A stretch of 59,187 nt of DNA from Acidobacteriota bacterium (GTDB taxonomy: Bacteria > Acidobacteriota > Terriglobia > Bryobacterales > Bryobacteraceae): contig JAPKZB010000082.1 in NCBI GenBank assembly GCA_026393985.1, positions 1 through 59,187 on the forward strand, in the 5' to 3' direction. Under the pieces are notes generated by a model. It was not told where the DNA came from. It worked only from the letters and a program-made list of their open reading frames with translations, and searched no databases. Below are positions 1 through 59,187 of the stretch, in pieces. The stretch's first letter is position 1; each line of letters begins with the position of its first letter. A program made the position numbers and the translations under genes.

Positions 1-128
1 CGCCATAACCCGCATTCGATTGCCACTCTGCGCATCCTGGTCGCCAGAGTGCTGGCAGGGCGGCTTCCGTGCTGCCCGCTTTGTTGTGCCCTACGTCTAT
101 AACACAGTAGTACTAAAGGGCGCGGGGA

Positions 129-838
129 TTGTTGAAGGGCAAAACCATCGGCGTAGACGCCACCACCCTCGAAGCCAACGCGGCGATGCGGAGCATCGTT
201 CGCCGGGACACTCGCGACAACTACCAGGAGTTCCTGACCGAATTGGCCAAGGAGTCGGGCATCGAAACGCCGACGCGCGAGCAGCTATCCCGGTTGGACC
301 GGAAGCGGCAGAAGCGCACGTCGAATGAGGATTGGGAGCATCCGCATGACCCGGATGCGCGGATTGCAAAAATGAAGGACGGCTCCACGCACAAGGCCCA
401 CAAGGCTGAGCATGCGGTGGATTTGGAGACGGGCGCCATTGTGGCGGTGACGCTGCAGGGTGCGGACCAGGGCGATACGACGACGATGAGGGAGACGGTG
501 GCCGAGGCGGGGGAGTGGATTGCCGAGACGGCGGCGGCGGTGAACAACGAGGCGGAGGGCGAGCGGGTGAGCGCGGGGTACGCAGCGACATTCCCGAGCC
601 GGAGCGGGGACGGCGAAAGTGGGCGGGCAAGCGGCTGATGCGGCGGCGGGGCGAGTACAGTGAGCGATCGTTTGCGCACCTGTATGAGCCGGGGGCGATG
701 CGGCGGACGCACTTACGAGGGCGGGATAACATCCGGAAGCGGATTCTGATTCACGCCAGTGCTTTCAATTTGAGTCTGGTATTGCGGGGCCTGTTCCAGG
801 TCGGCCCGCCCCCGGGGCTCCAGGGGCGGGCCTTGTAA
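129..838 (+). pseudogene. DDE transposase remnant, frameshifted and internally deleted
   Basis: The first part (129-638) reads as the middle of an IS4/IS5/IS1182-like DDE transposase, with the conserved stretches GKTIGVDATTLEANAAMRS, SGIETPTRE, DPDARIAKMKDGSTH and HKAEHAVDLETGAIVAVT. The protein then continues in another frame from about position 590 to the stop at 838, with RRRGEYSERSFAHLYE, MRRTHLRGRDNIRKR and a typical end with LQGR. The usual N-terminal third is missing. The segments around the expected ADKGYHSN and the RRRIRGxRGK stretch also appear deleted, so this is a dead copy. The family name is uncertain; the identity as a DDE transposase is firm. It lies immediately downstream of gcvP, which reads toward it. 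Confidence 0.85.
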
Positions 839-1011
839 TCAGCGATATCTGCGCCTGGACCGACACGTTGATGGCATGTTTTACGCAGAGATGGCCTGAA
901 TACGGGCTGCGGGAATCACTTGTCGAAGAAAAGTGATTTGCGAAAAACGGCCAGTTGTTGCTGGCAGCTTGAGGCGGGATTCTGGACCATGGGCGCTTTT
1001 GCCACGGGCTG
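839..1011. other. Non-coding tail of the IS remnant
   Basis: This stretch between the transposase stop and the gcvP stop holds no credible gene. It probably contains the rest of the insertion element, but I could not identify a terminal inverted repeat or a target duplication. Confidence 0.4.
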
Positions 1012-3867
<2,856 letters not shown>

Positions 3868-3945
3868 GGGTGCGTCCTCTCTGTTTCAGAATTGGGCTCG
3901 TCGACCGTCCGGCCTGGCGCTAGAGGCCAGGAACGGTGACGTTTT

Positions 3946-4120
3946 GCCCCCTCTGTCGGTTCGCCTGAGAACGTTATCCCGTCGGCGGGCTTTTTGGCGA
4001 AATTATGCTCGCCGCGGCCACTTTCCAGAGTACGACCCGGTCGACGGTCCTTCTGCCTGAGAGTTTCCGGGGCGGTTGCTCCTTCGGCGCTGGGTTGGGG
4101 GCCAGTCTCTCCCGTCGGGG
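3946..4120 (-). promoter_or_regulatory. Tandem glycine riboswitch upstream of gcvP
   Basis: Read on the minus strand, the first aptamer (about 4048-4118) has GGGAGAGACTGG, GCCGAAGGAGCAA and CTCTCAGGCAGAAGGACC, the hallmark conserved blocks of glycine aptamers. The second (about 3946-4031) has CTCTGGAAAGTGG, CGCCGACGGGATAACG and TCTCAGGCGAACCGACAGAG. Two aptamers in series before gcvP is the classical architecture. A 9-base segment in the linker between them (4038-4046) is perfectly complementary to a segment of the later leader (3899-3907), which may belong to the expression platform. Confidence 0.95.
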
Positions 4121-4152
4121 GGTTACTCTTTCAGGGTACACGACCTCGCCAG

Positions 4153-4158
4153 TACAAT
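4153..4158 (+). promoter_or_regulatory. Candidate -10 box for the topoisomerase III-RecQ gene
   Basis: TACAAT matches the sigma-70 -10 consensus at five of six positions and ends 11 bases before the TTG start. No good -35 was found. If it is used, the transcript would be nearly leaderless. Confidence 0.35.
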
Positions 4159-4169
4159 AAAGGCTTACC

Positions 4170-7100
4170 TTGTCTACCGTCGCTGTCATCGCTGAAAAAC
4201 CGTCCGTTGCCCGCGACCTGGCCAAAGTCCTGGGCGCCACGCAGAAGGGCGATGGCTACCTGCACGGCGGGGGCTACATTGTCACGTGGGCGATTGGGCA
4301 CCTGGTTTCGCTCGCCCAACCCCACGAGATTCGGCCGGAATGGAAGCAGTGGCGGCGCAATACGCTGCCGATGCTGCCGGAGTCCTGGCCGCTGGTGGTC
4401 TATGACAAGACGAAGGACCAGTTTGCGACCGTCCGCAAGATTCTCACTTCGCCGAAGGTGGAACGGATTATCTGCGCGACGGACGCGGGTCGGGAGGGCG
4501 AACTGATCTTCCGCTACATCTACGACGCGGCGGAAACCGCTAAGCCGGTTGACCGGCTGTGGATCTCCTCCCTGACGGCGGACGCCATCCGCGAGGGGTT
4601 CGCGCAGCTGCAATCGGCAAGCGCCTACGACGGCCTGGCGGACGCGGCCCGCGGGCGTTCGCGCGCGGATTGGCTGGTCGGTATGAACCTTTCGCGGGCC
4701 TACTCGCTGGCCTATAACGAAGAGCTTTCGGTGGGGCGGGTGCAGACGCCGACACTGGCCATGATTGTGGAGCGGGAACTGGCGGTGCGGGCGTTTGTTC
4801 CGGAGGAGTACCGCGAGGTCGTCGTGACGTTTTCGCCGCAGGAGGTGGCGTCGAAGCCGACCTACCTGGGGACGTGGTTCCGGACCCCCGAAAAGGGCGA
4901 GACGCTGCAGCAGGCCATGCGGCTGCCGGCCAAGACGGACGATGCCAAGCAGATTGTGGCGCGGGCCAAGTCTGGGGTGGCGCGCATCGGAAGCATCGAG
5001 TCCGAGACCAAGAAAATGGGGCCGCCGCTGCTCTACGACCTGGCCGAACTGCAGCGCCACGCCAACCGGCTTTACGGTTATTCGGCGCAGAAGACCCTTG
5101 ATATCGCGCAGGCGCTGTATGAATCGCACAAGCTGATCTCCTATCCGCGAACCGATAGCCGCCACCTGTCGCGCACGGTGGCCGCCGGGTTGCCGGCGAT
5201 TGTCAAAGCCGTGGCCCCGCGGTATCCGGGTCTGTTGGCCGAAGGTACCGGGCAGCGCCCGCTGTCGGCGCGCTACGTCGACGATGCGAAGGTCTCTGAC
5301 CACCACGCCATCATCCCCACGGCTACCAATCCCGGCCGGGTCAACCTTTCGTCCGAAGAGAAGAATCTGTACGACCTCGTCTGCCGCCGCCTGCTTTCGG
5401 CCTGGCACGGCGACTATGTCACCGATGTGACCACCGTGATCACGCATATCGTCAACGGAGAGATCACCGATCAGTTCCACTCGGCTGGCACGGTGGTGCG
5501 GGAGAAGGGCTGGAAGGTGCTCGATATCGTCGTCGAGAAGAAGGGCAAGAAGGCGGAGGAGTCCGGTGATGCCGCGGATCAGACGCTGCCGGCGGAGCTT
5601 CGTACGGACCAGCCGCAGGAGGTGGTCAAGGCCGATTCGCTGCTCAAGAAGACCCGCCCGCCCAAGCGCTTCAACGACGCCACGCTGCTCACGGCGATGC
5701 AGACCGCCGGCAAGACCCTCGATGAGAAAGAACTCTCCGAAGCGATGAAGGAAAACGGCCTGGGCACCCCGGCCACGCGGGCGGCGATTATCGAAGTGCT
5801 GCTCAAGCGTGGCTACGTTCAGCGCAACGGCAAGACGCTGGAAGCCACGGATAAGGGTATCCGCCTGATTGAGGTCGTCCACCCGGAGGTGAAGAGCCCG
5901 ATCATGACGGGCCAGTGGGAGGCTTATCTCAAGCGTATCGAGCGGGGGCAGGCCGAGCTGGCTCCGTTTGTCAAAGGCATTGAAGGATACGTGACGGCGG
6001 TAGTGGGCAAAGTGGGCCAGGCGCCGCCGCCTCCGGCTGCCGCCCCGGCCCCCGCGGCTGTCCCCCCGCCGCCGGCCGAACTTCCGCCGCTCACCAGCAC
6101 GGACCTGCCCACACTACTGCACGAAGCATTCGGCTTCAAAGAGTTCCGTCCGAGCCAGGAGGCCGTCTGCCGCGCGGTCGTGGAGGGTCAGGACGTCCTG
6201 CTGGTCATGCCGACCGGGGCCGGCAAGTCGCTCTGCTACCAGCTGCCCGGTTTGGCGCGGGGCGGCACCACGCTCGTCATCAGTCCGCTGATTGCGCTGA
6301 TGGAGGATCAGGTGGCCAAGCTCCAGCAGCGCGGCTTCGCCGTTGAACGCATCCATTCCGGCCGCGACCGCGCGGCTTCCCGGCAGGCGTGCGTGGACTA
6401 TCTGGCCGGCCGTCTGCACTTTCTGTTTATTGCGCCGGAGCGGCTCCGCGTGCCCGGCTTTCCTGAAATGCTGGCCAAACGTAAGCCGACGCTGGTGGCG
6501 GTGGACGAAGCGCACTGCATTTCGCAATGGGGTCACGACTTCCGACCGGACTACCGCACGCTTGGCCAGCATCTGCCGGCGCTCCGGCCGGCACCCGTTA
6601 TCGCGCTGACGGCTACGGCGACGCCGCTGGTGCAGAACGATATCGCTGAGCAGTTACGGTTGGGCGAGAGCGGACGTTTCATTCAGGGGTTCCGGCGCGA
6701 CAACATTGCGATTGAAGTCGTGGAAGCCAATCCGAGCGAACGCGCCGATTTGGCCCGCCAACTGCTGCAGGACGCCGACCGGCGGCCGGCGATTGTCTAT
6801 GCGCCCACGCGCAAGCAGGCCGAGGAGGTGGCGGTTACGCTGAAGGGCGTCTGCCCGACGGCGTCGTATCACGCCGGCCTGAATGCGGAGGTGCGGGCGC
6901 GGGTGCAGGCGGGCTTTCTCGACGGGCGCCTCGATGTCATTGTCGCCACCATCGCCTTCGGCATGGGCATCGATAAGCCGAACGTCCGCACCGTCATCCA
7001 TACCGCCCTGCCCGGGAGCCTGGAGGGCTACTACCAGGAGATTGGCCGTGCCGGCCGCGATGGCGAGATGTCCCGCGCCGTGCTGATGCACTCCTACGCC

Positions 7101-8102
7101 GACCGCCACACCCACGACTGGTTCCACGAGCGCGACTACCCGGACGTTAAGATCCTCGACAAGATCTTTCAAGCCCTCTCACCGCAACCCATCGCCAAGG
7201 AGGACCTGCAGGCCAAGGTTCGCATGGAGCAGGAGGCGTTCGACAAAGCGCTCGAAAAGCTCTGGATCCATGGCGGCGCGCTCGTGGATTTCGCCGAGAA
7301 TATTGCCGAGGGACGGCCCGAATGGAAGGAGCCCTACCAGGCGCAGATCAACCAGAAACTGGCGCAACTGCAGAACATGCTCCGCTTTGCCGATGGCAGC
7401 CAGTGCCGCATGGCCGCGCTGGTCGCCCACTTTGGCGACAAGGCCGGCGCCGTGGACCCGTGTGGCATCTGCGATTTCTGCGCGCCCGATGCCTGCCAGG
7501 CGCAGGTCTTCCGCGAAGCCAGCGCCCGGGAACTCGAAGTGGCCTGCGAGATTGTCAAAGCCCTGAAGAAATCCGACGGCCGGTCCACCGGCAAGCTCCA
7601 CACGGAGCTGTGCGGCGGCACCACGCTCTCGCGCGATAACTTCGAGCAGATCCTGAGTGCCATGGCCCGCATCGGGCTGGTCGAGTTGAAAGAAGAGACC
7701 TTTCAGGCCGAGGGCCGGGAGATCGCCTTCCGCCGTGCCCTGCTGACGTGGGAGGGCAGCCAGGCCGATCCTGCCGAATTCGATCTCCTGATCAAAGACC
7801 GCCCCGAAAAAGGCGCCGCCGCGGGGCGCCGAGCCAAGCCGGCCGTGAAGAAGGCCGCCAAGCGCGCGCGCGCCCAGGCTAGCGCTTCTAGCCCCGTCGT
7901 TGAAGCGTTGAAGAAGTGGCGGCTCGCCCAGGCCAAGAAAGAAGGGGTGCCGGCCTTCCGCATTCTCACCGATAAGGTGCTGGCTGAGATCGCCGATGAC
8001 CTGCCTGCCACGCAGGAGGAGCTGCTGCAGGTGGCGGGCCTGGGCCCCCGCACGGTCTCCCGCTACGGGACGCATCTGCTGAAGATTCTCAGCCAAGCGT
8101 AG
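4170..8102 (+). CDS. Fusion protein: DNA topoisomerase III (type IA) + RecQ helicase with HRDC
   Basis: Residues 1 to about 615 are a type IA topoisomerase of the TopB class. They show VIAEKPSVARDLAKVLGA at the N-terminus, the toprim acidic motif in ATDAGREGELIFRY, and the strand-cleaving tyrosine at residue 325 in SYPRTDSRHLS. A proline/alanine linker (about 617-642) leads into a complete RecQ helicase. It has FRPSQEAV, Walker A GAGKS near 682, DEAH at 779-782, QEIGRAGRDG near 955, zinc-binding cysteines CGICDFC near 1098, and an HRDC domain at about 1235-1308. Separate TopB and RecQ cooperate in decatenation and junction dissolution; here both are in one 1310-residue chain. This is not a reverse gyrase: the order is reversed and the helicase is RecQ-type. 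The start is TTG, divergent from gcvP. No frameshift separates the halves. Confidence 0.96.
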   Translation: MSTVAVIAEKPSVARDLAKVLGATQKGDGYLHGGGYIVTWAIGHLVSLAQPHEIRPEWKQWRRNTLPMLPESWPLVVYDKTKDQFATVRKILTSPKVERIICATDAGREGELIFRYIYDAAETAKPVDRLWISSLTADAIREGFAQLQSASAYDGLADAARGRSRADWLVGMNLSRAYSLAYNEELSVGRVQTPTLAMIVERELAVRAFVPEEYREVVVTFSPQEVASKPTYLGTWFRTPEKGETLQQAMRLPAKTDDAKQIVARAKSGVARIGSIESETKKMGPPLLYDLAELQRHANRLYGYSAQKTLDIAQALYESHKLISYPRTDSRHLSRTVAAGLPAIVKAVAPRYPGLLAEGTGQRPLSARYVDDAKVSDHHAIIPTATNPGRVNLSSEEKNLYDLVCRRLLSAWHGDYVTDVTTVITHIVNGEITDQFHSAGTVVREKGWKVLDIVVEKKGKKAEESGDAADQTLPAELRTDQPQEVVKADSLLKKTRPPKRFNDATLLTAMQTAGKTLDEKELSEAMKENGLGTPATRAAIIEVLLKRGYVQRNGKTLEATDKGIRLIEVVHPEVKSPIMTGQWEAYLKRIERGQAELAPFVKGIEGYVTAVVGKVGQAPPPPAAAPAPAAVPPPPAELPPLTSTDLPTLLHEAFGFKEFRPSQEAVCRAVVEGQDVLLVMPTGAGKSLCYQLPGLARGGTTLVISPLIALMEDQVAKLQQRGFAVERIHSGRDRAASRQACVDYLAGRLHFLFIAPERLRVPGFPEMLAKRKPTLVAVDEAHCISQWGHDFRPDYRTLGQHLPALRPAPVIALTATATPLVQNDIAEQLRLGESGRFIQGFRRDNIAIEVVEANPSERADLARQLLQDADRRPAIVYAPTRKQAEEVAVTLKGVCPTASYHAGLNAEVRARVQAGFLDGRLDVIVATIAFGMGIDKPNVRTVIHTALPGSLEGYYQEIGRAGRDGEMSRAVLMHSYADRHTHDWFHERDYPDVKILDKIFQALSPQPIAKEDLQAKVRMEQEAFDKALEKLWIHGGALVDFAENIAEGRPEWKEPYQAQINQKLAQLQNMLRFADGSQCRMAALVAHFGDKAGAVDPCGICDFCAPDACQAQVFREASARELEVACEIVKALKKSDGRSTGKLHTELCGGTTLSRDNFEQILSAMARIGLVELKEETFQAEGREIAFRRALLTWEGSQADPAEFDLLIKDRPEKGAAAGRRAKPAVKKAAKRARAQASASSPVVEALKKWRLAQAKKEGVPAFRILTDKVLAEIADDLPATQEELLQVAGLGPRTVSRYGTHLLKILSQA

Positions 8103-8103
8103 G

Positions 8104-9768
8104 ATGTTAAGATCGCTCTGCATGCTCCGACTCAGTCTGTGTCTCCTCCTCCTCGCCGCCGTGGCCTCCGCGCAGCCGGGCGATCGCGCTCATGGGCGGT
8201 CGATGGTGATCGCCACGGGCGGCATCGTCGCTACGAGCCAAGTGCTCGCTTCGCAGACCGGGGCCCAGATCCTCGGCCAGGGGGGGAACGCCGTCGACGC
8301 GGCGATTGCCGCCAACGCCGTCCTGGGTCTGGTAGAGCCGATGATGTGCGGCATCGGAGGCGACCTGTTTGTGATGTACCGCGACGCCAGGACCGGCCAG
8401 ATCACCGGCCTCAACGCCTCCGGGGCCGCCCCGCAGGCGATGACCATCGCGGCGCTGCAAGCGAAGGGCCTCAAGAAGATGGACTCGACCGGCATCCACT
8501 CGGTGACCGTCCCGGGCTGTGTCCGCGGCTGGCAGACGATGCACAAAAAGTACGGCAAACTGCCCTGGAAGACGCTCTTTGCGACGGCCATCCGCCTGTC
8601 GCGGGAAGGCTTCCCGATTCAGGAGATGGTCGGTCGCGGGTGGGACTCGCCGCTCGTGCGCCAGGACCCGGAGGGCATTCGCGTCTTCTATCCCAACGGC
8701 AAGGTTCCGGCGGTGGGTGAGCGGTGGAAGAATCCGGACCTGGGCCGCGCTATGGAGCTTATCGCTGAGCAGGGCGCCGATGCATTCTATACAGGCGAGA
8801 TCGCCGCCGCCATCGTACGGAAGTCGCAGCGCCTGGGAGGGCTGCTCACTGCGGCTGATCTGGCGGCTTTCGAGCCGGAATGGGTGACACCGCTGTCGAC
8901 CACCTACCGCGGCTGGCGCGTCCATGAGCTCCCGCCGAACGGGCAAGGGCTGGCCGCGCTGTCGATGCTCAATATCCTTGAAACGTTTCAGCCGGCCGGC
9001 CCGTTTTCGGCTACCGAGTTCCACCGCAAGATCGAGGCGATGAAGCTCGCCTATGCTGATCTGCAGTATGTTGGCGACCCGCGCGTGGTCCGGGTGCCCA
9101 CGGCCGGTATGATCGCCAAGCCCTACGCAGCGCAGCGCGCCAAGCTCATCCAGCCCGCCGTGGCCAACTGCGCGGTGGGGCCGGGGCAGCCGCCGACCTC
9201 GAGCGACACCACGTATTTTTCGGTGGTGGATCAGGAGGGCAATATCGCCTCCTGGATTCAGAGCGTGTCGGGCAGTTGGGCCTCCGGGGTGATGGTGGAT
9301 GGCATGGGGTTCCATCTGCACAACCGCGGCGCCAGTTTCAGCTTCGACAAGGCGGCGGCCAATGCGCTGCAGCCCGGCAAGCGCCCATTTCACACCATCA
9401 TTCCCGGCATCGTCCAGAAGGATGACCTGCACATCGGCTTCGGTATCATGAGCGGCGCTAACCAGCCGCTGGCGCACGCGCAGTTTGTCTCTTACCTCGC
9501 CGACCACGGGATGAACCTGCAGGAGGCGCTCGAAGCCCCGCGCTTTACCAAGGCCCGGGCGACAGGTTGCGACGTGACCATTGAGTCGCGGGTGGGCCTC
9601 GATTCGCTGCAGCAGCTTTCGGCCAAGGGCCACCAGATCACGATCGCCCAGCCGTATACCGCCCGCATGGGCCGTGGCAACGCCGTCATGCACAACGCGA
9701 GAACGAAGGTGAACACCGGCGCCTCCGACCCTCGCGCCGACGGGGCGGCCATCCCGCAGCCGCAATAG
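8104..9768 (+). CDS. ggt: Gamma-glutamyltransferase
   Basis: This N-terminal-nucleophile enzyme cleaves or transfers the gamma-glutamyl group of glutathione and related compounds, normally in the periplasm. The precursor has a signal peptide (LRLSLCLLLLAAVASA) and then ASQTGAQILGQGGNAVDAAIA and GIGGDLF, typical of the family. The autoprocessing site and catalytic threonine is T369 in SSDTTYFSVVD, which would yield large and small subunits. A GIMSGANQPLAHAQ stretch near the C-terminus corresponds to the usual conserved glycine-rich segment. The gene begins one base after the topoisomerase-RecQ stop. An internal ATG at 8122 is an equally good start, because it begins directly at the signal peptide. 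Confidence 0.95.
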   Translation: MLRSLCMLRLSLCLLLLAAVASAQPGDRAHGRSMVIATGGIVATSQVLASQTGAQILGQGGNAVDAAIAANAVLGLVEPMMCGIGGDLFVMYRDARTGQITGLNASGAAPQAMTIAALQAKGLKKMDSTGIHSVTVPGCVRGWQTMHKKYGKLPWKTLFATAIRLSREGFPIQEMVGRGWDSPLVRQDPEGIRVFYPNGKVPAVGERWKNPDLGRAMELIAEQGADAFYTGEIAAAIVRKSQRLGGLLTAADLAAFEPEWVTPLSTTYRGWRVHELPPNGQGLAALSMLNILETFQPAGPFSATEFHRKIEAMKLAYADLQYVGDPRVVRVPTAGMIAKPYAAQRAKLIQPAVANCAVGPGQPPTSSDTTYFSVVDQEGNIASWIQSVSGSWASGVMVDGMGFHLHNRGASFSFDKAAANALQPGKRPFHTIIPGIVQKDDLHIGFGIMSGANQPLAHAQFVSYLADHGMNLQEALEAPRFTKARATGCDVTIESRVGLDSLQQLSAKGHQITIAQPYTARMGRGNAVMHNARTKVNTGASDPRADGAAIPQPQ

Positions 9769-9954
9769 TCGGCGTCGCCAACCGCCGCCGGGCACCGGGC
9801 CAGCCGGGGTGTCCGGCCCCGCCCCTGCTGCGGCTGATGCTGCCTCTGCTCGGCTTGACTTCGCTCGGCTTCCGCTCGCAGGAGCTGTCGACGTGATGTG
9901 GCGCTGGGAGAGCTCGCCGACGGCGGCGGGCTCGCCAGGGCAACGTGGCGGCAG

Positions 9955-10359
9955 CTACTCGTCCCGCGGCCGTCCCCGGGCCTTTTTGGTCTCGCCCCGT
10001 TCGGCCTTGGCGGTGAGGCGCCGCTGCCGGGAGCCGAGCGTCGGCTTGCTCGGCCGGCGTCGCTTCGGCACGATCTCGGCCCGGGCGATCCACTCGTCGA
10101 GCCGCGCGCGCGCCGCTGCTCGGTTGCCCTCCTGGGTCCGGTGCTCACTGGCCGTGATCACAAGCACCCCGTCTTGGGTGATGCGCTTGCCCGCCAGTTC
10201 CCGCAGCCGCTGCCGCACCGGCTCGGGCAGCACGGTGGAGCGGCCGACGTCAAAGCGCAACTCGACGGCCGTCGAAACCTTATTGACGTTTTGGCCGCCC
10301 GGGCCCGAGGCCCGCACGAACGCTTCGGTCAACTCCGTACTGGGGATTCGAATCGCCAC
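9955..10359 (-). CDS. arfB: Peptidyl-tRNA hydrolase of the ArfB (YaeJ) ribosome-rescue family
   Basis: At 134 residues this small protein has the GGQ catalytic motif near the N-terminus (ASGPGGQNVNKVSTAVELRFD), as in class-I release factors, but lacks a stop-codon recognition domain. It ends in a basic tail rich in Arg and Lys (SRQRRLTAKAERGETKKARGR), which in ArfB inserts into the empty mRNA channel of stalled ribosomes. The predicted role is hydrolysis of peptidyl-tRNA on non-stop complexes. The start is GTG. It is convergent with ggt and divergent from the decayed gene at 10410. Confidence 0.93.
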   Translation of the reverse strand: MAIRIPSTELTEAFVRASGPGGQNVNKVSTAVELRFDVGRSTVLPEPVRQRLRELAGKRITQDGVLVITASEHRTQEGNRAAARARLDEWIARAEIVPKRRRPSKPTLGSRQRRLTAKAERGETKKARGRPRDE

Positions 10360-10409
10360 CTTCGCTCCAGCATAGCGGCCCGCCGCGGCGCGCGTGCGAA
10401 AATGCCGTC

Positions 10410-11150
10410 ATGTTTACGCGGCGCCAAGCGCTCGTGACCACCAGTGCCGCCCCGCTGTTCTGGCGCCAGCCGAGCCGGCTGCCCGCGGGGCTCTGGTCGG
10501 TGATGTTGACGCCTTTTCGCGCGGACCGGTCAATCGACTGGCCCGCGTTCGACGCGCTCACCGAGTGGTATCCCGCCAACGGCGCCGTGTGCCTGTTTGC
10601 CTGCTGCCAGTCGAGCGAGGTGTGGGAGCTGACCGCAGCCGAACGGCTGGAGGTGACGGCCCGCGTGGTGAAGATCACCTCGCAGGTGACCGCAAAGCTG
10701 GAGCCGGATAGACCATGGCGCCAGCGCGTCGAGGCGATTCTGGCGGCCGCGCCGGCTCGTTTTTCGCAAAGACACCACGTGTGAGATCGAGGCCGTGCTC
10801 GCCAAGTTTCGGGCGGTGCAGGGTACAGCCGTGGGTTTCTTCAACGCGAACGTGCCGATCCCGGTGGACTCGATCAGCGGCGGGGGCCACGGCTTCAGCG
10901 GCATCGCGGCCAACGCTTATCCCAGCGTTGTGGCCCACGCCGTCCGTCAGGCGCGTAAGCGCGGCCCGGAGGCTGGGCGTCTGCAGCAGTTTCTGACCGT
11001 GGGCGAGCCGACGCTTTCGGTGCGGTACCCGCTTTCGGCCCAGTTGATGGCCACGCAGGCGGGGGTGCCGATCGCCCCGGTTTGCCGCCGCAAAGTGGTC
11101 GAGTTGACCGCCGGTGGACCCGGGGCCTATCACTTGCCGTGGGGTCCTGT
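10410..11150 (+). pseudogene. Decayed dihydrodipicolinate synthase/N-acetylneuraminate lyase family gene
   Basis: The N-terminal part (10410 to about 10740) carries a Tat-like leader (FTRRQALVTTSAAPLF) and the family start GLWSVMLTPFRADRSIDWPAFDAL. The reading then has to change frame near 10740-10760. It continues with FRKDTTCEIEAVLAKFRAVQG, FFNANVPIP and GGGHGFSGIAANAYP, the C-terminal half of a DHDPS-like aldolase, where the lysine of RKDTT corresponds to the Schiff-base region. About 60-75 central residues are absent and the frames do not match, so the protein is not functional. The 3' limit is approximate. It sits between arfB and the membrane protein at 11166, which reads toward it. Confidence 0.85.
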
Positions 11151-11165
11151 CCGGCGGCCGACTCT

Positions 11166-12164
11166 TTACCGGATGACCAGCAGAGCCAGCAGCGGAACGC
11201 CTACGATCGCGGCCAGAAGCACCCAACTCATCGGGTTGGCGAAGTTCAACGTCCAGCCGAGGCCAAACCGCTTTTCGACGAGCAGGGCCGGATCGTCCGA
11301 GTTCACGTAGAACAGGCCGAGGCGCCAGTGCTGATCGGCCGTCTGATCGCCGCCCGGCATGTCGCTCCACGTCGACCGGACCATCGCCACCAGCCAGACG
11401 GCCACCATGGCCAGCAGCAGGAACGGCGCGTAGGGAAGCGTGAGCGTCATGTTGTCGAGCGGCGGAAACCCGAGCGCGAAGATCCAGCCAAGGCCGAGCA
11501 GTCCGACCGCACTGAGACGGCGGTAGCGTTGCTGGGCGCGGGCGGCCGGCTCCGGGGCGGTGATGCGGCGGGCGCGGTGTACCGTGGCCCAGGCCATATA
11601 AAGCATCACGGCGCAGAGCAGGGCGAAGGTAGCGAATTGGCCGTAGACAGCGGCCGGGGTCTTGGCCGTCCACCGGTCGGGCCCGTGGAGGCCCCAGTGG
11701 ATGGGGAAACGCAGCGGCATCTCCTCCCAGCGGAGGTGGCACTCGTAGGCCCGGGCCGCCAGTACGGCGAAGGGTGCGAGCAGGGCGAACAGGCCGCCGG
11801 GCACCTCCTCGGGCCGCGGTTCCAGGGCGGCGGTGCGGACCGGATCGACCGGGGCGGCGTAGGGCAGCGTGGCCCGCCGGCTTAGGATAAACGCTGCGAG
11901 CCAGACGGCCAGTCCACCCATGACGGCGAGGGGGAAGGCCGGGGCCAAGCGCGGGGGCAACAGAACGACCGGCGCCACCAGCACCGTGCCGGCCCAACCG
12001 AGCTGCCGGTATCGCCGCACGAGCGCGGCGCCGGCGGGGCTGCCGCGGAAGCCCGGCGGGACGGTAACGGCGAACAGGAGATCGGGATGGGTCCAGCGGG
12101 GATGCGCGCTGTTAGCGATGGCGATCAGCAGCAGGTGCGCCAGAGAGAGCAGGGCAATGGTCAT
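11166..12164 (-). CDS. DUF1648/DUF5808-type membrane protein (SdpI-related)
   Basis: This is a 332-residue polytopic membrane protein with about seven hydrophobic segments. The LRFPIHWGLHGPDRW motif at about residue 150 is the DUF1648 signature found in SdpI-like immunity and signalling proteins. The C-terminal part, with DQHWRLGLFYVNSDDPALLVEKR and GWTLNFANP, is the DUF5808 signature. The exact role is unknown. Its start overlaps the stop of the GntR regulator by four bases (ATGA), so the two form an operon. YtrA-type regulators are often paired with membrane proteins and are linked to envelope stress, so a similar job is plausible. Confidence 0.88.
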   Translation of the reverse strand: MTIALLSLAHLLLIAIANSAHPRWTHPDLLFAVTVPPGFRGSPAGAALVRRYRQLGWAGTVLVAPVVLLPPRLAPAFPLAVMGGLAVWLAAFILSRRATLPYAAPVDPVRTAALEPRPEEVPGGLFALLAPFAVLAARAYECHLRWEEMPLRFPIHWGLHGPDRWTAKTPAAVYGQFATFALLCAVMLYMAWATVHRARRITAPEPAARAQQRYRRLSAVGLLGLGWIFALGFPPLDNMTLTLPYAPFLLLAMVAVWLVAMVRSTWSDMPGGDQTADQHWRLGLFYVNSDDPALLVEKRFGLGWTLNFANPMSWVLLAAIVGVPLLALLVIR

Positions 12165-12553
12165 GCTTCGAGCCCCTTGGCCACCAGGAGCAGCTCGCGC
12201 AGGATGCGGGGCCGGGTGACGCCCGCCGCGCGGACCTCGGCCACCAGCTCCCGCAGGCGCCGGGCAAAGAGCGGGGCGGCAGCCGGATCGGCCGGGCGCG
12301 GAACGCCGCGCCGGAGGACGAGGGCGCCGCGGCGGCGCTTCAGATCAAGCCAACCCTCTTCGGCCAGGATCCGGTAAGCCTCGGCGACGGTGTTGAAGTG
12401 AACGCCAAGGTCCATGGCCAGTTGTCGGACCGGCGGGAGGTGGTCGCCGGGGGCGAAAGCGCCGTCGACGAGGTGAGTGCGGACGGCGTCCACGATCTGC
12501 CGGTAGACGGGGGTGGCGATGCTGAGGTCGATGCGGATCAGGGGCGGCAACAT
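12161..12553 (-). CDS. GntR-family transcriptional regulator, YtrA type
   Basis: This is a 130-residue repressor with an N-terminal winged helix (TPVYRQIVDAVRTHLVDG, then GDHLPPVRQLAMDLGVHFNTV and EAYRILAEEGWLDLKRRRG). It has only a short C-terminal helical tail, as in the YtrA subfamily, instead of a ligand-binding domain. I chose the ATG at 12553 because homology begins there and a good promoter lies just upstream, leaving a leader of only about 12 bases without a Shine-Dalgarno sequence. A dyad with two TGTACA boxes overlaps its own -10 region, suggesting autoregulation. It is translationally coupled to the DUF1648 membrane protein. Confidence 0.93.
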   Translation of the reverse strand: MLPPLIRIDLSIATPVYRQIVDAVRTHLVDGAFAPGDHLPPVRQLAMDLGVHFNTVAEAYRILAEEGWLDLKRRRGALVLRRGVPRPADPAAAPLFARRLRELVAEVRAAGVTRPRILRELLLVAKGLEA

Positions 12554-12555
12554 TG

Positions 12556-12580
12556 TTGTATGTACACAGACAATGTACAA
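12556..12580. promoter_or_regulatory. Candidate GntR operator
   Basis: A 25-base interrupted palindrome with outer arms TTGTA and TACAA contains two TGTACA boxes (12561-12566 and 12574-12579). It covers the -10 box and expected transcription start of the regulator gene, a typical place for an autorepressor site. Binding by the adjacent GntR protein is an inference. Confidence 0.6.
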
Positions 12581-12600
12581 TAGGGCGCTGCAGTGGTCAA
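12572..12600 (-). promoter_or_regulatory. Promoter of the GntR/DUF1648 operon
   Basis: On the minus strand TTGACC (12595-12600) and TACATT (12572-12577) are separated by exactly 17 bases. Transcription should start about 12 bases before the ATG at 12553. Confidence 0.7.
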
Positions 12601-12616
12601 GACCGAAGCGCGAGCA

Positions 12617-12645
12617 TTGACTCGCCGGGCCGAAATTGATAAAAG
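12617..12645 (+). promoter_or_regulatory. Promoter of the first TonB receptor
   Basis: TTGACT (12617-12622), a 17-base spacer and TAAAAG (12640-12645) form a plausible sigma-70 promoter. The expected start site falls at about 12652, essentially at the ATG at 12654, so the transcript may be leaderless. Confidence 0.5.
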
Positions 12646-12653
12646 TGACAGCA

Positions 12654-15600
12654 ATGTCCTTATTGCGAAGTCTTCTTTTACTATCCATTTCGGCTGCGGC
12701 CGGCCTGGCTCAATCCGGTACCGGCGACCTGGGAGGAACCGTGATCGACTCCTCCGGCGCCGCGGTGGGCGGCGCGACCGTCACCATCTCGAACCCCGCG
12801 ACGGGCTTTTCCCGCGTGCTGCGCACGAACGAAGGCGGCATCTATGCCGCGCCGGCGTTGTCGCCGGGGGCTTACACCATCAAAGTGGAAAAAGAAGGAT
12901 TTCAGAGCCAATCACGGGCCGGGGTGGAACTGCAGGTGGGCCAGGCGCCGACGTTGAACTTTACGCTGGCTGTCGGCAACGTGGCCGAAGTCATTGAGGT
13001 GAAGGGTGGCGCTCCGGTGCTGGAGACCGAAACAACCTCCGTCGGAACGGTGATTGAGAACAAGCGCATTGTGGAGTTGCCGCTCAATGGCCGCAACTAC
13101 CTGCAGTTGGCCTCGCTGATCCCCGGCGCGACCACCAACGGCCCGGCGTCGAGCCAGGGGCAGCAGCGCATGGGCGGAGCCCGCAACGCGTTTGCCCTGA
13201 ACGTGGCCGGCCAGCGCGTCCACTTCAACCACTACACGCTCGACGGCATGGAGAACACCGACCCGAACTTCAACACCTACCTCTTTCTGCCCTCGCTCGA
13301 CGCGCTGCAGGAGTTCAAGGTGGAGTCCGGCCTGTTTTCGGCCGAGTACGGCCGTGGCATTGCGCAGGTGAACGTGTCCACCAAGGGCGGGACGAACGAC
13401 CTGCACGGCGTGGGGTTCTCGTTCGTGCGGAACTCGGTTTTTGACGCCCGGAATTTCTTCGCCCCGGTGAACCCGCCGTTCAAACGGAATCAGTTTGGCG
13501 GAACGATCTCGGGGCCCGTGCGGATTCCGAAGGTGTTCGACGGCCGGAACAAACTCTTCTTCATGTTCAACTACGAGGGCCTGCGGGAGCGGCGCGCGCT
13601 GACGCAGCAGAGCACGCTGCCCGATGCGCGTTTCCGCAGCGGCAACTTCGCGTTTCTGAACCGCGCCATCCGCGACCCGCTTAACGCCGGACAGGTGTTC
13701 CCGGGGGCGATTATTCCGGAGAGCCGCATCAGCCCGACCTCGCGCCGGGTATTGACCGAATACTATCCCGGGCCGAATCAGACCGGCGGCGGGGCGTTGG
13801 GGATCACAAACAACTACCTGAACGACGAATCGCGACGGACGGACGGCGACCAGTTTACCACCCGCGGCGATTTGACGGCGTTCCAGAATCAGACGTTCTT
13901 CTTCCGCTTTTCGCAGACCAAGGAGCCGCAGTACATTCCGTTCAATATCCGCAACACCGGCAACAACGTGGACATTCTGGGCCAGCAGGGCGTGCTCGGC
14001 CACACGGCCGTGATTGGCGCGAACAAAGTAAACGAGTTCAAGTTTGGCATGAACTACTTCAACTCGGCCAACATTCAGCAGCGGGCTTTCAAAGAGAATA
14101 TCGTCGGCAAGCTGAATCTGCCCGGCATCTCGCAGGACCCGCTCTTCTGGGGTCTGCCCGTCTTCCAGATCTCCGGCTTCGCCAACGTCGGCGAGTGTAA
14201 CGACTGTCCGTTCGTGAACTGGAACACGACGTTCCAGCTGTCCGACAACTTCTCCTGGACCTCCGGCCGCCATACGTTTAAGTTCGGCGGCGAGTACCGG
14301 CGGCTGCGCTACAACCAGATTGGCGCTGTCGTGCCGCGCGGGCGTTTTTCCTGGAACGGCCAGTATACGGGCGAACCGATGGCCGATATGCTGCTCGGCC
14401 ACATGTCGAACACCGAGGGCCAGGTGGGCGCGCCGGTGGCAAGCTTCCGGCAGAACTACATGGCGCTGTATCTGAACGATACCTGGAAGATCACCAACAA
14501 GCTGACCATGAACTGGGGTCTGCGCTGGGAGTACGAGTCACCGTTCGCGGACAAGAACGACGCGATTGTGAACGTGGACTTCGCTTGGGATAACTCGCGC
14601 GAGCCGGTCTTTGTACGGGCGGGCAAGGGCGACCTGAACCAGGGCAATCCGGCGTTTCCCGCGCCGGCCGGCTGGCAGTTGGTGCGCGACGGACGCTTCG
14701 GACGGGGCGCGGGCGTGCCGGACCGGAACGACTTCGGGCCGCGCGTGGGTCTTGCTTATCAACTGGACGCGAAAACGGTGCTGCGGACCAGCGGCGGCAT
14801 TTACTACGTGCGCGACATCGGCAACGCCGTGTTCGACATTGTCCGTAACATTCCGTTCACTATCCGCCAGGCGGAGGTTGCGGACACCACGCGGCCGAAT
14901 TTGAGTTGGAGTCAGATCTTCACCCGGCCGGGAGCGCCGAGCTTCCTGCTGATCAATCAATACGGGGAGCGGACTTCGTATGTTGCGCAGTGGCAGACCT
15001 CGGTGCAGCGGCAGTTGACGCAGGACATGTCGCTCGAGGTGACCTACATGGGCTCGGCCGGCATCAAGCTGCGCCGCCTGACCAGTTACAACAACCCGGA
15101 GCCGGCGCCGGGCAACCCGAATCTGAACCGTCCGTTCCCGAAGTTCAACGGCAGCTTTCAGAACATGAACGCCCCGGCCCACTCGAGCTATCACGCTCTG
15201 CAGATGCGCCTGCAGCAGCGCTTCTCGAATGGCTTCACCCTGCTGGCTTCTTATGCCTACGGCAAGTCGATCGACAACGGCTCGGGCGTCCGCACGACGG
15301 ACGGCGACCCGCTGACTCCGTCGAACAATTACGACCTCAGAGCGGAGCGCGGCCTTTCGGCGTTCGACTTCCGGCAGCGGTTGACGGCTTCGTTCCTTTA
15401 TGAACTGCCGTTTGGCAAGGGCCGAAAGATTGCGTTGGCCAATGGCTTCGTTGATGCGGTCCTCGGCGGATGGCAGATTGGCGGCATCACGACGTTCCAG
15501 GACGGGTTCCCGGCGACGGCGTTTTGCGGACCGGGCAACGTGCAGAACGGCGGCGGGTATTGCAAGCCCGACGCGGTGGCGAGCGAGAAGACCGGACTGC

Positions 15601-15944
15601 CGGACAACCAGCGCACGGTGCAGCGGTATTTCAATACCAACGCGTTTGTGGACCGGCTGGGCGTGGCTCCCGGTGCGGCGCAGCCGGTGTTCCGCTACGG
15701 AACGGCGGGCCGGAACACCATCATCGGACCGGGAATCATTGGTATCGATGCGAGCATTAACAAGTTCTTCCGCTTCTTTGAGGGCAAGCATGCCGTCGAG
15801 TTACGCGGAGAGTTCTTTAATGCTCCCAACCGGGCCAACTTCTCCCAGCCCGGGACAACCCTGCGGACCCCGGACTATGGAGTGCTGAGTTCGACCCGCA
15901 TTGACTCCCGGCAAATTCAGATCGCGCTGCGTTATAGCTTCTGA
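12654..15944 (+). CDS. TonB-dependent receptor with carboxypeptidase-regulatory domain (Oar-like)
   Basis: This is an outer-membrane receptor of about 1096 residues. A signal peptide (SLLRSLLLLSISAAAGLAQ) is followed by a carboxypeptidase-regulatory-like beta-sandwich (GDLGGTVIDSSGAAVGGATV, about residues 25-105). The plug region contains LPLNGRNYLQLASLIPG and the YTLDGMENTDPNFNTY loop, and a long beta-barrel ends in the terminal phenylalanine of RYSF. Such acidobacterial proteins are thought to import or display large substrates; the ligand cannot be predicted. The ATG at 12654 is preferred over an upstream TTG because it starts the signal peptide. It lies in tandem with a second receptor but is not closely related to it in detail. 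Confidence 0.93.
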   Translation: MSLLRSLLLLSISAAAGLAQSGTGDLGGTVIDSSGAAVGGATVTISNPATGFSRVLRTNEGGIYAAPALSPGAYTIKVEKEGFQSQSRAGVELQVGQAPTLNFTLAVGNVAEVIEVKGGAPVLETETTSVGTVIENKRIVELPLNGRNYLQLASLIPGATTNGPASSQGQQRMGGARNAFALNVAGQRVHFNHYTLDGMENTDPNFNTYLFLPSLDALQEFKVESGLFSAEYGRGIAQVNVSTKGGTNDLHGVGFSFVRNSVFDARNFFAPVNPPFKRNQFGGTISGPVRIPKVFDGRNKLFFMFNYEGLRERRALTQQSTLPDARFRSGNFAFLNRAIRDPLNAGQVFPGAIIPESRISPTSRRVLTEYYPGPNQTGGGALGITNNYLNDESRRTDGDQFTTRGDLTAFQNQTFFFRFSQTKEPQYIPFNIRNTGNNVDILGQQGVLGHTAVIGANKVNEFKFGMNYFNSANIQQRAFKENIVGKLNLPGISQDPLFWGLPVFQISGFANVGECNDCPFVNWNTTFQLSDNFSWTSGRHTFKFGGEYRRLRYNQIGAVVPRGRFSWNGQYTGEPMADMLLGHMSNTEGQVGAPVASFRQNYMALYLNDTWKITNKLTMNWGLRWEYESPFADKNDAIVNVDFAWDNSREPVFVRAGKGDLNQGNPAFPAPAGWQLVRDGRFGRGAGVPDRNDFGPRVGLAYQLDAKTVLRTSGGIYYVRDIGNAVFDIVRNIPFTIRQAEVADTTRPNLSWSQIFTRPGAPSFLLINQYGERTSYVAQWQTSVQRQLTQDMSLEVTYMGSAGIKLRRLTSYNNPEPAPGNPNLNRPFPKFNGSFQNMNAPAHSSYHALQMRLQQRFSNGFTLLASYAYGKSIDNGSGVRTTDGDPLTPSNNYDLRAERGLSAFDFRQRLTASFLYELPFGKGRKIALANGFVDAVLGGWQIGGITTFQDGFPATAFCGPGNVQNGGGYCKPDAVASEKTGLPDNQRTVQRYFNTNAFVDRLGVAPGAAQPVFRYGTAGRNTIIGPGIIGIDASINKFFRFFEGKHAVELRGEFFNAPNRANFSQPGTTLRTPDYGVLSSTRIDSRQIQIALRYSF

Positions 15945-15965
15945 TCGGGATGCTCCTCATCCCGA
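15945..15965 (+). terminator. Hairpin directly after the first TonB receptor stop
   Basis: TCGGGATG and CATCCCGA form an 8-base-pair stem with a 5-base loop immediately after the TGA. No T-tract follows, so termination may be weak or factor-assisted. Confidence 0.5.
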
Positions 15966-15970
15966 GGGGC

Positions 15971-15999
15971 TTGCAACGCGGTTCTAACTCGCATACGAT
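15971..15999 (+). promoter_or_regulatory. Promoter of the second TonB receptor
   Basis: TTGCAA (15971-15976), a 17-base spacer and TACGAT (15994-15999) predict a start at about 16006, exactly where a strong hairpin begins. Confidence 0.45.
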
Positions 16000-16006
16000 A
16001 CCTCGA

Positions 16007-16035
16007 GCGCGGCCGGGTAACATCGCCGGCCGCGC
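16007..16035 (+). promoter_or_regulatory. GC-rich 5' leader hairpin before the second TonB receptor
   Basis: GCGCGGCCGG and CCGGCCGCGC form a perfect 10-base-pair stem with a 9-base loop, followed by CTATTTACC. With the promoter at 15971-15999 it would sit at the very 5' end of the mRNA. It could protect the transcript or act as an attenuator; it could also simply be a terminator for upstream transcription. Confidence 0.6.
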
Positions 16036-16062
16036 CTATTTACCAATCTTCGAGGTCCTCGT

Positions 16063-19000
16063 ATGAGTTTGAGATTGTTGGCGGTGTTGTTCGCTGGTAC
16101 CTGTGCCGGCTGGGCGCAGGGGAGTCTGGGTGGGCTTACCGGTCGCGTGACGGATGCCTCGGGCGCGCCCATGCCCGATGTTTCCATTCAGCTGCGGAAC
16201 ATAGAAAACGGGCAGGAGACCAAAAGTGCCACGACGGCCGAGGGCTCTTATCTGGTGACCAACCTCGCTCCCGGGCGCTACCGCGTTGCGATGTCTAAGA
16301 CCGGCTTCCGGTCCGCCGTGCGCGAGTCGGTACTGGTGAGCACCGCGACTCTCTCGAACGCCGACTTCGTGCTGGAGCTGGGTGCGGTTACGGACTCGGT
16401 TACCGTGTCGGGCAGCGACGTGCAACTGCAGACCACTTCGGCCGAGATCGGCACGGTGATGCCTACCAAGGCGATCCTCGACCTGCCGATTTCGATGGGT
16501 GGCGCGGCGACAACCGGCGCAACCGGACGCCGGCAGATTGAAAACTTCATGTTTCTCACGCCGGGCGTTACCGGCACGCAGTGGAACAAATCGATCAACG
16601 GGGCGCCGGGCTTCAGTCAGGAGGTACTGATCGACGGCGTCGATATGCAGAACATCGGCGCCCCGGGCTTTATTGCCGAGGCGAGTCCGCCCTATGAAGC
16701 GGTCGAGGAGTTCAAGGTACAGAATACGCTCTACCCGGCCGAGTTCGGCGGGGGCTTCGGGGTGATGAACTTCACCATGCGATCCGGCACGAACGCCTAC
16801 CACGGGAACCTGTTTGAGTTCTTCCGCAACGAGGCGATGGATGCGCGCACCTTCTTCGGCGGCAGCAAGAAGGCGCTGCTGCGGCAGAACGAGTATGGCG
16901 GAACGTTCGGTGGTCCGGTGCGGCTGCCCAGGTATAACGGCCGCGACCGAACCTTCTTTTTCTTTGCTTACTCCGGCTTCCAGCTGCGCGGCGGCATTCC
17001 GGTGGGTGCTTTTGTCACTCTGCCCACCACGCAGCAGCGGGGTGGGAACTTCGGAGATTATCCCTTTCCGATTTACGATCCCGCGACAACGGCGGCCGTG
17101 GCGGGCGGCGCCTTTGAGCGCAACCCTTTTCCCGGTAATCTGATTCCAGCGTCCCGCATCAGCGGCGTCGCCCAGCGCACCCTGCCGCTCATTCCCCAGC
17201 CGGATCTGCCGGGCTTCTTTAACAACTACCGGAGCCGGCAGAACCAGCCGAGCACGGACAACGTCTGGAGCGTGAAGATGGATCATCAGCTCTCCGACAA
17301 GCAGCGGCTTTCGGGATCCTACTGGCACGTGCTCGGGGAGACGACCATCAACGGGGCGGTGGCCGGGGAACTAAATCCCGCCTACCGCGTCACCCCGACG
17401 GTGGCCGGGGGCTTGCGGCTCAACCACACGTACACGATCTCTCCCTCGCTGCTCAACCGGATCGGCTTCGGCTACACCCCGACGAGCCCGACCTGGTCCC
17501 GGTGGCTGCTTGACCCGCGCGAGGGCAACAAGGTGCTGCGCATTCCTGGTATCCCGGAGTCCTCGCGCGGCTTCCCCATCCTGAACTTCGCGGGTCCGAC
17601 GCCCTACGCCAGCCTCGGGAACTCCAACAACAACGGCACTGATCCGCAGTTCTTTCAGAACTGGAGCATTGTCGATGACGTCTCCTGGGTGCGCGGCAAG
17701 CACCAGATCAAGTTCGGCGGCACGTTCCGCTACCGGCGGATGACGGTGCAGGACCGCCGGAACGAGGGCGGTACGTTCAACTTCAACGCCCTGTCGACCT
17801 CGCAGCCCAACAGCGCCGACTTTGCGCGCTTCGGCAACCCGTTTGCCTCGTTCCTGCTCGGGCAGGTATTCTCGGCGAGCGCCGCCGTGCCGGCGCCGAC
17901 ACGCCAGTACAACGACCAGTTTGTCGCGTTCTACTTTGAAGACGTTTTCAAGCTCACTTCGCGGCTGACGATGAGCCTGGGGCTGCGGTATGAGCTACCG
18001 CTCTACGTGCGGGAGAAGGATGGCGTTATCTCCTTCATGGACCCCTCCCGGCCGAATCCGGCGGCGGCCAACCGGCCGGGGGCGCTGATCTTCTTGGGCA
18101 GCGGCAACGGGCGGACCGGTTCCAACCAGATTCTGCCGCTCTACAAGCACGGCTACTCCCCGCGCTTTGCGCTGACCTACGCCTTCGATAAGAAGACGGT
18201 CATCCGGACTGGCTACGGCATCTTCCGCGTGCCCACGGCGGTTGGCCGGATGAACAGCTGCCAGTTCTGGTGTTCGGGCTTCGGGCTGCAGCCGTTCTAT
18301 ACCAGCACGAACTCCGGGGTCACCCCGGCCTTCCCGCTCGATCAGGGCTTCCCGCTCAACCCGGTGGCCCCGCCAATTTTCGATCCCTCGTTGAACAATA
18401 ACGGCAGCGTGACGATGATCAACGGGGACGCCAACCGGATGGCGCTGAGCCAGAGCTGGACGTTTGCCGTGCAGCGGGAGCTGCCGTTCGGCGTGAGCCT
18501 CGACGCGGCCTACGTGGGAACTAAATCGAGCGGCACCTGGACTGGTCTCTCGGTGCCGAATCAGGTACACCCGCGGTACCTGGCGCTGGGCCAGACCTTG
18601 AACGCCAGCATCAACTCGGCCGCCGCGGCGACGGCGGGGGTGTTGCCGCCCTATCCCGGGTTCACCGGTTCGGTGGCGCAGGCGCTGCGGGCGTTTCCGC
18701 AATATGCCAACGTCGATGACGTCTATCAGCCGACCGGTTACAACTTCTACAACTCGATGCAGATGCGGATTCAGAAGCGGCACTCTTCCGGGCTCTCGTT
18801 CCTCGTCTCGTACACGCTGGCCAAGAACATCGGCTTTCCGGGCGGCGACATTTTCGGCGACACGGGCGGCGGGGGCGGGGCGCGTGGCGTCGACACGTTT
18901 AACCGGAAGCTGGAAAAGTCGATCGTCCCTTCTGACCAGACGCACGTGCTGGTTACTTCGTGGAGCTACGACCTGCCCTTCGGGCGCGGGAAGCGGTTCG

Positions 19001-19500
19001 GGGCCGGTGTGGGCCGGGGGATGAACCTGCTGGTGGGCGGCTGGGCGCTGAACGCCATCCACACCTACCGATCCGGCACGACCATTGCGGTGAGCGGCGG
19101 GCCGGCGCTGCCGCTGTTCGGCGGGAACAACCGGCCAAACTGGGTGAGCGCTGATGTCCGGAGTTCGGTTGGGATGGGGAGTTTCGACCCGGCCAGGGAC
19201 CGGTATCTGAACCTGAACGCCTTCAGCCAGCCGCCGCTGTTCACCATCGGCAACGCTCCGCCGCGCATGCCGCACGTGCGGACGCCCGCGTTCCTCAACG
19301 AGGACATTTCGCTGTTCAAGAACCTGCAGTTTACCGAGCGGGTGATGCTGCAGATTCGCGGGGAGTCCTACAACCTGATCAACCGTGTGGTCTTCAGCGG
19401 GCCGGCGGCAAACGTGAACAACCCGAACACGTTCGGCATCATTGGCGGCCAGGCGAACAATCCGCGGCTGGTGCAACTGGGTCTGAAGCTGATCTTTTGA
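16063..19500 (+). CDS. TonB-dependent receptor with carboxypeptidase-regulatory domain (Oar-like)
   Basis: This 1145-residue outer-membrane receptor has a signal peptide (SLRLLAVLFAGTCAGWAQ), a carboxypeptidase-regulatory-like domain (GGLTGRVTDASGAPMPDVSI, about residues 20-105), a plug with LIDGVDMQNIGAPGF and EEFKVQNTLYPAEFGGG, and a barrel ending in LKLIF. It differs from its upstream neighbour in the plug, where VDMQNIGAPG replaces the usual DGxDNN type loop, so the two probably have different substrates. A ribosome-binding site (GAGGTCC) precedes the ATG, unlike the first receptor. The substrate is unknown. Confidence 0.93.
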   Translation: MSLRLLAVLFAGTCAGWAQGSLGGLTGRVTDASGAPMPDVSIQLRNIENGQETKSATTAEGSYLVTNLAPGRYRVAMSKTGFRSAVRESVLVSTATLSNADFVLELGAVTDSVTVSGSDVQLQTTSAEIGTVMPTKAILDLPISMGGAATTGATGRRQIENFMFLTPGVTGTQWNKSINGAPGFSQEVLIDGVDMQNIGAPGFIAEASPPYEAVEEFKVQNTLYPAEFGGGFGVMNFTMRSGTNAYHGNLFEFFRNEAMDARTFFGGSKKALLRQNEYGGTFGGPVRLPRYNGRDRTFFFFAYSGFQLRGGIPVGAFVTLPTTQQRGGNFGDYPFPIYDPATTAAVAGGAFERNPFPGNLIPASRISGVAQRTLPLIPQPDLPGFFNNYRSRQNQPSTDNVWSVKMDHQLSDKQRLSGSYWHVLGETTINGAVAGELNPAYRVTPTVAGGLRLNHTYTISPSLLNRIGFGYTPTSPTWSRWLLDPREGNKVLRIPGIPESSRGFPILNFAGPTPYASLGNSNNNGTDPQFFQNWSIVDDVSWVRGKHQIKFGGTFRYRRMTVQDRRNEGGTFNFNALSTSQPNSADFARFGNPFASFLLGQVFSASAAVPAPTRQYNDQFVAFYFEDVFKLTSRLTMSLGLRYELPLYVREKDGVISFMDPSRPNPAAANRPGALIFLGSGNGRTGSNQILPLYKHGYSPRFALTYAFDKKTVIRTGYGIFRVPTAVGRMNSCQFWCSGFGLQPFYTSTNSGVTPAFPLDQGFPLNPVAPPIFDPSLNNNGSVTMINGDANRMALSQSWTFAVQRELPFGVSLDAAYVGTKSSGTWTGLSVPNQVHPRYLALGQTLNASINSAAAATAGVLPPYPGFTGSVAQALRAFPQYANVDDVYQPTGYNFYNSMQMRIQKRHSSGLSFLVSYTLAKNIGFPGGDIFGDTGGGGGARGVDTFNRKLEKSIVPSDQTHVLVTSWSYDLPFGRGKRFGAGVGRGMNLLVGGWALNAIHTYRSGTTIAVSGGPALPLFGGNNRPNWVSADVRSSVGMGSFDPARDRYLNLNAFSQPPLFTIGNAPPRMPHVRTPAFLNEDISLFKNLQFTERVMLQIRGESYNLINRVVFSGPAANVNNPNTFGIIGGQANNPRLVQLGLKLIF

Positions 19501-19548
19501 GTAATGCGCACCACGGACTCGCTTCGGCCCGGCAGGCTGGGCGAGTTC

Positions 19549-19567
19549 CGGGCGAGTTCCTCGCCCG
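19549..19567. terminator. Hairpin between convergent genes, with an 11-base tandem repeat
   Basis: CGGGCGAG and CTCGCCCG form an 8-base-pair stem with a 3-base loop in the gap between the receptor and the converging TPR gene. The unit GGGCGAGTTCC occurs twice in tandem at 19539-19560. It probably serves as a bidirectional terminator. Confidence 0.5.
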
Positions 19568-19612
19568 ATGGTGCCGTGCCTGCGCGGCCTGTGCGCTTTT
19601 GACCGGCCGGAT

Positions 19613-20515
19613 TCAATTCGATGGCTGCGTTCCGTAGATCCGGAGCAGCCGTTCGAATTCGGTGCGGGCGGCGGCGGCCTTGGCGGTTGCGCCGTTGGCC
19701 TGGTAGAGCCGGAAGAGCTGATAGCGGATGGTGGCATCGACGGGGGCGAGGCGGGCCGCGGTTTCCAGAGCCGTGATCGCCTCCTCCCGCCGCCCCAGGG
19801 CCATGTAAATACGGGCAGCGAGCTTGGGGGCGGAGGCATCGGCCGGGTCGATGGCCATGGCGCGGTTGGCGTAGGGCAGGGCTTCGGCCGGCTGGCCGGC
19901 GGCGAGGCGCAGGCGGGCGAGGCCCAGTTGCGAGTTCAGGAGCGAGGGCGTGGCGGTGTAGGCGGCGGCCGCCGCTTCGGGCTGTCCGAGGCGTTCGAGA
20001 CAGAAGCCAAGATACGAGCGGGAGCGGGCGTGACCGGGGTTGCGTTCGAGCGCGCGGCGGAACCAGCCGGCGGCAGCCTCGGTGTCGTTGCCGTCGGTGT
20101 CGTAGTGGCGGCCAAGGTAGTAGTAGGGGCCGAAGTCGAGGGGATCGCGCCGTATCGCTTCGGCCATCTGGTCGCGGAAGAGCAGATGCTGCCCGGCGAG
20201 GTAGTAGGCGACGCCGAGCAGTTTGGGCTGGTTGGCTGGGCGCAAGAGGCGGACGGCCGCCGGGGCCTCGTGGCGGAGGATCGCGAGAAGGCCGAGCCAG
20301 ACCGGGCGATCAGCGGCCGGAAGAGCCGCGGCGAGGGACGCGGCGCGGGGGAGGTCGCCGGCCAGGGCCGCCTGCCGCACGGCGGTGGTGGCGGTCGCCG
20401 GCGCGGGCAGCAAGGCATCCAGGTCGTGCCGCTGCGCGCCGAGGGGCGTGTGACATACTACGAGCAGGATGAGGGCGATCGCGGTTCTGGCAAGCTGGCT
20501 TACGGCGGGCAACAT
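19613..20515 (-). CDS. Exported TPR-repeat protein
   Basis: This is a 300-residue protein with an N-terminal signal sequence (ARTAIALILLVVCHTPLGAQ) and at least four tetratricopeptide-like helical pairs, for example DFGPYYYLGRHYDTDGNDTEA, ARSRSYLGFCLERLGQPEAA and APKLAARIYMALGRREEAI. TPR arrays mediate protein-protein contacts; no catalytic motif is visible. The first 47 bases overlap, on the opposite strand, the first 47 bases of the TPR gene at 20469, so the two signal peptides are encoded antisense to each other. No alternative downstream start would keep the signal peptide. Confidence 0.8.
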   Translation of the reverse strand: MLPAVSQLARTAIALILLVVCHTPLGAQRHDLDALLPAPATATTAVRQAALAGDLPRAASLAAALPAADRPVWLGLLAILRHEAPAAVRLLRPANQPKLLGVAYYLAGQHLLFRDQMAEAIRRDPLDFGPYYYLGRHYDTDGNDTEAAAGWFRRALERNPGHARSRSYLGFCLERLGQPEAAAAAYTATPSLLNSQLGLARLRLAAGQPAEALPYANRAMAIDPADASAPKLAARIYMALGRREEAITALETAARLAPVDATIRYQLFRLYQANGATAKAAAARTEFERLLRIYGTQPSN

Positions 20516-21170
20516 CCTATGCTACGCCCAGTTTCTGCCCGACCTGCAAGCCCGGACGCCGGCCGAGTTTGACGCCTATCTGGATGTGCTCGAGGCACCG
20601 GGCGTCGAGGGAGGCGAGGCGTTCCTGCGCGAGTTTCCGGACTCGGCGCTGCGGCTGCCGGTCTGGGAACTGCTGGTCAAGGCTCGGAGCGCGGAAGGGA
20701 ACGCGGCGGCGGCGATCCGGGCGGCGCGCAGCGGGTTGGCGCTGGCGCCGGAGTACGCGCCGCTGCTGGTGGAACTGGCGGACCTGTTGGCCAACGGGGC
20801 AGTGGGATGGGAGGCGGCCGAAACGCCGGCGCGGAGCGCGCTGGCGGTTCTCGAACGGGTGAAGGCGCCGCAGCGGGTGGGGCCCACCGAGTGGACCGCG
20901 GCCGTCCAAACGCTTGCAGCGCGGGCTTGCGCAGCGCTGGGGCTGGTGCAGTTCAAGCGGAATGACGTGGCCGGGGCGATCCGGCAGTTTGAGGCGGCAG
21001 TCCGGCAGTCGCCCGCGGGGGATGCGACGCTGCGCTACCGGCTGGGGCGGTTGTACGCCGTGGCGGGACGGACCCGGGAGGCGCGGGTGGAGTTGGCGGA
21101 GGCGGCGCGGGCGGGGAGCGCGGAGCTGCGGGCGCTGGCGCGACAGGCGCTGGCCGGGCTGCCGGAGTAG
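20469..21170 (+). CDS. Exported TPR-like repeat protein
   Basis: This is a 233-residue alanine-rich helical protein with a short signal sequence (RAIAVLASWLTAGNILCYA) and repeat-like helical pairs such as LALAPEYAPLLVELADLLANG, VQFKRNDVAGAIRQFEAAV and YRLGRLYAVAGRTREARVELAEA, consistent with degenerate tetratricopeptide repeats. GAGCAGG precedes the ATG. It is head-to-head with the TPR gene at 20515 and overlaps it by 47 bases. It ends 7 bases before the stop of the convergent LptFG gene. The function is unknown; a shared scaffold role with its neighbour is only a guess. Confidence 0.75.
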   Translation: MRAIAVLASWLTAGNILCYAQFLPDLQARTPAEFDAYLDVLEAPGVEGGEAFLREFPDSALRLPVWELLVKARSAEGNAAAAIRAARSGLALAPEYAPLLVELADLLANGAVGWEAAETPARSALAVLERVKAPQRVGPTEWTAAVQTLAARACAALGLVQFKRNDVAGAIRQFEAAVRQSPAGDATLRYRLGRLYAVAGRTREARVELAEAARAGSAELRALARQALAGLPE

Positions 21171-21177
21171 GGCGGCG

Positions 21178-23502
21178 TCAGGAGCGCATCCGGGTCATCA
21201 TATACAGCCCGGCGAGCAGAAAGATGGCATCGGGGCTCCAGGCGGCGACAGCCGCCGGCAGCTGGTTCAGGTTGCCGACCTGCACGAACAGTTCGTCGCA
21301 GGCGCGGTAGGCGATAGCGATGCCGAAGCTGGCGCCGACGCTGGCCATGGCGCCCCGCCGTCCGCCGAGGAAGCTGAACGGCACGGCGATGACGGCCAGA
21401 ATGAAAGCAAACAGCGGGACCGAGAATTTGCGATGGAACTGAACCTGGAGCCGGATCGTATCAAAGCCGCTCTGCTGCAGATCCTGAATATAGTGGTCGA
21501 GCTGCTGGAAGTTCATCTGCTTGTACTGCTTCTCTTCAATCAGGAAGTAGTCGGGCTGTTCGTCGAGTTCGGCGAAGGTGCGGACCTGGTACTCTTCGTA
21601 GCGCTTGATGCGGATATCCTGCATGTCGCGCACCCAGCCGTTCTGGAACACCCAGGCGCCCACGTTGGGCTGCCAGTGGGCGCTTTCGGCGGCGATGTGG
21701 CGCATCAGCCGAAAGTTTGCCGGATCGAGTTCGTAGACGTGCACCCCGACCATGACCTTTTCGGCTGGATCGAAGTACTTGTAGTAGTAGATCCGGGAGT
21801 TGTGGCCGAAGATCCATTTGCGGTCGGGCCGGAGGTAGGTTTGCGGCGCCTTGCCTTTGATTTCGGCGCGGATGCCGTCCTGAATGAGGTTGGCGTCCGG
21901 CACCACGTAGTGGTCAAAGGCGAACAGGGCGCTGCTGAGCACTATACCGGCGAGCAGGACCGGGGCCGACAGCCGGTAGAGACTGACCCCGGAGGCTTTA
22001 AACGCGGTCACCTCGTTCTGCTTGGCCATGATGCTGAAGGTGATGAGAACGGCAACGAGCGCGGCCACGGGCGAGTAGTCGTAGAGGAACTTGGGCCCCA
22101 GGAACAGGTGATAGCGGAAGACCTTGGCCATGGGAATCTGGTTGCGGATGATGTCACTGAGCAGTTCAAAGAACGTGAAGACCTGGGTCAGGACGACGAA
22201 GCTGACAAGACAGATGAAGAAGTAGAACAGAAACTCGCTGAGGACGTAGGTGTCGATCAGTTGGGGCAGCAGGCGGATGGATACGCGGGGCGCGCACCGG
22301 GCGAGGCGTTCGCGCTTGGAGCGGTAGCGTTCGGCCCAGCCGCTGAAGGTTTCGAGGAACCGGGCGCGGATGGCACCGATCAGGTCCTGGTCGCCCGGGG
22401 TTTCGAGGCGAATGAGCAGGAACAGGCCGACGAGGGCGAACAGGGCATTGGGGGTCCAGGCGGCCACTGCCGGGCTGAGCGTGCCCTGTTTGGCGAGGCC
22501 CAACAGGCTGACCTGGGCCATGAAGTAGAGAAAGGCGAGAAAGACGGTGAGCACGAAGGCGGCCGATTTGCCGGCCTTGCGGGAGGAGACGCCGAGCGGG
22601 ATGCCGACAAGGGCGAGCAGGAGACAGGCCGGGGGCAGCGAGAGGCGCCGCTGGAGTTCGATGTCGGCTTCGCGGGAGCGCTTGGCTTCAGCCAGCAGGG
22701 GGCCGGTTTCCATATCAGAGTAGGCGCGGGCCTGCTTTTCGGCGGGCTTCTGGGCTTCGAGCGACTGATCCATGAGCGGGAAGGCGGTGTTGAAGTACTG
22801 GCCGCCCTCTTTGCCGACTTCGTGGCTGCTGCCGTTGTTGAGCCGGAGGCTGATGCGGTTGTTGGCTGAGTCGGCGACGGCGACGGCGCCGGTGGCGATG
22901 GTGATGCGGGGGGCGTCGTCGTCGGCTTCCTGGGTGCTGCGTTTGCGCTGTTCGGGCGGCGTCATGTCGGCGATGAAGACGTTTCGCCAGCGGGTGACGG
23001 GGCCGGAGATGACATCGCCGATGTAGATGGTTTTGTTGGGGAACTGTTCGGCGAAGACGCGGGGCTGGATTTCGGCCGTCATCTGGTCGGCGACAATCCG
23101 GTTGAGGATGCGGACGGTTTCGCGGATGGAGTAAGGGGTGAGGTAAAGGGAGCAGGCCGCGGTGAGCAGCGACCCGATGGCGGCGAAGACGAGGACGGGA
23201 GCGAGGACGCGGCGTCCGGGAACGCCGGCGGCGCGCATGGCGATGATTTCGCCGTCCGAGGACATGCGGCTGAGACCGATCAGCACCCCGACGAGGACTC
23301 CGACCGGGAGGGTCATCATGAGGGTGAAGGGCATGACGAGGACGAACAGGTAACCCACGGTGGCCGTGGAGGCCGCACCGCGCACCAGCTGTTCAAACAG
23401 AAGGCTGATCCGCTGCAGAAAGAGGACGAAGCTGAACAGGAGGGTGCCGAGGCCGGCGCCGGCCAACACCTCCCGAAAGATCGAACGGCTCAGCAGACCC
23501 AT
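21178..23502 (-). CDS. LptF-LptG fusion, permease subunits of the LPS exporter
   Basis: This is a 774-residue membrane protein made of two YjgP/YjgQ-type permeases in one chain. The first half (about 1-395) starts SRSIFREVLAGAGLGTLLFSF and contains PVGVLVGVLIGLSRMSSDGEI, as in LptF. After a basic linker near residue 400, a second copy begins (IDTYVLSEFLFYFFICLVSF) with ITFSIMAKQNEVTAFKASG, as in LptG, and ends with four membrane segments. LptF and LptG normally pair with the ATPase LptB to extract lipopolysaccharide from the inner membrane and push it along LptC/A. No other lpt gene is nearby. The fusion keeps stoichiometry fixed at one to one. Confidence 0.93.
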   Translation of the reverse strand: MGLLSRSIFREVLAGAGLGTLLFSFVLFLQRISLLFEQLVRGAASTATVGYLFVLVMPFTLMMTLPVGVLVGVLIGLSRMSSDGEIIAMRAAGVPGRRVLAPVLVFAAIGSLLTAACSLYLTPYSIRETVRILNRIVADQMTAEIQPRVFAEQFPNKTIYIGDVISGPVTRWRNVFIADMTPPEQRKRSTQEADDDAPRITIATGAVAVADSANNRISLRLNNGSSHEVGKEGGQYFNTAFPLMDQSLEAQKPAEKQARAYSDMETGPLLAEAKRSREADIELQRRLSLPPACLLLALVGIPLGVSSRKAGKSAAFVLTVFLAFLYFMAQVSLLGLAKQGTLSPAVAAWTPNALFALVGLFLLIRLETPGDQDLIGAIRARFLETFSGWAERYRSKRERLARCAPRVSIRLLPQLIDTYVLSEFLFYFFICLVSFVVLTQVFTFFELLSDIIRNQIPMAKVFRYHLFLGPKFLYDYSPVAALVAVLITFSIMAKQNEVTAFKASGVSLYRLSAPVLLAGIVLSSALFAFDHYVVPDANLIQDGIRAEIKGKAPQTYLRPDRKWIFGHNSRIYYYKYFDPAEKVMVGVHVYELDPANFRLMRHIAAESAHWQPNVGAWVFQNGWVRDMQDIRIKRYEEYQVRTFAELDEQPDYFLIEEKQYKQMNFQQLDHYIQDLQQSGFDTIRLQVQFHRKFSVPLFAFILAVIAVPFSFLGGRRGAMASVGASFGIAIAYRACDELFVQVGNLNQLPAAVAAWSPDAIFLLAGLYMMTRMRS

Positions 23503-23511
23503 ACGGACGGG

Positions 23512-25266
23512 CTAGTCCCCGCCTTCAAGGGGCGGCGGCGGCACGACCGGGGGGATGGGACGCTCCTCCTGCGGCCGGTCGAGGTCGATTTCGTCAAACA
23601 AGAGCGAGGGGGCGACGACGGACATTCCAGCGACAAACCCGCCGGCGCCCATCAGGGCGAGCGGATAGTTGTTGGCCAGCAGGTTGAGGGTGTGGGTCTC
23701 GGTGCTGGCGGCGACGATGTCGCGCAGAGCGCGGACCGTCAACCCGCGGAAGCGCATGCCGCGGACGGGTTCTTCGCGTCCGTCGGGGTAGACGCGGTAT
23801 ATGGCCAGGGGGAGCGAGACCGGTCGGCCGCTCCCGGAGGGCTGCAGGGAGGCGGCCAGGCGCCGCAGTTCGCCGATGCTGGCCGAGCTGGGAAAGTCGA
23901 TCTTCCGCACGATGATGCCGTACGGTTTGTTGCGCTGGCGGATGGCATCGAGCAGTTTGACTTTGAGCGCCGGGAGGGCGATGGTATCCCTGGCCTTGAC
24001 GATCAGGTTGGTGGGTAGGGCGGCGTGGGCGCCGAAGGATCCGGGCAGGCGGGCGCGGCCGTTGGAGCCTTCAAAGCCGCGGACGGGCTGGCGCGTGAGC
24101 AGGAAATTCTTGAAAGAGCCCTGGCTGATGATGGGCAGGGGTTGCGGGACGACGCCTTCCATGTCGATGGCGCAGAAGCCGAACAGCGGGCGGCCGCGGC
24201 TGTCGCGGGCGGACGGATCGTCGGTGACGTCAAAGAATTCCGGCATGACGCGTGCGCCGAGGCGGCCTTCGAGGTCGGAGGGCGGCAGGTTGATGGGGCG
24301 TCCTGGCTCGGAGATCGGCGAGCGTGCCGGGGTAAGGTTTCCGCCCAGCAATTGGGCCAGTAGTTGGGGGGCGGCCTCGCCTTCAAACAGGACAGGGCCG
24401 GTGTAGGCCTCGCCGAGCGGGGCGGCGCAGAGGGCGGTGAGCCGGGTGGCCATGGCGTGAATGGCTTGGGCGATCTCGGCGTCGGGGGGGAGGTCGGCGG
24501 CGGAGAAGGCGTGGAAGGTGAGATAGTCGCGCAGCGGGCTGCCGTCCTCGGCGAGAGCTTCGGCGCGGACGCGCAGGGTGACGATGTTTTCGGGGATCCG
24601 GAAGAACGTTCCTGCGGTGTCGCCGAAGAATGATGTGGAGGCGCCCTCTTCAAACTCGATGCGGGAGTCGAGGATTTTCGGGTAGGCGGCAAAGAGGGCC
24701 GAGAGCGAGCGGACGCGCTCGTTGGCCCGTTTTTCGTCCATCCGGACCGGGGGAGCCGGCAGCACCTTCACGACAGGCGCCTGCTTGGCGAAGTCGTTCA
24801 ACTTTTCGGCCTGGTTGATGTTTTTGATGGCGGCGCGTTTGAGCGAGAGTGTTTCGACGGCGGCTTTGTAGCTGCGGTCGGTGGCGAGCCAGAGCTCCTG
24901 GCGGATCTGATCGTCGGTGGCTTCGAGGGGCCAGCTTTCGTTGTCAAAGCGGGCACCGCGGACCATGCCGGTGTAGACGCAGTTGGTGTTGTCAAACTCA
25001 TAGCTGCCAACGCGCACCTGGACGCGGGGGAGCCGGTAGCTGCTGGTGCGGGAGAGCAGCAGGCCGCCCAGGGTGGCCGAGCAGTTGAAGTTGGTGCCCT
25101 GTTCGAGGGCGTACTGAATGTAGTAGGGCGTCTCTCCGGCCAGGCGCAGTTGCAGGGAGCGGTTGAGTTCCGCGCGCATGGCTTCGAGGATCGGATCGTT
25201 TAACTTTTCCTGGGCCCGGGCGAGGGCGGCGGCGCCCAGCAGGAGGCCGAAGCTGCGGCGTTTCAT
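23512..25266 (-). CDS. Exported TldE/PmbA-like protein (catalytic motif absent)
   Basis: This 584-residue member of the TldD/PmbA superfamily starts with a Tat-like signal (KRRSFGLLLGAAALARA). It shares with its upstream neighbour the C-terminal fold (PLFGFCAIDMEGVVPQPLPII, then GSFKNFLLTRQPVRGFEGSNG and RVYPDGREEPVRGMRFRG) but has no HExxxH zinc motif at the equivalent place. TldD and TldE normally form a cytoplasmic heterodimeric metallopeptidase in which only TldD is catalytic, so this would be the TldE-like partner. The C-terminus is a proline-rich tail (RPIPPVVPPPPLEGGD). Its start overlaps the stop of the TldD-like gene by ATGA, which supports co-translation. Confidence 0.88.
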   Translation of the reverse strand: MKRRSFGLLLGAAALARAQEKLNDPILEAMRAELNRSLQLRLAGETPYYIQYALEQGTNFNCSATLGGLLLSRTSSYRLPRVQVRVGSYEFDNTNCVYTGMVRGARFDNESWPLEATDDQIRQELWLATDRSYKAAVETLSLKRAAIKNINQAEKLNDFAKQAPVVKVLPAPPVRMDEKRANERVRSLSALFAAYPKILDSRIEFEEGASTSFFGDTAGTFFRIPENIVTLRVRAEALAEDGSPLRDYLTFHAFSAADLPPDAEIAQAIHAMATRLTALCAAPLGEAYTGPVLFEGEAAPQLLAQLLGGNLTPARSPISEPGRPINLPPSDLEGRLGARVMPEFFDVTDDPSARDSRGRPLFGFCAIDMEGVVPQPLPIISQGSFKNFLLTRQPVRGFEGSNGRARLPGSFGAHAALPTNLIVKARDTIALPALKVKLLDAIRQRNKPYGIIVRKIDFPSSASIGELRRLAASLQPSGSGRPVSLPLAIYRVYPDGREEPVRGMRFRGLTVRALRDIVAASTETHTLNLLANNYPLALMGAGGFVAGMSVVAPSLLFDEIDLDRPQEERPIPPVVPPPPLEGGD

Positions 25267-26951
25267 CGGTCGCCCCCGATGCCGGCCACGGGCCGGCCCA
25301 GCAGGGGGGGGCGTTCCTGCGAACGATTTTTTTTCTGCACTTCGATCTCAGTAACCAGCAGAGCCGGCGAAATGGCGGACACGGGTACGCTGCCGCTTTC
25401 GGCGCCGCAGTACCCGTTGAAGACCTGCGGCTGATTGCCGGTGGCGGCGATTTTGGCGAAGCTGGCGAGGGGGGTGCCGACGATATCGGCGCCGCGGACG
25501 AGTTCATCCGGGCGGCCGTCGGGGTATACGCGGTAGACGACGAGGGGGATGACGGTAAAGGCCTGCAGGCCGGCGCGGCCGGTGGTGGTGAAGCCCCCGG
25601 TGACGCTTTCGAAGTAGAGGCCGTAGGGTTTTCCCTGTTTTTTGATTTCGGCGACGAGCAGTTCGCGGAGTTGGGAGTCCGGGACGCTGTTGGTGGAGGA
25701 GACAATCAGGTTGCTTTGGCGGGAGACGATTTCGGCGCCGGCCTGGCGGCGGCCATGGCCGTTCGACTGGGCGAAGCCGGCGATGGGGGAGCGGGAGAGC
25801 AGGAAGGTTTTGAGAATGCCGGCTTCAACGACGGGGACGCGGCGGGCGACGACGCCTTCGTCGTCGAAGTCGTACCAGCCATACAGATCGGTTTCGGCCA
25901 TCCGTTTGACGGTGGGGTCGAAGGTGACCGAAAGGAAGGGGGGCAGGACGGGGCCGTTAATGCTTTTGGTGAAGGTCTGGCCTTCGGTATCGTCCTTTTG
26001 CCGGTGGCCTTCGATGCGGTGGCCGAAGATTTCGTGGAAGAAGACGCCGGCGGCGCGTCCGGAGAGAATGGCAGGGCCGACGAAGGGTTCGACTTCGGGG
26101 GAGCGGAGGAGACCGCGAAGGTCTTTGGCAACGCGGTCGACGGCGGCTTCGACGGCTTTGTCGGAGGGGAGGCGGTTGGTGTCGTCGGCCTCGAGGGTCT
26201 CGGAGGTGGCCAGGTCCATGCCGTCGGCGGCTTTGGAGCGGGCGGCGATGAGGATGCGGGCGTAGGTGCGGCCGTGCTGCAACTGGGTGCCTTCGGTGTT
26301 GACGAAGGTTCTCACTTCGCGCTGGGCGATGACGGTGACCGAGGAGGTCAGGATGTCCGGGTAGTCGTTGAAGCGTTTGGACCACTGGCGGGCGCGGGAG
26401 GCCCATTTGTCGGTATCGAAACGGATTTCCGGGACGGTTTTGTAGGAGACGACCGGGGAGGCGGGGGAGAAATCGCCGGACTGGTCGGTGGCTTCGACCT
26501 TGACGGCTTTATTGGTGCGGATGTTGAGGAGGCGTTGGGAGGCGGCGCGATAGACGGCGTCAGTATCGATCCAGAGGCGGCGTTTGAGGGCGTTGGGGTT
26601 GTCGTCGAGAGAGAGAATGGAGCCGTTGGTGAAGGAGGCAGAGTTGCCACCGACGCGGCGGTAGTTATCGAGTTGGGGGGTGCCGACGCGGAGGGTGACG
26701 TCGAGCGAGCGGGCTTTGGTGGAGTCTTTGGAGGCGAGCAGGCCGCTGGTGGCCGACAGCACGTGGGTTTCCTGTTGAGTGACGGCGTAGGCGAGGAAGT
26801 AGGGGGCGGGGTCGCCCTTGGTTTTGAGGGCGGTGAAGTTACGTTCCATCTCGGAGACCAGGATCTTCACGAGCGGAGTAGGAGCTTGGGCGTGGGCGGG
26901 AAAGCTCGCTAGAATCAGCGTGATGGGGACAATTAGGAACGGGAACCGCAC
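25263..26951 (-). CDS. Exported TldD-like metallopeptidase
   Basis: This is a 562-residue protease of the TldD/PmbA family. A Sec signal peptide (FPFLIVPITLILASFPAHAQ) precedes the enzyme. The zinc site HEIFGH (H306, E307, H311) lies in GVFFHEIFGHRIEGHRQ, and the C-terminal half has DDEGVVARRVPVVEAGILKTF and GFAQSNGHGR, as in TldD. E. coli TldD acts in the cytoplasm on peptide maturation; a secreted version with a secreted partner should degrade or process peptides in the periplasm. The start is GTG, with an extended -10 (TGATATTCT) ending 7 bases upstream, so the mRNA is probably leaderless. Confidence 0.92.
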   Translation of the reverse strand: MRFPFLIVPITLILASFPAHAQAPTPLVKILVSEMERNFTALKTKGDPAPYFLAYAVTQQETHVLSATSGLLASKDSTKARSLDVTLRVGTPQLDNYRRVGGNSASFTNGSILSLDDNPNALKRRLWIDTDAVYRAASQRLLNIRTNKAVKVEATDQSGDFSPASPVVSYKTVPEIRFDTDKWASRARQWSKRFNDYPDILTSSVTVIAQREVRTFVNTEGTQLQHGRTYARILIAARSKAADGMDLATSETLEADDTNRLPSDKAVEAAVDRVAKDLRGLLRSPEVEPFVGPAILSGRAAGVFFHEIFGHRIEGHRQKDDTEGQTFTKSINGPVLPPFLSVTFDPTVKRMAETDLYGWYDFDDEGVVARRVPVVEAGILKTFLLSRSPIAGFAQSNGHGRRQAGAEIVSRQSNLIVSSTNSVPDSQLRELLVAEIKKQGKPYGLYFESVTGGFTTTGRAGLQAFTVIPLVVYRVYPDGRPDELVRGADIVGTPLASFAKIAATGNQPQVFNGYCGAESGSVPVSAISPALLVTEIEVQKKNRSQERPPLLGRPVAGIGGDR

Positions 26952-26958
26952 CCCTAGC

Positions 26959-26967
26959 AGAATATCA
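26959..26967 (-). promoter_or_regulatory. Extended -10 promoter of the TldD/TldE-like operon
   Basis: On the minus strand TGATATTCT combines a TGn extension with a four-of-six -10 box. Seven bases separate it from the GTG at 26951, so transcription should begin at or next to the start codon. Confidence 0.5.
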
Positions 26968-27023
26968 TGCAGGGGGGTGGAGTTCCCGTTACTTTTATGG
27001 GTACGGCGGCGGCGGGGCCGGAT

Positions 27024-27683
27024 TTAGGAGGCCTTGGCGAGTTGGTCGAGGCTGCCGCGCTGGTTGATGACGGACAGGGCCAGGCCGTAGCGACCGCGAA
27101 CGCCGGTCTTTTCAAAGATGTGTTTGAGATGAATCTTCACCGTACCGGGGCGGATTCCCAACTCGCGGGCGATGTCCTTGTTTTTCATTCCCTGTTCGAC
27201 GAGTTCGAGGACTTGCTGTTCGCGGGGGGTTAGCTCGCTACGGGAGTTGCGGTCATGCCGGTTGGATTCCTGGAAGATGGAATCGGCCATCCAGCTGTTG
27301 CCGCCGGCGACGGCATGGAGGCAGGCGAGGACCGTTTCCGGTCCGGAGGTCTTGCGGAGAATGCCGCGGGCGCCGGATTTGAGAAAGCGCAGCGCTTCGG
27401 CTTCCGTGATGGAAACGCCCCAGATGACGACCTGGGTGCCGGCGGGAAGCATCATCTTGGCGAGCGTCAGCCAGTCCAAAACTGCTTGAATCCCAAGCGA
27501 CTTATCGATAAGAACGAGATTCGGGGCTTGCTGGCGGACAATCTCGCTGACACCAGCCAGCGTTTCGGTGCGGCCAATGTACTCCAGGTCCGGAGACGAG
27601 GAAAGGATCGCGCGGAGACCTTCGGCGGTCAGCGGTTGAGTCTCGCACAAAAGCACGGACTTTTTGAATTGGTTCTGTTCCAT
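27024..27683 (-). CDS. NarL/FixJ-type response regulator with LuxR DNA-binding domain
   Basis: This is a 219-residue regulator. The receiver domain (about 1-120) has the phospho-acceptor aspartate in NLVLIDKSLG. The usual acidic pair at the first strand is reduced to a single Glu (SVLLCETQPLTAEGL), so phosphorylation may be atypical. A LuxR helix-turn-helix follows (LTPREQQVLELVEQGMKNKDIARELG, TVKIHLKHIFEKTG). I placed the start at the ATG at 27683, which is preceded by GGGAA; a GTG 27 bases upstream is possible. No sensor kinase is adjacent. It is divergent from the CpaE-like gene and may regulate it. Confidence 0.9.
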   Translation of the reverse strand: MEQNQFKKSVLLCETQPLTAEGLRAILSSSPDLEYIGRTETLAGVSEIVRQQAPNLVLIDKSLGIQAVLDWLTLAKMMLPAGTQVVIWGVSITEAEALRFLKSGARGILRKTSGPETVLACLHAVAGGNSWMADSIFQESNRHDRNSRSELTPREQQVLELVEQGMKNKDIARELGIRPGTVKIHLKHIFEKTGVRGRYGLALSVINQRGSLDQLAKAS

Positions 27684-27834
27684 ATGCACGTTCCCGCTTG
27701 GGGGAATCACTCCTATTTAGAGGGCATATCGACCACGATCTTCGGGGTCTTAGTAGAATTCCTGGGCGGTGGGTCGGATGGCCCCTCAAGTTTTTTGTTG
27801 GCACTGCCGATCCGTTCCTAGAGGGAGTACCCGG

Positions 27835-29046
27835 TTGCCGCAGAAGAATTGGCAGGTCATCGTAATCAGCCCGAACCCGGAGGCTGCCGGCGAATTGCGT
27901 CCCGTGATTGCAAGCGAGTTGGGTGGCGCGGCGGTGGTGGTACTTGCGGGCTATCCGGAGCCGGACAAGCTGCACGAGTTGCCCCTGACCAGCATGCCGA
28001 CAGTTTGCTTTCTCGATGCGGCGAGCAACCGGGCGATGGCACTGCCGCTGCTGATGGCCATGACGGCGCGTCCGGGCGATCTGCACGTGGTGGCGCTGGT
28101 GGGCGCCGCGGATCCCAACCTGATTTTGCAGTGTTTGCGGGCCGGGGCGCAGGAGTTTCTGACGCGGCCGTATACGGCCGAGCAGATGCGGCAGGTGGTG
28201 GATAAGCTGAGCCGTTTGAGTCCGTCGCTGCGGGGCAAGCGGGGACAGATTACGCTGGTGATTCCCGCCAAGGGGGCATGTGGGGCGACGACGGTGGCGG
28301 CAAACCTGGCGTTGCACCTGCAGCGAATCGCGGAAGGGCGGGTGTTACTGGCCGATCTCGATCCGCTGACGGGAACGGTGTCGTTTCTGCTGAAGCTGCG
28401 TTCCCCCTACAGCTTTCTCGACGCGCTGCAGCATGCTGATAGTCTCGACGCCGACCTCTGGAAGGGGATGGTGGTCCCGGCGCAGGGCATCGACGTGCTG
28501 CTTCCTCCGGAGAATCCGGTGGACAGCATCCAGGGGCTGCCCTCGCCGGCCGCGGTGCTCGACTTTGCCCGGCGGAGCTATGACCATGTTGTCGTCGACG
28601 TTGGATCGATTTACGGGGAGTGGACGGTTTCCATTGCCCGCGTGGCGGACCAGGTGATGATCGTTTCCACCAACGAGCTTTCCGCGCTGCAGGCAGCCTC
28701 GCGGGGGATGCAATACCTCGAAGACGCGGGGATCACGAACCAGAAGACCAGGCTGATCATCAACCGCTTTCATCCGGACTCCGGGCTGAGCAAAGAACTA
28801 ATCGAGATGGCGCTACATACCGAGGTGCATCACGTGATCCCGAGCGACTACACCAATGTGCAGCGGGCGTTGCTTGATGGCAGAGCCATTCCGACGACGA
28901 CGGGGATTGGCCGGAGCCTTCTGGCGCTGGCAGAGGGGTTGGCCGGCAAGACTGTTACCGAGACCGAGACGTTGCGGAAGCCGTCGGCAAGTGGGGTGCT
29001 GTCAAACAGCCTGAACAGCCTGCTGAAAGCCTTTTCGCGGGGCTAG
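27835..29046 (+). CDS. CpaE-like ATPase (MinD/ParA superfamily) of Flp/Tad pilus type
   Basis: This is a 403-residue protein with an N-terminal receiver-like domain lacking a clear phospho-aspartate (about 1-120, containing DLHVVALVGAADPNLILQCL and AGAQEFLTRPYT). A P-loop ATPase domain follows with a deviant Walker A (KGACGATTVAANLAL) and DVGSIYGEWTVSIARVADQ. This is the layout of CpaE/TadZ, which positions the Tad pilus machine at the pole. The TTG at 27835 is chosen because GAGGGAG lies at the right distance; upstream codons do not look coding. No other tad/cpa genes are adjacent, although a prepilin peptidase lies at 46530. Confidence 0.88.
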   Translation: MPQKNWQVIVISPNPEAAGELRPVIASELGGAAVVVLAGYPEPDKLHELPLTSMPTVCFLDAASNRAMALPLLMAMTARPGDLHVVALVGAADPNLILQCLRAGAQEFLTRPYTAEQMRQVVDKLSRLSPSLRGKRGQITLVIPAKGACGATTVAANLALHLQRIAEGRVLLADLDPLTGTVSFLLKLRSPYSFLDALQHADSLDADLWKGMVVPAQGIDVLLPPENPVDSIQGLPSPAAVLDFARRSYDHVVVDVGSIYGEWTVSIARVADQVMIVSTNELSALQAASRGMQYLEDAGITNQKTRLIINRFHPDSGLSKELIEMALHTEVHHVIPSDYTNVQRALLDGRAIPTTTGIGRSLLALAEGLAGKTVTETETLRKPSASGVLSNSLNSLLKAFSRG

Positions 29047-29062
29047 TTGGTATTCTGACGGT

Positions 29063-30012
29063 TTGGACCATTTGAACGCAGAGAACGCGGCCAGTTATCT
29101 GGCTGCGCGCGGCTATCCGCTGCGGGGGGCGATCACGGCGCTGGGGGGCGGGGTATCGAACACAGTCCTGTTGGCCGAGACGGTGCATGGCCGGTTGGTC
29201 GTCAAACAGGCGCTCGAGCGGCTGCGGGTGGCCGAGGAGTGGCTGGCGGATCCGGCGCGGACGCTGCGCGAGGCGTCGGCGCTGCGGGATGTGACGGAGA
29301 TTTTCCCGGCGGGGGCGGCGCCGGCGGTGGTCTTTGTCGATGAGCGGAACTACATTTACGCCATGGAGGCGGCGCCCGAGGGGGCGCAGGATTGGAAGAC
29401 GCTGCTCTTGTCGGGGGTGATCGACCCGGCGGTGGGCGGCGCGGTGGGCCAGTTGCTGGCCCGGCAGGTGGAGGCCACGCGGACGGCGGTGCCGTGGCGG
29501 GAGCGCTACGGGGATCAGCGGGTGTTTGATGAGCTGCGGCTCGATCCCTACTACCGGTTTACGGCGGCGCGGCATGGCGAGTTGGCGCCGTACTTCGCGC
29601 GAGCGATTGCGCGCTGCCGGGAGCAGGCCACGAGCCTGGTGCACGGCGACTGGTCACCCAAGAATCTGCTGATTGCGGGTCGGAAACCGATGATTATCGA
29701 CTACGAGGTGGTGCACTATGGCGATGCGGCATTTGATGCCGCCTTCCTGCTGAACCATCTGCTGCTCAAGAGCTATCACCGGCCGCAGTGGCGGAGCCGC
29801 TACGGAGAGTCGGCCGCGGCGTTCTGGCGGGAGGCGGCGCCGGTGGTGGACACCGAGGGGGTGAAGCTGCATCTGGGCTGTCTGCTGCTGGCGCGGGTGG
29901 ACGGGAAGTCCCCGGCCGAATACCTGTTTTGCGAAACGAAGCCAACGCTCCGGGCGTTGGCCCGCGATATTTTGGTCACGCCTCCGGGCGATGTCCTGGA
30001 GCTTTGGAACGG

Positions 30013-30016
<4 letters not shown>
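29063..30016 (+). CDS. Aminoglycoside-phosphotransferase-fold small-molecule kinase
   Basis: This 317-residue kinase-fold protein resembles the APH and methylthioribose-kinase families. An N-terminal glycine-rich segment (ALGGGVSNTVLLAE) and VVKQALERL supply the ATP-binding lobe. The catalytic loop is SLVHGDWSPKNLLI, and the metal-binding segment is MIIDYEVVHYGDAAFD. The start is TTG, 16 bases after the CpaE-like stop. Its stop overlaps the start of the enolase-like gene (ATGA), so the phosphotransferase, enolase-like and sulfatase genes form one transcription unit. The substrate is unknown; a hydroxy-acid or sugar kinase feeding an enolase-type reaction is an attractive but unproven idea. 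Confidence 0.85.
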
Positions 30017-32556
<2,540 letters not shown>

Positions 32557-32565
32557 GCGGGAACC

Positions 32566-33033
32566 CTAGTCGAGAAGGTTGATGGTGCCCCGGCAGGAGG
32601 GGGCGCCACAGCCGCAGGGGACGCGTTCGACGTCCTTACCAAAGTGGTAGTCGATGGTGAGCTCTTCGCCGGGCTGGATATCGCGGAGGCTCATATAGAG
32701 AATATGCTCCTTGACGATGCGGGCTTCGATGTTGGGCTCGCAGCAGTGGTTGACGTATTCGGCGCCGCTGCCGCCGGTGGAGCCATCGAGGCACCAGTAG
32801 CTGTTGAGCGTGAACATGTAGTTGAATTCCCGCTCGAGGACGCGCCGCTTGGTTTCGCGCCGGTTGCAGCGTTCGCCGGTGTACTCCATGATTTTGCGGC
32901 GCCGGGGAATGAACTCCTCGGCAAAGACGCCCCAGCGGTGGATGGCCGAGGGGCGCACGGAGAGCCGGAAGCAGGCGTATTTTTCGTTAATGCGCGGCGC
33001 TTCCGGGGCGGCCTTGGTCTTGGCGGACGCCAT
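32566..33033 (-). CDS. SET-domain protein lysine methyltransferase
   Basis: This 155-residue protein consists almost entirely of a SET domain. Visible motifs are IHRWGVFAEEFIPRRRKIMEYTGE (split over the first two strands), EYVNHCCEPNIEA (the S-adenosylmethionine and knot motif), GEELTIDYHFG, and a cysteine-rich post-SET tail with CGCGAPSCRG. SET enzymes methylate lysines on proteins; the bacterial substrate is unknown. The ATG at 33033 is chosen because it overlaps by one base the stop of a 40-codon gene (TAATG) and homology starts nearby. The two genes would be co-translated from the promoter near 33195. Confidence 0.9.
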   Translation of the reverse strand: MASAKTKAAPEAPRINEKYACFRLSVRPSAIHRWGVFAEEFIPRRRKIMEYTGERCNRRETKRRVLEREFNYMFTLNSYWCLDGSTGGSGAEYVNHCCEPNIEARIVKEHILYMSLRDIQPGEELTIDYHFGKDVERVPCGCGAPSCRGTINLLD

Positions 33034-33155
33034 TAGAAGTCGTTTTCGTCGGCCTTGGCGCTCGTGCCCTTCGATTTGCGCCGCACGATGATGATGGCTA
33101 CGCAAGCGACCGCCAGGATGCCGGCGACCAACTGTACTACCTGTTCTGCTTCCAT
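33033..33155 (-). CDS. 40-residue single-pass membrane microprotein
   Basis: This short gene reads MEAEQVVQLVAGILAVACV, then AIIIVRRKSKGTSAK, ending ADENDF. One hydrophobic helix (about residues 7-24) is followed by a basic patch and an acidic tail, giving a cytoplasmic C-terminus by the positive-inside rule. GGGAGGAG lies about 10 bases before the ATG and a perfect TATAAT box about 40 bases before it. Its stop overlaps the start of the SET-domain gene (TAATG), so the two are very likely translated together. The function is unknown; it may anchor or be a target of the methyltransferase. Confidence 0.75.
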   Translation of the reverse strand: MEAEQVVQLVAGILAVACVAIIIVRRKSKGTSAKADENDF

Positions 33156-33191
33156 AAGCTGATTTGCTCCTCCCTTGATTTGAGCGCTTCG

Positions 33192-33197
33192 ATTATA
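33192..33197 (-). promoter_or_regulatory. -10 box for the microprotein/SET operon
   Basis: A perfect TATAAT on the minus strand lies about 37 bases before the microprotein ATG. No good -35 is visible; that region falls inside the mdh terminator hairpin. Confidence 0.55.
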
Positions 33198-33204
33198 CAG
33201 GAAG

Positions 33205-33242
33205 CCGCGGCGGGTTGAAAAGTGACGGCCAACCCGCCGCGG
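33205..33242 (-). terminator. Strong hairpin after mdh
   Basis: CCGCGGCGGGTTG and CAACCCGCCGCGG form a perfect 13-base-pair stem with a 12-base loop, starting 9 bases after the mdh stop. It probably ends the mdh transcript and insulates the next promoter. Confidence 0.75.
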
Positions 33243-33251
33243 GTGCCAGCG

Positions 33252-34187
33252 TTAGTTCACCTTTGGCGCCAGAACGTCGACCAGTTCCTGGACGGCGGCG
33301 GCGCTCTTTTGGATCTGCACTTTTTCGTCGTCGGTCAACTGCACTTCGTAGATCTTCTCGATACCCGAGGAGCCGAGTTTGACGGGGACGCCGAAGAAGA
33401 CGCCGTTGACGTTGTACTCGCCTTCGAGGAGCGCGGCGCAAGGGAGCACCTTTTTCTGATCCTTGAGAATGCTTTCCACCATTTCGACGGTGGCGGCGGA
33501 GGGGGCGTAGTAGGCCGAGCCTGTCTTGAGGTACTTGACGATTTCGGCGCCGCCGTTCTGGGTCCGTTCGACGATTTTGGCGATGGTGTCGGCGTCGAGG
33601 ATCTCGCTGAGGGGTACGCCGCTGACGTTGGTCAGGCGGGTGATGGGCACCATGGTGTCGCCGTGGCCGCCGAGGACGAGAGCGTTGATGTTGGTGACCG
33701 AGACCCCCATGGCTTCCCCGAGAAAGGTGCGGAAACGGGCGGTATCGAGGACGCCGGCCATGCCAATGATGCGGTTTTTGGGCAGGCCGGTCACCTTCCA
33801 GGCGGCCCAGCACATGGCATCGAGGGGGTTGGTGACGAGGATCAGGATCGCGTTGGGCGAGTACTTCATGGCGTTCTCGGCGGCGGTCTTGACGATCTCG
33901 AAGTTGGCGAGGAGTAAGTCGTCGCGGCTCATGCCGGGCTTGCGGGGGAAGCCGGCGGTGATGACCACGATATCGGAGCCGGCGGTGGGTTCGTAGTCGT
34001 TGGCGCCCGTGATGCGGACGTCATAGCCCTGGACGGGGCCGGACTGCTGGATGTCGAGGCCTTTGCCCTGAGGTATGCCTTCCATGATGTCGACGAGGAC
34101 GACATCGGCCAGTTCCTTGTCTGCGATTCGCAGAGCACAGTTGGCGCCGACGTTGCCGGCACCCACGACGGTGACTTTTTTGCGCAT
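33252..34187 (-). CDS. mdh: Malate dehydrogenase (LDH-like type)
   Basis: This 311-residue NAD-dependent enzyme interconverts malate and oxaloacetate in the TCA cycle. The Rossmann motif is [14 protein letters not shown], the NAD-specificity acidic end of the second strand is VVLVDIMEG, and the catalytic histidine is in [29 protein letters not shown] has the substrate-binding arginines of malate rather than lactate dehydrogenase. The ATG at 34187 starts directly at the first strand. TATACT (34196-34201) is only 8 bases upstream and no Shine-Dalgarno sequence is seen, so the mRNA is probably leaderless. It is followed by a strong terminator. Confidence 0.97.
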
Positions 34188-34195
34188 AGTACATG

Positions 34196-34201
34196 AGTAT
34201 A
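34196..34201 (-). promoter_or_regulatory. -10 box of mdh
   Basis: TATACT on the minus strand ends 8 bases before the ATG at 34187. The predicted transcription start coincides with the start codon. No -35 was recognised. Confidence 0.5.
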
Positions 34202-34322
34202 CCGCCACCGGGGCCGCAGGGCGGAAAGCGGCAACCGGACGACTACCGAATGGGCCGTAAAGTTACAGAAATACAATCCGTTGGGGTGCGGTGGGGGCGA
34301 AAAGATAGTTCCTCGTAAACCG

Positions 34323-34350
34323 TTGACAGAGCGGGTGGTTTCCGTAAAAT
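34323..34350 (+). promoter_or_regulatory. Near-consensus promoter of the MerR gene
   Basis: A perfect TTGACA (34323-34328), a 16-base spacer and TAAAAT (34345-34350) form the best sigma-70 promoter in the window. The -10 box overlaps an in-frame ATG at 34349, so translation must begin further downstream, at 34391. Confidence 0.75.
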
Positions 34351-34390
34351 GAAGTTGACGTCCGTGGCAGCAAAACGGAATCCTCGCCTT

Positions 34391-34903
34391 ATGTTCAAAA
34401 CAAAAAAAGTAAAGCCTGAGACGGAAGCCGCCGGCCGTTCGTTTACCTCGAGTGAGATCTCTGAGATGACGGGGGTGAGCTTACGGCAGTTGCAGTGGTG
34501 GGACGAGCAGAAGGTGGTTTCGCCGCGGCATGAGGGGCATAAGCGGGTCTACCTGGCCGAGGAGGCGGTAGAGATTGCGGTGATCGCCGAGTTGCGGCGC
34601 AAGGGGTTTTCGCTGCAGAAGATCCGTCAGGTGCTTAGGTTTCTGCAAAAAGAGATGGGCAAGCGGCTGGCTGAGATTCTGAGCGCTGAAAGCGAATGGC
34701 ACTTGATTACAGACGGCAAGACGATTTTTCTCGAAGACGATAATCAGCGGATCATCGACCTGTTCAAGAACTCCGACCAGCCGATGTTTTTGGTGTGCGT
34801 GACGGATCAGGCGCGGCGTTTGGGCGTGGCGGTGCCCGGTGCGGCGCGTAAACCGGTGAGGAAGGAAGTTTCCGGCACCGCGCGGAAGGCTCGCGCCGTC
34901 TAA
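34391..34903 (+). CDS. MerR-family transcriptional regulator
   Basis: This is a 170-residue regulator. The N-terminal MerR winged helix is SFTSSEISEMTGVSLRQLQWW, then KVVSPRHEGHKRVYLAEEAVEI and LRRKGFSLQKIRQVLRFLQ. The C-terminal part, with WHLITDGKTIFLEDDNQRIIDLF, is a short effector region without cysteines, so it is not a metal or thiol sensor of the MerR/CueR type. I chose the ATG at 34391 because the promoter -10 overlaps the earlier ATG at 34349. Monocistronic expression is likely; mdh is divergent and CtpA follows. The regulated target is unknown. Confidence 0.88.
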   Translation: MFKTKKVKPETEAAGRSFTSSEISEMTGVSLRQLQWWDEQKVVSPRHEGHKRVYLAEEAVEIAVIAELRRKGFSLQKIRQVLRFLQKEMGKRLAEILSAESEWHLITDGKTIFLEDDNQRIIDLFKNSDQPMFLVCVTDQARRLGVAVPGAARKPVRKEVSGTARKARAV

Positions 34904-34947
34904 TGGCGTAGAGCGGGGAAGTTGCGCGGGTTGCCCCGCCGCTCACC

Positions 34948-34956
34948 TGATATACT
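34948..34956 (+). promoter_or_regulatory. Extended -10 promoter of the CtpA-like gene
   Basis: TGATATACT combines a TGn extension with a five-of-six -10 box, 28 bases before the ATG at 34985. No clear -35 is present. Confidence 0.45.
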
Positions 34957-34984
34957 CGACGATAGGTCTCCGGAGGTCCGCGGT

Positions 34985-36577
34985 ATGCCTTTTAGCCGTT
35001 CATCATTTCTAATTCCCTCAACCGTGCTGGTATGTTCGCTGGTTGGGGGCATGCTAGGCCCTGGGCTGACGGGTGTTTCCGCCGCCGGCGGCGAGGATGA
35101 GGTTCAGCAGAGCATCAAGACCTTTGCCAAGGTCTACGCGCTGGTGGAGGAAAACTTCGCCGATAAGGTGACGTCGGACAAGGCGATCTACAAGGGCGCG
35201 ATTGGCGGGATGCTCCGCACGCTGGACCCGCATTCGAGCTTTTTCGACCCGAAAGATTTTCAATCTTTGCGCGAGGACCAGCGCGGCCACTACTACGGCG
35301 TGGGCATGACGGTGAGCGAGCGCAACCGCCGGACGGTGGTAATTGCGCCGTTTCCGGGATCGCCGGCCTATAAGGCGGGCATTCGGCCCGGGGACACGAT
35401 TCTGGAAGTCAACGACAAACGGACCGATAGCCTGACCACGACCGAGGTGGCGGACCTTTTAAAGGGCCCGCGCGGGACGCAGGTGCAGGTAAAGGTGACG
35501 CGGGAAGGGGTGGATAAGCCGATTGTTTTTAACATTATCCGCGATGAAATCCCCCGCAAGAGCGTACAGGACGCCTTTTTTGTCAAGCCGGGTATCCTTT
35601 ATCTCGACATTGAATCGTTCAACGAAAACACGAGCCGCGAGGTGGAGGAGAACTTCCGGCGGGTGGGCGAGCAGAACGTAAAGGGTCTGGTTCTCGACCT
35701 GCGGGAGAATCCGGGCGGGTTGCTGAACGAAGGCGTGTCGGTGGCGGGGCGCTTCCTTGCGCCGGGCCAGACGGTGGTTTCGCACCGGGGCCGGGCGTTT
35801 GCCGAGCGGCCGTACGTGGCCAAGAACGGGAGCACGAAGCGGGATTATCCGATTGTCGTCCTTGTGAACCGGTATTCGGCTTCGGCGGCTGAGATTGTGG
35901 CCGGTGCGCTGCAGGACCATGACCGGGGCTGGATTCTCGGCGACAACACTTTCGGCAAGGGCCTGGTGCAGACGGTGTACCCGATGGGTGACAACACGGG
36001 TCTGGCGTTGACGACGCAGAAGTACTACACGCCGAGCAATCGGTTGATTCAGCGGGACTACCAGCACACCTCCTTCCTCGACTACTACTACCGCAAAGAC
36101 ACGGCCACGGCGAACCTGAACGACGTCAAGATGACCGATAGCGGCCGCACGGTCTACGGGGGCGGGGGTATCAAGCCGGATGAGCAGTTCACCCCGGCCA
36201 AGTACAACAAATTCCAGACCGAACTGTTGCGCAAGTTTGTCTTCTTCAGCTACACGGCAAAGTACTTCGGTTCGCGGGACGCCAAACTGCCGCAGGGATG
36301 GGCGCCGGATGTTGCGCTGATTGCGGAGTTCCGGCAGTTTGTCACCAAGGCGGGCGCCACCTTCACTGAGGCGGAATGGAACGAGAACCTCGAGTGGACC
36401 AAGCAGTCGCTGCAGCGCGAGATGTACCTGACGGCGTTCGGGGTGGAAGAGGCGCGAAAGCTGGCCATTGAGACCGATCCGATGGTATTGAAGGCCGTGG
36501 ATGCGTTGCCCAAGGCAAAATCGCTGCTTGAGAACGCCAAAAAACTGATTGTCCAGCGGACCGCTCCGCTCGAATAG
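34985..36577 (+). CDS. S41-family carboxy-terminal processing protease
   Basis: This is a 530-residue CtpA/Prc-type periplasmic protease. A signal or membrane anchor (SSFLIPSTVLVCSLVGGMLG) leads to a helical cap. A PDZ domain follows (about residues 100-185; YYGVGMTVSE, SPAYKAGIRPGDTILEVND), then the catalytic core. The serine-lysine dyad is S300 in YSASAAEIVAGAL and K325 in DNTFGKGLVQ. It trims C-termini of envelope proteins. The ATG at 34985 is preferred over an upstream in-frame start because GGAGG lies about 10 bases before it. GMP synthase follows 13 bases after the stop, suggesting co-transcription. Confidence 0.94.
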   Translation: MPFSRSSFLIPSTVLVCSLVGGMLGPGLTGVSAAGGEDEVQQSIKTFAKVYALVEENFADKVTSDKAIYKGAIGGMLRTLDPHSSFFDPKDFQSLREDQRGHYYGVGMTVSERNRRTVVIAPFPGSPAYKAGIRPGDTILEVNDKRTDSLTTTEVADLLKGPRGTQVQVKVTREGVDKPIVFNIIRDEIPRKSVQDAFFVKPGILYLDIESFNENTSREVEENFRRVGEQNVKGLVLDLRENPGGLLNEGVSVAGRFLAPGQTVVSHRGRAFAERPYVAKNGSTKRDYPIVVLVNRYSASAAEIVAGALQDHDRGWILGDNTFGKGLVQTVYPMGDNTGLALTTQKYYTPSNRLIQRDYQHTSFLDYYYRKDTATANLNDVKMTDSGRTVYGGGGIKPDEQFTPAKYNKFQTELLRKFVFFSYTAKYFGSRDAKLPQGWAPDVALIAEFRQFVTKAGATFTEAEWNENLEWTKQSLQREMYLTAFGVEEARKLAIETDPMVLKAVDALPKAKSLLENAKKLIVQRTAPLE

Positions 36578-36590
36578 ACCTCCTGAACTT

Positions 36591-38351
36591 GTGAACGACC
36601 CCGCACTCGAACCGCAGATTTACATTTTGGACACCGGTGGGCAATACACCCACCTGATTGCTCGGAAGGTTCGGGAATTGGGGGTCTACGCCGAGGTTGT
36701 GGCCAGCGAGACGGCCGCTTCCCGTTTTGGGAAGGCCCGGGGGCTGATTATCTCCGGTGGACCGTCGAGCGTCTATGAACCGGGTAGCCCGACGATTGAC
36801 GGGGCGCTGCTCGGGGCTGGTCTGCCGGTGCTGGGGATCTGTTACGGGCAGCAGTTGATGGCCTATCGCTTGGATGGGGCGGTGACGCAGGGAGTGAAGG
36901 GCGAGTATGGCCTGGCGCATCTCGACATAGCCGGGGCGAGTCCGCTGTTCCGGGGTGTGGCCAACCATCAGCAGGTCTGGATGAGCCATCGGGATACGGT
37001 GACGACGCCGCCTGCCGGCTATGCGGTGCTGGCATCGACCGATACGTGCGCCGTGGCGGCGATTGGGAACGAGGCGACGAGGCAGTACGGGGTACAGTTT
37101 CACCCCGAGGTTGTGCACACGACCGAGGGGATGAAGATTCTGCGGAATTTTGTCTTTTCGATCTGCGGCTGCCGGGAGGATTGGCAGCCGGCGAGCCGGA
37201 TTCCGGTGGTGGAGCAGCAGATCCGCGAAGTGGCGGGCGACCGGAACGTGTTTTTCTTTGTCAGCGGCGGGGTGGATTCGACCGTGGCTTACACGTTGTG
37301 CCTACGGGCGCTGGGCGAGGCGCGGGTGCATGGCGCATACGTCGATACGGGGCTGATGCGGGAGGGCGAGACCGAGTTTGTGCGGGGGATTTTTGATTCT
37401 CTTGGCGCACGCCACTTCCGGATTGAAATGGCGCAGGAGCAGTTTCTGGGTGCGCTAGCCGGGGAGACGGAGCCGGAGCGGAAGCGCAAGATCATCGGCG
37501 AGAAGTTTGTGACGATTCAAGAGGCGGTGCTCGAGAGCGGCCCCTATCTGGACGGCCACTGGATTCTGGGCCAAGGGACGATTTACCCGGACACCATTGA
37601 GAGCGGCGGGACGGCGAAGGCCGATTTGATCAAGACGCACCATAACCGGGTGGCGGGGATTCAGAAGCTGATCGAAGCCAAGCGGATTGTGGAGCCGCTG
37701 GCTTCCTTCTACAAAGACGAAGTGCGGGAGATTGGCCGGGAGCTGGGGCTGCCGGCGGAGTTTCTGGACCGGCATCCGTTTCCCGGGCCCGGGCTGGGGA
37801 TCCGGTGTCTGGGGGCGGAGCGGGACGAGCCGATTGAGGCGCTGGCGGCGGGCTGGATTGCGCCGGTGCATTCGGTGGGGGTGCAGGGCGATTCCCGGAG
37901 CTACCGGCCGGTGTTGATTGTGGACCATCTTGACCACGCGCGGGCGACCGAGGCGATTAACGCCAATCAGCGGGTGAACCGGGTGATTGGCATTGTAGGA
38001 CTGAATGTGCCGATGGAGCAGCTGGGGGTACGGGCGAGCGGGATCAGTCCGGAGCGGATGGTGCGGCTGCGGGGGGCGGACGCGGCGGTGCGGCGGCTGT
38101 CGGCCGAGGCGGGTTTTGAGTCGCAAGTGTGGCAGTTTCCGGTGGTGTTGATTCCGGTGGGGGGCGCCGGCCGACCGGATTCGGTAGTGCTGCGGCCGAT
38201 TCATTCCGTCGACGGGATGACGGCGCAGAGCGTGGTGATGCCGGAGGATTTGCTGCGGCAGATGCGCGAGACGCTGCTGGCCATTCCCGGGGTAGCGGCG
38301 GTTTTCTACGATTTGACACACAAACCACCCGGCACGATCGAGTGGGAGTGA
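36591..38351 (+). CDS. guaA: GMP synthase (glutamine-hydrolysing)
   Basis: This enzyme converts XMP to GMP with ATP and glutamine. The N-terminal class-I glutamine amidotransferase domain has ILDTGGQYTHLIARKVRELG, the nucleophile C84 in LGICYGQQLMAY and the histidine/glutamate of GVQFHPEVVHT. The ATP-pyrophosphatase P-loop is SGGVDS (225-230). The C-terminal dimerisation domain ends, as usual, near KPPGTIEWE. At 586 residues it is longer than the 525-residue E. coli enzyme but like variants in other phyla, with the TGGQYTH form of the N-terminus. The GTG at 36591 is the most likely start. Confidence 0.96.
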   Translation: MNDPALEPQIYILDTGGQYTHLIARKVRELGVYAEVVASETAASRFGKARGLIISGGPSSVYEPGSPTIDGALLGAGLPVLGICYGQQLMAYRLDGAVTQGVKGEYGLAHLDIAGASPLFRGVANHQQVWMSHRDTVTTPPAGYAVLASTDTCAVAAIGNEATRQYGVQFHPEVVHTTEGMKILRNFVFSICGCREDWQPASRIPVVEQQIREVAGDRNVFFFVSGGVDSTVAYTLCLRALGEARVHGAYVDTGLMREGETEFVRGIFDSLGARHFRIEMAQEQFLGALAGETEPERKRKIIGEKFVTIQEAVLESGPYLDGHWILGQGTIYPDTIESGGTAKADLIKTHHNRVAGIQKLIEAKRIVEPLASFYKDEVREIGRELGLPAEFLDRHPFPGPGLGIRCLGAERDEPIEALAAGWIAPVHSVGVQGDSRSYRPVLIVDHLDHARATEAINANQRVNRVIGIVGLNVPMEQLGVRASGISPERMVRLRGADAAVRRLSAEAGFESQVWQFPVVLIPVGGAGRPDSVVLRPIHSVDGMTAQSVVMPEDLLRQMRETLLAIPGVAAVFYDLTHKPPGTIEWE

Positions 38352-38360
38352 GTCTCGCGA

Positions 38361-38366
38361 TATAAT
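38361..38366 (+). promoter_or_regulatory. -10 box upstream of the PpiD-like gene
   Basis: A perfect TATAAT lies 35 bases before the ATG, in the short gap after guaA. No -35 element is evident. Confidence 0.4.
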
Positions 38367-38401
38367 TACTAGAGTATCTTCAGTCAGGAGTTCCCTTTCC
38401 C

Positions 38402-40330
38402 ATGTTCGATCTATTCCGCCGCCGCGACAGAAATGTTCGCATTCTGTTGACCATTCTGTTGGGTTTTGTTGCCCTCTCGATGGTCGCTTATCTGATTCCG
38501 GGGGGCCCTGGCACGCCCGGCATGACGGGCAATGATACGGTGATTGCCGAGGTAGGCGATGAGCAGATCACAATGATGGAAGTGCAGCGGACGCTGCAGG
38601 GAGCCCTGCGCGGCAAGCAGTTCCCGCCGGAGATGTTGCAAAACTACGTGCCGACGCTGGTAGACCAGATGATTGCCGAGCGTGCGGTGGCGTATCAGGC
38701 CGGGCGGATGGGCTTTACGATCACCGAGGAGGAGCTGGGCAACGCGCTGCGGTCGATGCTCGGCAACCTGCTGCAAGGCGGTTTTGACAAAGATCGTTAC
38801 GCGGCGTTTCTGGCGCAGCAGAACCTGACGGTGGCAGATTTTGAAAGCAACGTGCGGAAGCAGATGCTGCTTACGAAGCTGCGCAATATCGTGCTCGAAG
38901 GGGTGGTGGTGACGCCGGACGAGATTGAAGCCGAGTTTCGCCGCCGCAATGAGAAGGTGAAGCTGGACTACATCCTGTTCAACACGGAGAACCTGAAGAA
39001 GCAGGTGAAGCTGGCGCCGGAGGATCTCGAAAAGTACTTCAACGCGAACAAGGCAGGCTACCGGATGCCGGAGAAGCGGAGCTTTGAAGTCCTGGTGGCC
39101 AATGAGGAAAAGATTGGCGCATCGATCAATCTCGGCGACGACGAGGTGCGGAAGCTGTACGCGGCGAGTCTGGACCGCTACCGGACGGGCGAGCGCGTGA
39201 TGGCCCGCCATATTCTTTTGATGACGCAGAACAAGTCGGCGGACGATGCCAAGAAGCTGGAAGCCAAGGCGGCCGATCTGCTGAAGCAGGTGAAGGGCGG
39301 GGCGGACTTTGCTGAGCTGGCCAAGAAGAACTCGGACGATCCCGGTTCGGCGCCGAAGGGCGGCGACCTGGGTTGGGTGACCAAGGGTCAGATGGTTCCG
39401 AACTTTGAAGCGACGGCATTTTCTTTGAAGAAAGGCGAGATCAGCAACGTGATCAAGACCGAGTATGGCTTCCACATCGTCCAGGTGACCGAGCGGGAAG
39501 AAGCCCGGGTGAAGCCGTTTGACGAGGTGAAGGCTGAACTGGCGACCGAGAGCAAGCGGCGGTTGGTATTTGAGCGGATGCAGAGTTCGATTGAGCAGGC
39601 GCGGGCGGCGCTCGTGAAGAGCCCGAGCTCTGGCGCGCAGATTGCGCAGCAGTTCAACCTGAACCACTATGTGGTGCAGAACGCGGGCAGCGGCGATCCG
39701 ATTCAGGAGATTGGGATCAACGCGGAGTTTGCCGGTAGCATGTTCGGGCTGCAGAAAGGTGGGGTGACTCCCGCGGTGACCGCGCCGGGCAACAAGGTGG
39801 CGATTGGGGTCTTGACCGGCATTACGGCGAGCCGTGGGGCGGAGTTGGCCGAAGTGGCGGACCAGGTCCGCGAGCAGGTGACCGAACTGAAGGCCCGGGA
39901 GTTGTTGACGGCTAAGAGCGCAGAGCTGGCGCGGTCGGCGGGCGAAGCCGGGGCGGACTTGGCAAAGCTGGCCAAGGCGCTGGGCGGCGAGTTGAAGACG
40001 ACGCCGGAGTTTGGCCGGGACGGCGCGGCGGAAGGGCTGGGAGAATCGGCTTACTTTGCCGAGGCGTTTGTGAAGCCGGTGGGCTCGATTGTCGGGCCGG
40101 TGACGATGCCCGGGCAGGTGGTGATTACGCGGGTGGCGGCGAAGGTGGAAGCGGATATGGCCAAGCTGGCAGCGGAGCGGGAGGGTATGGTGAGTGCGCT
40201 CAAGGGCCGGAAGTCGCAGGAGCGCAAGGACCTGTTCGAAGACGGGTTGGTGCACCGTCTGGTGGAGCAGGGCAAGGTAAAGATCAACACGGAAGCGATT
40301 AAGAAACTCCAGAACAGCTACCGCAGCTAG
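38402..40330 (+). CDS. PpiD/SurA-like peptidyl-prolyl isomerase, membrane-anchored
   Basis: This 642-residue periplasmic foldase is anchored by one N-terminal membrane helix (VRILLTILLGFVALSMVAYLI). A SurA_N-type chaperone domain (about 45-215) precedes a parvulin domain at about 260-365. The parvulin has ARHILLMTQN, GADFAELAKKNSDDPGSA and GGDLGWVTKGQMVPNFE, then GFHIVQVTE. A further helical region with KTTPEFGRDGAAEGLGES resembles the C-terminal part of PpiD. The architecture matches PpiD, which associates with the Sec translocon exit. AGGAG precedes the ATG. The DedA gene begins 6 bases after its stop, so they form an operon. Confidence 0.92.
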   Translation: MFDLFRRRDRNVRILLTILLGFVALSMVAYLIPGGPGTPGMTGNDTVIAEVGDEQITMMEVQRTLQGALRGKQFPPEMLQNYVPTLVDQMIAERAVAYQAGRMGFTITEEELGNALRSMLGNLLQGGFDKDRYAAFLAQQNLTVADFESNVRKQMLLTKLRNIVLEGVVVTPDEIEAEFRRRNEKVKLDYILFNTENLKKQVKLAPEDLEKYFNANKAGYRMPEKRSFEVLVANEEKIGASINLGDDEVRKLYAASLDRYRTGERVMARHILLMTQNKSADDAKKLEAKAADLLKQVKGGADFAELAKKNSDDPGSAPKGGDLGWVTKGQMVPNFEATAFSLKKGEISNVIKTEYGFHIVQVTEREEARVKPFDEVKAELATESKRRLVFERMQSSIEQARAALVKSPSSGAQIAQQFNLNHYVVQNAGSGDPIQEIGINAEFAGSMFGLQKGGVTPAVTAPGNKVAIGVLTGITASRGAELAEVADQVREQVTELKARELLTAKSAELARSAGEAGADLAKLAKALGGELKTTPEFGRDGAAEGLGESAYFAEAFVKPVGSIVGPVTMPGQVVITRVAAKVEADMAKLAAEREGMVSALKGRKSQERKDLFEDGLVHRLVEQGKVKINTEAIKKLQNSYRS

Positions 40331-40336
40331 ACCGCA

Positions 40337-40987
40337 ATGATGCATACGGTTTTGGACTTTCTCAAGAGCCTGACGCATCCAGACGGGCTGATGCAGCTGC
40401 TGACCAGCGTGTTTTCCGGCTGGCAGGGCTATGGGTTACTGTTTGCGATTGTGTTTTCAGAAACGGGTCTGCTGGCGGGTTTCTTCCTGCCGGGAGACTC
40501 GTTACTGTTTACGGTGGGGGTGGTGGCCGGGGCGGGCGGTTTGAACATCTGGGCCATTATCGGGGTGTTGATTGTGGCGGCGGTAGTGGGCGACGGGGTG
40601 GGCTACCTGCTGGGCCGGAAGGCCGGGGTGAGCGTGTATAACCGGCCGGACTCGCGGTTTTTCAAGCGGGAGCATCTGCTGCGGACGCAGGCGTTTTATG
40701 AAAAGCACGGGGGCAAGACGATCATCTATGCCCGGTTTGTGCCGATTGTGCGGACGTTTGCGCCGTTCATTGCCGGGGTGGCGCAGATGGATTATCCGCG
40801 GTTCCTTTCGTTCAATGTGTTTGGCGGGATCGGGTGGGTGATCTCGATGACGATGGCGGGCTACTTTCTCGGCGAGGTAGAACTGGTCCGTCGGCACTTT
40901 GAGAAGGTAATCATCGGCATCGTCTTCGTGTCGGTGCTGCCGATTGTGTTCGAGTATTTTAGAGGTCGCGAGCGCAGCGAAAGCTGA
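40337..40987 (+). CDS. DedA-family membrane protein
   Basis: This 216-residue polytopic protein has the DedA (VTT/SNARE-associated) signature: a re-entrant ETGLLAGFFLPGDSLLFTVG and a second re-entrant element FARFVPIVRTFAPFIAGVAQMDYPRF (here written YARFVPIVRTF). DedA proteins move lipids such as undecaprenyl phosphate or phosphatidylethanolamine across the membrane and support envelope homeostasis. It follows the PpiD-like gene by 6 bases. Its last 29 bases overlap the 3' end of the convergent formylglycine-generating-enzyme gene, so both 3' ends are shared coding DNA. Confidence 0.92.
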   Translation: MMHTVLDFLKSLTHPDGLMQLLTSVFSGWQGYGLLFAIVFSETGLLAGFFLPGDSLLFTVGVVAGAGGLNIWAIIGVLIVAAVVGDGVGYLLGRKAGVSVYNRPDSRFFKREHLLRTQAFYEKHGGKTIIYARFVPIVRTFAPFIAGVAQMDYPRFLSFNVFGGIGWVISMTMAGYFLGEVELVRRHFEKVIIGIVFVSVLPIVFEYFRGRERSES

Positions 40988-41942
40988 TATTGGTGGTGGC
41001 GCTGTCGGGGGTATTCTTAGTGCGGGCGGCGGGGCGGTAGCGGTTGCAGTAGCTTTTATGGCAGAGGTAGCTGCCCCCCTTCATGACGCGTTCGTGGCCG
41101 GTGGGCGGGCCGACGGGGTTGCGGTGCGTTGTGGCCATGTGCCAGGTGGCATGGAACCAATCCTGGCACCACTCCCAGGCGTTGCCGGTGACCGAGAGGA
41201 GACCGTAGGCGTTGGGGGGGAAGGCGTCGACGGGTCCCGGGGCGGTGAAGCCGTCTTCTCCGAGGTCGATTTTGGGGAACTCGCCCTGCCAGATGTTGCA
41301 CAGATGGCGGCCGCCGGGGGTGAGTTCGTCGCCCCAGGGGTACTTTTTCTGGACGAGGCCGCCGCGGGCGGCGTACTCCCACTCGGCTTCGCGCGGGAGA
41401 CGTTTGCCGGCCCATTCGCAGTAGGCCTGGGCGTCGTTCCAGGCGACCTGGACGACGGGGTGGTGGGGGCGACGGTCGATGGAGGAGTCGGGGCCTTCGG
41501 GGTGGCGCCAGTCGGCGCCGGGGACCTTGCACCACCATTCGTGGCCGAGGACGGTATCTTCGACGAGGCGGCGGTATGTTTCGGCCGCGATGTGGCCGAC
41601 GAACACAAAGCTCCAGCCGAAGCGCTCGCTTTCGGTTCGGTAGCCGGTGTCGCGGACGAACTCGCGGAACTGTTCGTTGGTGACGGGGGTGGTGTCGAGG
41701 TAGAAGGGGTCGACGTGGACTTCGCGGATGGGGCCTTCGCCGTCGGCGGGGAAGCCTTCGGCGTCCTCGGCGCCCATGAGGAAGGGGCCGCCGTCGAGTT
41801 TGGTCATGCCGGAGGTGGAGCCGGAGCGGATGACGAGGCGTTCTTCGGCGAGGCGTTGGGAGAGGGCGAGGTTGGCCTCGCGCTGGCGGCTGGGGATGCA
41901 GCAGGGGTTCACCCCGCCGAGGAGGCGGAACGGGTCGCTCAT
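40959..41942 (-). CDS. Formylglycine-generating enzyme (sulfatase maturation)
   Basis: This 327-residue protein with the FGE-sulfatase fold has the full active site: C294 and C299 in GSYLCHKSYCNRY, with the same five-residue spacing as the copper-binding cysteine pair of human SUMF1. Other family blocks are TTPVTNEQFREFV, HPVVQVAWNDAQAYCEWAGK, RLPREAEWEYAARGG and TPDSATTNISFRCA. It oxidises the cysteine of C-x-P-x-R in sulfatases to formylglycine, so it is expected to mature the sulfatase at 31168. It lacks a signal peptide, so it probably acts before export. Its start overlaps the parvulin stop (ATGA). Confidence 0.95.
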   Translation of the reverse strand: MSDPFRLLGGVNPCCIPSRQREANLALSQRLAEERLVIRSGSTSGMTKLDGGPFLMGAEDAEGFPADGEGPIREVHVDPFYLDTTPVTNEQFREFVRDTGYRTESERFGWSFVFVGHIAAETYRRLVEDTVLGHEWWCKVPGADWRHPEGPDSSIDRRPHHPVVQVAWNDAQAYCEWAGKRLPREAEWEYAARGGLVQKKYPWGDELTPGGRHLCNIWQGEFPKIDLGEDGFTAPGPVDAFPPNAYGLLSVTGNAWEWCQDWFHATWHMATTHRNPVGPPTGHERVMKGGSYLCHKSYCNRYRPAARTKNTPDSATTNISFRCARDL

Positions 41943-42823
41943 ACGTTGGCGGCGGGGGCTTTGGCGGTTTTGATCACCGCAGTTTCCTTCAACTGGTCGA
42001 CGAAGGCTTCGAGAGCACGTTCCCGTTTTTCGGCTTGCAGGGCACCTTCGATTTCGGCGCGGACGTCGTTGAAGGGGCGGACGCCCTCCGTGCGGCGGTC
42101 GTGGAGCTGCGCGATGTGGAAGCCGAAGACGGAGCGGAAGATCGGGCTGGTCTGGCCGGGCTCGAGGGCGAGGACAGTGTTTTCAAACTCCTCGACCATT
42201 TCGCCCACCGGGAACCAACCGAGGCTGCCGCCCTGGCCGGCGCAATCGGAGTGGCGGTCGGCGACCTCGGCGAAGGGGGCACCGGCGGCGAGTTCGGCTT
42301 CGGCGAGGGCGATGGCGGCCTGGGCGGTGGCCTCGTCCACCGTATCGTTGACGTTCTTGACAATGTGTGAGGCGTGGAGCATGGGGGGCAGGAGGAAGCG
42401 CTCGCGGTTGGCTTGGTAGAAGTCGAGGAGCTCCTGCTTTTTCGGTTTGGGGGCTTTCTTGCCGACCTCCTGGACGAGCCGTTCGAGCTGGATCTGCGAG
42501 AGGATTTCGGCCTTCATGGCCTCCTGGTCGACCCCGGTGCGGGTGGCGCCGGCTTCGCAGCTGTCGGGGTCGCCGGGGGGCGGGAGGAGGGCGGTGAGGC
42601 GTTCGTTGATCTCTTCGGGGGGGATGGCCGGGTGGTGACGGGCGGCCTCCTGGCGGAGAAGGACGCGTTCGATGACGTTTTCCCGGCTCCAGTCCTTGAG
42701 CTGCATTTCGCGGGCGACCGGCTCCATGTCGGCCATCATGGCTTCGTAGTGCGGCCGGAGGGAGGCCATCTCCTGGCGGATGAGGGCGTCGTCGACGTAT
42801 TCCCCGTTGATGAGTAGACCCAT
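41939..42823 (-). CDS. Parvulin-type peptidyl-prolyl isomerase without signal peptide
   Basis: This is a 294-residue protein. The N-terminal half is helical and SurA/NifM-like (NVIERVLLRQEAARH). The C-terminal half is a parvulin domain with ASHIVKNVNDTVDEATAQ, PFAEVADRHSDCAGQGGSLGWF and FGFHIAQLHDRRTEGVRPF. No signal sequence is seen, so it is predicted cytoplasmic, like NifM, which folds a specific enzyme. It overlaps the formylglycine-generating enzyme by four bases, and a dedicated role in folding that enzyme or its sulfatase substrates is a reasonable inference. No Shine-Dalgarno sequence precedes the ATG; a TAGCAT box (42836-42841) lies 12 bases upstream. Confidence 0.9.
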   Translation of the reverse strand: MGLLINGEYVDDALIRQEMASLRPHYEAMMADMEPVAREMQLKDWSRENVIERVLLRQEAARHHPAIPPEEINERLTALLPPPGDPDSCEAGATRTGVDQEAMKAEILSQIQLERLVQEVGKKAPKPKKQELLDFYQANRERFLLPPMLHASHIVKNVNDTVDEATAQAAIALAEAELAAGAPFAEVADRHSDCAGQGGSLGWFPVGEMVEEFENTVLALEPGQTSPIFRSVFGFHIAQLHDRRTEGVRPFNDVRAEIEGALQAEKRERALEAFVDQLKETAVIKTAKAPAANV

Positions 42824-43100
42824 ATTGCTTCTGTTATGCTAGCGCGGATGACGGGCTGTTGCCGGCCTCGCCTGCGGGCTGGATTGGGACATCGACGCCG
42901 CCGGGTTGACAACGGTCAAGTGCATTGCCGCTGTGCCGGTGGTACCGGGCGGGCCCTGGGCCGGCATAGTTGGCAGGATGTTGTGCAGGGCCCGGAGGGC
43001 TCCTGGGGGAGGAGGAGAATTTAGATACGGACGGTAGTGCGCGGAGCGGCGAAGAAGCGGATCATGATTCGGGGATCTCATTTCGATCTGCGCAAAAGCA
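42824..43100. other. Intergenic region without recognisable gene
   Basis: The 332-base gap between the parvulin start and the PEP-CTERM stop holds no convincing gene. It contains the presumed parvulin promoter at its left end and the PEP-CTERM terminator (43101-43128) at its right end. The central GC-rich part shows nothing else I can name. Confidence 0.5.
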
Positions 43101-43128
43101 AACGACCGCAGGGGGAGCTGCGGTCGTT
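43101..43128 (-). terminator. Rho-independent terminator of the PEP-CTERM gene
   Basis: AACGACCGCAG and CTGCGGTCGTT form a perfect 11-base-pair stem with a 6-base loop. On the minus strand it is followed by TTTGCTTTT (the last arm bases plus tail). It lies 28 bases after the stop codon. Confidence 0.85.
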
Positions 43129-43155
43129 GCAGGCTAGGAGGGAAGGCGCAGGTTG

Positions 43156-43971
43156 TTAGGCGGCCCGACGGCGCACGTAGGTCAGAGCGACCAAGCCAAT
43201 GCCGATGAGGGCGTAGGTGGACGGTTCGGGAATCGAAGTGGTGAGGCCGATGTTGGCTGTGGCGCTGGCGTTGCCGCTCGTACTAACGCCTTGCGCGCTA
43301 GAGGTTTGGGGACCGAAGGCTGCCGCCAGCGCAGCCGTGGAATTGACGTAAGCGTCAAGCTGCTGTTGGGGGGTGCCGGAGCCAGACGAGGGCGGCCCGA
43401 AAGAGACACTGTACCCGGCGTAAAAAAGAGCATTTACAGGTGTGGTGTTAGCTTGCCCCGAATTGACAAGGATGTCGTCAGCGGTCCCAAACAAACCGTC
43501 TGTCCCGTATTGCACGCCGATAATGGACGATCCATCGTAAGTGTCGCCCGGAGTGTTGTAAGGAATAGAGATGGCGGGGTCTGAGAAGTAGCTATCGATG
43601 AAGGTGAACTGGCTGAGAGAAACCTGTTCACTACTGCTCGCACCGATCCACTGGATGCCGTAGTAGAGCGCATTGCCATACTCGCCGGCAAATAGTCCTC
43701 CGGGGTTCGCAGTCCCCAACCAACTGGTAAAGGCACCCGTGGTGTCGACAATCTGGGAGGGATTTAGGACTCCGGTGAACCGATTATATTGGCTGGGTCC
43801 GGCGGAGCCGAACGTGGTTAGATTATTCCTGAGGGCGTTCAGGGCGTTCTGTTCGTAGGCATCGCCACTGGCGGTGCCACTGATCGGTCCAATGGACGGG
43901 ATGATGGTCAAGGTCGGAGCGGCAAAGCTGAGCCCGGCGACCGCGACAAAGAGCGAAAGTGTTTTCCTCAC
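43156..43971 (-). CDS. PEP-CTERM sorted exported protein
   Basis: This 271-residue secreted protein starts with a signal peptide (TLSLFVAVAGLSFAA) and ends with the PEP-CTERM tripartite signal: PEPSTYALIGIG, a hydrophobic helix and RRRAA. Exosortase cleaves this signal and anchors the protein to exopolysaccharide or the surface. The body is Ser, Gly and Thr rich, with an acidic loop (YDGSSIIGVQYGTDGLFGTADD) that might bind calcium. GTG at 43971 is chosen because GAGAGGA lies 9 bases upstream. Base composition is lower in GC than in its neighbours. No exosortase gene is in the window. Confidence 0.9.
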   Translation of the reverse strand: MRKTLSLFVAVAGLSFAAPTLTIIPSIGPISGTASGDAYEQNALNALRNNLTTFGSAGPSQYNRFTGVLNPSQIVDTTGAFTSWLGTANPGGLFAGEYGNALYYGIQWIGASSSEQVSLSQFTFIDSYFSDPAISIPYNTPGDTYDGSSIIGVQYGTDGLFGTADDILVNSGQANTTPVNALFYAGYSVSFGPPSSGSGTPQQQLDAYVNSTAALAAAFGPQTSSAQGVSTSGNASATANIGLTTSIPEPSTYALIGIGLVALTYVRRRAA

Positions 43972-44029
43972 GATATGAATCCTCTCTTCCAACGTATTTC
44001 GTTTGTTGTACGTAGGCGGTCTTCCGCCT

Positions 44030-44063
44030 TACTGTAGGGAATGCTTACGTTTGCTCTACAGTA
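44030..44063. promoter_or_regulatory. Inverted repeat over the PEP-CTERM promoter
   Basis: TACTGTAG (44030-44037) and CTACAGTA (44056-44063) form a perfect 8-base inverted repeat with an 18-base spacer. One arm covers the -10 box, so it is a candidate operator. A small hairpin AGGCGG/CCGCCT (44014-44029) lies in the leader. Confidence 0.5.
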
Positions 44064-44086
44064 CATTGCCTAGGACCAAAGGTCAA
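44058..44086 (-). promoter_or_regulatory. Promoter of the PEP-CTERM gene
   Basis: TTGACC (44081-44086), a 17-base spacer and TACTGT (44058-44063) on the minus strand. The leader would be about 80 bases. Confidence 0.5.
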
Positions 44087-44146
44087 TACCGCTGGATCGT
44101 TCGTACTGGCATTTCTGTATGAATTACTGTGCGAGAGGTACTGGTA

Positions 44147-44908
44147 CTAGAAGAGTCCTAGCCATTTTCGACGTTTTTCGGGGGGATCCAGGGGCCCGGA
44201 CTCGATTTTGTAACCATCGATGACGGCTTGGGGGTGGATTTTGAGGAGGGCTTCGGCGTAATCGGCGCCGTATCTGTCAGACACTCGTTTCCAGGTTTGG
44301 TCGAGAACGGGTGGGCGGCGCTTGGTGTCGTGGGCGTCGCTGGCGAGGAAGTGAACCCACCCTTTTTCGATGAGGGATTCCGAGAACTTGCGGACATCGG
44401 AGCCGAAGAAGCCCAGCAGAGACTGGCCGGTGACCTGGAGGAAAGCGCCTTGATGAACCCAGGCTTCGAGGCGTTCTGGTTTTTGGCGGAGGAGCCAGTT
44501 GCGTTCCGGATGGGTGACGATGACGCGCATGCCGGCGTTTTCGAGTTGGGCGAAGATCTCTTCGGTGTTGGGGAAGATCATCAGGTCGGAGAACTCGACG
44601 AGGAGCCAGCCGCGGCCGTTGACGGAGTATTTGGCGGGATGAGCGAGGGCGTCCTGAATGTTATCGAGTTTGAGGTGGAAGTCGCAGCCGGTGTGGATCC
44701 GGATGGTTTCGCCGAGGCGCTCTTGCAGCTCTTTGCGACGTTCGTCAATCAGAACGGGCTGAAAGGTGAACTGCAGGTCGGCGTGGGGTGTGGCGACGAT
44801 GTCGGTGGTGCCGTGGGCGGCGGCCATACGGAGCATGGCTTCGCTTTGTTCGAGGGTCCGGGCCCCGTCGTCGAGGCCCCAGAGCACATGACTATGAATA
44901 TCGATCAT
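44147..44908 (-). CDS. PHP-type tyrosine-protein phosphatase of the CpsB/CapC/YwqE family
   Basis: This is a 253-residue metallophosphatase. The first metal motif is MIDIHSHVLWGLDDGARTLE, followed by IVATPHADLQF, TGCDFHLKLDN, VTHPERN and FLASDAHDTKRRPP, all typical of CpsB-like PHP phosphatases. These dephosphorylate a bacterial tyrosine kinase that controls capsule or exopolysaccharide export. No such kinase or export gene is adjacent. It starts 5 bases after the Gfo/Idh stop and is co-transcribed with it. The nearby PEP-CTERM protein depends on the same exopolysaccharide world, but that link is an inference. Confidence 0.9.
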   Translation of the reverse strand: MIDIHSHVLWGLDDGARTLEQSEAMLRMAAAHGTTDIVATPHADLQFTFQPVLIDERRKELQERLGETIRIHTGCDFHLKLDNIQDALAHPAKYSVNGRGWLLVEFSDLMIFPNTEEIFAQLENAGMRVIVTHPERNWLLRQKPERLEAWVHQGAFLQVTGQSLLGFFGSDVRKFSESLIEKGWVHFLASDAHDTKRRPPVLDQTWKRVSDRYGADYAEALLKIHPQAVIDGYKIESGPLDPPEKRRKWLGLF

Positions 44909-44913
44909 GCAGA

Positions 44914-46101
44914 CTAAGCTTCCGTCTCGCGCCGGGCGGGATTGAAGCGGATGCGGCGGCCCTTGCGGAGCGATTCCATGGCCATGCAAAGGGCGATGTT
45001 GGTGGCCTGGGCGGCTTCGACGGGAGCGTTGGGCTGCTGGCGGGTTTTGACGCACTCCAGAAAATTACGGATGTGGGCGCGGGTGGCGGGGCCGAAGCTG
45101 CCGGGGAGGCGCTTTTCGAGGGAAGGTTTGAGTTCGATGGCTTTCGGATCTTCGCGGATGAGGCTGTAGCTTTCGCGGCCGAGGTCGAAACGGGCTTTCG
45201 AGCCATGGAACTGGGCGAGCTGGTCGTTGACCGGGGCGTAGCGCATGGCTTTATAGCCGACGGTGAAGACGGCGAAGTAGTTTTCGGGATATTCGAGGCA
45301 GATGGTGGTGGTTTCTGGCACTTCGACGCCGGGCAGGTTGGCTTGGCCGCCGGCCGTGGTGACGGCGATGGGATGGGCCGAGCTCATGAACCAGTGAAAG
45401 ACGTCGAGCATGTGGGCGGCCTGACCGACCATGAGGCCGCCGGAGTAGTCCCAATAGTAATACCAGTTGAAGAAGCGCTGGGCGTCTTCGGGCCGGGCGG
45501 GGGCGTTGCCGAGCCACTGTTTCCAGTCCAGTTTGCCTTTTAGGGGTTCGTTGCGGATGGAGGCCTGGTGGTTGTACCACCAGGAGTTGATAAGGCGGAT
45601 GTCACCGAGGTCGCCGGCTTTGAACTGGCGATAGGCCTCCTGAAACAGCTCGGAACTGCGGCGCTGCATGCCGACCTGGACGATCCGCTTGGTCTGGCGC
45701 ACGGCGGCGATGATGCGGTCGCCTTCCGCGATGGTGTGCGCGAGAGGTTTTTCGACGTAGACATCTTTGCCGGCGTGGACGGCGTCGATGACCATCTGGG
45801 CGTGCCAGTGGTCCGGGGTGGCGACGATGACGACCTGGATGGATTTGTCGTCGAGGAGTTTTTTGTAATCCGAGTAGGGGGTGGCACCGGAGGAGGCGAC
45901 GGCGAGGCCGGCTTGGAGGTTGGGCTCGTAGACATCGCAGACGGCGGCCATTTGCACGCCGATTTCCTTGAACTCGCCCGTAAGATAGCGCCCGCGTCCA
46001 CCGGCGCCGATGATAGCGCCGCGGACAGGGCCATCGGCAGCCATGGCGGCGGTGGAGGAGAGAAGGAAAGTGCGACGGTCGATTTCCGGGATCATCATCA
46101 T
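44914..46101 (-). CDS. Gfo/Idh/MocA-family oxidoreductase with Tat-like leader
   Basis: This 395-residue NAD(P)-dependent dehydrogenase starts IPEIDRRTFLLSSTAAMAADG, a twin-arginine-like leader, followed at once by the Rossmann motif VRGAIIGAGGRGRYL. The catalytic-lysine motif is VEKPLAHT, and GLMVGQAAHMLDVFHWF is the usual substrate-domain block with its histidine. Many acidobacterial and planctomycete paralogues act on sugars or inositols outside the cytoplasm. The exact start is uncertain among ATGs at 46119, 46101 and 46095; 46101 leaves 16 bases to the divergent gene at 46118. It is followed by the PHP phosphatase. Confidence 0.9.
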   Translation of the reverse strand: MMMIPEIDRRTFLLSSTAAMAADGPVRGAIIGAGGRGRYLTGEFKEIGVQMAAVCDVYEPNLQAGLAVASSGATPYSDYKKLLDDKSIQVVIVATPDHWHAQMVIDAVHAGKDVYVEKPLAHTIAEGDRIIAAVRQTKRIVQVGMQRRSSELFQEAYRQFKAGDLGDIRLINSWWYNHQASIRNEPLKGKLDWKQWLGNAPARPEDAQRFFNWYYYWDYSGGLMVGQAAHMLDVFHWFMSSAHPIAVTTAGGQANLPGVEVPETTTICLEYPENYFAVFTVGYKAMRYAPVNDQLAQFHGSKARFDLGRESYSLIREDPKAIELKPSLEKRLPGSFGPATRAHIRNFLECVKTRQQPNAPVEAAQATNIALCMAMESLRKGRRIRFNPARRETEA

Positions 46102-46117
46102 TGATTGCGAAGGTAAC

Positions 46118-46558
46118 ATGGAAACGGAACGCCTGCCACTCCTCATTAACGCTGCCGCGACGTTATACATGACGGGATTGATCTGGTTTGTGCAGGTGGT
46201 GCACTATCCGCTGTTTGGCCGGGTGGGGGAGGCGGGTTACCGGCAGTACCAGGTGGCGCACCAGAATCTGACGTCGCTGGTGGTGGGTCCGGCGATGCTG
46301 GCCGAGCTGGTTTCGGCGATCTGGGTGGTGTCGGCTGCTACGAAAGACCCGTGGCGGTGGGTGGGGCTGGCGGCGGTGGCGGGGTTGTGGGCTTCGACGG
46401 CGCTGGTGCAGATGCCGCTGCATGCGGCGTTGGCCGGGGGCTTTGACGGGGAGGCGCACGCACGGCTGGTGGCTTCCAACTGGGTGCGGACGGTGCTGTG
46501 GACGGGGCGTTCGGGGCTGGTGCTGTGGTTTATTGCCCGCGCATGGCAATGGCGGTGA
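46118..46558 (+). CDS. Four-helix membrane protein of unknown function
   Basis: This 146-residue protein has four predicted membrane helices (LINAAATLYMTGLIWFVQVV, MLAELVSAIWVV, VGLAAVAGLWASTALVQM, and TGRSGLVLWFIARAW). Conserved-looking polar residues sit inside or near helices (WFVQVVHYP, HQNLTSLVVGP, PLHAAL, NWVRT), which resembles small uncharacterised membrane proteins found in several phyla. I do not recognise a function. AAGGT precedes the ATG. The 3' end overlaps the 3' end of the convergent prepilin peptidase gene by 29 bases. Confidence 0.78.
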   Translation: METERLPLLINAAATLYMTGLIWFVQVVHYPLFGRVGEAGYRQYQVAHQNLTSLVVGPAMLAELVSAIWVVSAATKDPWRWVGLAAVAGLWASTALVQMPLHAALAGGFDGEAHARLVASNWVRTVLWTGRSGLVLWFIARAWQWR

Positions 46559-47006
46559 ACAGCGCGGCGACGGCGACCACCGGGGCGTGGGGCAGGGCGA
46601 GGCTGTGCGGTTGGCCGAGTTTTTGTTGGGGAAGGCGGCGCAGGTTCCGCAGGGTTTGACGGAGGCGGCCGCGGGCGATGACGACGATCAGGGCGACGAG
46701 GCCACCGAGGATGGCGCTGAGGACGAACAGCAGCAGCCAGTTGTTCCAGCCGATGAGGGCGCCCATGGCGGCCATCATCTTCAGGTCGCCGGCGCCCATG
46801 CCGCGCAGGAGAAAGAGCAGGGCGTAGACGCCGAAGGCCGCGCCGAAGCCGGCGCCGGCAAAGGCGAGCCCCTCGAGGCCGGCGCGCCAGGCGTGGAAGC
46901 CGAAGCCGGTGAGGGCACCGGTTACGGTGAGCCAGTTGGGGATGCGGCGGGAGCGAAGGTCGGTAGCCGCGCAGGCGGCGGCGAAGACGAGCAGGAGCGG
47001 AATCAT
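46530..47006 (-). CDS. Prepilin peptidase, TadV/CpaA type (A24 family)
   Basis: This short 158-residue aspartic prepilin peptidase lacks the methyltransferase domain. The catalytic aspartates are D16 in ATDLRSRRIPN and D74 in GMGAGDLKMM (the GxGD motif). It cleaves leader peptides of Flp/Tad-type pilins at the inner membrane. The ATG at 47006 overlaps the amidase stop (ATGA), so it is the last gene of the minus-strand operon starting with aroDE, an odd company for a pilus gene. The CpaE-like ATPase at 27835 may belong to the same pilus system. Confidence 0.9.
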   Translation of the reverse strand: MIPLLLVFAAACAATDLRSRRIPNWLTVTGALTGFGFHAWRAGLEGLAFAGAGFGAAFGVYALLFLLRGMGAGDLKMMAAMGALIGWNNWLLLFVLSAILGGLVALIVVIARGRLRQTLRNLRRLPQQKLGQPHSLALPHAPVVAVAALFTAIAMRGQ

Positions 47007-48436
47007 GCCGGCAGCGGGGGCCGGCGCTGATGCCAATTGGTTTGGGCCTGGAACTGTTTGCCGATGGCGAGCAGCAGGTTTTCTTCAAAGGAACGGCCGA
47101 CGAGGCTGATGCCGAGGGGCAGGTTTTGCGCAAAGCCGCCGGGCAGGGAGAGGGCCGGGAGGCCGGCGAGGTTGCCGGCGGCGCCAAGGTCTTTGAGGCC
47201 GCGTTTGGCGGATCCGTTGGGGGGCGTGGCGCGGTCGAGCGGCTCGTCGATCCTGGAGGCGACGCCGGGGCGGCTGGGGCTGATCAGCACGTCGACGGTG
47301 GAGAGGAGTTTGGCCATGGCGTCCTGAATCTGGCGGCGGATGCGCAGGGCTTTGAGATAGTCGGTGGCCTTGTAGCTGGTGGCGGCGATGATGCCGGCGG
47401 CCTGGTTTTTGTCGACGAGCTGTTGGATGGCGCCGTCGGCGACGAGGGGTTCGAAGATGGAGGCCATTTCGCAGCCGATGATGGTGGAAGCGACGGTGCG
47501 GTAGGGCAGGTCGGGGAGTTCGACCTCCTTGACCTGGAAGCCCATTTGAAGGAACAGCTTCGTTGCGTCGGCGAAGGCTTGGCGGGCGGCGGGGTCGGCG
47601 ACGGCTTCGAGGTCGGCGGGGCTCCAGCCGAGGCGCAGGGCGGAGAAGGGCCGGACGTACTCCGGGGTGTAATAAAAGCTCTTGCCGGCGGAGCCGGGAT
47701 CGTCACTATCGCCGCCGGCGATGACCTGGAGAACCAGGCCGCAATCTTCGGCGGTCCGGCCGAGGGGTCCGATCTTGTCCATGGTCCAGGAGAGGGCCAT
47801 GGCACCGGAGCGGGAGACAAGGCCATAGGTGGGGCGGAGGCCGGTGACGCCGCAGTAGGCGGCGGGGGTGAGGATGGAGCCCCAGGTTTCTGAGCCGATG
47901 GCGAAGGGGACGAGGCCGGCGGCGACGGCGGCGCCGGAGCCGGACGAGGAGCCGCCGGCCCAGCGGGTGGGGTCCCAGGGGTTGAGGCCGGGGCCGGTGG
48001 AGGAGGCGTTGGGGAAGCGGTAGCCGCCGCCGCCGGCGAGTTCGACCATGGCGAGTTTGCCGATGCAGTTGGCGCCGGCGCCTTCGAGTTTGGCGATGAC
48101 GCGGGCATGTTCTTTGAACACCTGGCCTTTGTATTGCGGCGCGCCCCACTCGGTGGGGTGGCCGGCGTAGCTGAGCAGGTCTTTGGCGCCGTAGGGGATG
48201 CCGTGGAGCGGGGAGCGGAAGCGGTCGCGGGCGAAGTCTTTATCGTGAGACTTGGCGGCTTTGAGGGCGGGCTTGCGGAGGGAGTGGGCGAGGGCGTTGT
48301 ACTGGGGCCCGCGCTGTTCGAGCCGCTGGGTCCAGGCTTCGGTGAGCTCCTTCACCTTGAATTCTTTGGCGCGCAGTTTGGCTTGGATTTGTCCCAGGGG
48401 CAGGAAGAAGAACTCCTCGGGGAAGGTGGTCCTCAT
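47003..48436 (-). CDS. Amidase-signature family hydrolase
   Basis: This 477-residue amidase has the Ser-cisSer-Lys triad region: lysine in LHGIPYGAKDLLSYAG, the glycine/serine-rich GGSSSGSGAAVAAGLVPFAIG, and GSETWGSILTPAAYCGVTGLRP. It resembles GatA-like amidases of the Acidobacteria rather than true GatA, because no gatB or gatC is nearby and the C-terminus ends in a short proline-rich tail. The substrate is unknown. A 61-residue protein is encoded 2 bases upstream and the prepilin peptidase overlaps its stop. Confidence 0.92.
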   Translation of the reverse strand: MRTTFPEEFFFLPLGQIQAKLRAKEFKVKELTEAWTQRLEQRGPQYNALAHSLRKPALKAAKSHDKDFARDRFRSPLHGIPYGAKDLLSYAGHPTEWGAPQYKGQVFKEHARVIAKLEGAGANCIGKLAMVELAGGGGYRFPNASSTGPGLNPWDPTRWAGGSSSGSGAAVAAGLVPFAIGSETWGSILTPAAYCGVTGLRPTYGLVSRSGAMALSWTMDKIGPLGRTAEDCGLVLQVIAGGDSDDPGSAGKSFYYTPEYVRPFSALRLGWSPADLEAVADPAARQAFADATKLFLQMGFQVKEVELPDLPYRTVASTIIGCEMASIFEPLVADGAIQQLVDKNQAAGIIAATSYKATDYLKALRIRRQIQDAMAKLLSTVDVLISPSRPGVASRIDEPLDRATPPNGSAKRGLKDLGAAGNLAGLPALSLPGGFAQNLPLGISLVGRSFEENLLLAIGKQFQAQTNWHQRRPPLPA

Positions 48437-48438
48437 GG

Positions 48439-48624
48439 CTAATAGGCCTTGAATGAGGTGGCGGGTTCGAGGGCGATGGGGACAGCGAACCGGGCCAGTT
48501 CGGCCGAGGCGGTCTGGACCCGTTGGCGGGCGGCGGCGAGATCGTCGCTAGGAGCCGGGGGCGGCGTTTGCGCCGGGGCGGGGAGTCCGGCGAGGAGGAG
48601 AGAGGCTAGGTCGCGGCGGCGCAT
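48439..48624 (-). CDS. 61-residue exported or Tat-leader-like small protein upstream of the amidase
   Basis: The protein reads RRRDLASLLLAGLPAPAQ at the N-terminus, a short twin-arginine-like leader, then a proline stretch (TPPPAPSDD), a helix (LAAARQRVQTASAELARF) and the end VPIALEPATSFKAY. It begins 7 bases after the aroDE stop and stops 2 bases before the amidase ATG, with GGGGAA just before its own start. Tight spacing on both sides argues that it is real. It probably accompanies the amidase, perhaps as an export partner; the exact role is unknown. Confidence 0.7.
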   Translation of the reverse strand: MRRRDLASLLLAGLPAPAQTPPPAPSDDLAAARQRVQTASAELARFAVPIALEPATSFKAY

Positions 48625-48631
48625 TTCCCCA

Positions 48632-50155
48632 TTATGCGCTTTTCGCGGCGAGAGCCTCGAGGGCGGCCTTTTCCATGACGCTGCGGGGGGAGGTTTCTCC
48701 GGTGAAGATTTCAAACTGCTGGGAGGCCTGTTCGAGGAACATCTGGAGGCCGTCGATGACTTCGCGGCCCTGGTCCTTGGCCCTCTTGAGCAGAAGGGTT
48801 TCAAGGGGGTTGTAGACCATGTCGAAGACGATGTCGCCGGGGATATGGTCGTCGAAGAAGCAGTCTTTGACGTTGGGCCACATGCCGATGGGGGTGGCGT
48901 GGACGACGACGTCGAAGTGCTTTTGCACGGCCTGTTCGCGGGAGAGGGCTTCGCCGCCGCAGATGCGGGCGAGGGCGCGGACGCGGTCGAGATTGCGGCC
49001 GACGAGGGAGACTTTGGCGCCGGCGTCGGCGAGGGCGAAGGCGGCTCCGCGCGCCGCGCCACCGTTACCGGCGATGAGGACGGAGGATTTGTTGAGCTTG
49101 ACGCGTTTGGCGAGCGGGACGGTGACGCCGGCGGCGTCGGTGTTTGCGCCGCGCCATTTGCCGGCTTTCTTCCAGATGGTATTGACGGCGCCGATGCGGC
49201 GGGCGAGGGGGTCGACGGCGTCGAGATAGCGGATGATTTTCTGTTTGTGAGGGATGGTGATGCTGCAGCCGGTGAGGGGGAGGCTGTCGGCGAAGGTGAA
49301 GAAGTCCTTCATCTGGGAGGGTTGGACGAGGAGGGGGAGGTAGACGGCGTCGAGACGGCGGGCCTGGAAGGCGCGGTTGTGGACGCTGGGGGAGATGGAG
49401 TGGCGGACGGGGTCAGCGACGACGCCGAAGATTTTTGCGGTTTTCGAGAACTTTTCGATGCGGTAGAGGTTGCGCAGCAGGCGGGCGGAGACCTGGCCGC
49501 TGGCGGTGCCTTCGGCGGCGTTGGGCGCGGCGTAGGTGTAGATGCCGCCCCAGGCGGGGGAGAGGACCCGGGTGGGGAAACCGGCCTCGCCCATGGCGAG
49601 GAGGATGAGTTTTTCGCGCGGGTAGTTCTTGGCCAGCGCCAGGAGTTTCTGGCTGTCGTTGGGTTTCTTGGCGGTGGTGACGACTTTATAAGCGTGGGCG
49701 GGGATTTTCATCATCCGCCTGAGGATGGATTCGGGCGGGGGGGTGGCGTCGTAGTTGTGGTAGCTGAGGATGAGGGTGGTTTCGGCGCGAAGATGTTCGA
49801 GTTTGCCGTGGGCGCTTTCAGCGCTTTCGATTTCGACGTCGACGGCGCAGGCGCCATGGCGGACGGCGGCTTCGAGGATGCGGATCTGTTCGTCGATCGA
49901 GCCGTTGAAGCGGCCGTGGTTTTGGTGCCGGCGGCAGGTGGCGAGGATGGAGGCGTCGGGATTGGCTTCGAGGAAGCCGGCGATGGCGGCGGCGCCGTCG
50001 GCCGGATCCGGGAGGTAGTCGAGACGGAACTCGAGAAAACGCTCGCCGCTTTCGATTTCAGCGCGGGCGTGCTGGAGCAGCTTCTCCACGGTGGGGAGTC
50101 CGAGAGCGATGCAGATCTTGGGAAATTGCTGGGGGAGCGGTTTACGCGAGGGCAT
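48632..50155 (-). CDS. aroDE: Bifunctional 3-dehydroquinate dehydratase / shikimate dehydrogenase
   Basis: This 507-residue fusion covers two successive steps of the shikimate pathway. Residues 1 to about 235 are a type I dehydroquinase with EFRLDYLPD, the catalytic histidine in LSYHNYDATP and the Schiff-base lysine in AYKVVTTAKKPND. Residues about 238-507 are shikimate dehydrogenase, with FGVVADPVRHSISPSVHN, IPHKQKIIRYLD, the NADP motif VLIAGNGGAARGAAFAL and a C-terminal DGLQMFLEQAS. The same order is found in plants and a few bacteria. It heads the operon with the small protein, amidase and prepilin peptidase. Confidence 0.95.
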   Translation of the reverse strand: MPSRKPLPQQFPKICIALGLPTVEKLLQHARAEIESGERFLEFRLDYLPDPADGAAAIAGFLEANPDASILATCRRHQNHGRFNGSIDEQIRILEAAVRHGACAVDVEIESAESAHGKLEHLRAETTLILSYHNYDATPPPESILRRMMKIPAHAYKVVTTAKKPNDSQKLLALAKNYPREKLILLAMGEAGFPTRVLSPAWGGIYTYAAPNAAEGTASGQVSARLLRNLYRIEKFSKTAKIFGVVADPVRHSISPSVHNRAFQARRLDAVYLPLLVQPSQMKDFFTFADSLPLTGCSITIPHKQKIIRYLDAVDPLARRIGAVNTIWKKAGKWRGANTDAAGVTVPLAKRVKLNKSSVLIAGNGGAARGAAFALADAGAKVSLVGRNLDRVRALARICGGEALSREQAVQKHFDVVVHATPIGMWPNVKDCFFDDHIPGDIVFDMVYNPLETLLLKRAKDQGREVIDGLQMFLEQASQQFEIFTGETSPRSVMEKAALEALAAKSA

Positions 50156-50175
50156 GTCGTGCGCGGTTCCTTAGC

Positions 50176-50204
50176 TTATCACTGGTTAGTAGTCCGTATG
50201 TAAT
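50176..50204 (+). promoter_or_regulatory. Promoter of the PhoD-like gene
   Basis: TTATCA (50176-50181), a 17-base spacer and TGTAAT (50199-50204). The -10 box ends 11 bases before the ATG, giving a very short leader. Confidence 0.5.
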
Positions 50205-50215
50205 AGGATTACGGG

Positions 50216-52024
50216 ATGAAATGGAATCGCAGGCAGTTGGCCAAGGCGGCGCTGGCGAGTAGTGCCAGTCTGCAGGGTGGTTCGGCGCAATCGACCATTA
50301 CGCACGGGCCGTTTCTCGGTCATGTGGGGATGAACCAGGTATGGATCTGGGCGCGGACGCCGCGGCCGGGGGCTTACCGGGTGCGTTATGGTTTGTCGGC
50401 TGAGGCGATGACCCAGCTTTCGCCGGAGGTTCCGACGACGGCCGAGCGGGACTGTTCGGCATGGATGCGGCTGAGCGGCCTCGAGCCGGGGACGCGGTAT
50501 TTTTATGCGATTGAAGGTTCGGCGGTGACGGCTACCTTTGCGACTATCCCGAGCCCGGAGCGATTTCGCGATGCCGGGACCAATCCGCGCGGCCTGTTCA
50601 ATTTCAGCTTTCAGTTCGGTTCCTGCGCTAACCAGAAATCGGGCGGGGAAGTTGGGAGCACGCTGCCGGCGTATAAGAACATGCTAGAAAACCATGGCCG
50701 TAAGGTTTTGTTTTCGATCATGAACGGCGACTGGGTTTACGAAGAGAAGCGGGACTTTACGGTGGCTGAGTGGAAGGCCCAGACGGGACAGACGGAGACG
50801 CCCCGGCTGGCGCACATTGCGCCGGGGATTACGGGCGTTTGGGAGAACTTCAAGCTGTACCTCGAACGGGGTAAGAACCTGGCGGCGTGGCACCGGGAGG
50901 TGCCCGGTTACTTCACGCCGGATGACCATGAGATTCTGAACGACGTTTACGGGACCGGTACGGCGGGCATACGGACGCAGGAGGCGGTGTTCCGCGACAT
51001 TGCGCTTGAAGGCTGGTACCACTACATTGCCGGGAGTAATCCGCTGGCTACCAAGCAGGGGATCCACTTTGGGCAGGCTACGCTGCAGGGGAATCTGCTC
51101 ACCGATCCCGAGGCGGATTTTACGCGGCTGAATCGGGCTGAGATTACCAATTTGCACGTGCATTGGGGCGGGCCGCGGGCGGGGGTGCCGCCGGGCCGGG
51201 CGAATGCTCCGGCGGGTAATCCGAGCGCTGGCGTGTACGAAATTGGGGCGATTGTTGATAAGACGCGCCTCCGCGTCCGGCCCGGGTTTCCGGTAGACGG
51301 GCCGTGTTCGTACTCGATCGGCCGCCACAACTATGGCAGCTTCCGGGTGGGCAACGCCGAGTTCTATCTGCTTGACACGCGAGGGATGCGCGATATGCAC
51401 GATGTGGCGAATCCGGGCAAGCCGGGGCTGTACATGCTCGGCACAGCGCAGCACGAGTGGTTGAAGTCGTCGATGGCGCGCAGCGATGCCGATTTTTTCT
51501 TTATTGCTTCGACCGTAAATCTGATGATTCCGCACGTGGGCGCGCCGAACTCGATGGACCCGATTGCGGGTAAAGACGACGCGTGGACGGCGTTTCTAGC
51601 CGAGCGGGAGGAGTTGATTCGGTTCTGGGAGGGCCTGGGCAAGCCGGTGCTGGTGATGACAGGCGACCTGCACAACTCGTGGGCGATCAAGGTGACCGAC
51701 CGGGTGTGGGAGTTTGCCTCCGGGCCGCACAACTCGCAGAACCATCCACTCACGTCGGAGGGCGGGCGACCGTACAACGGCGAGTTCGATTCGCGCGGGC
51801 GAAAATGTGACATCCGCTGGTCGAGTTTTGTGCGGAACGATGTGCCGCCGCAGCAGCGCTGGCGGCCAATTTATGCCGTGGCGCAGATCAATAACGTGTT
51901 CCGGAACCCGGGGCCGGATGGCCGGGAGCGGTGGGTGGCCTATAACAAGCCGCATGTGGTGATTCAGTATTTTGATGGGGTTACGGGAGATTTGCTGTAT
52001 GCCGAGCCGGTGCATGTCCGGTAG
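50216..52024 (+). CDS. PhoD-like alkaline phosphatase
   Basis: This 602-residue exported metallophosphatase has a Tat-type leader (KWNRRQLAKAALASSASLQ), an N-terminal beta-sandwich (QVWIWARTPRPGAYRVRYG, LEPGTRYFYAIEG), and a calcineurin-like core. The core has FQFGSCANQKSGG, IMNGDWVYEEKRDF, TPDDHEILNDVYG, VLVMTGDLHNSWAI and a downstream FASGPHNSQ. PhoD enzymes release phosphate from mono- and diesters outside the cell with Fe/Ca. It is longer than B. subtilis PhoD because of an insert at about residues 285-380. Its last 11 bases overlap the CusF-like gene. No Pho-box was identified. Confidence 0.9.
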   Translation: MKWNRRQLAKAALASSASLQGGSAQSTITHGPFLGHVGMNQVWIWARTPRPGAYRVRYGLSAEAMTQLSPEVPTTAERDCSAWMRLSGLEPGTRYFYAIEGSAVTATFATIPSPERFRDAGTNPRGLFNFSFQFGSCANQKSGGEVGSTLPAYKNMLENHGRKVLFSIMNGDWVYEEKRDFTVAEWKAQTGQTETPRLAHIAPGITGVWENFKLYLERGKNLAAWHREVPGYFTPDDHEILNDVYGTGTAGIRTQEAVFRDIALEGWYHYIAGSNPLATKQGIHFGQATLQGNLLTDPEADFTRLNRAEITNLHVHWGGPRAGVPPGRANAPAGNPSAGVYEIGAIVDKTRLRVRPGFPVDGPCSYSIGRHNYGSFRVGNAEFYLLDTRGMRDMHDVANPGKPGLYMLGTAQHEWLKSSMARSDADFFFIASTVNLMIPHVGAPNSMDPIAGKDDAWTAFLAEREELIRFWEGLGKPVLVMTGDLHNSWAIKVTDRVWEFASGPHNSQNHPLTSEGGRPYNGEFDSRGRKCDIRWSSFVRNDVPPQQRWRPIYAVAQINNVFRNPGPDGRERWVAYNKPHVVIQYFDGVTGDLLYAEPVHVR

Positions 52025-52316
52025 GCGCGGCTGGCTGCTGGGGCTGGCCGGGTTGGTGGGGTGCGCAAAGCCGGCTGAAGAGTTGAGGCGTTACCCGGTG
52101 CGCGGGGTGGTGAAGGCGCTGCAGCCGGCCGACCGGATTGCCGTGGTGCGGCACGAAACAATTCCCGGCTTTATGGAATCCATGACGATGGAATTTCCGG
52201 TAAAAAACCCGGACGAGTTCGCCCGGCTGCAGGTGGGCCAGCAGATTCACGCTACGTTGTGCCAGACCCGGAACGGGTTGGAGTTTTGGCTCGAAGGGAT
52301 CGTCGTCGAAAAGTAG
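52014..52316 (+). CDS. CusF-like copper-binding lipoprotein
   Basis: This 100-residue lipoprotein has a signal peptide with lipobox LVGC (lipidated Cys17). It then has the small beta-barrel of the CusF_Ec family: YPVRGVVKALQPADRIAVVRH, ETIPGFMESMTMEFPV. In this family the histidine and the methionines of the IPGFM-x-x-MTM motif bind Cu(I) or help deliver copper to cytochrome oxidase. The ATG at 52014 overlaps the end of the PhoD gene by 11 bases. The cytochrome gene downstream fits an electron-transfer or copper-handling context. Confidence 0.88.
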   Translation: MSGRRGWLLGLAGLVGCAKPAEELRRYPVRGVVKALQPADRIAVVRHETIPGFMESMTMEFPVKNPDEFARLQVGQQIHATLCQTRNGLEFWLEGIVVEK

Positions 52317-52385
52317 GGTGGAAAAGTAGGGGATTGTCCGGTTATGCTTATTCGGGGATTTAAAAATCAATTTAGGAGAGACTGC

Positions 52386-52784
52386 ATGAAACGTTTGCTT
52401 GCAATGACGCTGCTACTCGGCGTCAGCGCGATGTTTGCCGATGATCACGAAGCGTTTGAAGCTTCGATGAAGAGAGCCGGCAAGACGATGGGCCCGCTCA
52501 AGAAGGCCTTGGACGGGGACGCGTTTGCCGATGCTGCACCGGGCGCCGCGGCGCTGGTGGAGATTTACGACGTGACCGAGAAGTTCTGGAAGGCCAATGG
52601 CGCGGCTGACGCCATTGCGATGAGCGCGACCGGAAAGGCCGCCGCCGCCGACCTGGTGGCTGCCGTGAAGGCGTCCAACGGCGCTGGCGCCAAGGCGGCG
52701 TTCGGGAAGCTGGCCGGCACCTGCAAAGGTTGCCACGATGCACACCGGGAGAAGCTGCCCGACGGTAAGTACAAGATCAAGTAG
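52386..52784 (+). CDS. Periplasmic c-type cytochrome, c'/c556-like
   Basis: This is a 132-residue helical protein with a signal peptide (KRLLAMTLLLGVSAMFA) and a C-terminal haem site C113-x-x-C116-H117 in GTCKGCHDAHREKLPDG. The position of CxxCH at the C-terminal end of a four-helix bundle is that of cytochromes c' and c556. It transfers electrons or binds small gases in the periplasm; the partner is unknown. AGGAGAG lies at good distance before the ATG at 52386. It follows the CusF-like gene by 69 bases. Confidence 0.9.
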   Translation: MKRLLAMTLLLGVSAMFADDHEAFEASMKRAGKTMGPLKKALDGDAFADAAPGAAALVEIYDVTEKFWKANGAADAIAMSATGKAAAADLVAAVKASNGAGAKAAFGKLAGTCKGCHDAHREKLPDGKYKIK

Positions 52785-52826
52785 TGGCTTGGCCCGTGGT
52801 CCGGTGACCTGCGCCAAGAGGGCGGG

Positions 52827-53534
52827 TCACCGGGCGGGCGGTGGGTGGGAGGTGGTGTCTTCTGCGACGATGCGGCCGTCGAACAGGCGGACGGTCCGGT
52901 CGGCGTGGCGGGCGTAGCGGGGGTCGTGGGTGACCATGCAGATGGTGGCTCCGGCGCGATGTAGGTCGCTGAGCAGGGTCATGACCTGTTCGCCGTTCTG
53001 GGAGTCGAGATTGCCGGTGGGTTCGTCGGCGAGCAGAACGGCCGGATCGCCGGCGAGGGCGCGGGCAACGGCGATGCGTTGCTGTTGGCCGCCGGAGAGC
53101 TGTGGCGGGTAGTGCTTCATACGGTGGAGCATGCCAACGCGTTCGAGGGAGTGCTGCACGCGTTTTTTTCGTTCGGCGGCGGACAGGCCCCGGTAGGTGA
53201 GGGGGAGTTCGATGTTTTCGTAGACGGTGAGATCGCCGATCAGGTTGAAGGCCTGAAAGATGAAGCCGATTTCGCGGTTGCGGATGCGGGCGCGTTCGGC
53301 CAGATTGAGCGATTGCACGGGCGTGCCGTTGAGCTGATAGGTTCCGCCGGTGGGGGCGTCGAGCAGGCCGAGGATGGAGAGCAGCGTCGATTTGCCGCAG
53401 CCGGAGGGGCCGGAGATGGCGACGTACTCGCCTTTGTTGATCTGTAGATGGATCCCGGCGAGGGCGTGGGTTTCGACCTCATCGGTGACGAAGACCTTCG
53501 TGACCGAATCCATACGCAACAGCGCTGTGGACAT
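52827..53534 (-). CDS. ABC transporter ATP-binding protein, MacB/LolD type
   Basis: This 235-residue ATPase has Walker A GPSGCGKS (42-49), a Q-loop in GFIFQAFNLIGDLTVYENI, signature LSGGQQQR, Walker B VLLADEPTGNLD and the switch histidine in MVTHDPRYA. The ADEPTGNLDS form is typical of the MacB/LolD/FtsE group that powers mechanotransmission or lipoprotein export. It follows the membrane-fusion protein by 15 bases. The permease expected for this group is not present on either side, so it must be elsewhere or lost. Confidence 0.93.
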   Translation of the reverse strand: MSTALLRMDSVTKVFVTDEVETHALAGIHLQINKGEYVAISGPSGCGKSTLLSILGLLDAPTGGTYQLNGTPVQSLNLAERARIRNREIGFIFQAFNLIGDLTVYENIELPLTYRGLSAAERKKRVQHSLERVGMLHRMKHYPPQLSGGQQQRIAVARALAGDPAVLLADEPTGNLDSQNGEQVMTLLSDLHRAGATICMVTHDPRYARHADRTVRLFDGRIVAEDTTSHPPPAR

Positions 53535-53549
53535 AGTTTCTCGTTTCCT

Positions 53550-54803
53550 CTACCGCAGCCGGAGCCGTTGGTGGGCATCGTACTGGGACATATCGGACAG
53601 GATGACACGATCGCCGGCCTGTAGTCCTTCGACGATTTCCATGGCGTTGACCGAGGCCCGGCCCAGTTTGACGGGAACGCGGAGGGCCTCCTTGCCGTCG
53701 GGGGTGATGCGGAAGAGGGTAATGGTGGAGAAGGGCTGGCCGTAAACGGGCCGGCCCGTTTGCAGGACATCGCTGAGGCGTTCGAGGTCGACAGCGCCTT
53801 CGACGGAGAGGTCCGGCCGGGCGCCGGCCGGCAGGGCCGAGGTGAGTTGCACGTCGACGGTGACCGTTCCATTGACCGCGGCCGGGTCGATGCGGGAGAC
53901 GACGCCCTGGATGAGGCCGTTGCGGGTGTCGATGGTGGCCGGCAGGCCCAGCGAGATCTCCTTGACCTGAGTTTCGGCGATCTTCAATTCGGCCTTGAGG
54001 CGAGTGGGCTGGGCGATTTTGGCCAGAACGGCGCCCATGAGAATACGCTGGCCGACCTCGACGGGCAACTGTTGGAGCACCCCGGCGGCGCCGGCGCGGA
54101 CCCTGAGTTGGTCCACCTGCCGGCGCTTGAGCGCGAGGGCGGCTTTGAGCTTTTCGATTTGTACCTGCTGGGCGGCCAACTGGGCTTCGATGGACTCCCG
54201 GGAGATGTCGAGGCGCTGGCGTTCAATCCGGTAGCGGCCGGCCAACTCGTCGGCCTTGGCTCGCGAAAGCTTCGATTCCAGATCCGACTTGAGGCCCATT
54301 TTGGTGAGTGCTTCATCGCGGTCGGCGGTGAGCCGGGCCTGGTTCCAGTCCGACTGCACGCGGGCCGCCGTGGCCTCCTGATCGAGGCGGGCCGACTCCA
54401 GTTTGACGCGGAGGTCCTTCCCGTTGGCCTCGGCTTGCTTGACCTCCCACTCGGCGTCGACCGCGGCGAGTTCGAGTTCAGGGTTAGCGAGTTCGAGCAG
54501 AATGGTGGCCGGTTGGACCGCAGCGCCGGGGCGGAGGTGGATGCGCTGGACCTGGCCGTCGGTGAGGGCCGGCACGAAGAGGATCTCTTCCGGTACCAGG
54601 GCCCCAATGCCGCGGACGTTACGCAGCATGGGGCCGCGTTTGACGGTGTCGGGCCAGAGCGTCGAGGATTCGACGGCCAGGGCGGCGGGTTGCAGTCGGG
54701 ACAGGCCGAAGGTGGCGGCGCCGAGGGCGCTAAGGATCAGAACAATGGTGAGGGCCCGTTTGACGTTTTTATTCCGGGCGATTCCGGCGCGAGGGACATC
54801 CAT
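53550..54803 (-). CDS. Periplasmic adaptor (membrane-fusion protein) of MacA/HlyD type
   Basis: This 417-residue protein has one N-terminal membrane helix (RALTIVLILSALGAATFGL), a lipoyl/barrel-sandwich hybrid split around a long coiled-coil (about residues 120-260, rich in Gln, Arg, Glu and Leu), and a beta-barrel with LGLPATIDTRNGLIQGVVSRI. It ends with the membrane-proximal domain (VKLGRASVNAMEIVEGLQ). It should link an inner-membrane ABC permease to an outer-membrane channel. The ATG at 54803 is preceded by a short GGAAAA. A 7-base-pair hairpin (54813-54837) sits just before this site. It is coupled to the ATPase gene. Confidence 0.9.
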   Translation of the reverse strand: MDVPRAGIARNKNVKRALTIVLILSALGAATFGLSRLQPAALAVESSTLWPDTVKRGPMLRNVRGIGALVPEEILFVPALTDGQVQRIHLRPGAAVQPATILLELANPELELAAVDAEWEVKQAEANGKDLRVKLESARLDQEATAARVQSDWNQARLTADRDEALTKMGLKSDLESKLSRAKADELAGRYRIERQRLDISRESIEAQLAAQQVQIEKLKAALALKRRQVDQLRVRAGAAGVLQQLPVEVGQRILMGAVLAKIAQPTRLKAELKIAETQVKEISLGLPATIDTRNGLIQGVVSRIDPAAVNGTVTVDVQLTSALPAGARPDLSVEGAVDLERLSDVLQTGRPVYGQPFSTITLFRITPDGKEALRVPVKLGRASVNAMEIVEGLQAGDRVILSDMSQYDAHQRLRLR

Positions 54804-54907
54804 GGTATTTTCCGGAGATGACGTAAGCAAATCTCCGACCAGACAGGATGTGCCTTTTTATCAGAGGGTTGCGTGGGCCGGGCGGAGGAGAAAGTGTTCG
54901 CTTTTGG

Positions 54908-54953
54908 GACGCGGCTGATCGGTCGTGAACGATTCCCGACCGCCAGCCGCGTC
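54908..54953 (-). terminator. Compound hairpin after the sugar dehydrogenase
   Basis: GACGCGGCTG pairs with CAGCCGCGTC (10 base pairs), and inside it CGGTCG pairs with CGACCG. It lies 14 bases after the stop at 54968. No clear T-tract follows, so efficiency is uncertain. Confidence 0.6.
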
Positions 54954-54967
54954 TGTATTCAGCGCAG

Positions 54968-56188
54968 TTACTTCGGAGTGACGTGGATCAGGGCGCCGGG
55001 GTTGGCGTCTTCAATCATCCACAACGAACCGTTAGGAGCCTGGGCGACAGCGCGGATGCGCTTGCCGACGTCCCAGCGTTCGGCGGTCTTGGCGCCGCCT
55101 TTGCCGTCGAAGAGGATTCGGTTGAGCGAGTGGCTGCCGAGGCCGCTGATGAACCCGCTGCCGTCCCACTGGGGGAACATTTTTTTACCGGTGTAGAACA
55201 TGAGGTTGCCGGGGGCGATGACGGGGACCCAGTAGAGGACCGGCTTGGTGAACTCGGTCCGGGTGTCGTGGCTGGGGATGGGTACTTCGTTGTAGTTCAT
55301 GCCGTAGGAGACCACGGGCCAGCCGTAGTTTTTTCCTTTTTCCACCAGGTTCAACTCGTCGCCGCCGCGGGGGCCGTGTTCGACCTCCCAGAGTTCGCCG
55401 GTGGGGGAGAAGGCGAGGCCGTAGGGGGCGCGGAAGCCGCTGGCCCAGGTTTCCGAGGGGGTCAGGTTCGGGCCGGGGAAGGTATAGGTGCTGACGGTCG
55501 GGGCGGACTTGGCGAGCTCGGTGTCGCGGGGCGGATCGATCAGGGTGATGGTGCTCGAGCCGGTTTTGCCGTAGTTGGGGTTGCCGGGCGCGGGCTTGCC
55601 GTCGAGGGTGAGGCGGAGGACCTTGCCGACGGGTTGGTCGGGATCCTGGGCGGGGGTCATGCGCTGGCGGTCGCCGACGGCCATGTAGATGTATTGACCA
55701 TCCGGGGAGAAGGCGATCTGGCCGCTGGCCTGGCCGCCTTTGCCGCGGGGCATCTGGCGCCAGATGACCTGGAGGTCGAGCAGGCGGGGGACCCGTCCGG
55801 CGTTGAGTTTGGCTTTAGCGAGCACCTGGCTGCCGCCGTATTCGCCGGGTTCGATGTAGGTGAGGTAGATGCTCTCGTCGGTGGCGTAGTTGGGGGAGAC
55901 GAAGACGCCGAGCATGCCGTTTTGCCCCTGCCAGTAGACGGGCGGGGTGCCGTTGAGGGGCGCGATCTTCTCGCCCTGGGCCGAGACGAGCCAGATGGGC
56001 CCGATTTTTTCGGTGACCAGCATGCGGCCATCGGGAAGGAAGGCGATGCGCCAGGGCAGCGCAAAGCTGGATACCGTCGTCATTTTAAACGGCAGGGTGG
56101 GTTCGGGTTTTTGGGTGCCGACATTCACCTGGGTCCACGCCGTGGAACAGCCCAGAGCGAGCAGCAGGGCCGCGTTCGCCAGTCTCAT
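54968..56188 (-). CDS. PQQ-dependent aldose sugar dehydrogenase (GDH-B/YliI-like)
   Basis: This 406-residue secreted beta-propeller starts with a signal peptide (RLANAALLLALGCSTAW). Family motifs are PWRIAFLPDGRMLVTEKIG, GQNGMLGVFVSPNYATDESIYL, GQIAFSPDGQYIYMAVGDR, GFRAPYGLAFSPTGELWEVEHGP (split over two blades) and GKNYGWPVVSYG. Soluble aldose dehydrogenases of this kind oxidise sugars with PQQ in the periplasm. The ATG at 56188 has AAGGAG at 8 bases, better than the upstream start. No PQQ biosynthesis genes are nearby. Confidence 0.92.
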   Translation of the reverse strand: MRLANAALLLALGCSTAWTQVNVGTQKPEPTLPFKMTTVSSFALPWRIAFLPDGRMLVTEKIGPIWLVSAQGEKIAPLNGTPPVYWQGQNGMLGVFVSPNYATDESIYLTYIEPGEYGGSQVLAKAKLNAGRVPRLLDLQVIWRQMPRGKGGQASGQIAFSPDGQYIYMAVGDRQRMTPAQDPDQPVGKVLRLTLDGKPAPGNPNYGKTGSSTITLIDPPRDTELAKSAPTVSTYTFPGPNLTPSETWASGFRAPYGLAFSPTGELWEVEHGPRGGDELNLVEKGKNYGWPVVSYGMNYNEVPIPSHDTRTEFTKPVLYWVPVIAPGNLMFYTGKKMFPQWDGSGFISGLGSHSLNRILFDGKGGAKTAERWDVGKRIRAVAQAPNGSLWMIEDANPGALIHVTPK

Positions 56189-56310
56189 CGTGATTACTCC
56201 TTGCTTCACAAAATAGCAGTACGGGCGCCGGCGCCGCAGCAGGGGGACAGGGCGCGGGGTTGCTCCGGGCCAAGCACAGGCCTGGCCGCGGCCCGGTTGC
56301 CCCCAAATAG

Positions 56311-56340
56311 CAGAGCCTCCCGCCGGAACGGGAGGCTCTG
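56311..56340 (-). terminator. Hairpin terminator of the third TonB receptor
   Basis: CAGAGCCTCCCG and CGGGAGGCTCTG form a perfect 12-base-pair stem with a 6-base loop, 25 bases after the receptor stop. It has TTGTTT on the plus side and a weak CTATTT tail on the minus side. Confidence 0.75.
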
Positions 56341-56365
56341 TTGTTTGGGGTGGGGCTGTTGCCGG

Positions 56366-59054
56366 TTAAAAGTAAAGCTTCAGGGCGGCCTGCATGATGC
56401 GCGGGTCCCTGGCGCTGGTGATGCGGCCGAAGGCGGCGTTCTGGAAGGCCGCCACCGGGTTGCCGAAGTTGGGTTTATTCATGGCGTTGAAAATCTCCCA
56501 GCGGAACTCGAGCTTACGTTTCTCGGCGAACTGGAAGCTCTTGAACGCGCCGGCGTCGAGATTCACGAGACCGGGTCCGTACAGCAGATTCCGGCTCGAA
56601 GTCCCGAACGTGCCCAGCGCCGGCAGCGCGAAGGCGGCCGTATCAAAGTAGCGCTGGATCATCGCCCCGCGCGCCGCGCCGCCGTAAACTTCCGGCATCC
56701 GCAGGATGTCGGCACGGTCGCGGCCGATGCCGGCCAGGCTGCGGTCGACGCCCGCCGAAACGCTGAACGGCAGGCCACCCTGCAGCGTCAGAATGCTGTT
56801 CAGCTGCCAGCCGGCAAACAGCACCTTCTTGATGCCGGTAGCGCCTTTGGCAAACGGAACGTCCCAGAGGATGCTGTTGACCACGCGATGGCGGACGTCA
56901 AAGTCGCTGGGGCCTTTGTCGAGGTTTTGGCGGAACGGGTTGGTCGACTGGTTGCCCGTGCCGGAGTTGCCGTCGTTCGAGGCCAGGTCGAGCGACTTGG
57001 CCCACACGTAGCTGCCGAGAATGGAGAAACCGCTGGACAGCCGACGGTTCCAGCTCAATTGCAAGGAGTGATACGTGGAGTTGGCGGTCGCCTGCGTCGA
57101 GCGGATCTCGCTGAAGCCCGGGTAGAGCCGGCGCGCATCCACGTTTCCGGTTGTGGACTGCCCGGGGACGAACACGGCGGGGTTGATGTTCTGGCCCACC
57201 ATGAACTTGGTGCCCTTTGAACCGATGTAGGCAAAGGTGAAGACCGTCTTGCCGAGCAGTTCGCGTTGGATGTTGAGATTCCACTGCTGCATGTAGCCGC
57301 TCGTGAAATCGGGGTCAACCGAGTTGTGGGTGATGGGCAGGACGAACTGCCGGCGGGCGCGGTCCTCGGCCGTGACGGGCGGGACGTAGTTCCGGAGGAT
57401 GTTCAACTGGCCGGGGTTGGCGGCGTAGGGGTCGCTCAGCTGCACCGTGAAGGTCCGCAGGCCGAACGAGAAGGGCTGGTTGATGGAGTTGGTGTTGAGG
57501 CCGACCAGGCGCAGGGTGTCCCAGAAGACGCCGTAGCCGCCGCGGACGCTGGTCTTGCCATCGCCAAACGGATCCCAGGCGAAGCCGAAGCGGGGCGCGG
57601 GCTTGTTCCAGTCGTTGCCGACAATGCCGTTGGGGATGCCGGAGTCACCCGGGAAGAGCGCACCGACCGGGGCGAGCGGGTACATCCGGCTCTGCTGGCC
57701 GGCGCGGAAGGCGCCCAGCTCCTGGTTTTTCTCCTTCACCATCAGGAAGGGCTCCCAGCGGAGTCCGATGTTGAGGGTCAGCCGGCGGTTGACGCGCCAG
57801 TCGTCCTGGAAGTAGAGAAACGGCGTCCACTTGTACTGATAGGCGCGGATGGGCGAGTTCTGGTAGACGTCGTTGGCGGCGCCGAGGAAGAAGTCCGCGT
57901 AGCCGTAACCCTGGTTGCCGGTGCGCTGCCCGTTCACGCTGAACTGGGGGTCTTTCTGGAAGAACTCCCGCCCGTTACGACGAAGGCGCGACATTTCGCC
58001 GCCGAAGGTCATGGTGTGGCTGCCGCGGGTGTAGGTCATGTTGTCGATGACCTGGTAGTTCATCATGTAGCTGTTGAAGTTGGTGTCCACGCGCACGCCG
58101 AGACCGTTGGCGATGGAGATCGACCAGTCGGTTGGCACGCCGGGCGGCGACAGCGAGATGCAGCTGCGGCAGCCGAGGGCGGCCCAGTCGAGGGCCGGTT
58201 CGGTGGTGAGCGGAGCGCGGACGAAGGTGTTGCGCGCCAGCGTGGCCGTGAAGGTGTTGACAAGGTTGGGCGTAAAGACGTAGCTGTGATTCAGCGTCGA
58301 ATTGTAGGTCACCCAGTTATTCTGCGAGTTGAACAGCAGCAGCCCGCTGTTCTGATTCCGGCGGAAGTCGTCAAAGAAGAAGCGGAAGCTGGTCTTCTGC
58401 TTGTCCGAGATCGAGTGGTCAAACTTGATGGTGACCTGGTCTTCCTCGGTGGGAAGCGAGACGTTATAAGCAAAGATGTTGCCCGGGCTGTTGGGCAGCG
58501 GCATGAAGACGTCGGCGAAGCGCCGGGCGACCGGATCGAGCCGCGAGGCGGGGATAATGGCGCCCGGGAAGGGAACGCCCTGCGGATTCTGCGACGTCAC
58601 GGTTTCCGGAGGAGCTACCGAGACGGGCGTGCCGCGAATGCTCGACGCGCTGAAGTTTCCCTGCCGCTCGAGCGCCGTGGGAACAATAATCGACGACGAA
58701 GTGGCGCCGAGCCGCTGGCGGGTGCCTTCGTAAGCGAAAAAGAAGAAGGATTTATCCTTGCCGTTATACAGCTTCGGGATCACAATCGGCCCGCCGAGCG
58801 TACCGCCAAACTGGTTGCGGCGCAGCGGGTCCTTGCCGCGCGCAAAGAAGTTGCGGGTGTTGAGTTTGTCGTTGCGCAGAAAGTTAAACAGCACCCCGTG
58901 ATACTCGTTGGTGCCGCTCTTGGTCACCATGTTGATCACGGCGCCGCCGTTGCGGCCGTTCACGGCGTTGTAGCCGTTCTGCAGGATGGAGAACTCCTGC
59001 AGGGTATCCGGGTTCGGGAAGGCGGCGGGCAGGTTGTTATAACCGTCCACTAGT
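56366..59054 (-). pseudogene. TonB-dependent receptor (Oar-like) truncated by an IS insertion
   Basis: About 895 residues of an Oar-like receptor remain. They start inside the plug at VDGYNNLPAAFPNPDTLQEF and run through GGAVINMVTKSGTNEYHG and the barrel to the terminal LKLYF. The signal peptide, carboxypeptidase-regulatory domain and most of the plug (about 200-250 residues) are missing, because the reading is broken at about 59051-59055 by the end of an IS4-like element. The remaining part has an apparent GTG start at 59050 but no signal peptide, so it cannot reach the outer membrane. The 5' part should lie beyond the other end of the element. Confidence 0.9.
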
Positions 59055-59187
59055 GTCCGGTTAAAAGTCGAATAGAATCAACTGCTTGGGGTTTTCATTG
59101 GTCAGGTCTTGGGAGTCGATATCTTCAAAGGCCCGTAAAATGGGCATTTTCTCGAAAAGCGTGAGACTCAGAATCTGTAGAAAGCCG
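59051..59187 (-). mobile_element. End of an IS4-like insertion sequence (runs off the window)
   Basis: The element end is marked by TAGTGTCCGGTTAAAAGTCG at 59051-59070, directly at the break in the receptor gene. GTGTCCGGTTAAAA looks like the terminal inverted repeat of IS4-like elements. The other end and the target duplication are outside the window. Confidence 0.75.
59061..59187 (-). CDS. IS4-family transposase, C-terminal part
   Basis: This partial gene enters from the window edge and stops at 59061. The last 42 residues read GFLQILSLTLFEKMPILRAF, then EDIDSQDLTNENPKQ and the end LILFDF. The ILSLTLFEKxPI block and the LILFxF end are typical of the C-terminus of an IS4-like transposase subgroup. 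The catalytic residues are beyond the window. The stop codon overlaps the putative terminal repeat. It probably belongs to an intact, recently inserted copy, since no damage is seen here. Confidence 0.8.
   Translation of the reverse strand, partial: GFLQILSLTLFEKMPILRAFEDIDSQDLTNENPKQLILFDF

Follow-up and report, generated by a model that had tools for sequence, protein, structure and literature searches.

Reverse gyrase, in which the helicase precedes the topoisomerase, carries an SF2 helicase and a type IA topoisomerase in a single chain. The eukaryotic dissolvasomes (BLM-TopoIIIalpha-RMI1/2 and Sgs1-Top3-Rmi1) combine a RecQ-family helicase, with an HRDC domain in the case of BLM, with topoisomerase III. 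They are described as being built from separate RecQ-type and topoisomerase III partners (PMC4109787). A similar RecQ-topoisomerase III partnership in bacteria is described in reviews (PMC8191776) and disputed by a 2026 study, according to which E. coli RecQ is able to modulate topoisomerase III in vitro but which reports no partnership in its own E. coli assays (PMC13244152). The statement of the first-pass annotation of the present locus that separate RecQ and Top3 proteins cooperate therefore stands for eukaryotes and is contested for E. coli. In a Listeria record, recQ and topB are same-strand neighbours only 23 nt apart, an independent link of both enzymes.

The window analysed here is a 59,187-nucleotide stretch of an Acidobacteriota genome (contig JAPKZB010000082.1). 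Its forward strand contains a single ORF of 1310 amino acids at positions 4170-8102, with a TTG start, a TAG stop and zero internal stops, and these 1310 codons encode a whole topoisomerase III (TopB) and, behind it, a whole RecQ-family helicase. The features are as follows.

4159..4163, + strand: AAAGG, likely ribosome-binding site, 6 nt 5' of the TTG (judged from the sequence)
4170..8102, + strand: fused topoisomerase III-RecQ coding sequence (ORF reading, Pfam, curated family profiles)
4182..4571, + strand: TOPRIM domain, residues 5-134, with E9, K10, D105 and E109 (Pfam PF01751, conservation)
4626..5972, + strand: type IA topoisomerase domain (Topoisom_bac), residues 153-601 (Pfam PF01131, 8.6e-106; TIGR01056)
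5142..5144, + strand: codon of Y325, the predicted DNA-cleaving tyrosine, within SYPRTD (script-located; role from the family)
6006..6089, + strand: Pro/Ala linker, residues 613-640 (about) (in frame; alignment; low pLDDT)
6147..6623, + strand: RecQ RecA domain 1, residues 660-818 (Pfam DEAD)
Within RecA domain 1: Walker A, residues 681-687 (TGAGKS at 682), DEAH, residues 779-782, and aromatic-rich loop CISQWGHDFRPDY (script-located)
6747..7064, + strand: RecQ RecA domain 2, residues 860-965, with motif VI QEIGRAGRDG (at 956) (Pfam Helicase_C)
7146..7310, + strand: additional winged-helix-like insertion at the boundary of RecA2 and zinc domain, residues about 993-1047 (model secondary structure, spacing test)
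7338..7481, + strand: RecQ zinc-binding domain, residues 1057-1104, with C1079, C1098, C1101 and C1104 (Pfam PF16124, RecQ_Zn_bind)
7524..7745, + strand: winged-helix-like domain with a long beta hairpin, residues about 1119-1192 (model secondary structure)
7896..8090, + strand: HRDC domain, residues 1243-1307 (Pfam PF00570, 4.6e-19)

All six Pfam domains score above their gathering thresholds. The claims that one 1310-residue protein contains both enzymes, and that both halves have their full set of catalytic motifs (Y325, Walker A, DEAH, motif VI, zinc cysteines, HRDC), were thus borne out. Residues about 1119-1192 gave no RQC family match in Pfam, and no RecQ chain matched this stretch by sequence.

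The topoisomerase half exceeds the curated topB cut-offs (TIGR01056, 593.4 bits against 515.75; NF005829, 667.3 against 597) and has the active-site tyrosine and the TOPRIM acidic residues of TopB. The helicase half exceeds the RecQ family cut-off (TIGR00614, 384 against 219.8) and has the four-cysteine zinc domain and the HRDC domain, but it misses the cut-off of the canonical RecQ equivalog TIGR01389 (495.9 vs 640.2), and in a RecQ tree it is found in a branch separate from canonical RecQ. The nearest solved chains by sequence are an E. coli topoisomerase III chain and the bacterial RecQ core 1oyw, which we take to be the E. coli RecQ core. At what we presume to be the position of the decatenation loop of topoisomerase III a stretch of similar length aligns, a putative loop in function. 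A model of the TopB half, itself of modest confidence, has E. coli topoisomerase III 2o59_A as its top Foldseek match (E 6.4e-42, TMt 0.79), and the best matches of the modelled helicase half are RecQ and BLM cores. The linker has pLDDT < 50 at residues 618-642, and in a model of both halves (residues 1-1199) the pTM of 0.41 means that their relative placement is not trustworthy.

Compared with the dissolvasomes, which have separate subunits and RMI, the protein is one bacterial TopB-type chain in which a Pfam search found no RMI domain. E. coli RecQ and TopB are relatives of both fused halves, but they are separate proteins, and the fused RecQ differs from E. coli RecQ by its branch and by the extra winged-helix-like insertion. 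The Listeria pair likewise encodes both enzymes adjacently on the same strand, but as two genes with recQ first and annotated as an ordinary RecQ. Here RecQ and topoisomerase III are, by sequence, joined covalently. Among the papers listed by full-text literature searches, none described a TopB-RecQ fusion, in agreement with the earlier remark that no characterised example was known.

Conservation was scored in an alignment with 68-74 fused rows spanning each catalytic residue. Y325 is a tyrosine in 71/71 rows reaching the position, D105 and E109 are kept in 69/69 and E9 in 67/68, and each of the four zinc cysteines is kept in 70/70. In the TOPRIM DxD, Gly replaces the second Asp (DAGREGE) in all 69 fused rows reaching it, which makes this a feature of the group and not damage. 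With stub proteins (see below) set aside, the helicase motif residues are invariant in the examined rows except Q786 of the loop (61/73). The linker is Ala/Pro-rich, and over 74 aligned rows its length ranges from 5 to 209 residues with a median of 34.5. Against seven same-genus copies, dN/dS lies at 0.03-0.10 in the TopB half, with one saturated row, and at 0.03-0.05 in the helicase half, while the linker is near 0.2 in five of the seven rows; both halves are thus under strong purifying selection within the genus, and the linker under weaker selection.

The first-pass annotation had called for a search for further fused proteins, and the architecture was found well beyond one genome: of 257 genomes from the order (Acidobacteriota) at least 100 have both halves in one frame, as do 12/77 Myxococcota and 3/240 Bdellovibrionota genomes. 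Diverse RecQ and TopB loci led to 27 genomes, one of which had the fusion (Myxococcaceae, G966). In a TopB tree 46/46 fused rows fall on one side of a branch with 23 standalone TopBs opposite (98%), and distances in the trees of both halves are in agreement (r 0.80, 0/2000 permutations) over a tree spanning three phyla. This single fused clade and the concordance of the halves favour one origin of the fusion, probably followed by losses and transfer. Over evolutionary time the fusion is dispensable, since 15 of 61 related genomes have no match to the fused clade, many lineages retain its RecQ half alone, and one (G034) retains TopB alone. TopB remnants 5' of standalone RecQs, which would be a sign of fission, were absent at 72 loci (91 to 3090 nt; up to 90 nt is RecQ start, and some loci are one place fetched twice) except at L030. 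Since L030 proved to be a frame-changed fusion, these loci provide no documented case of TopB decaying in place.

Three proteins of closely related species (G500, G540, G935) consist of TopB and a RecA1 stub only. The Walker A lysine is kept (GKT), but DEAH has become EEAE and both the aromatic-rich loop and RecA2 are gone, so the stub cannot be a helicase. Its dN/dS is 0.14-0.17 (three pairwise comparisons), so it is under purifying selection despite lost unwinding.

We consider it likely that the protein works as a single-chain helicase-topoisomerase in which the unwinding of joined DNA and strand passage take place in cis. The RecQ half would travel on DNA by ATP-driven 3'-5' unwinding and open the duplex beside DNA molecules that are joined or entangled. 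At a distance of about 30 flexible residues, the topoisomerase III half would cut the newly exposed single strand by means of Y325, let another strand pass and reseal, and unlinking could then follow unwinding without recruitment of a separate partner. Candidate substrates are recombination joint molecules (D-loops, or double Holliday junctions that have collapsed into a hemicatenane) and, late in replication, precatenanes or converging forks; dissolution of double Holliday junctions is one possible role, with no better claim than action on precatenanes, converging forks or D-loops. The halves could be coupled by proximity alone, as there is no trusted placement of one against the other and the linker is not conserved. 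A further-reaching proposal, to which we give somewhat less than an even chance, is an ancient single-chain dissolvasome, fused once and spread over three phyla, whose RecQ part in addition controls the topoisomerase gate directly and whose first domain was kept as a built-in regulator after helicase loss in the three stub species.

The retention of the fusion in three phyla, its catalytic residues intact, provides comparative evidence for teamwork of RecQ and topoisomerase III in some bacteria. The fusion is, moreover, a single-polypeptide, RMI-free system for a question posed in a 2014 review, namely contact or signalling between RecQ and type IA catalytic domains (PMC4109787). Nature also supplies a ready set of deletion variants, with intact fusion, RecQ-only, TopB-only and TopB-plus-stub proteins as its members.

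The main role might instead lie in decatenation as replication ends, in cells that lack topoisomerase IV, and not in recombination; we regard this as somewhat unlikely, and it is compatible with a single-chain helicase-topoisomerase. E. coli topoisomerase III is an efficient decatenase when given single strands (PMC4191389), and among 61 relatives the 56 with a PF00521 (GyrA/ParC) match have exactly one each (E <= 1e-30), so that topoisomerase IV appears to be missing, in a count whose control output is silent on how a genome with both enzymes would appear. However, relatives without the fusion (e.g. G025, G027, G059) likewise have a single match; absence of topoisomerase IV is therefore no predictor of the fusion, and was rejected as the reason for it.

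Rather unlikely is that the fusion serves dosage or co-localisation, keeping two enzymes 1:1 and together while they act on separate substrates with no mechanistic coupling. A variable, Ala/Pro-rich linker which evolves faster than the domains and is modelled with low confidence fits this explanation, as do the RecQ halves persisting without TopB. On the other hand, the histories of the fused halves are congruent over the three-phylum tree, and dosage does not explain a constrained non-helicase stub on TopB in three species.

That same stub would be expected if the RecQ half served mainly to regulate the topoisomerase gate structurally, independently of unwinding, and BLM and Sgs1 have been reported to stimulate decatenation by topoisomerase III without a need for unwinding (PMC8803869). 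Nevertheless this is improbable as the main function: the stub is known only from three closely related species, and the helicase motifs are invariant in the other fused rows save for Q786, from which unwinding is predicted to be retained there.

An enzyme adding positive supercoils in the manner of reverse gyrase is hardly credible. The same two enzyme classes are found in one chain, and the helicase part of reverse gyrase has been termed RecQ-like (PMC8185306), but the fused protein scores 105.8 bits against the TIGR01054 cut-off of 471.7, with the best stretch within the topoisomerase part; it has RecQ zinc and HRDC domains, and by Pfam its topoisomerase comes first, the opposite order, as the first-pass annotation had noted.

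That the ORF is an assembly or sequencing artefact of two genes has next to no probability and misassembly is ruled out in practice, for although two related genomes (G036, G038) have a frame change in the linker, the junction is open in same-genus genomes, across the order and in other phyla. The linker is accordingly free of stops and frameshifts, as first described. Among 19 same-genus genomes the frame is open across the junction in 15, with 12 whole and three (G001, G008, G010) shorter but still crossing it. Apparently separate halves in G032, G505, G010 and G058 were rejected: their frames extend right to a contig end, so the break lies in the assembly.

The suggestion that such genomes might lack separate topB and recQ genes proved right for the window's genome as assembled (98% complete), which yielded no further TopB or RecQ, but not in general: of 30 whole-fusion genomes 15 have an extra RecQ-like and two an extra partial TopB-like match (E <= 1e-30). 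Neighbouring genes give no functional hint, being sparsely shared across 21 related loci with mostly short flanks (gcvP in 3, ggt in 1). Among the matches listed from plasmid and phage collections (5000 plasmid records) no record covers 80% of the fused protein; viral contigs contain 8 loci, which match the RecQ part only.

The fused gene occupies one open reading frame of the window:

4170-8102, + strand: fused TopB-RecQ coding sequence, TTG start, TAG stop, 1310 open codons

The first-pass annotation had postulated that topoisomerase III (TopB) and a RecQ helicase are joined in one protein of 1310 residues, and this is confirmed, as the frame is uninterrupted and the domains of both families are present. 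The Pfam domains follow in the order Toprim, Topoisom_bac, DEAD, Helicase_C, RecQ zinc and HRDC, each above its gathering score. By NCBIfam the TopB half scores above the two cut-offs for topB subfamilies and the RecQ half above the one for the RecQ family, while the canonical RecQ equivalog cut-off is not reached (495.9 vs 640.2). The protein scores far below the NCBIfam cut-off for reverse gyrase. The closest solved chain by sequence is a topoisomerase III for residues 7-619 and the RecQ core 1oyw for residues 647-979.

The RecQ half gave a good structural model (675 residues, pLDDT 85.1, pTM 0.75), with RecQ and BLM cores as top Foldseek matches. The elements begin with two RecA domains; a winged-helix-like insertion (~993-1047) separates these from the zinc region, after which a winged helix carrying a long hairpin (~1119-1192) precedes HRDC. 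Both winged-helix labels are how we read the order of the secondary-structure elements in the model, and a search by sequence for RQC in the second of them gave no match. The joint model of residues 1-1199 has pLDDT 69.3 and pTM 0.41, with the linker below 50, and its best Foldseek match is E. coli topoisomerase III.

Conservation was analyzed in 104 fused frames, which a rough filter reduced to 76 distinct ones, two frames of the decayed type being set aside; the counts refer to the rows which reach a given site. The TopB residues are kept almost without exception: the DNA-cleaving Y325 in 71/71, D105 and E109 in 69/69 and E9 in 67/68. The same holds for the helicase, where K686 of Walker A is found in 74/74, D779 and E780 as well as R960 and R963 in 73/73, and each zinc cysteine in 70/70; Q786 in the aromatic-rich loop is less fixed (61/73). 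The linker, of which 36% is Ala and Pro, is by alignment 5-209 residues long (median 34.5, 74 rows). The window gene was compared with seven same-genus copies by the Nei-Gojobori method, and dN/dS was 0.030-0.096 for TopB, 0.030-0.052 for the helicase and 0.06-0.22 for the linker (one row saturated for TopB and one for the linker); these ratios are rough, as dS often lies close to 1 or above it.

The junction lies inside one open frame in 15 of 19 same-genus genomes, and both halves share a frame in at least 100 of the 257 genomes of the window's order by a manual count of rows (91 from the larger search and 9 from the closer-relative sample), a lower bound because not every match row of the order-wide search was covered; some of the counted matches stop short of HRDC. 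The fusion is not universal: a match of the fused clade is absent in 15 of 61 close relatives, and a further 16 have part of it only (contig ends, single halves, frame changes). Two fused loci, L290 (genome G038) and L291 (G036), have a frame change in the linker, either a sequencing error or a true split. A sample of 347 genomes of the phylum has 8 whole fusions by manual count (G000, G265, G281, G315, G322, G412, G436, G592; G412 was confirmed separately). The fusion is also carried by 12 of 77 genomes around the myxobacterial G605 and 3 of 240 around G606 of the Bdellovibrionales. By their titles, on which the phylum assignments from L054 and L056 also rest, the records include Bryobacterales (L052, L059), Myxococcales (L054), Myxococcaceae (L061, L067) and Bdellovibrionales (L056).

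The RecQ tree (108 rows, a quick method with SH-aLRT as sole support) places 44 fused rows and 45 standalone relatives, intermixed, in one group (support 100) apart from 19 other RecQs. Six myxobacterial standalone RecQs split off first, and the remainder is supported by 88. The spacer from motif VI to the zinc cysteines is 95-145 residues in this group, for rows in which both were found, and shorter in other RecQs (median 49), although the ranges overlap (44-214 in the latter). In the TopB tree (69 rows) the 23 standalone TopBs were picked from match lists, that of G034 not being among them. A branch with support 98 separates them from the 46 fused TopBs, which include two stub proteins and all fall on one side. 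Distances in the two trees are correlated for the 44 fused rows (r 0.80) and for a 25-row subset (r 0.78), 0 of 2000 permutations reaching these values in either case. The simplest reading is a single fusion after the first split, passed on as a unit by transfer or inheritance, with one half lost repeatedly; near relatives may instead have fused repeatedly rather than once.

Standalone RecQs of the fusion's group are common across the surveyed genomes. No TopB remnant was found upstream of them in 71 of 72 loci searched, and the remaining one is a fusion with a frame change. In six standalone RecQs of the group (L146, L149, L152, L153, L154, L157) the C terminus gives another HRDC-like match. 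In G034 a TopB that belongs with the fused ones (68% identical) stands alone and has a stop inside the linker (L309, 5562-8135); no RecQ was found in the 5.5 kb downstream, in an assembly with 7% contamination. In three of 19 genomes of one genus (G540, G500, G935) the frame stops after RecA domain 1, leaving TopB with a RecQ stub:

L135, 1387-4080: TopB + RecQ stub
L136, 1444-4068: TopB + RecQ stub
L303: TopB + RecQ stub

The stub has EEAE in place of DEAH, has lost the aromatic-rich loop and RecA2, and keeps the Walker A Lys. Compared pairwise, the three species give dN/dS of 0.14, 0.15 and 0.17 for the stub, where TopB has 0.075-0.093 and the linker (44 codons) 0.53-0.59; as judged from such ratios the stub is evolving under constraint. 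G500 and G540 carry, in addition, a separate RecQ that belongs to the fusion's group. It is possible that the stub is a pseudo-helicase regulator. BLM/Sgs1 is reported (PMC8803869) to stimulate topoisomerase III decatenation independently of unwinding, and by analogy this would fit such a role.

Probably, going by the families and the conserved residues, unwinding by RecQ would lay bare single strands which the tethered topoisomerase III would cut and pass. The comparison adds that TopB and RecQ have stayed joined with intact active sites, for which co-expression alone or chance is a poor explanation, and that the first RecQ domain can be important even where it no longer forms part of a helicase. 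The cooperation of RecQ and Top3 claimed for E. coli is disputed: PMC8191776 and PMC4191389 describe a partnership, but PMC13244152 reports no interaction between the two. No TopB-RecQ fusion is described among the titles and abstract openings listed, a coverage with most subscription journals and preprints outside it, and passages on RecQ or fusions in three type IA topoisomerase reviews (PMC10969213, PMC8185306, PMC8191776) have reverse gyrase or no protein of this kind. We expect sequence databases to hold such fusions under the name of one half.

The question whether such genomes lack separate topB and recQ genes has a divided answer. The window's genome (97.9% complete, 96 contigs) yielded no further TopB or RecQ, its other matches at E <= 1e-3 being a type IA enzyme (31%) and helicases that match weakly, but 15 of 30 whole-fusion relatives have extra RecQ-like matches and two (G020, G052) an additional partial TopB-like match, both at E <= 1e-30. 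At the same threshold GyrA/ParC-family proteins gave one match in 56 of 61 relatives, none in 5 and two in 0; with a single match per genome topo IV appears to be absent from these relatives, whether or not they carry the fusion. In a Listeria record (L308, 2974-6923) recQ and topB adjoin on one strand with 23 nt between them, and in two Bacteroidales loci topB lies ~2.6 kb upstream of recQ on the same strand.

In the window a gamma-glutamyltransferase gene (8104-9768) follows the fusion stop codon with 1 nt between them; this neighbour is present in 1 of 21 related loci checked, mostly with short flanks. Further on, 12636-15944 encodes an outer membrane beta-barrel protein with a carboxypeptidase regulatory-like domain (Pfam).
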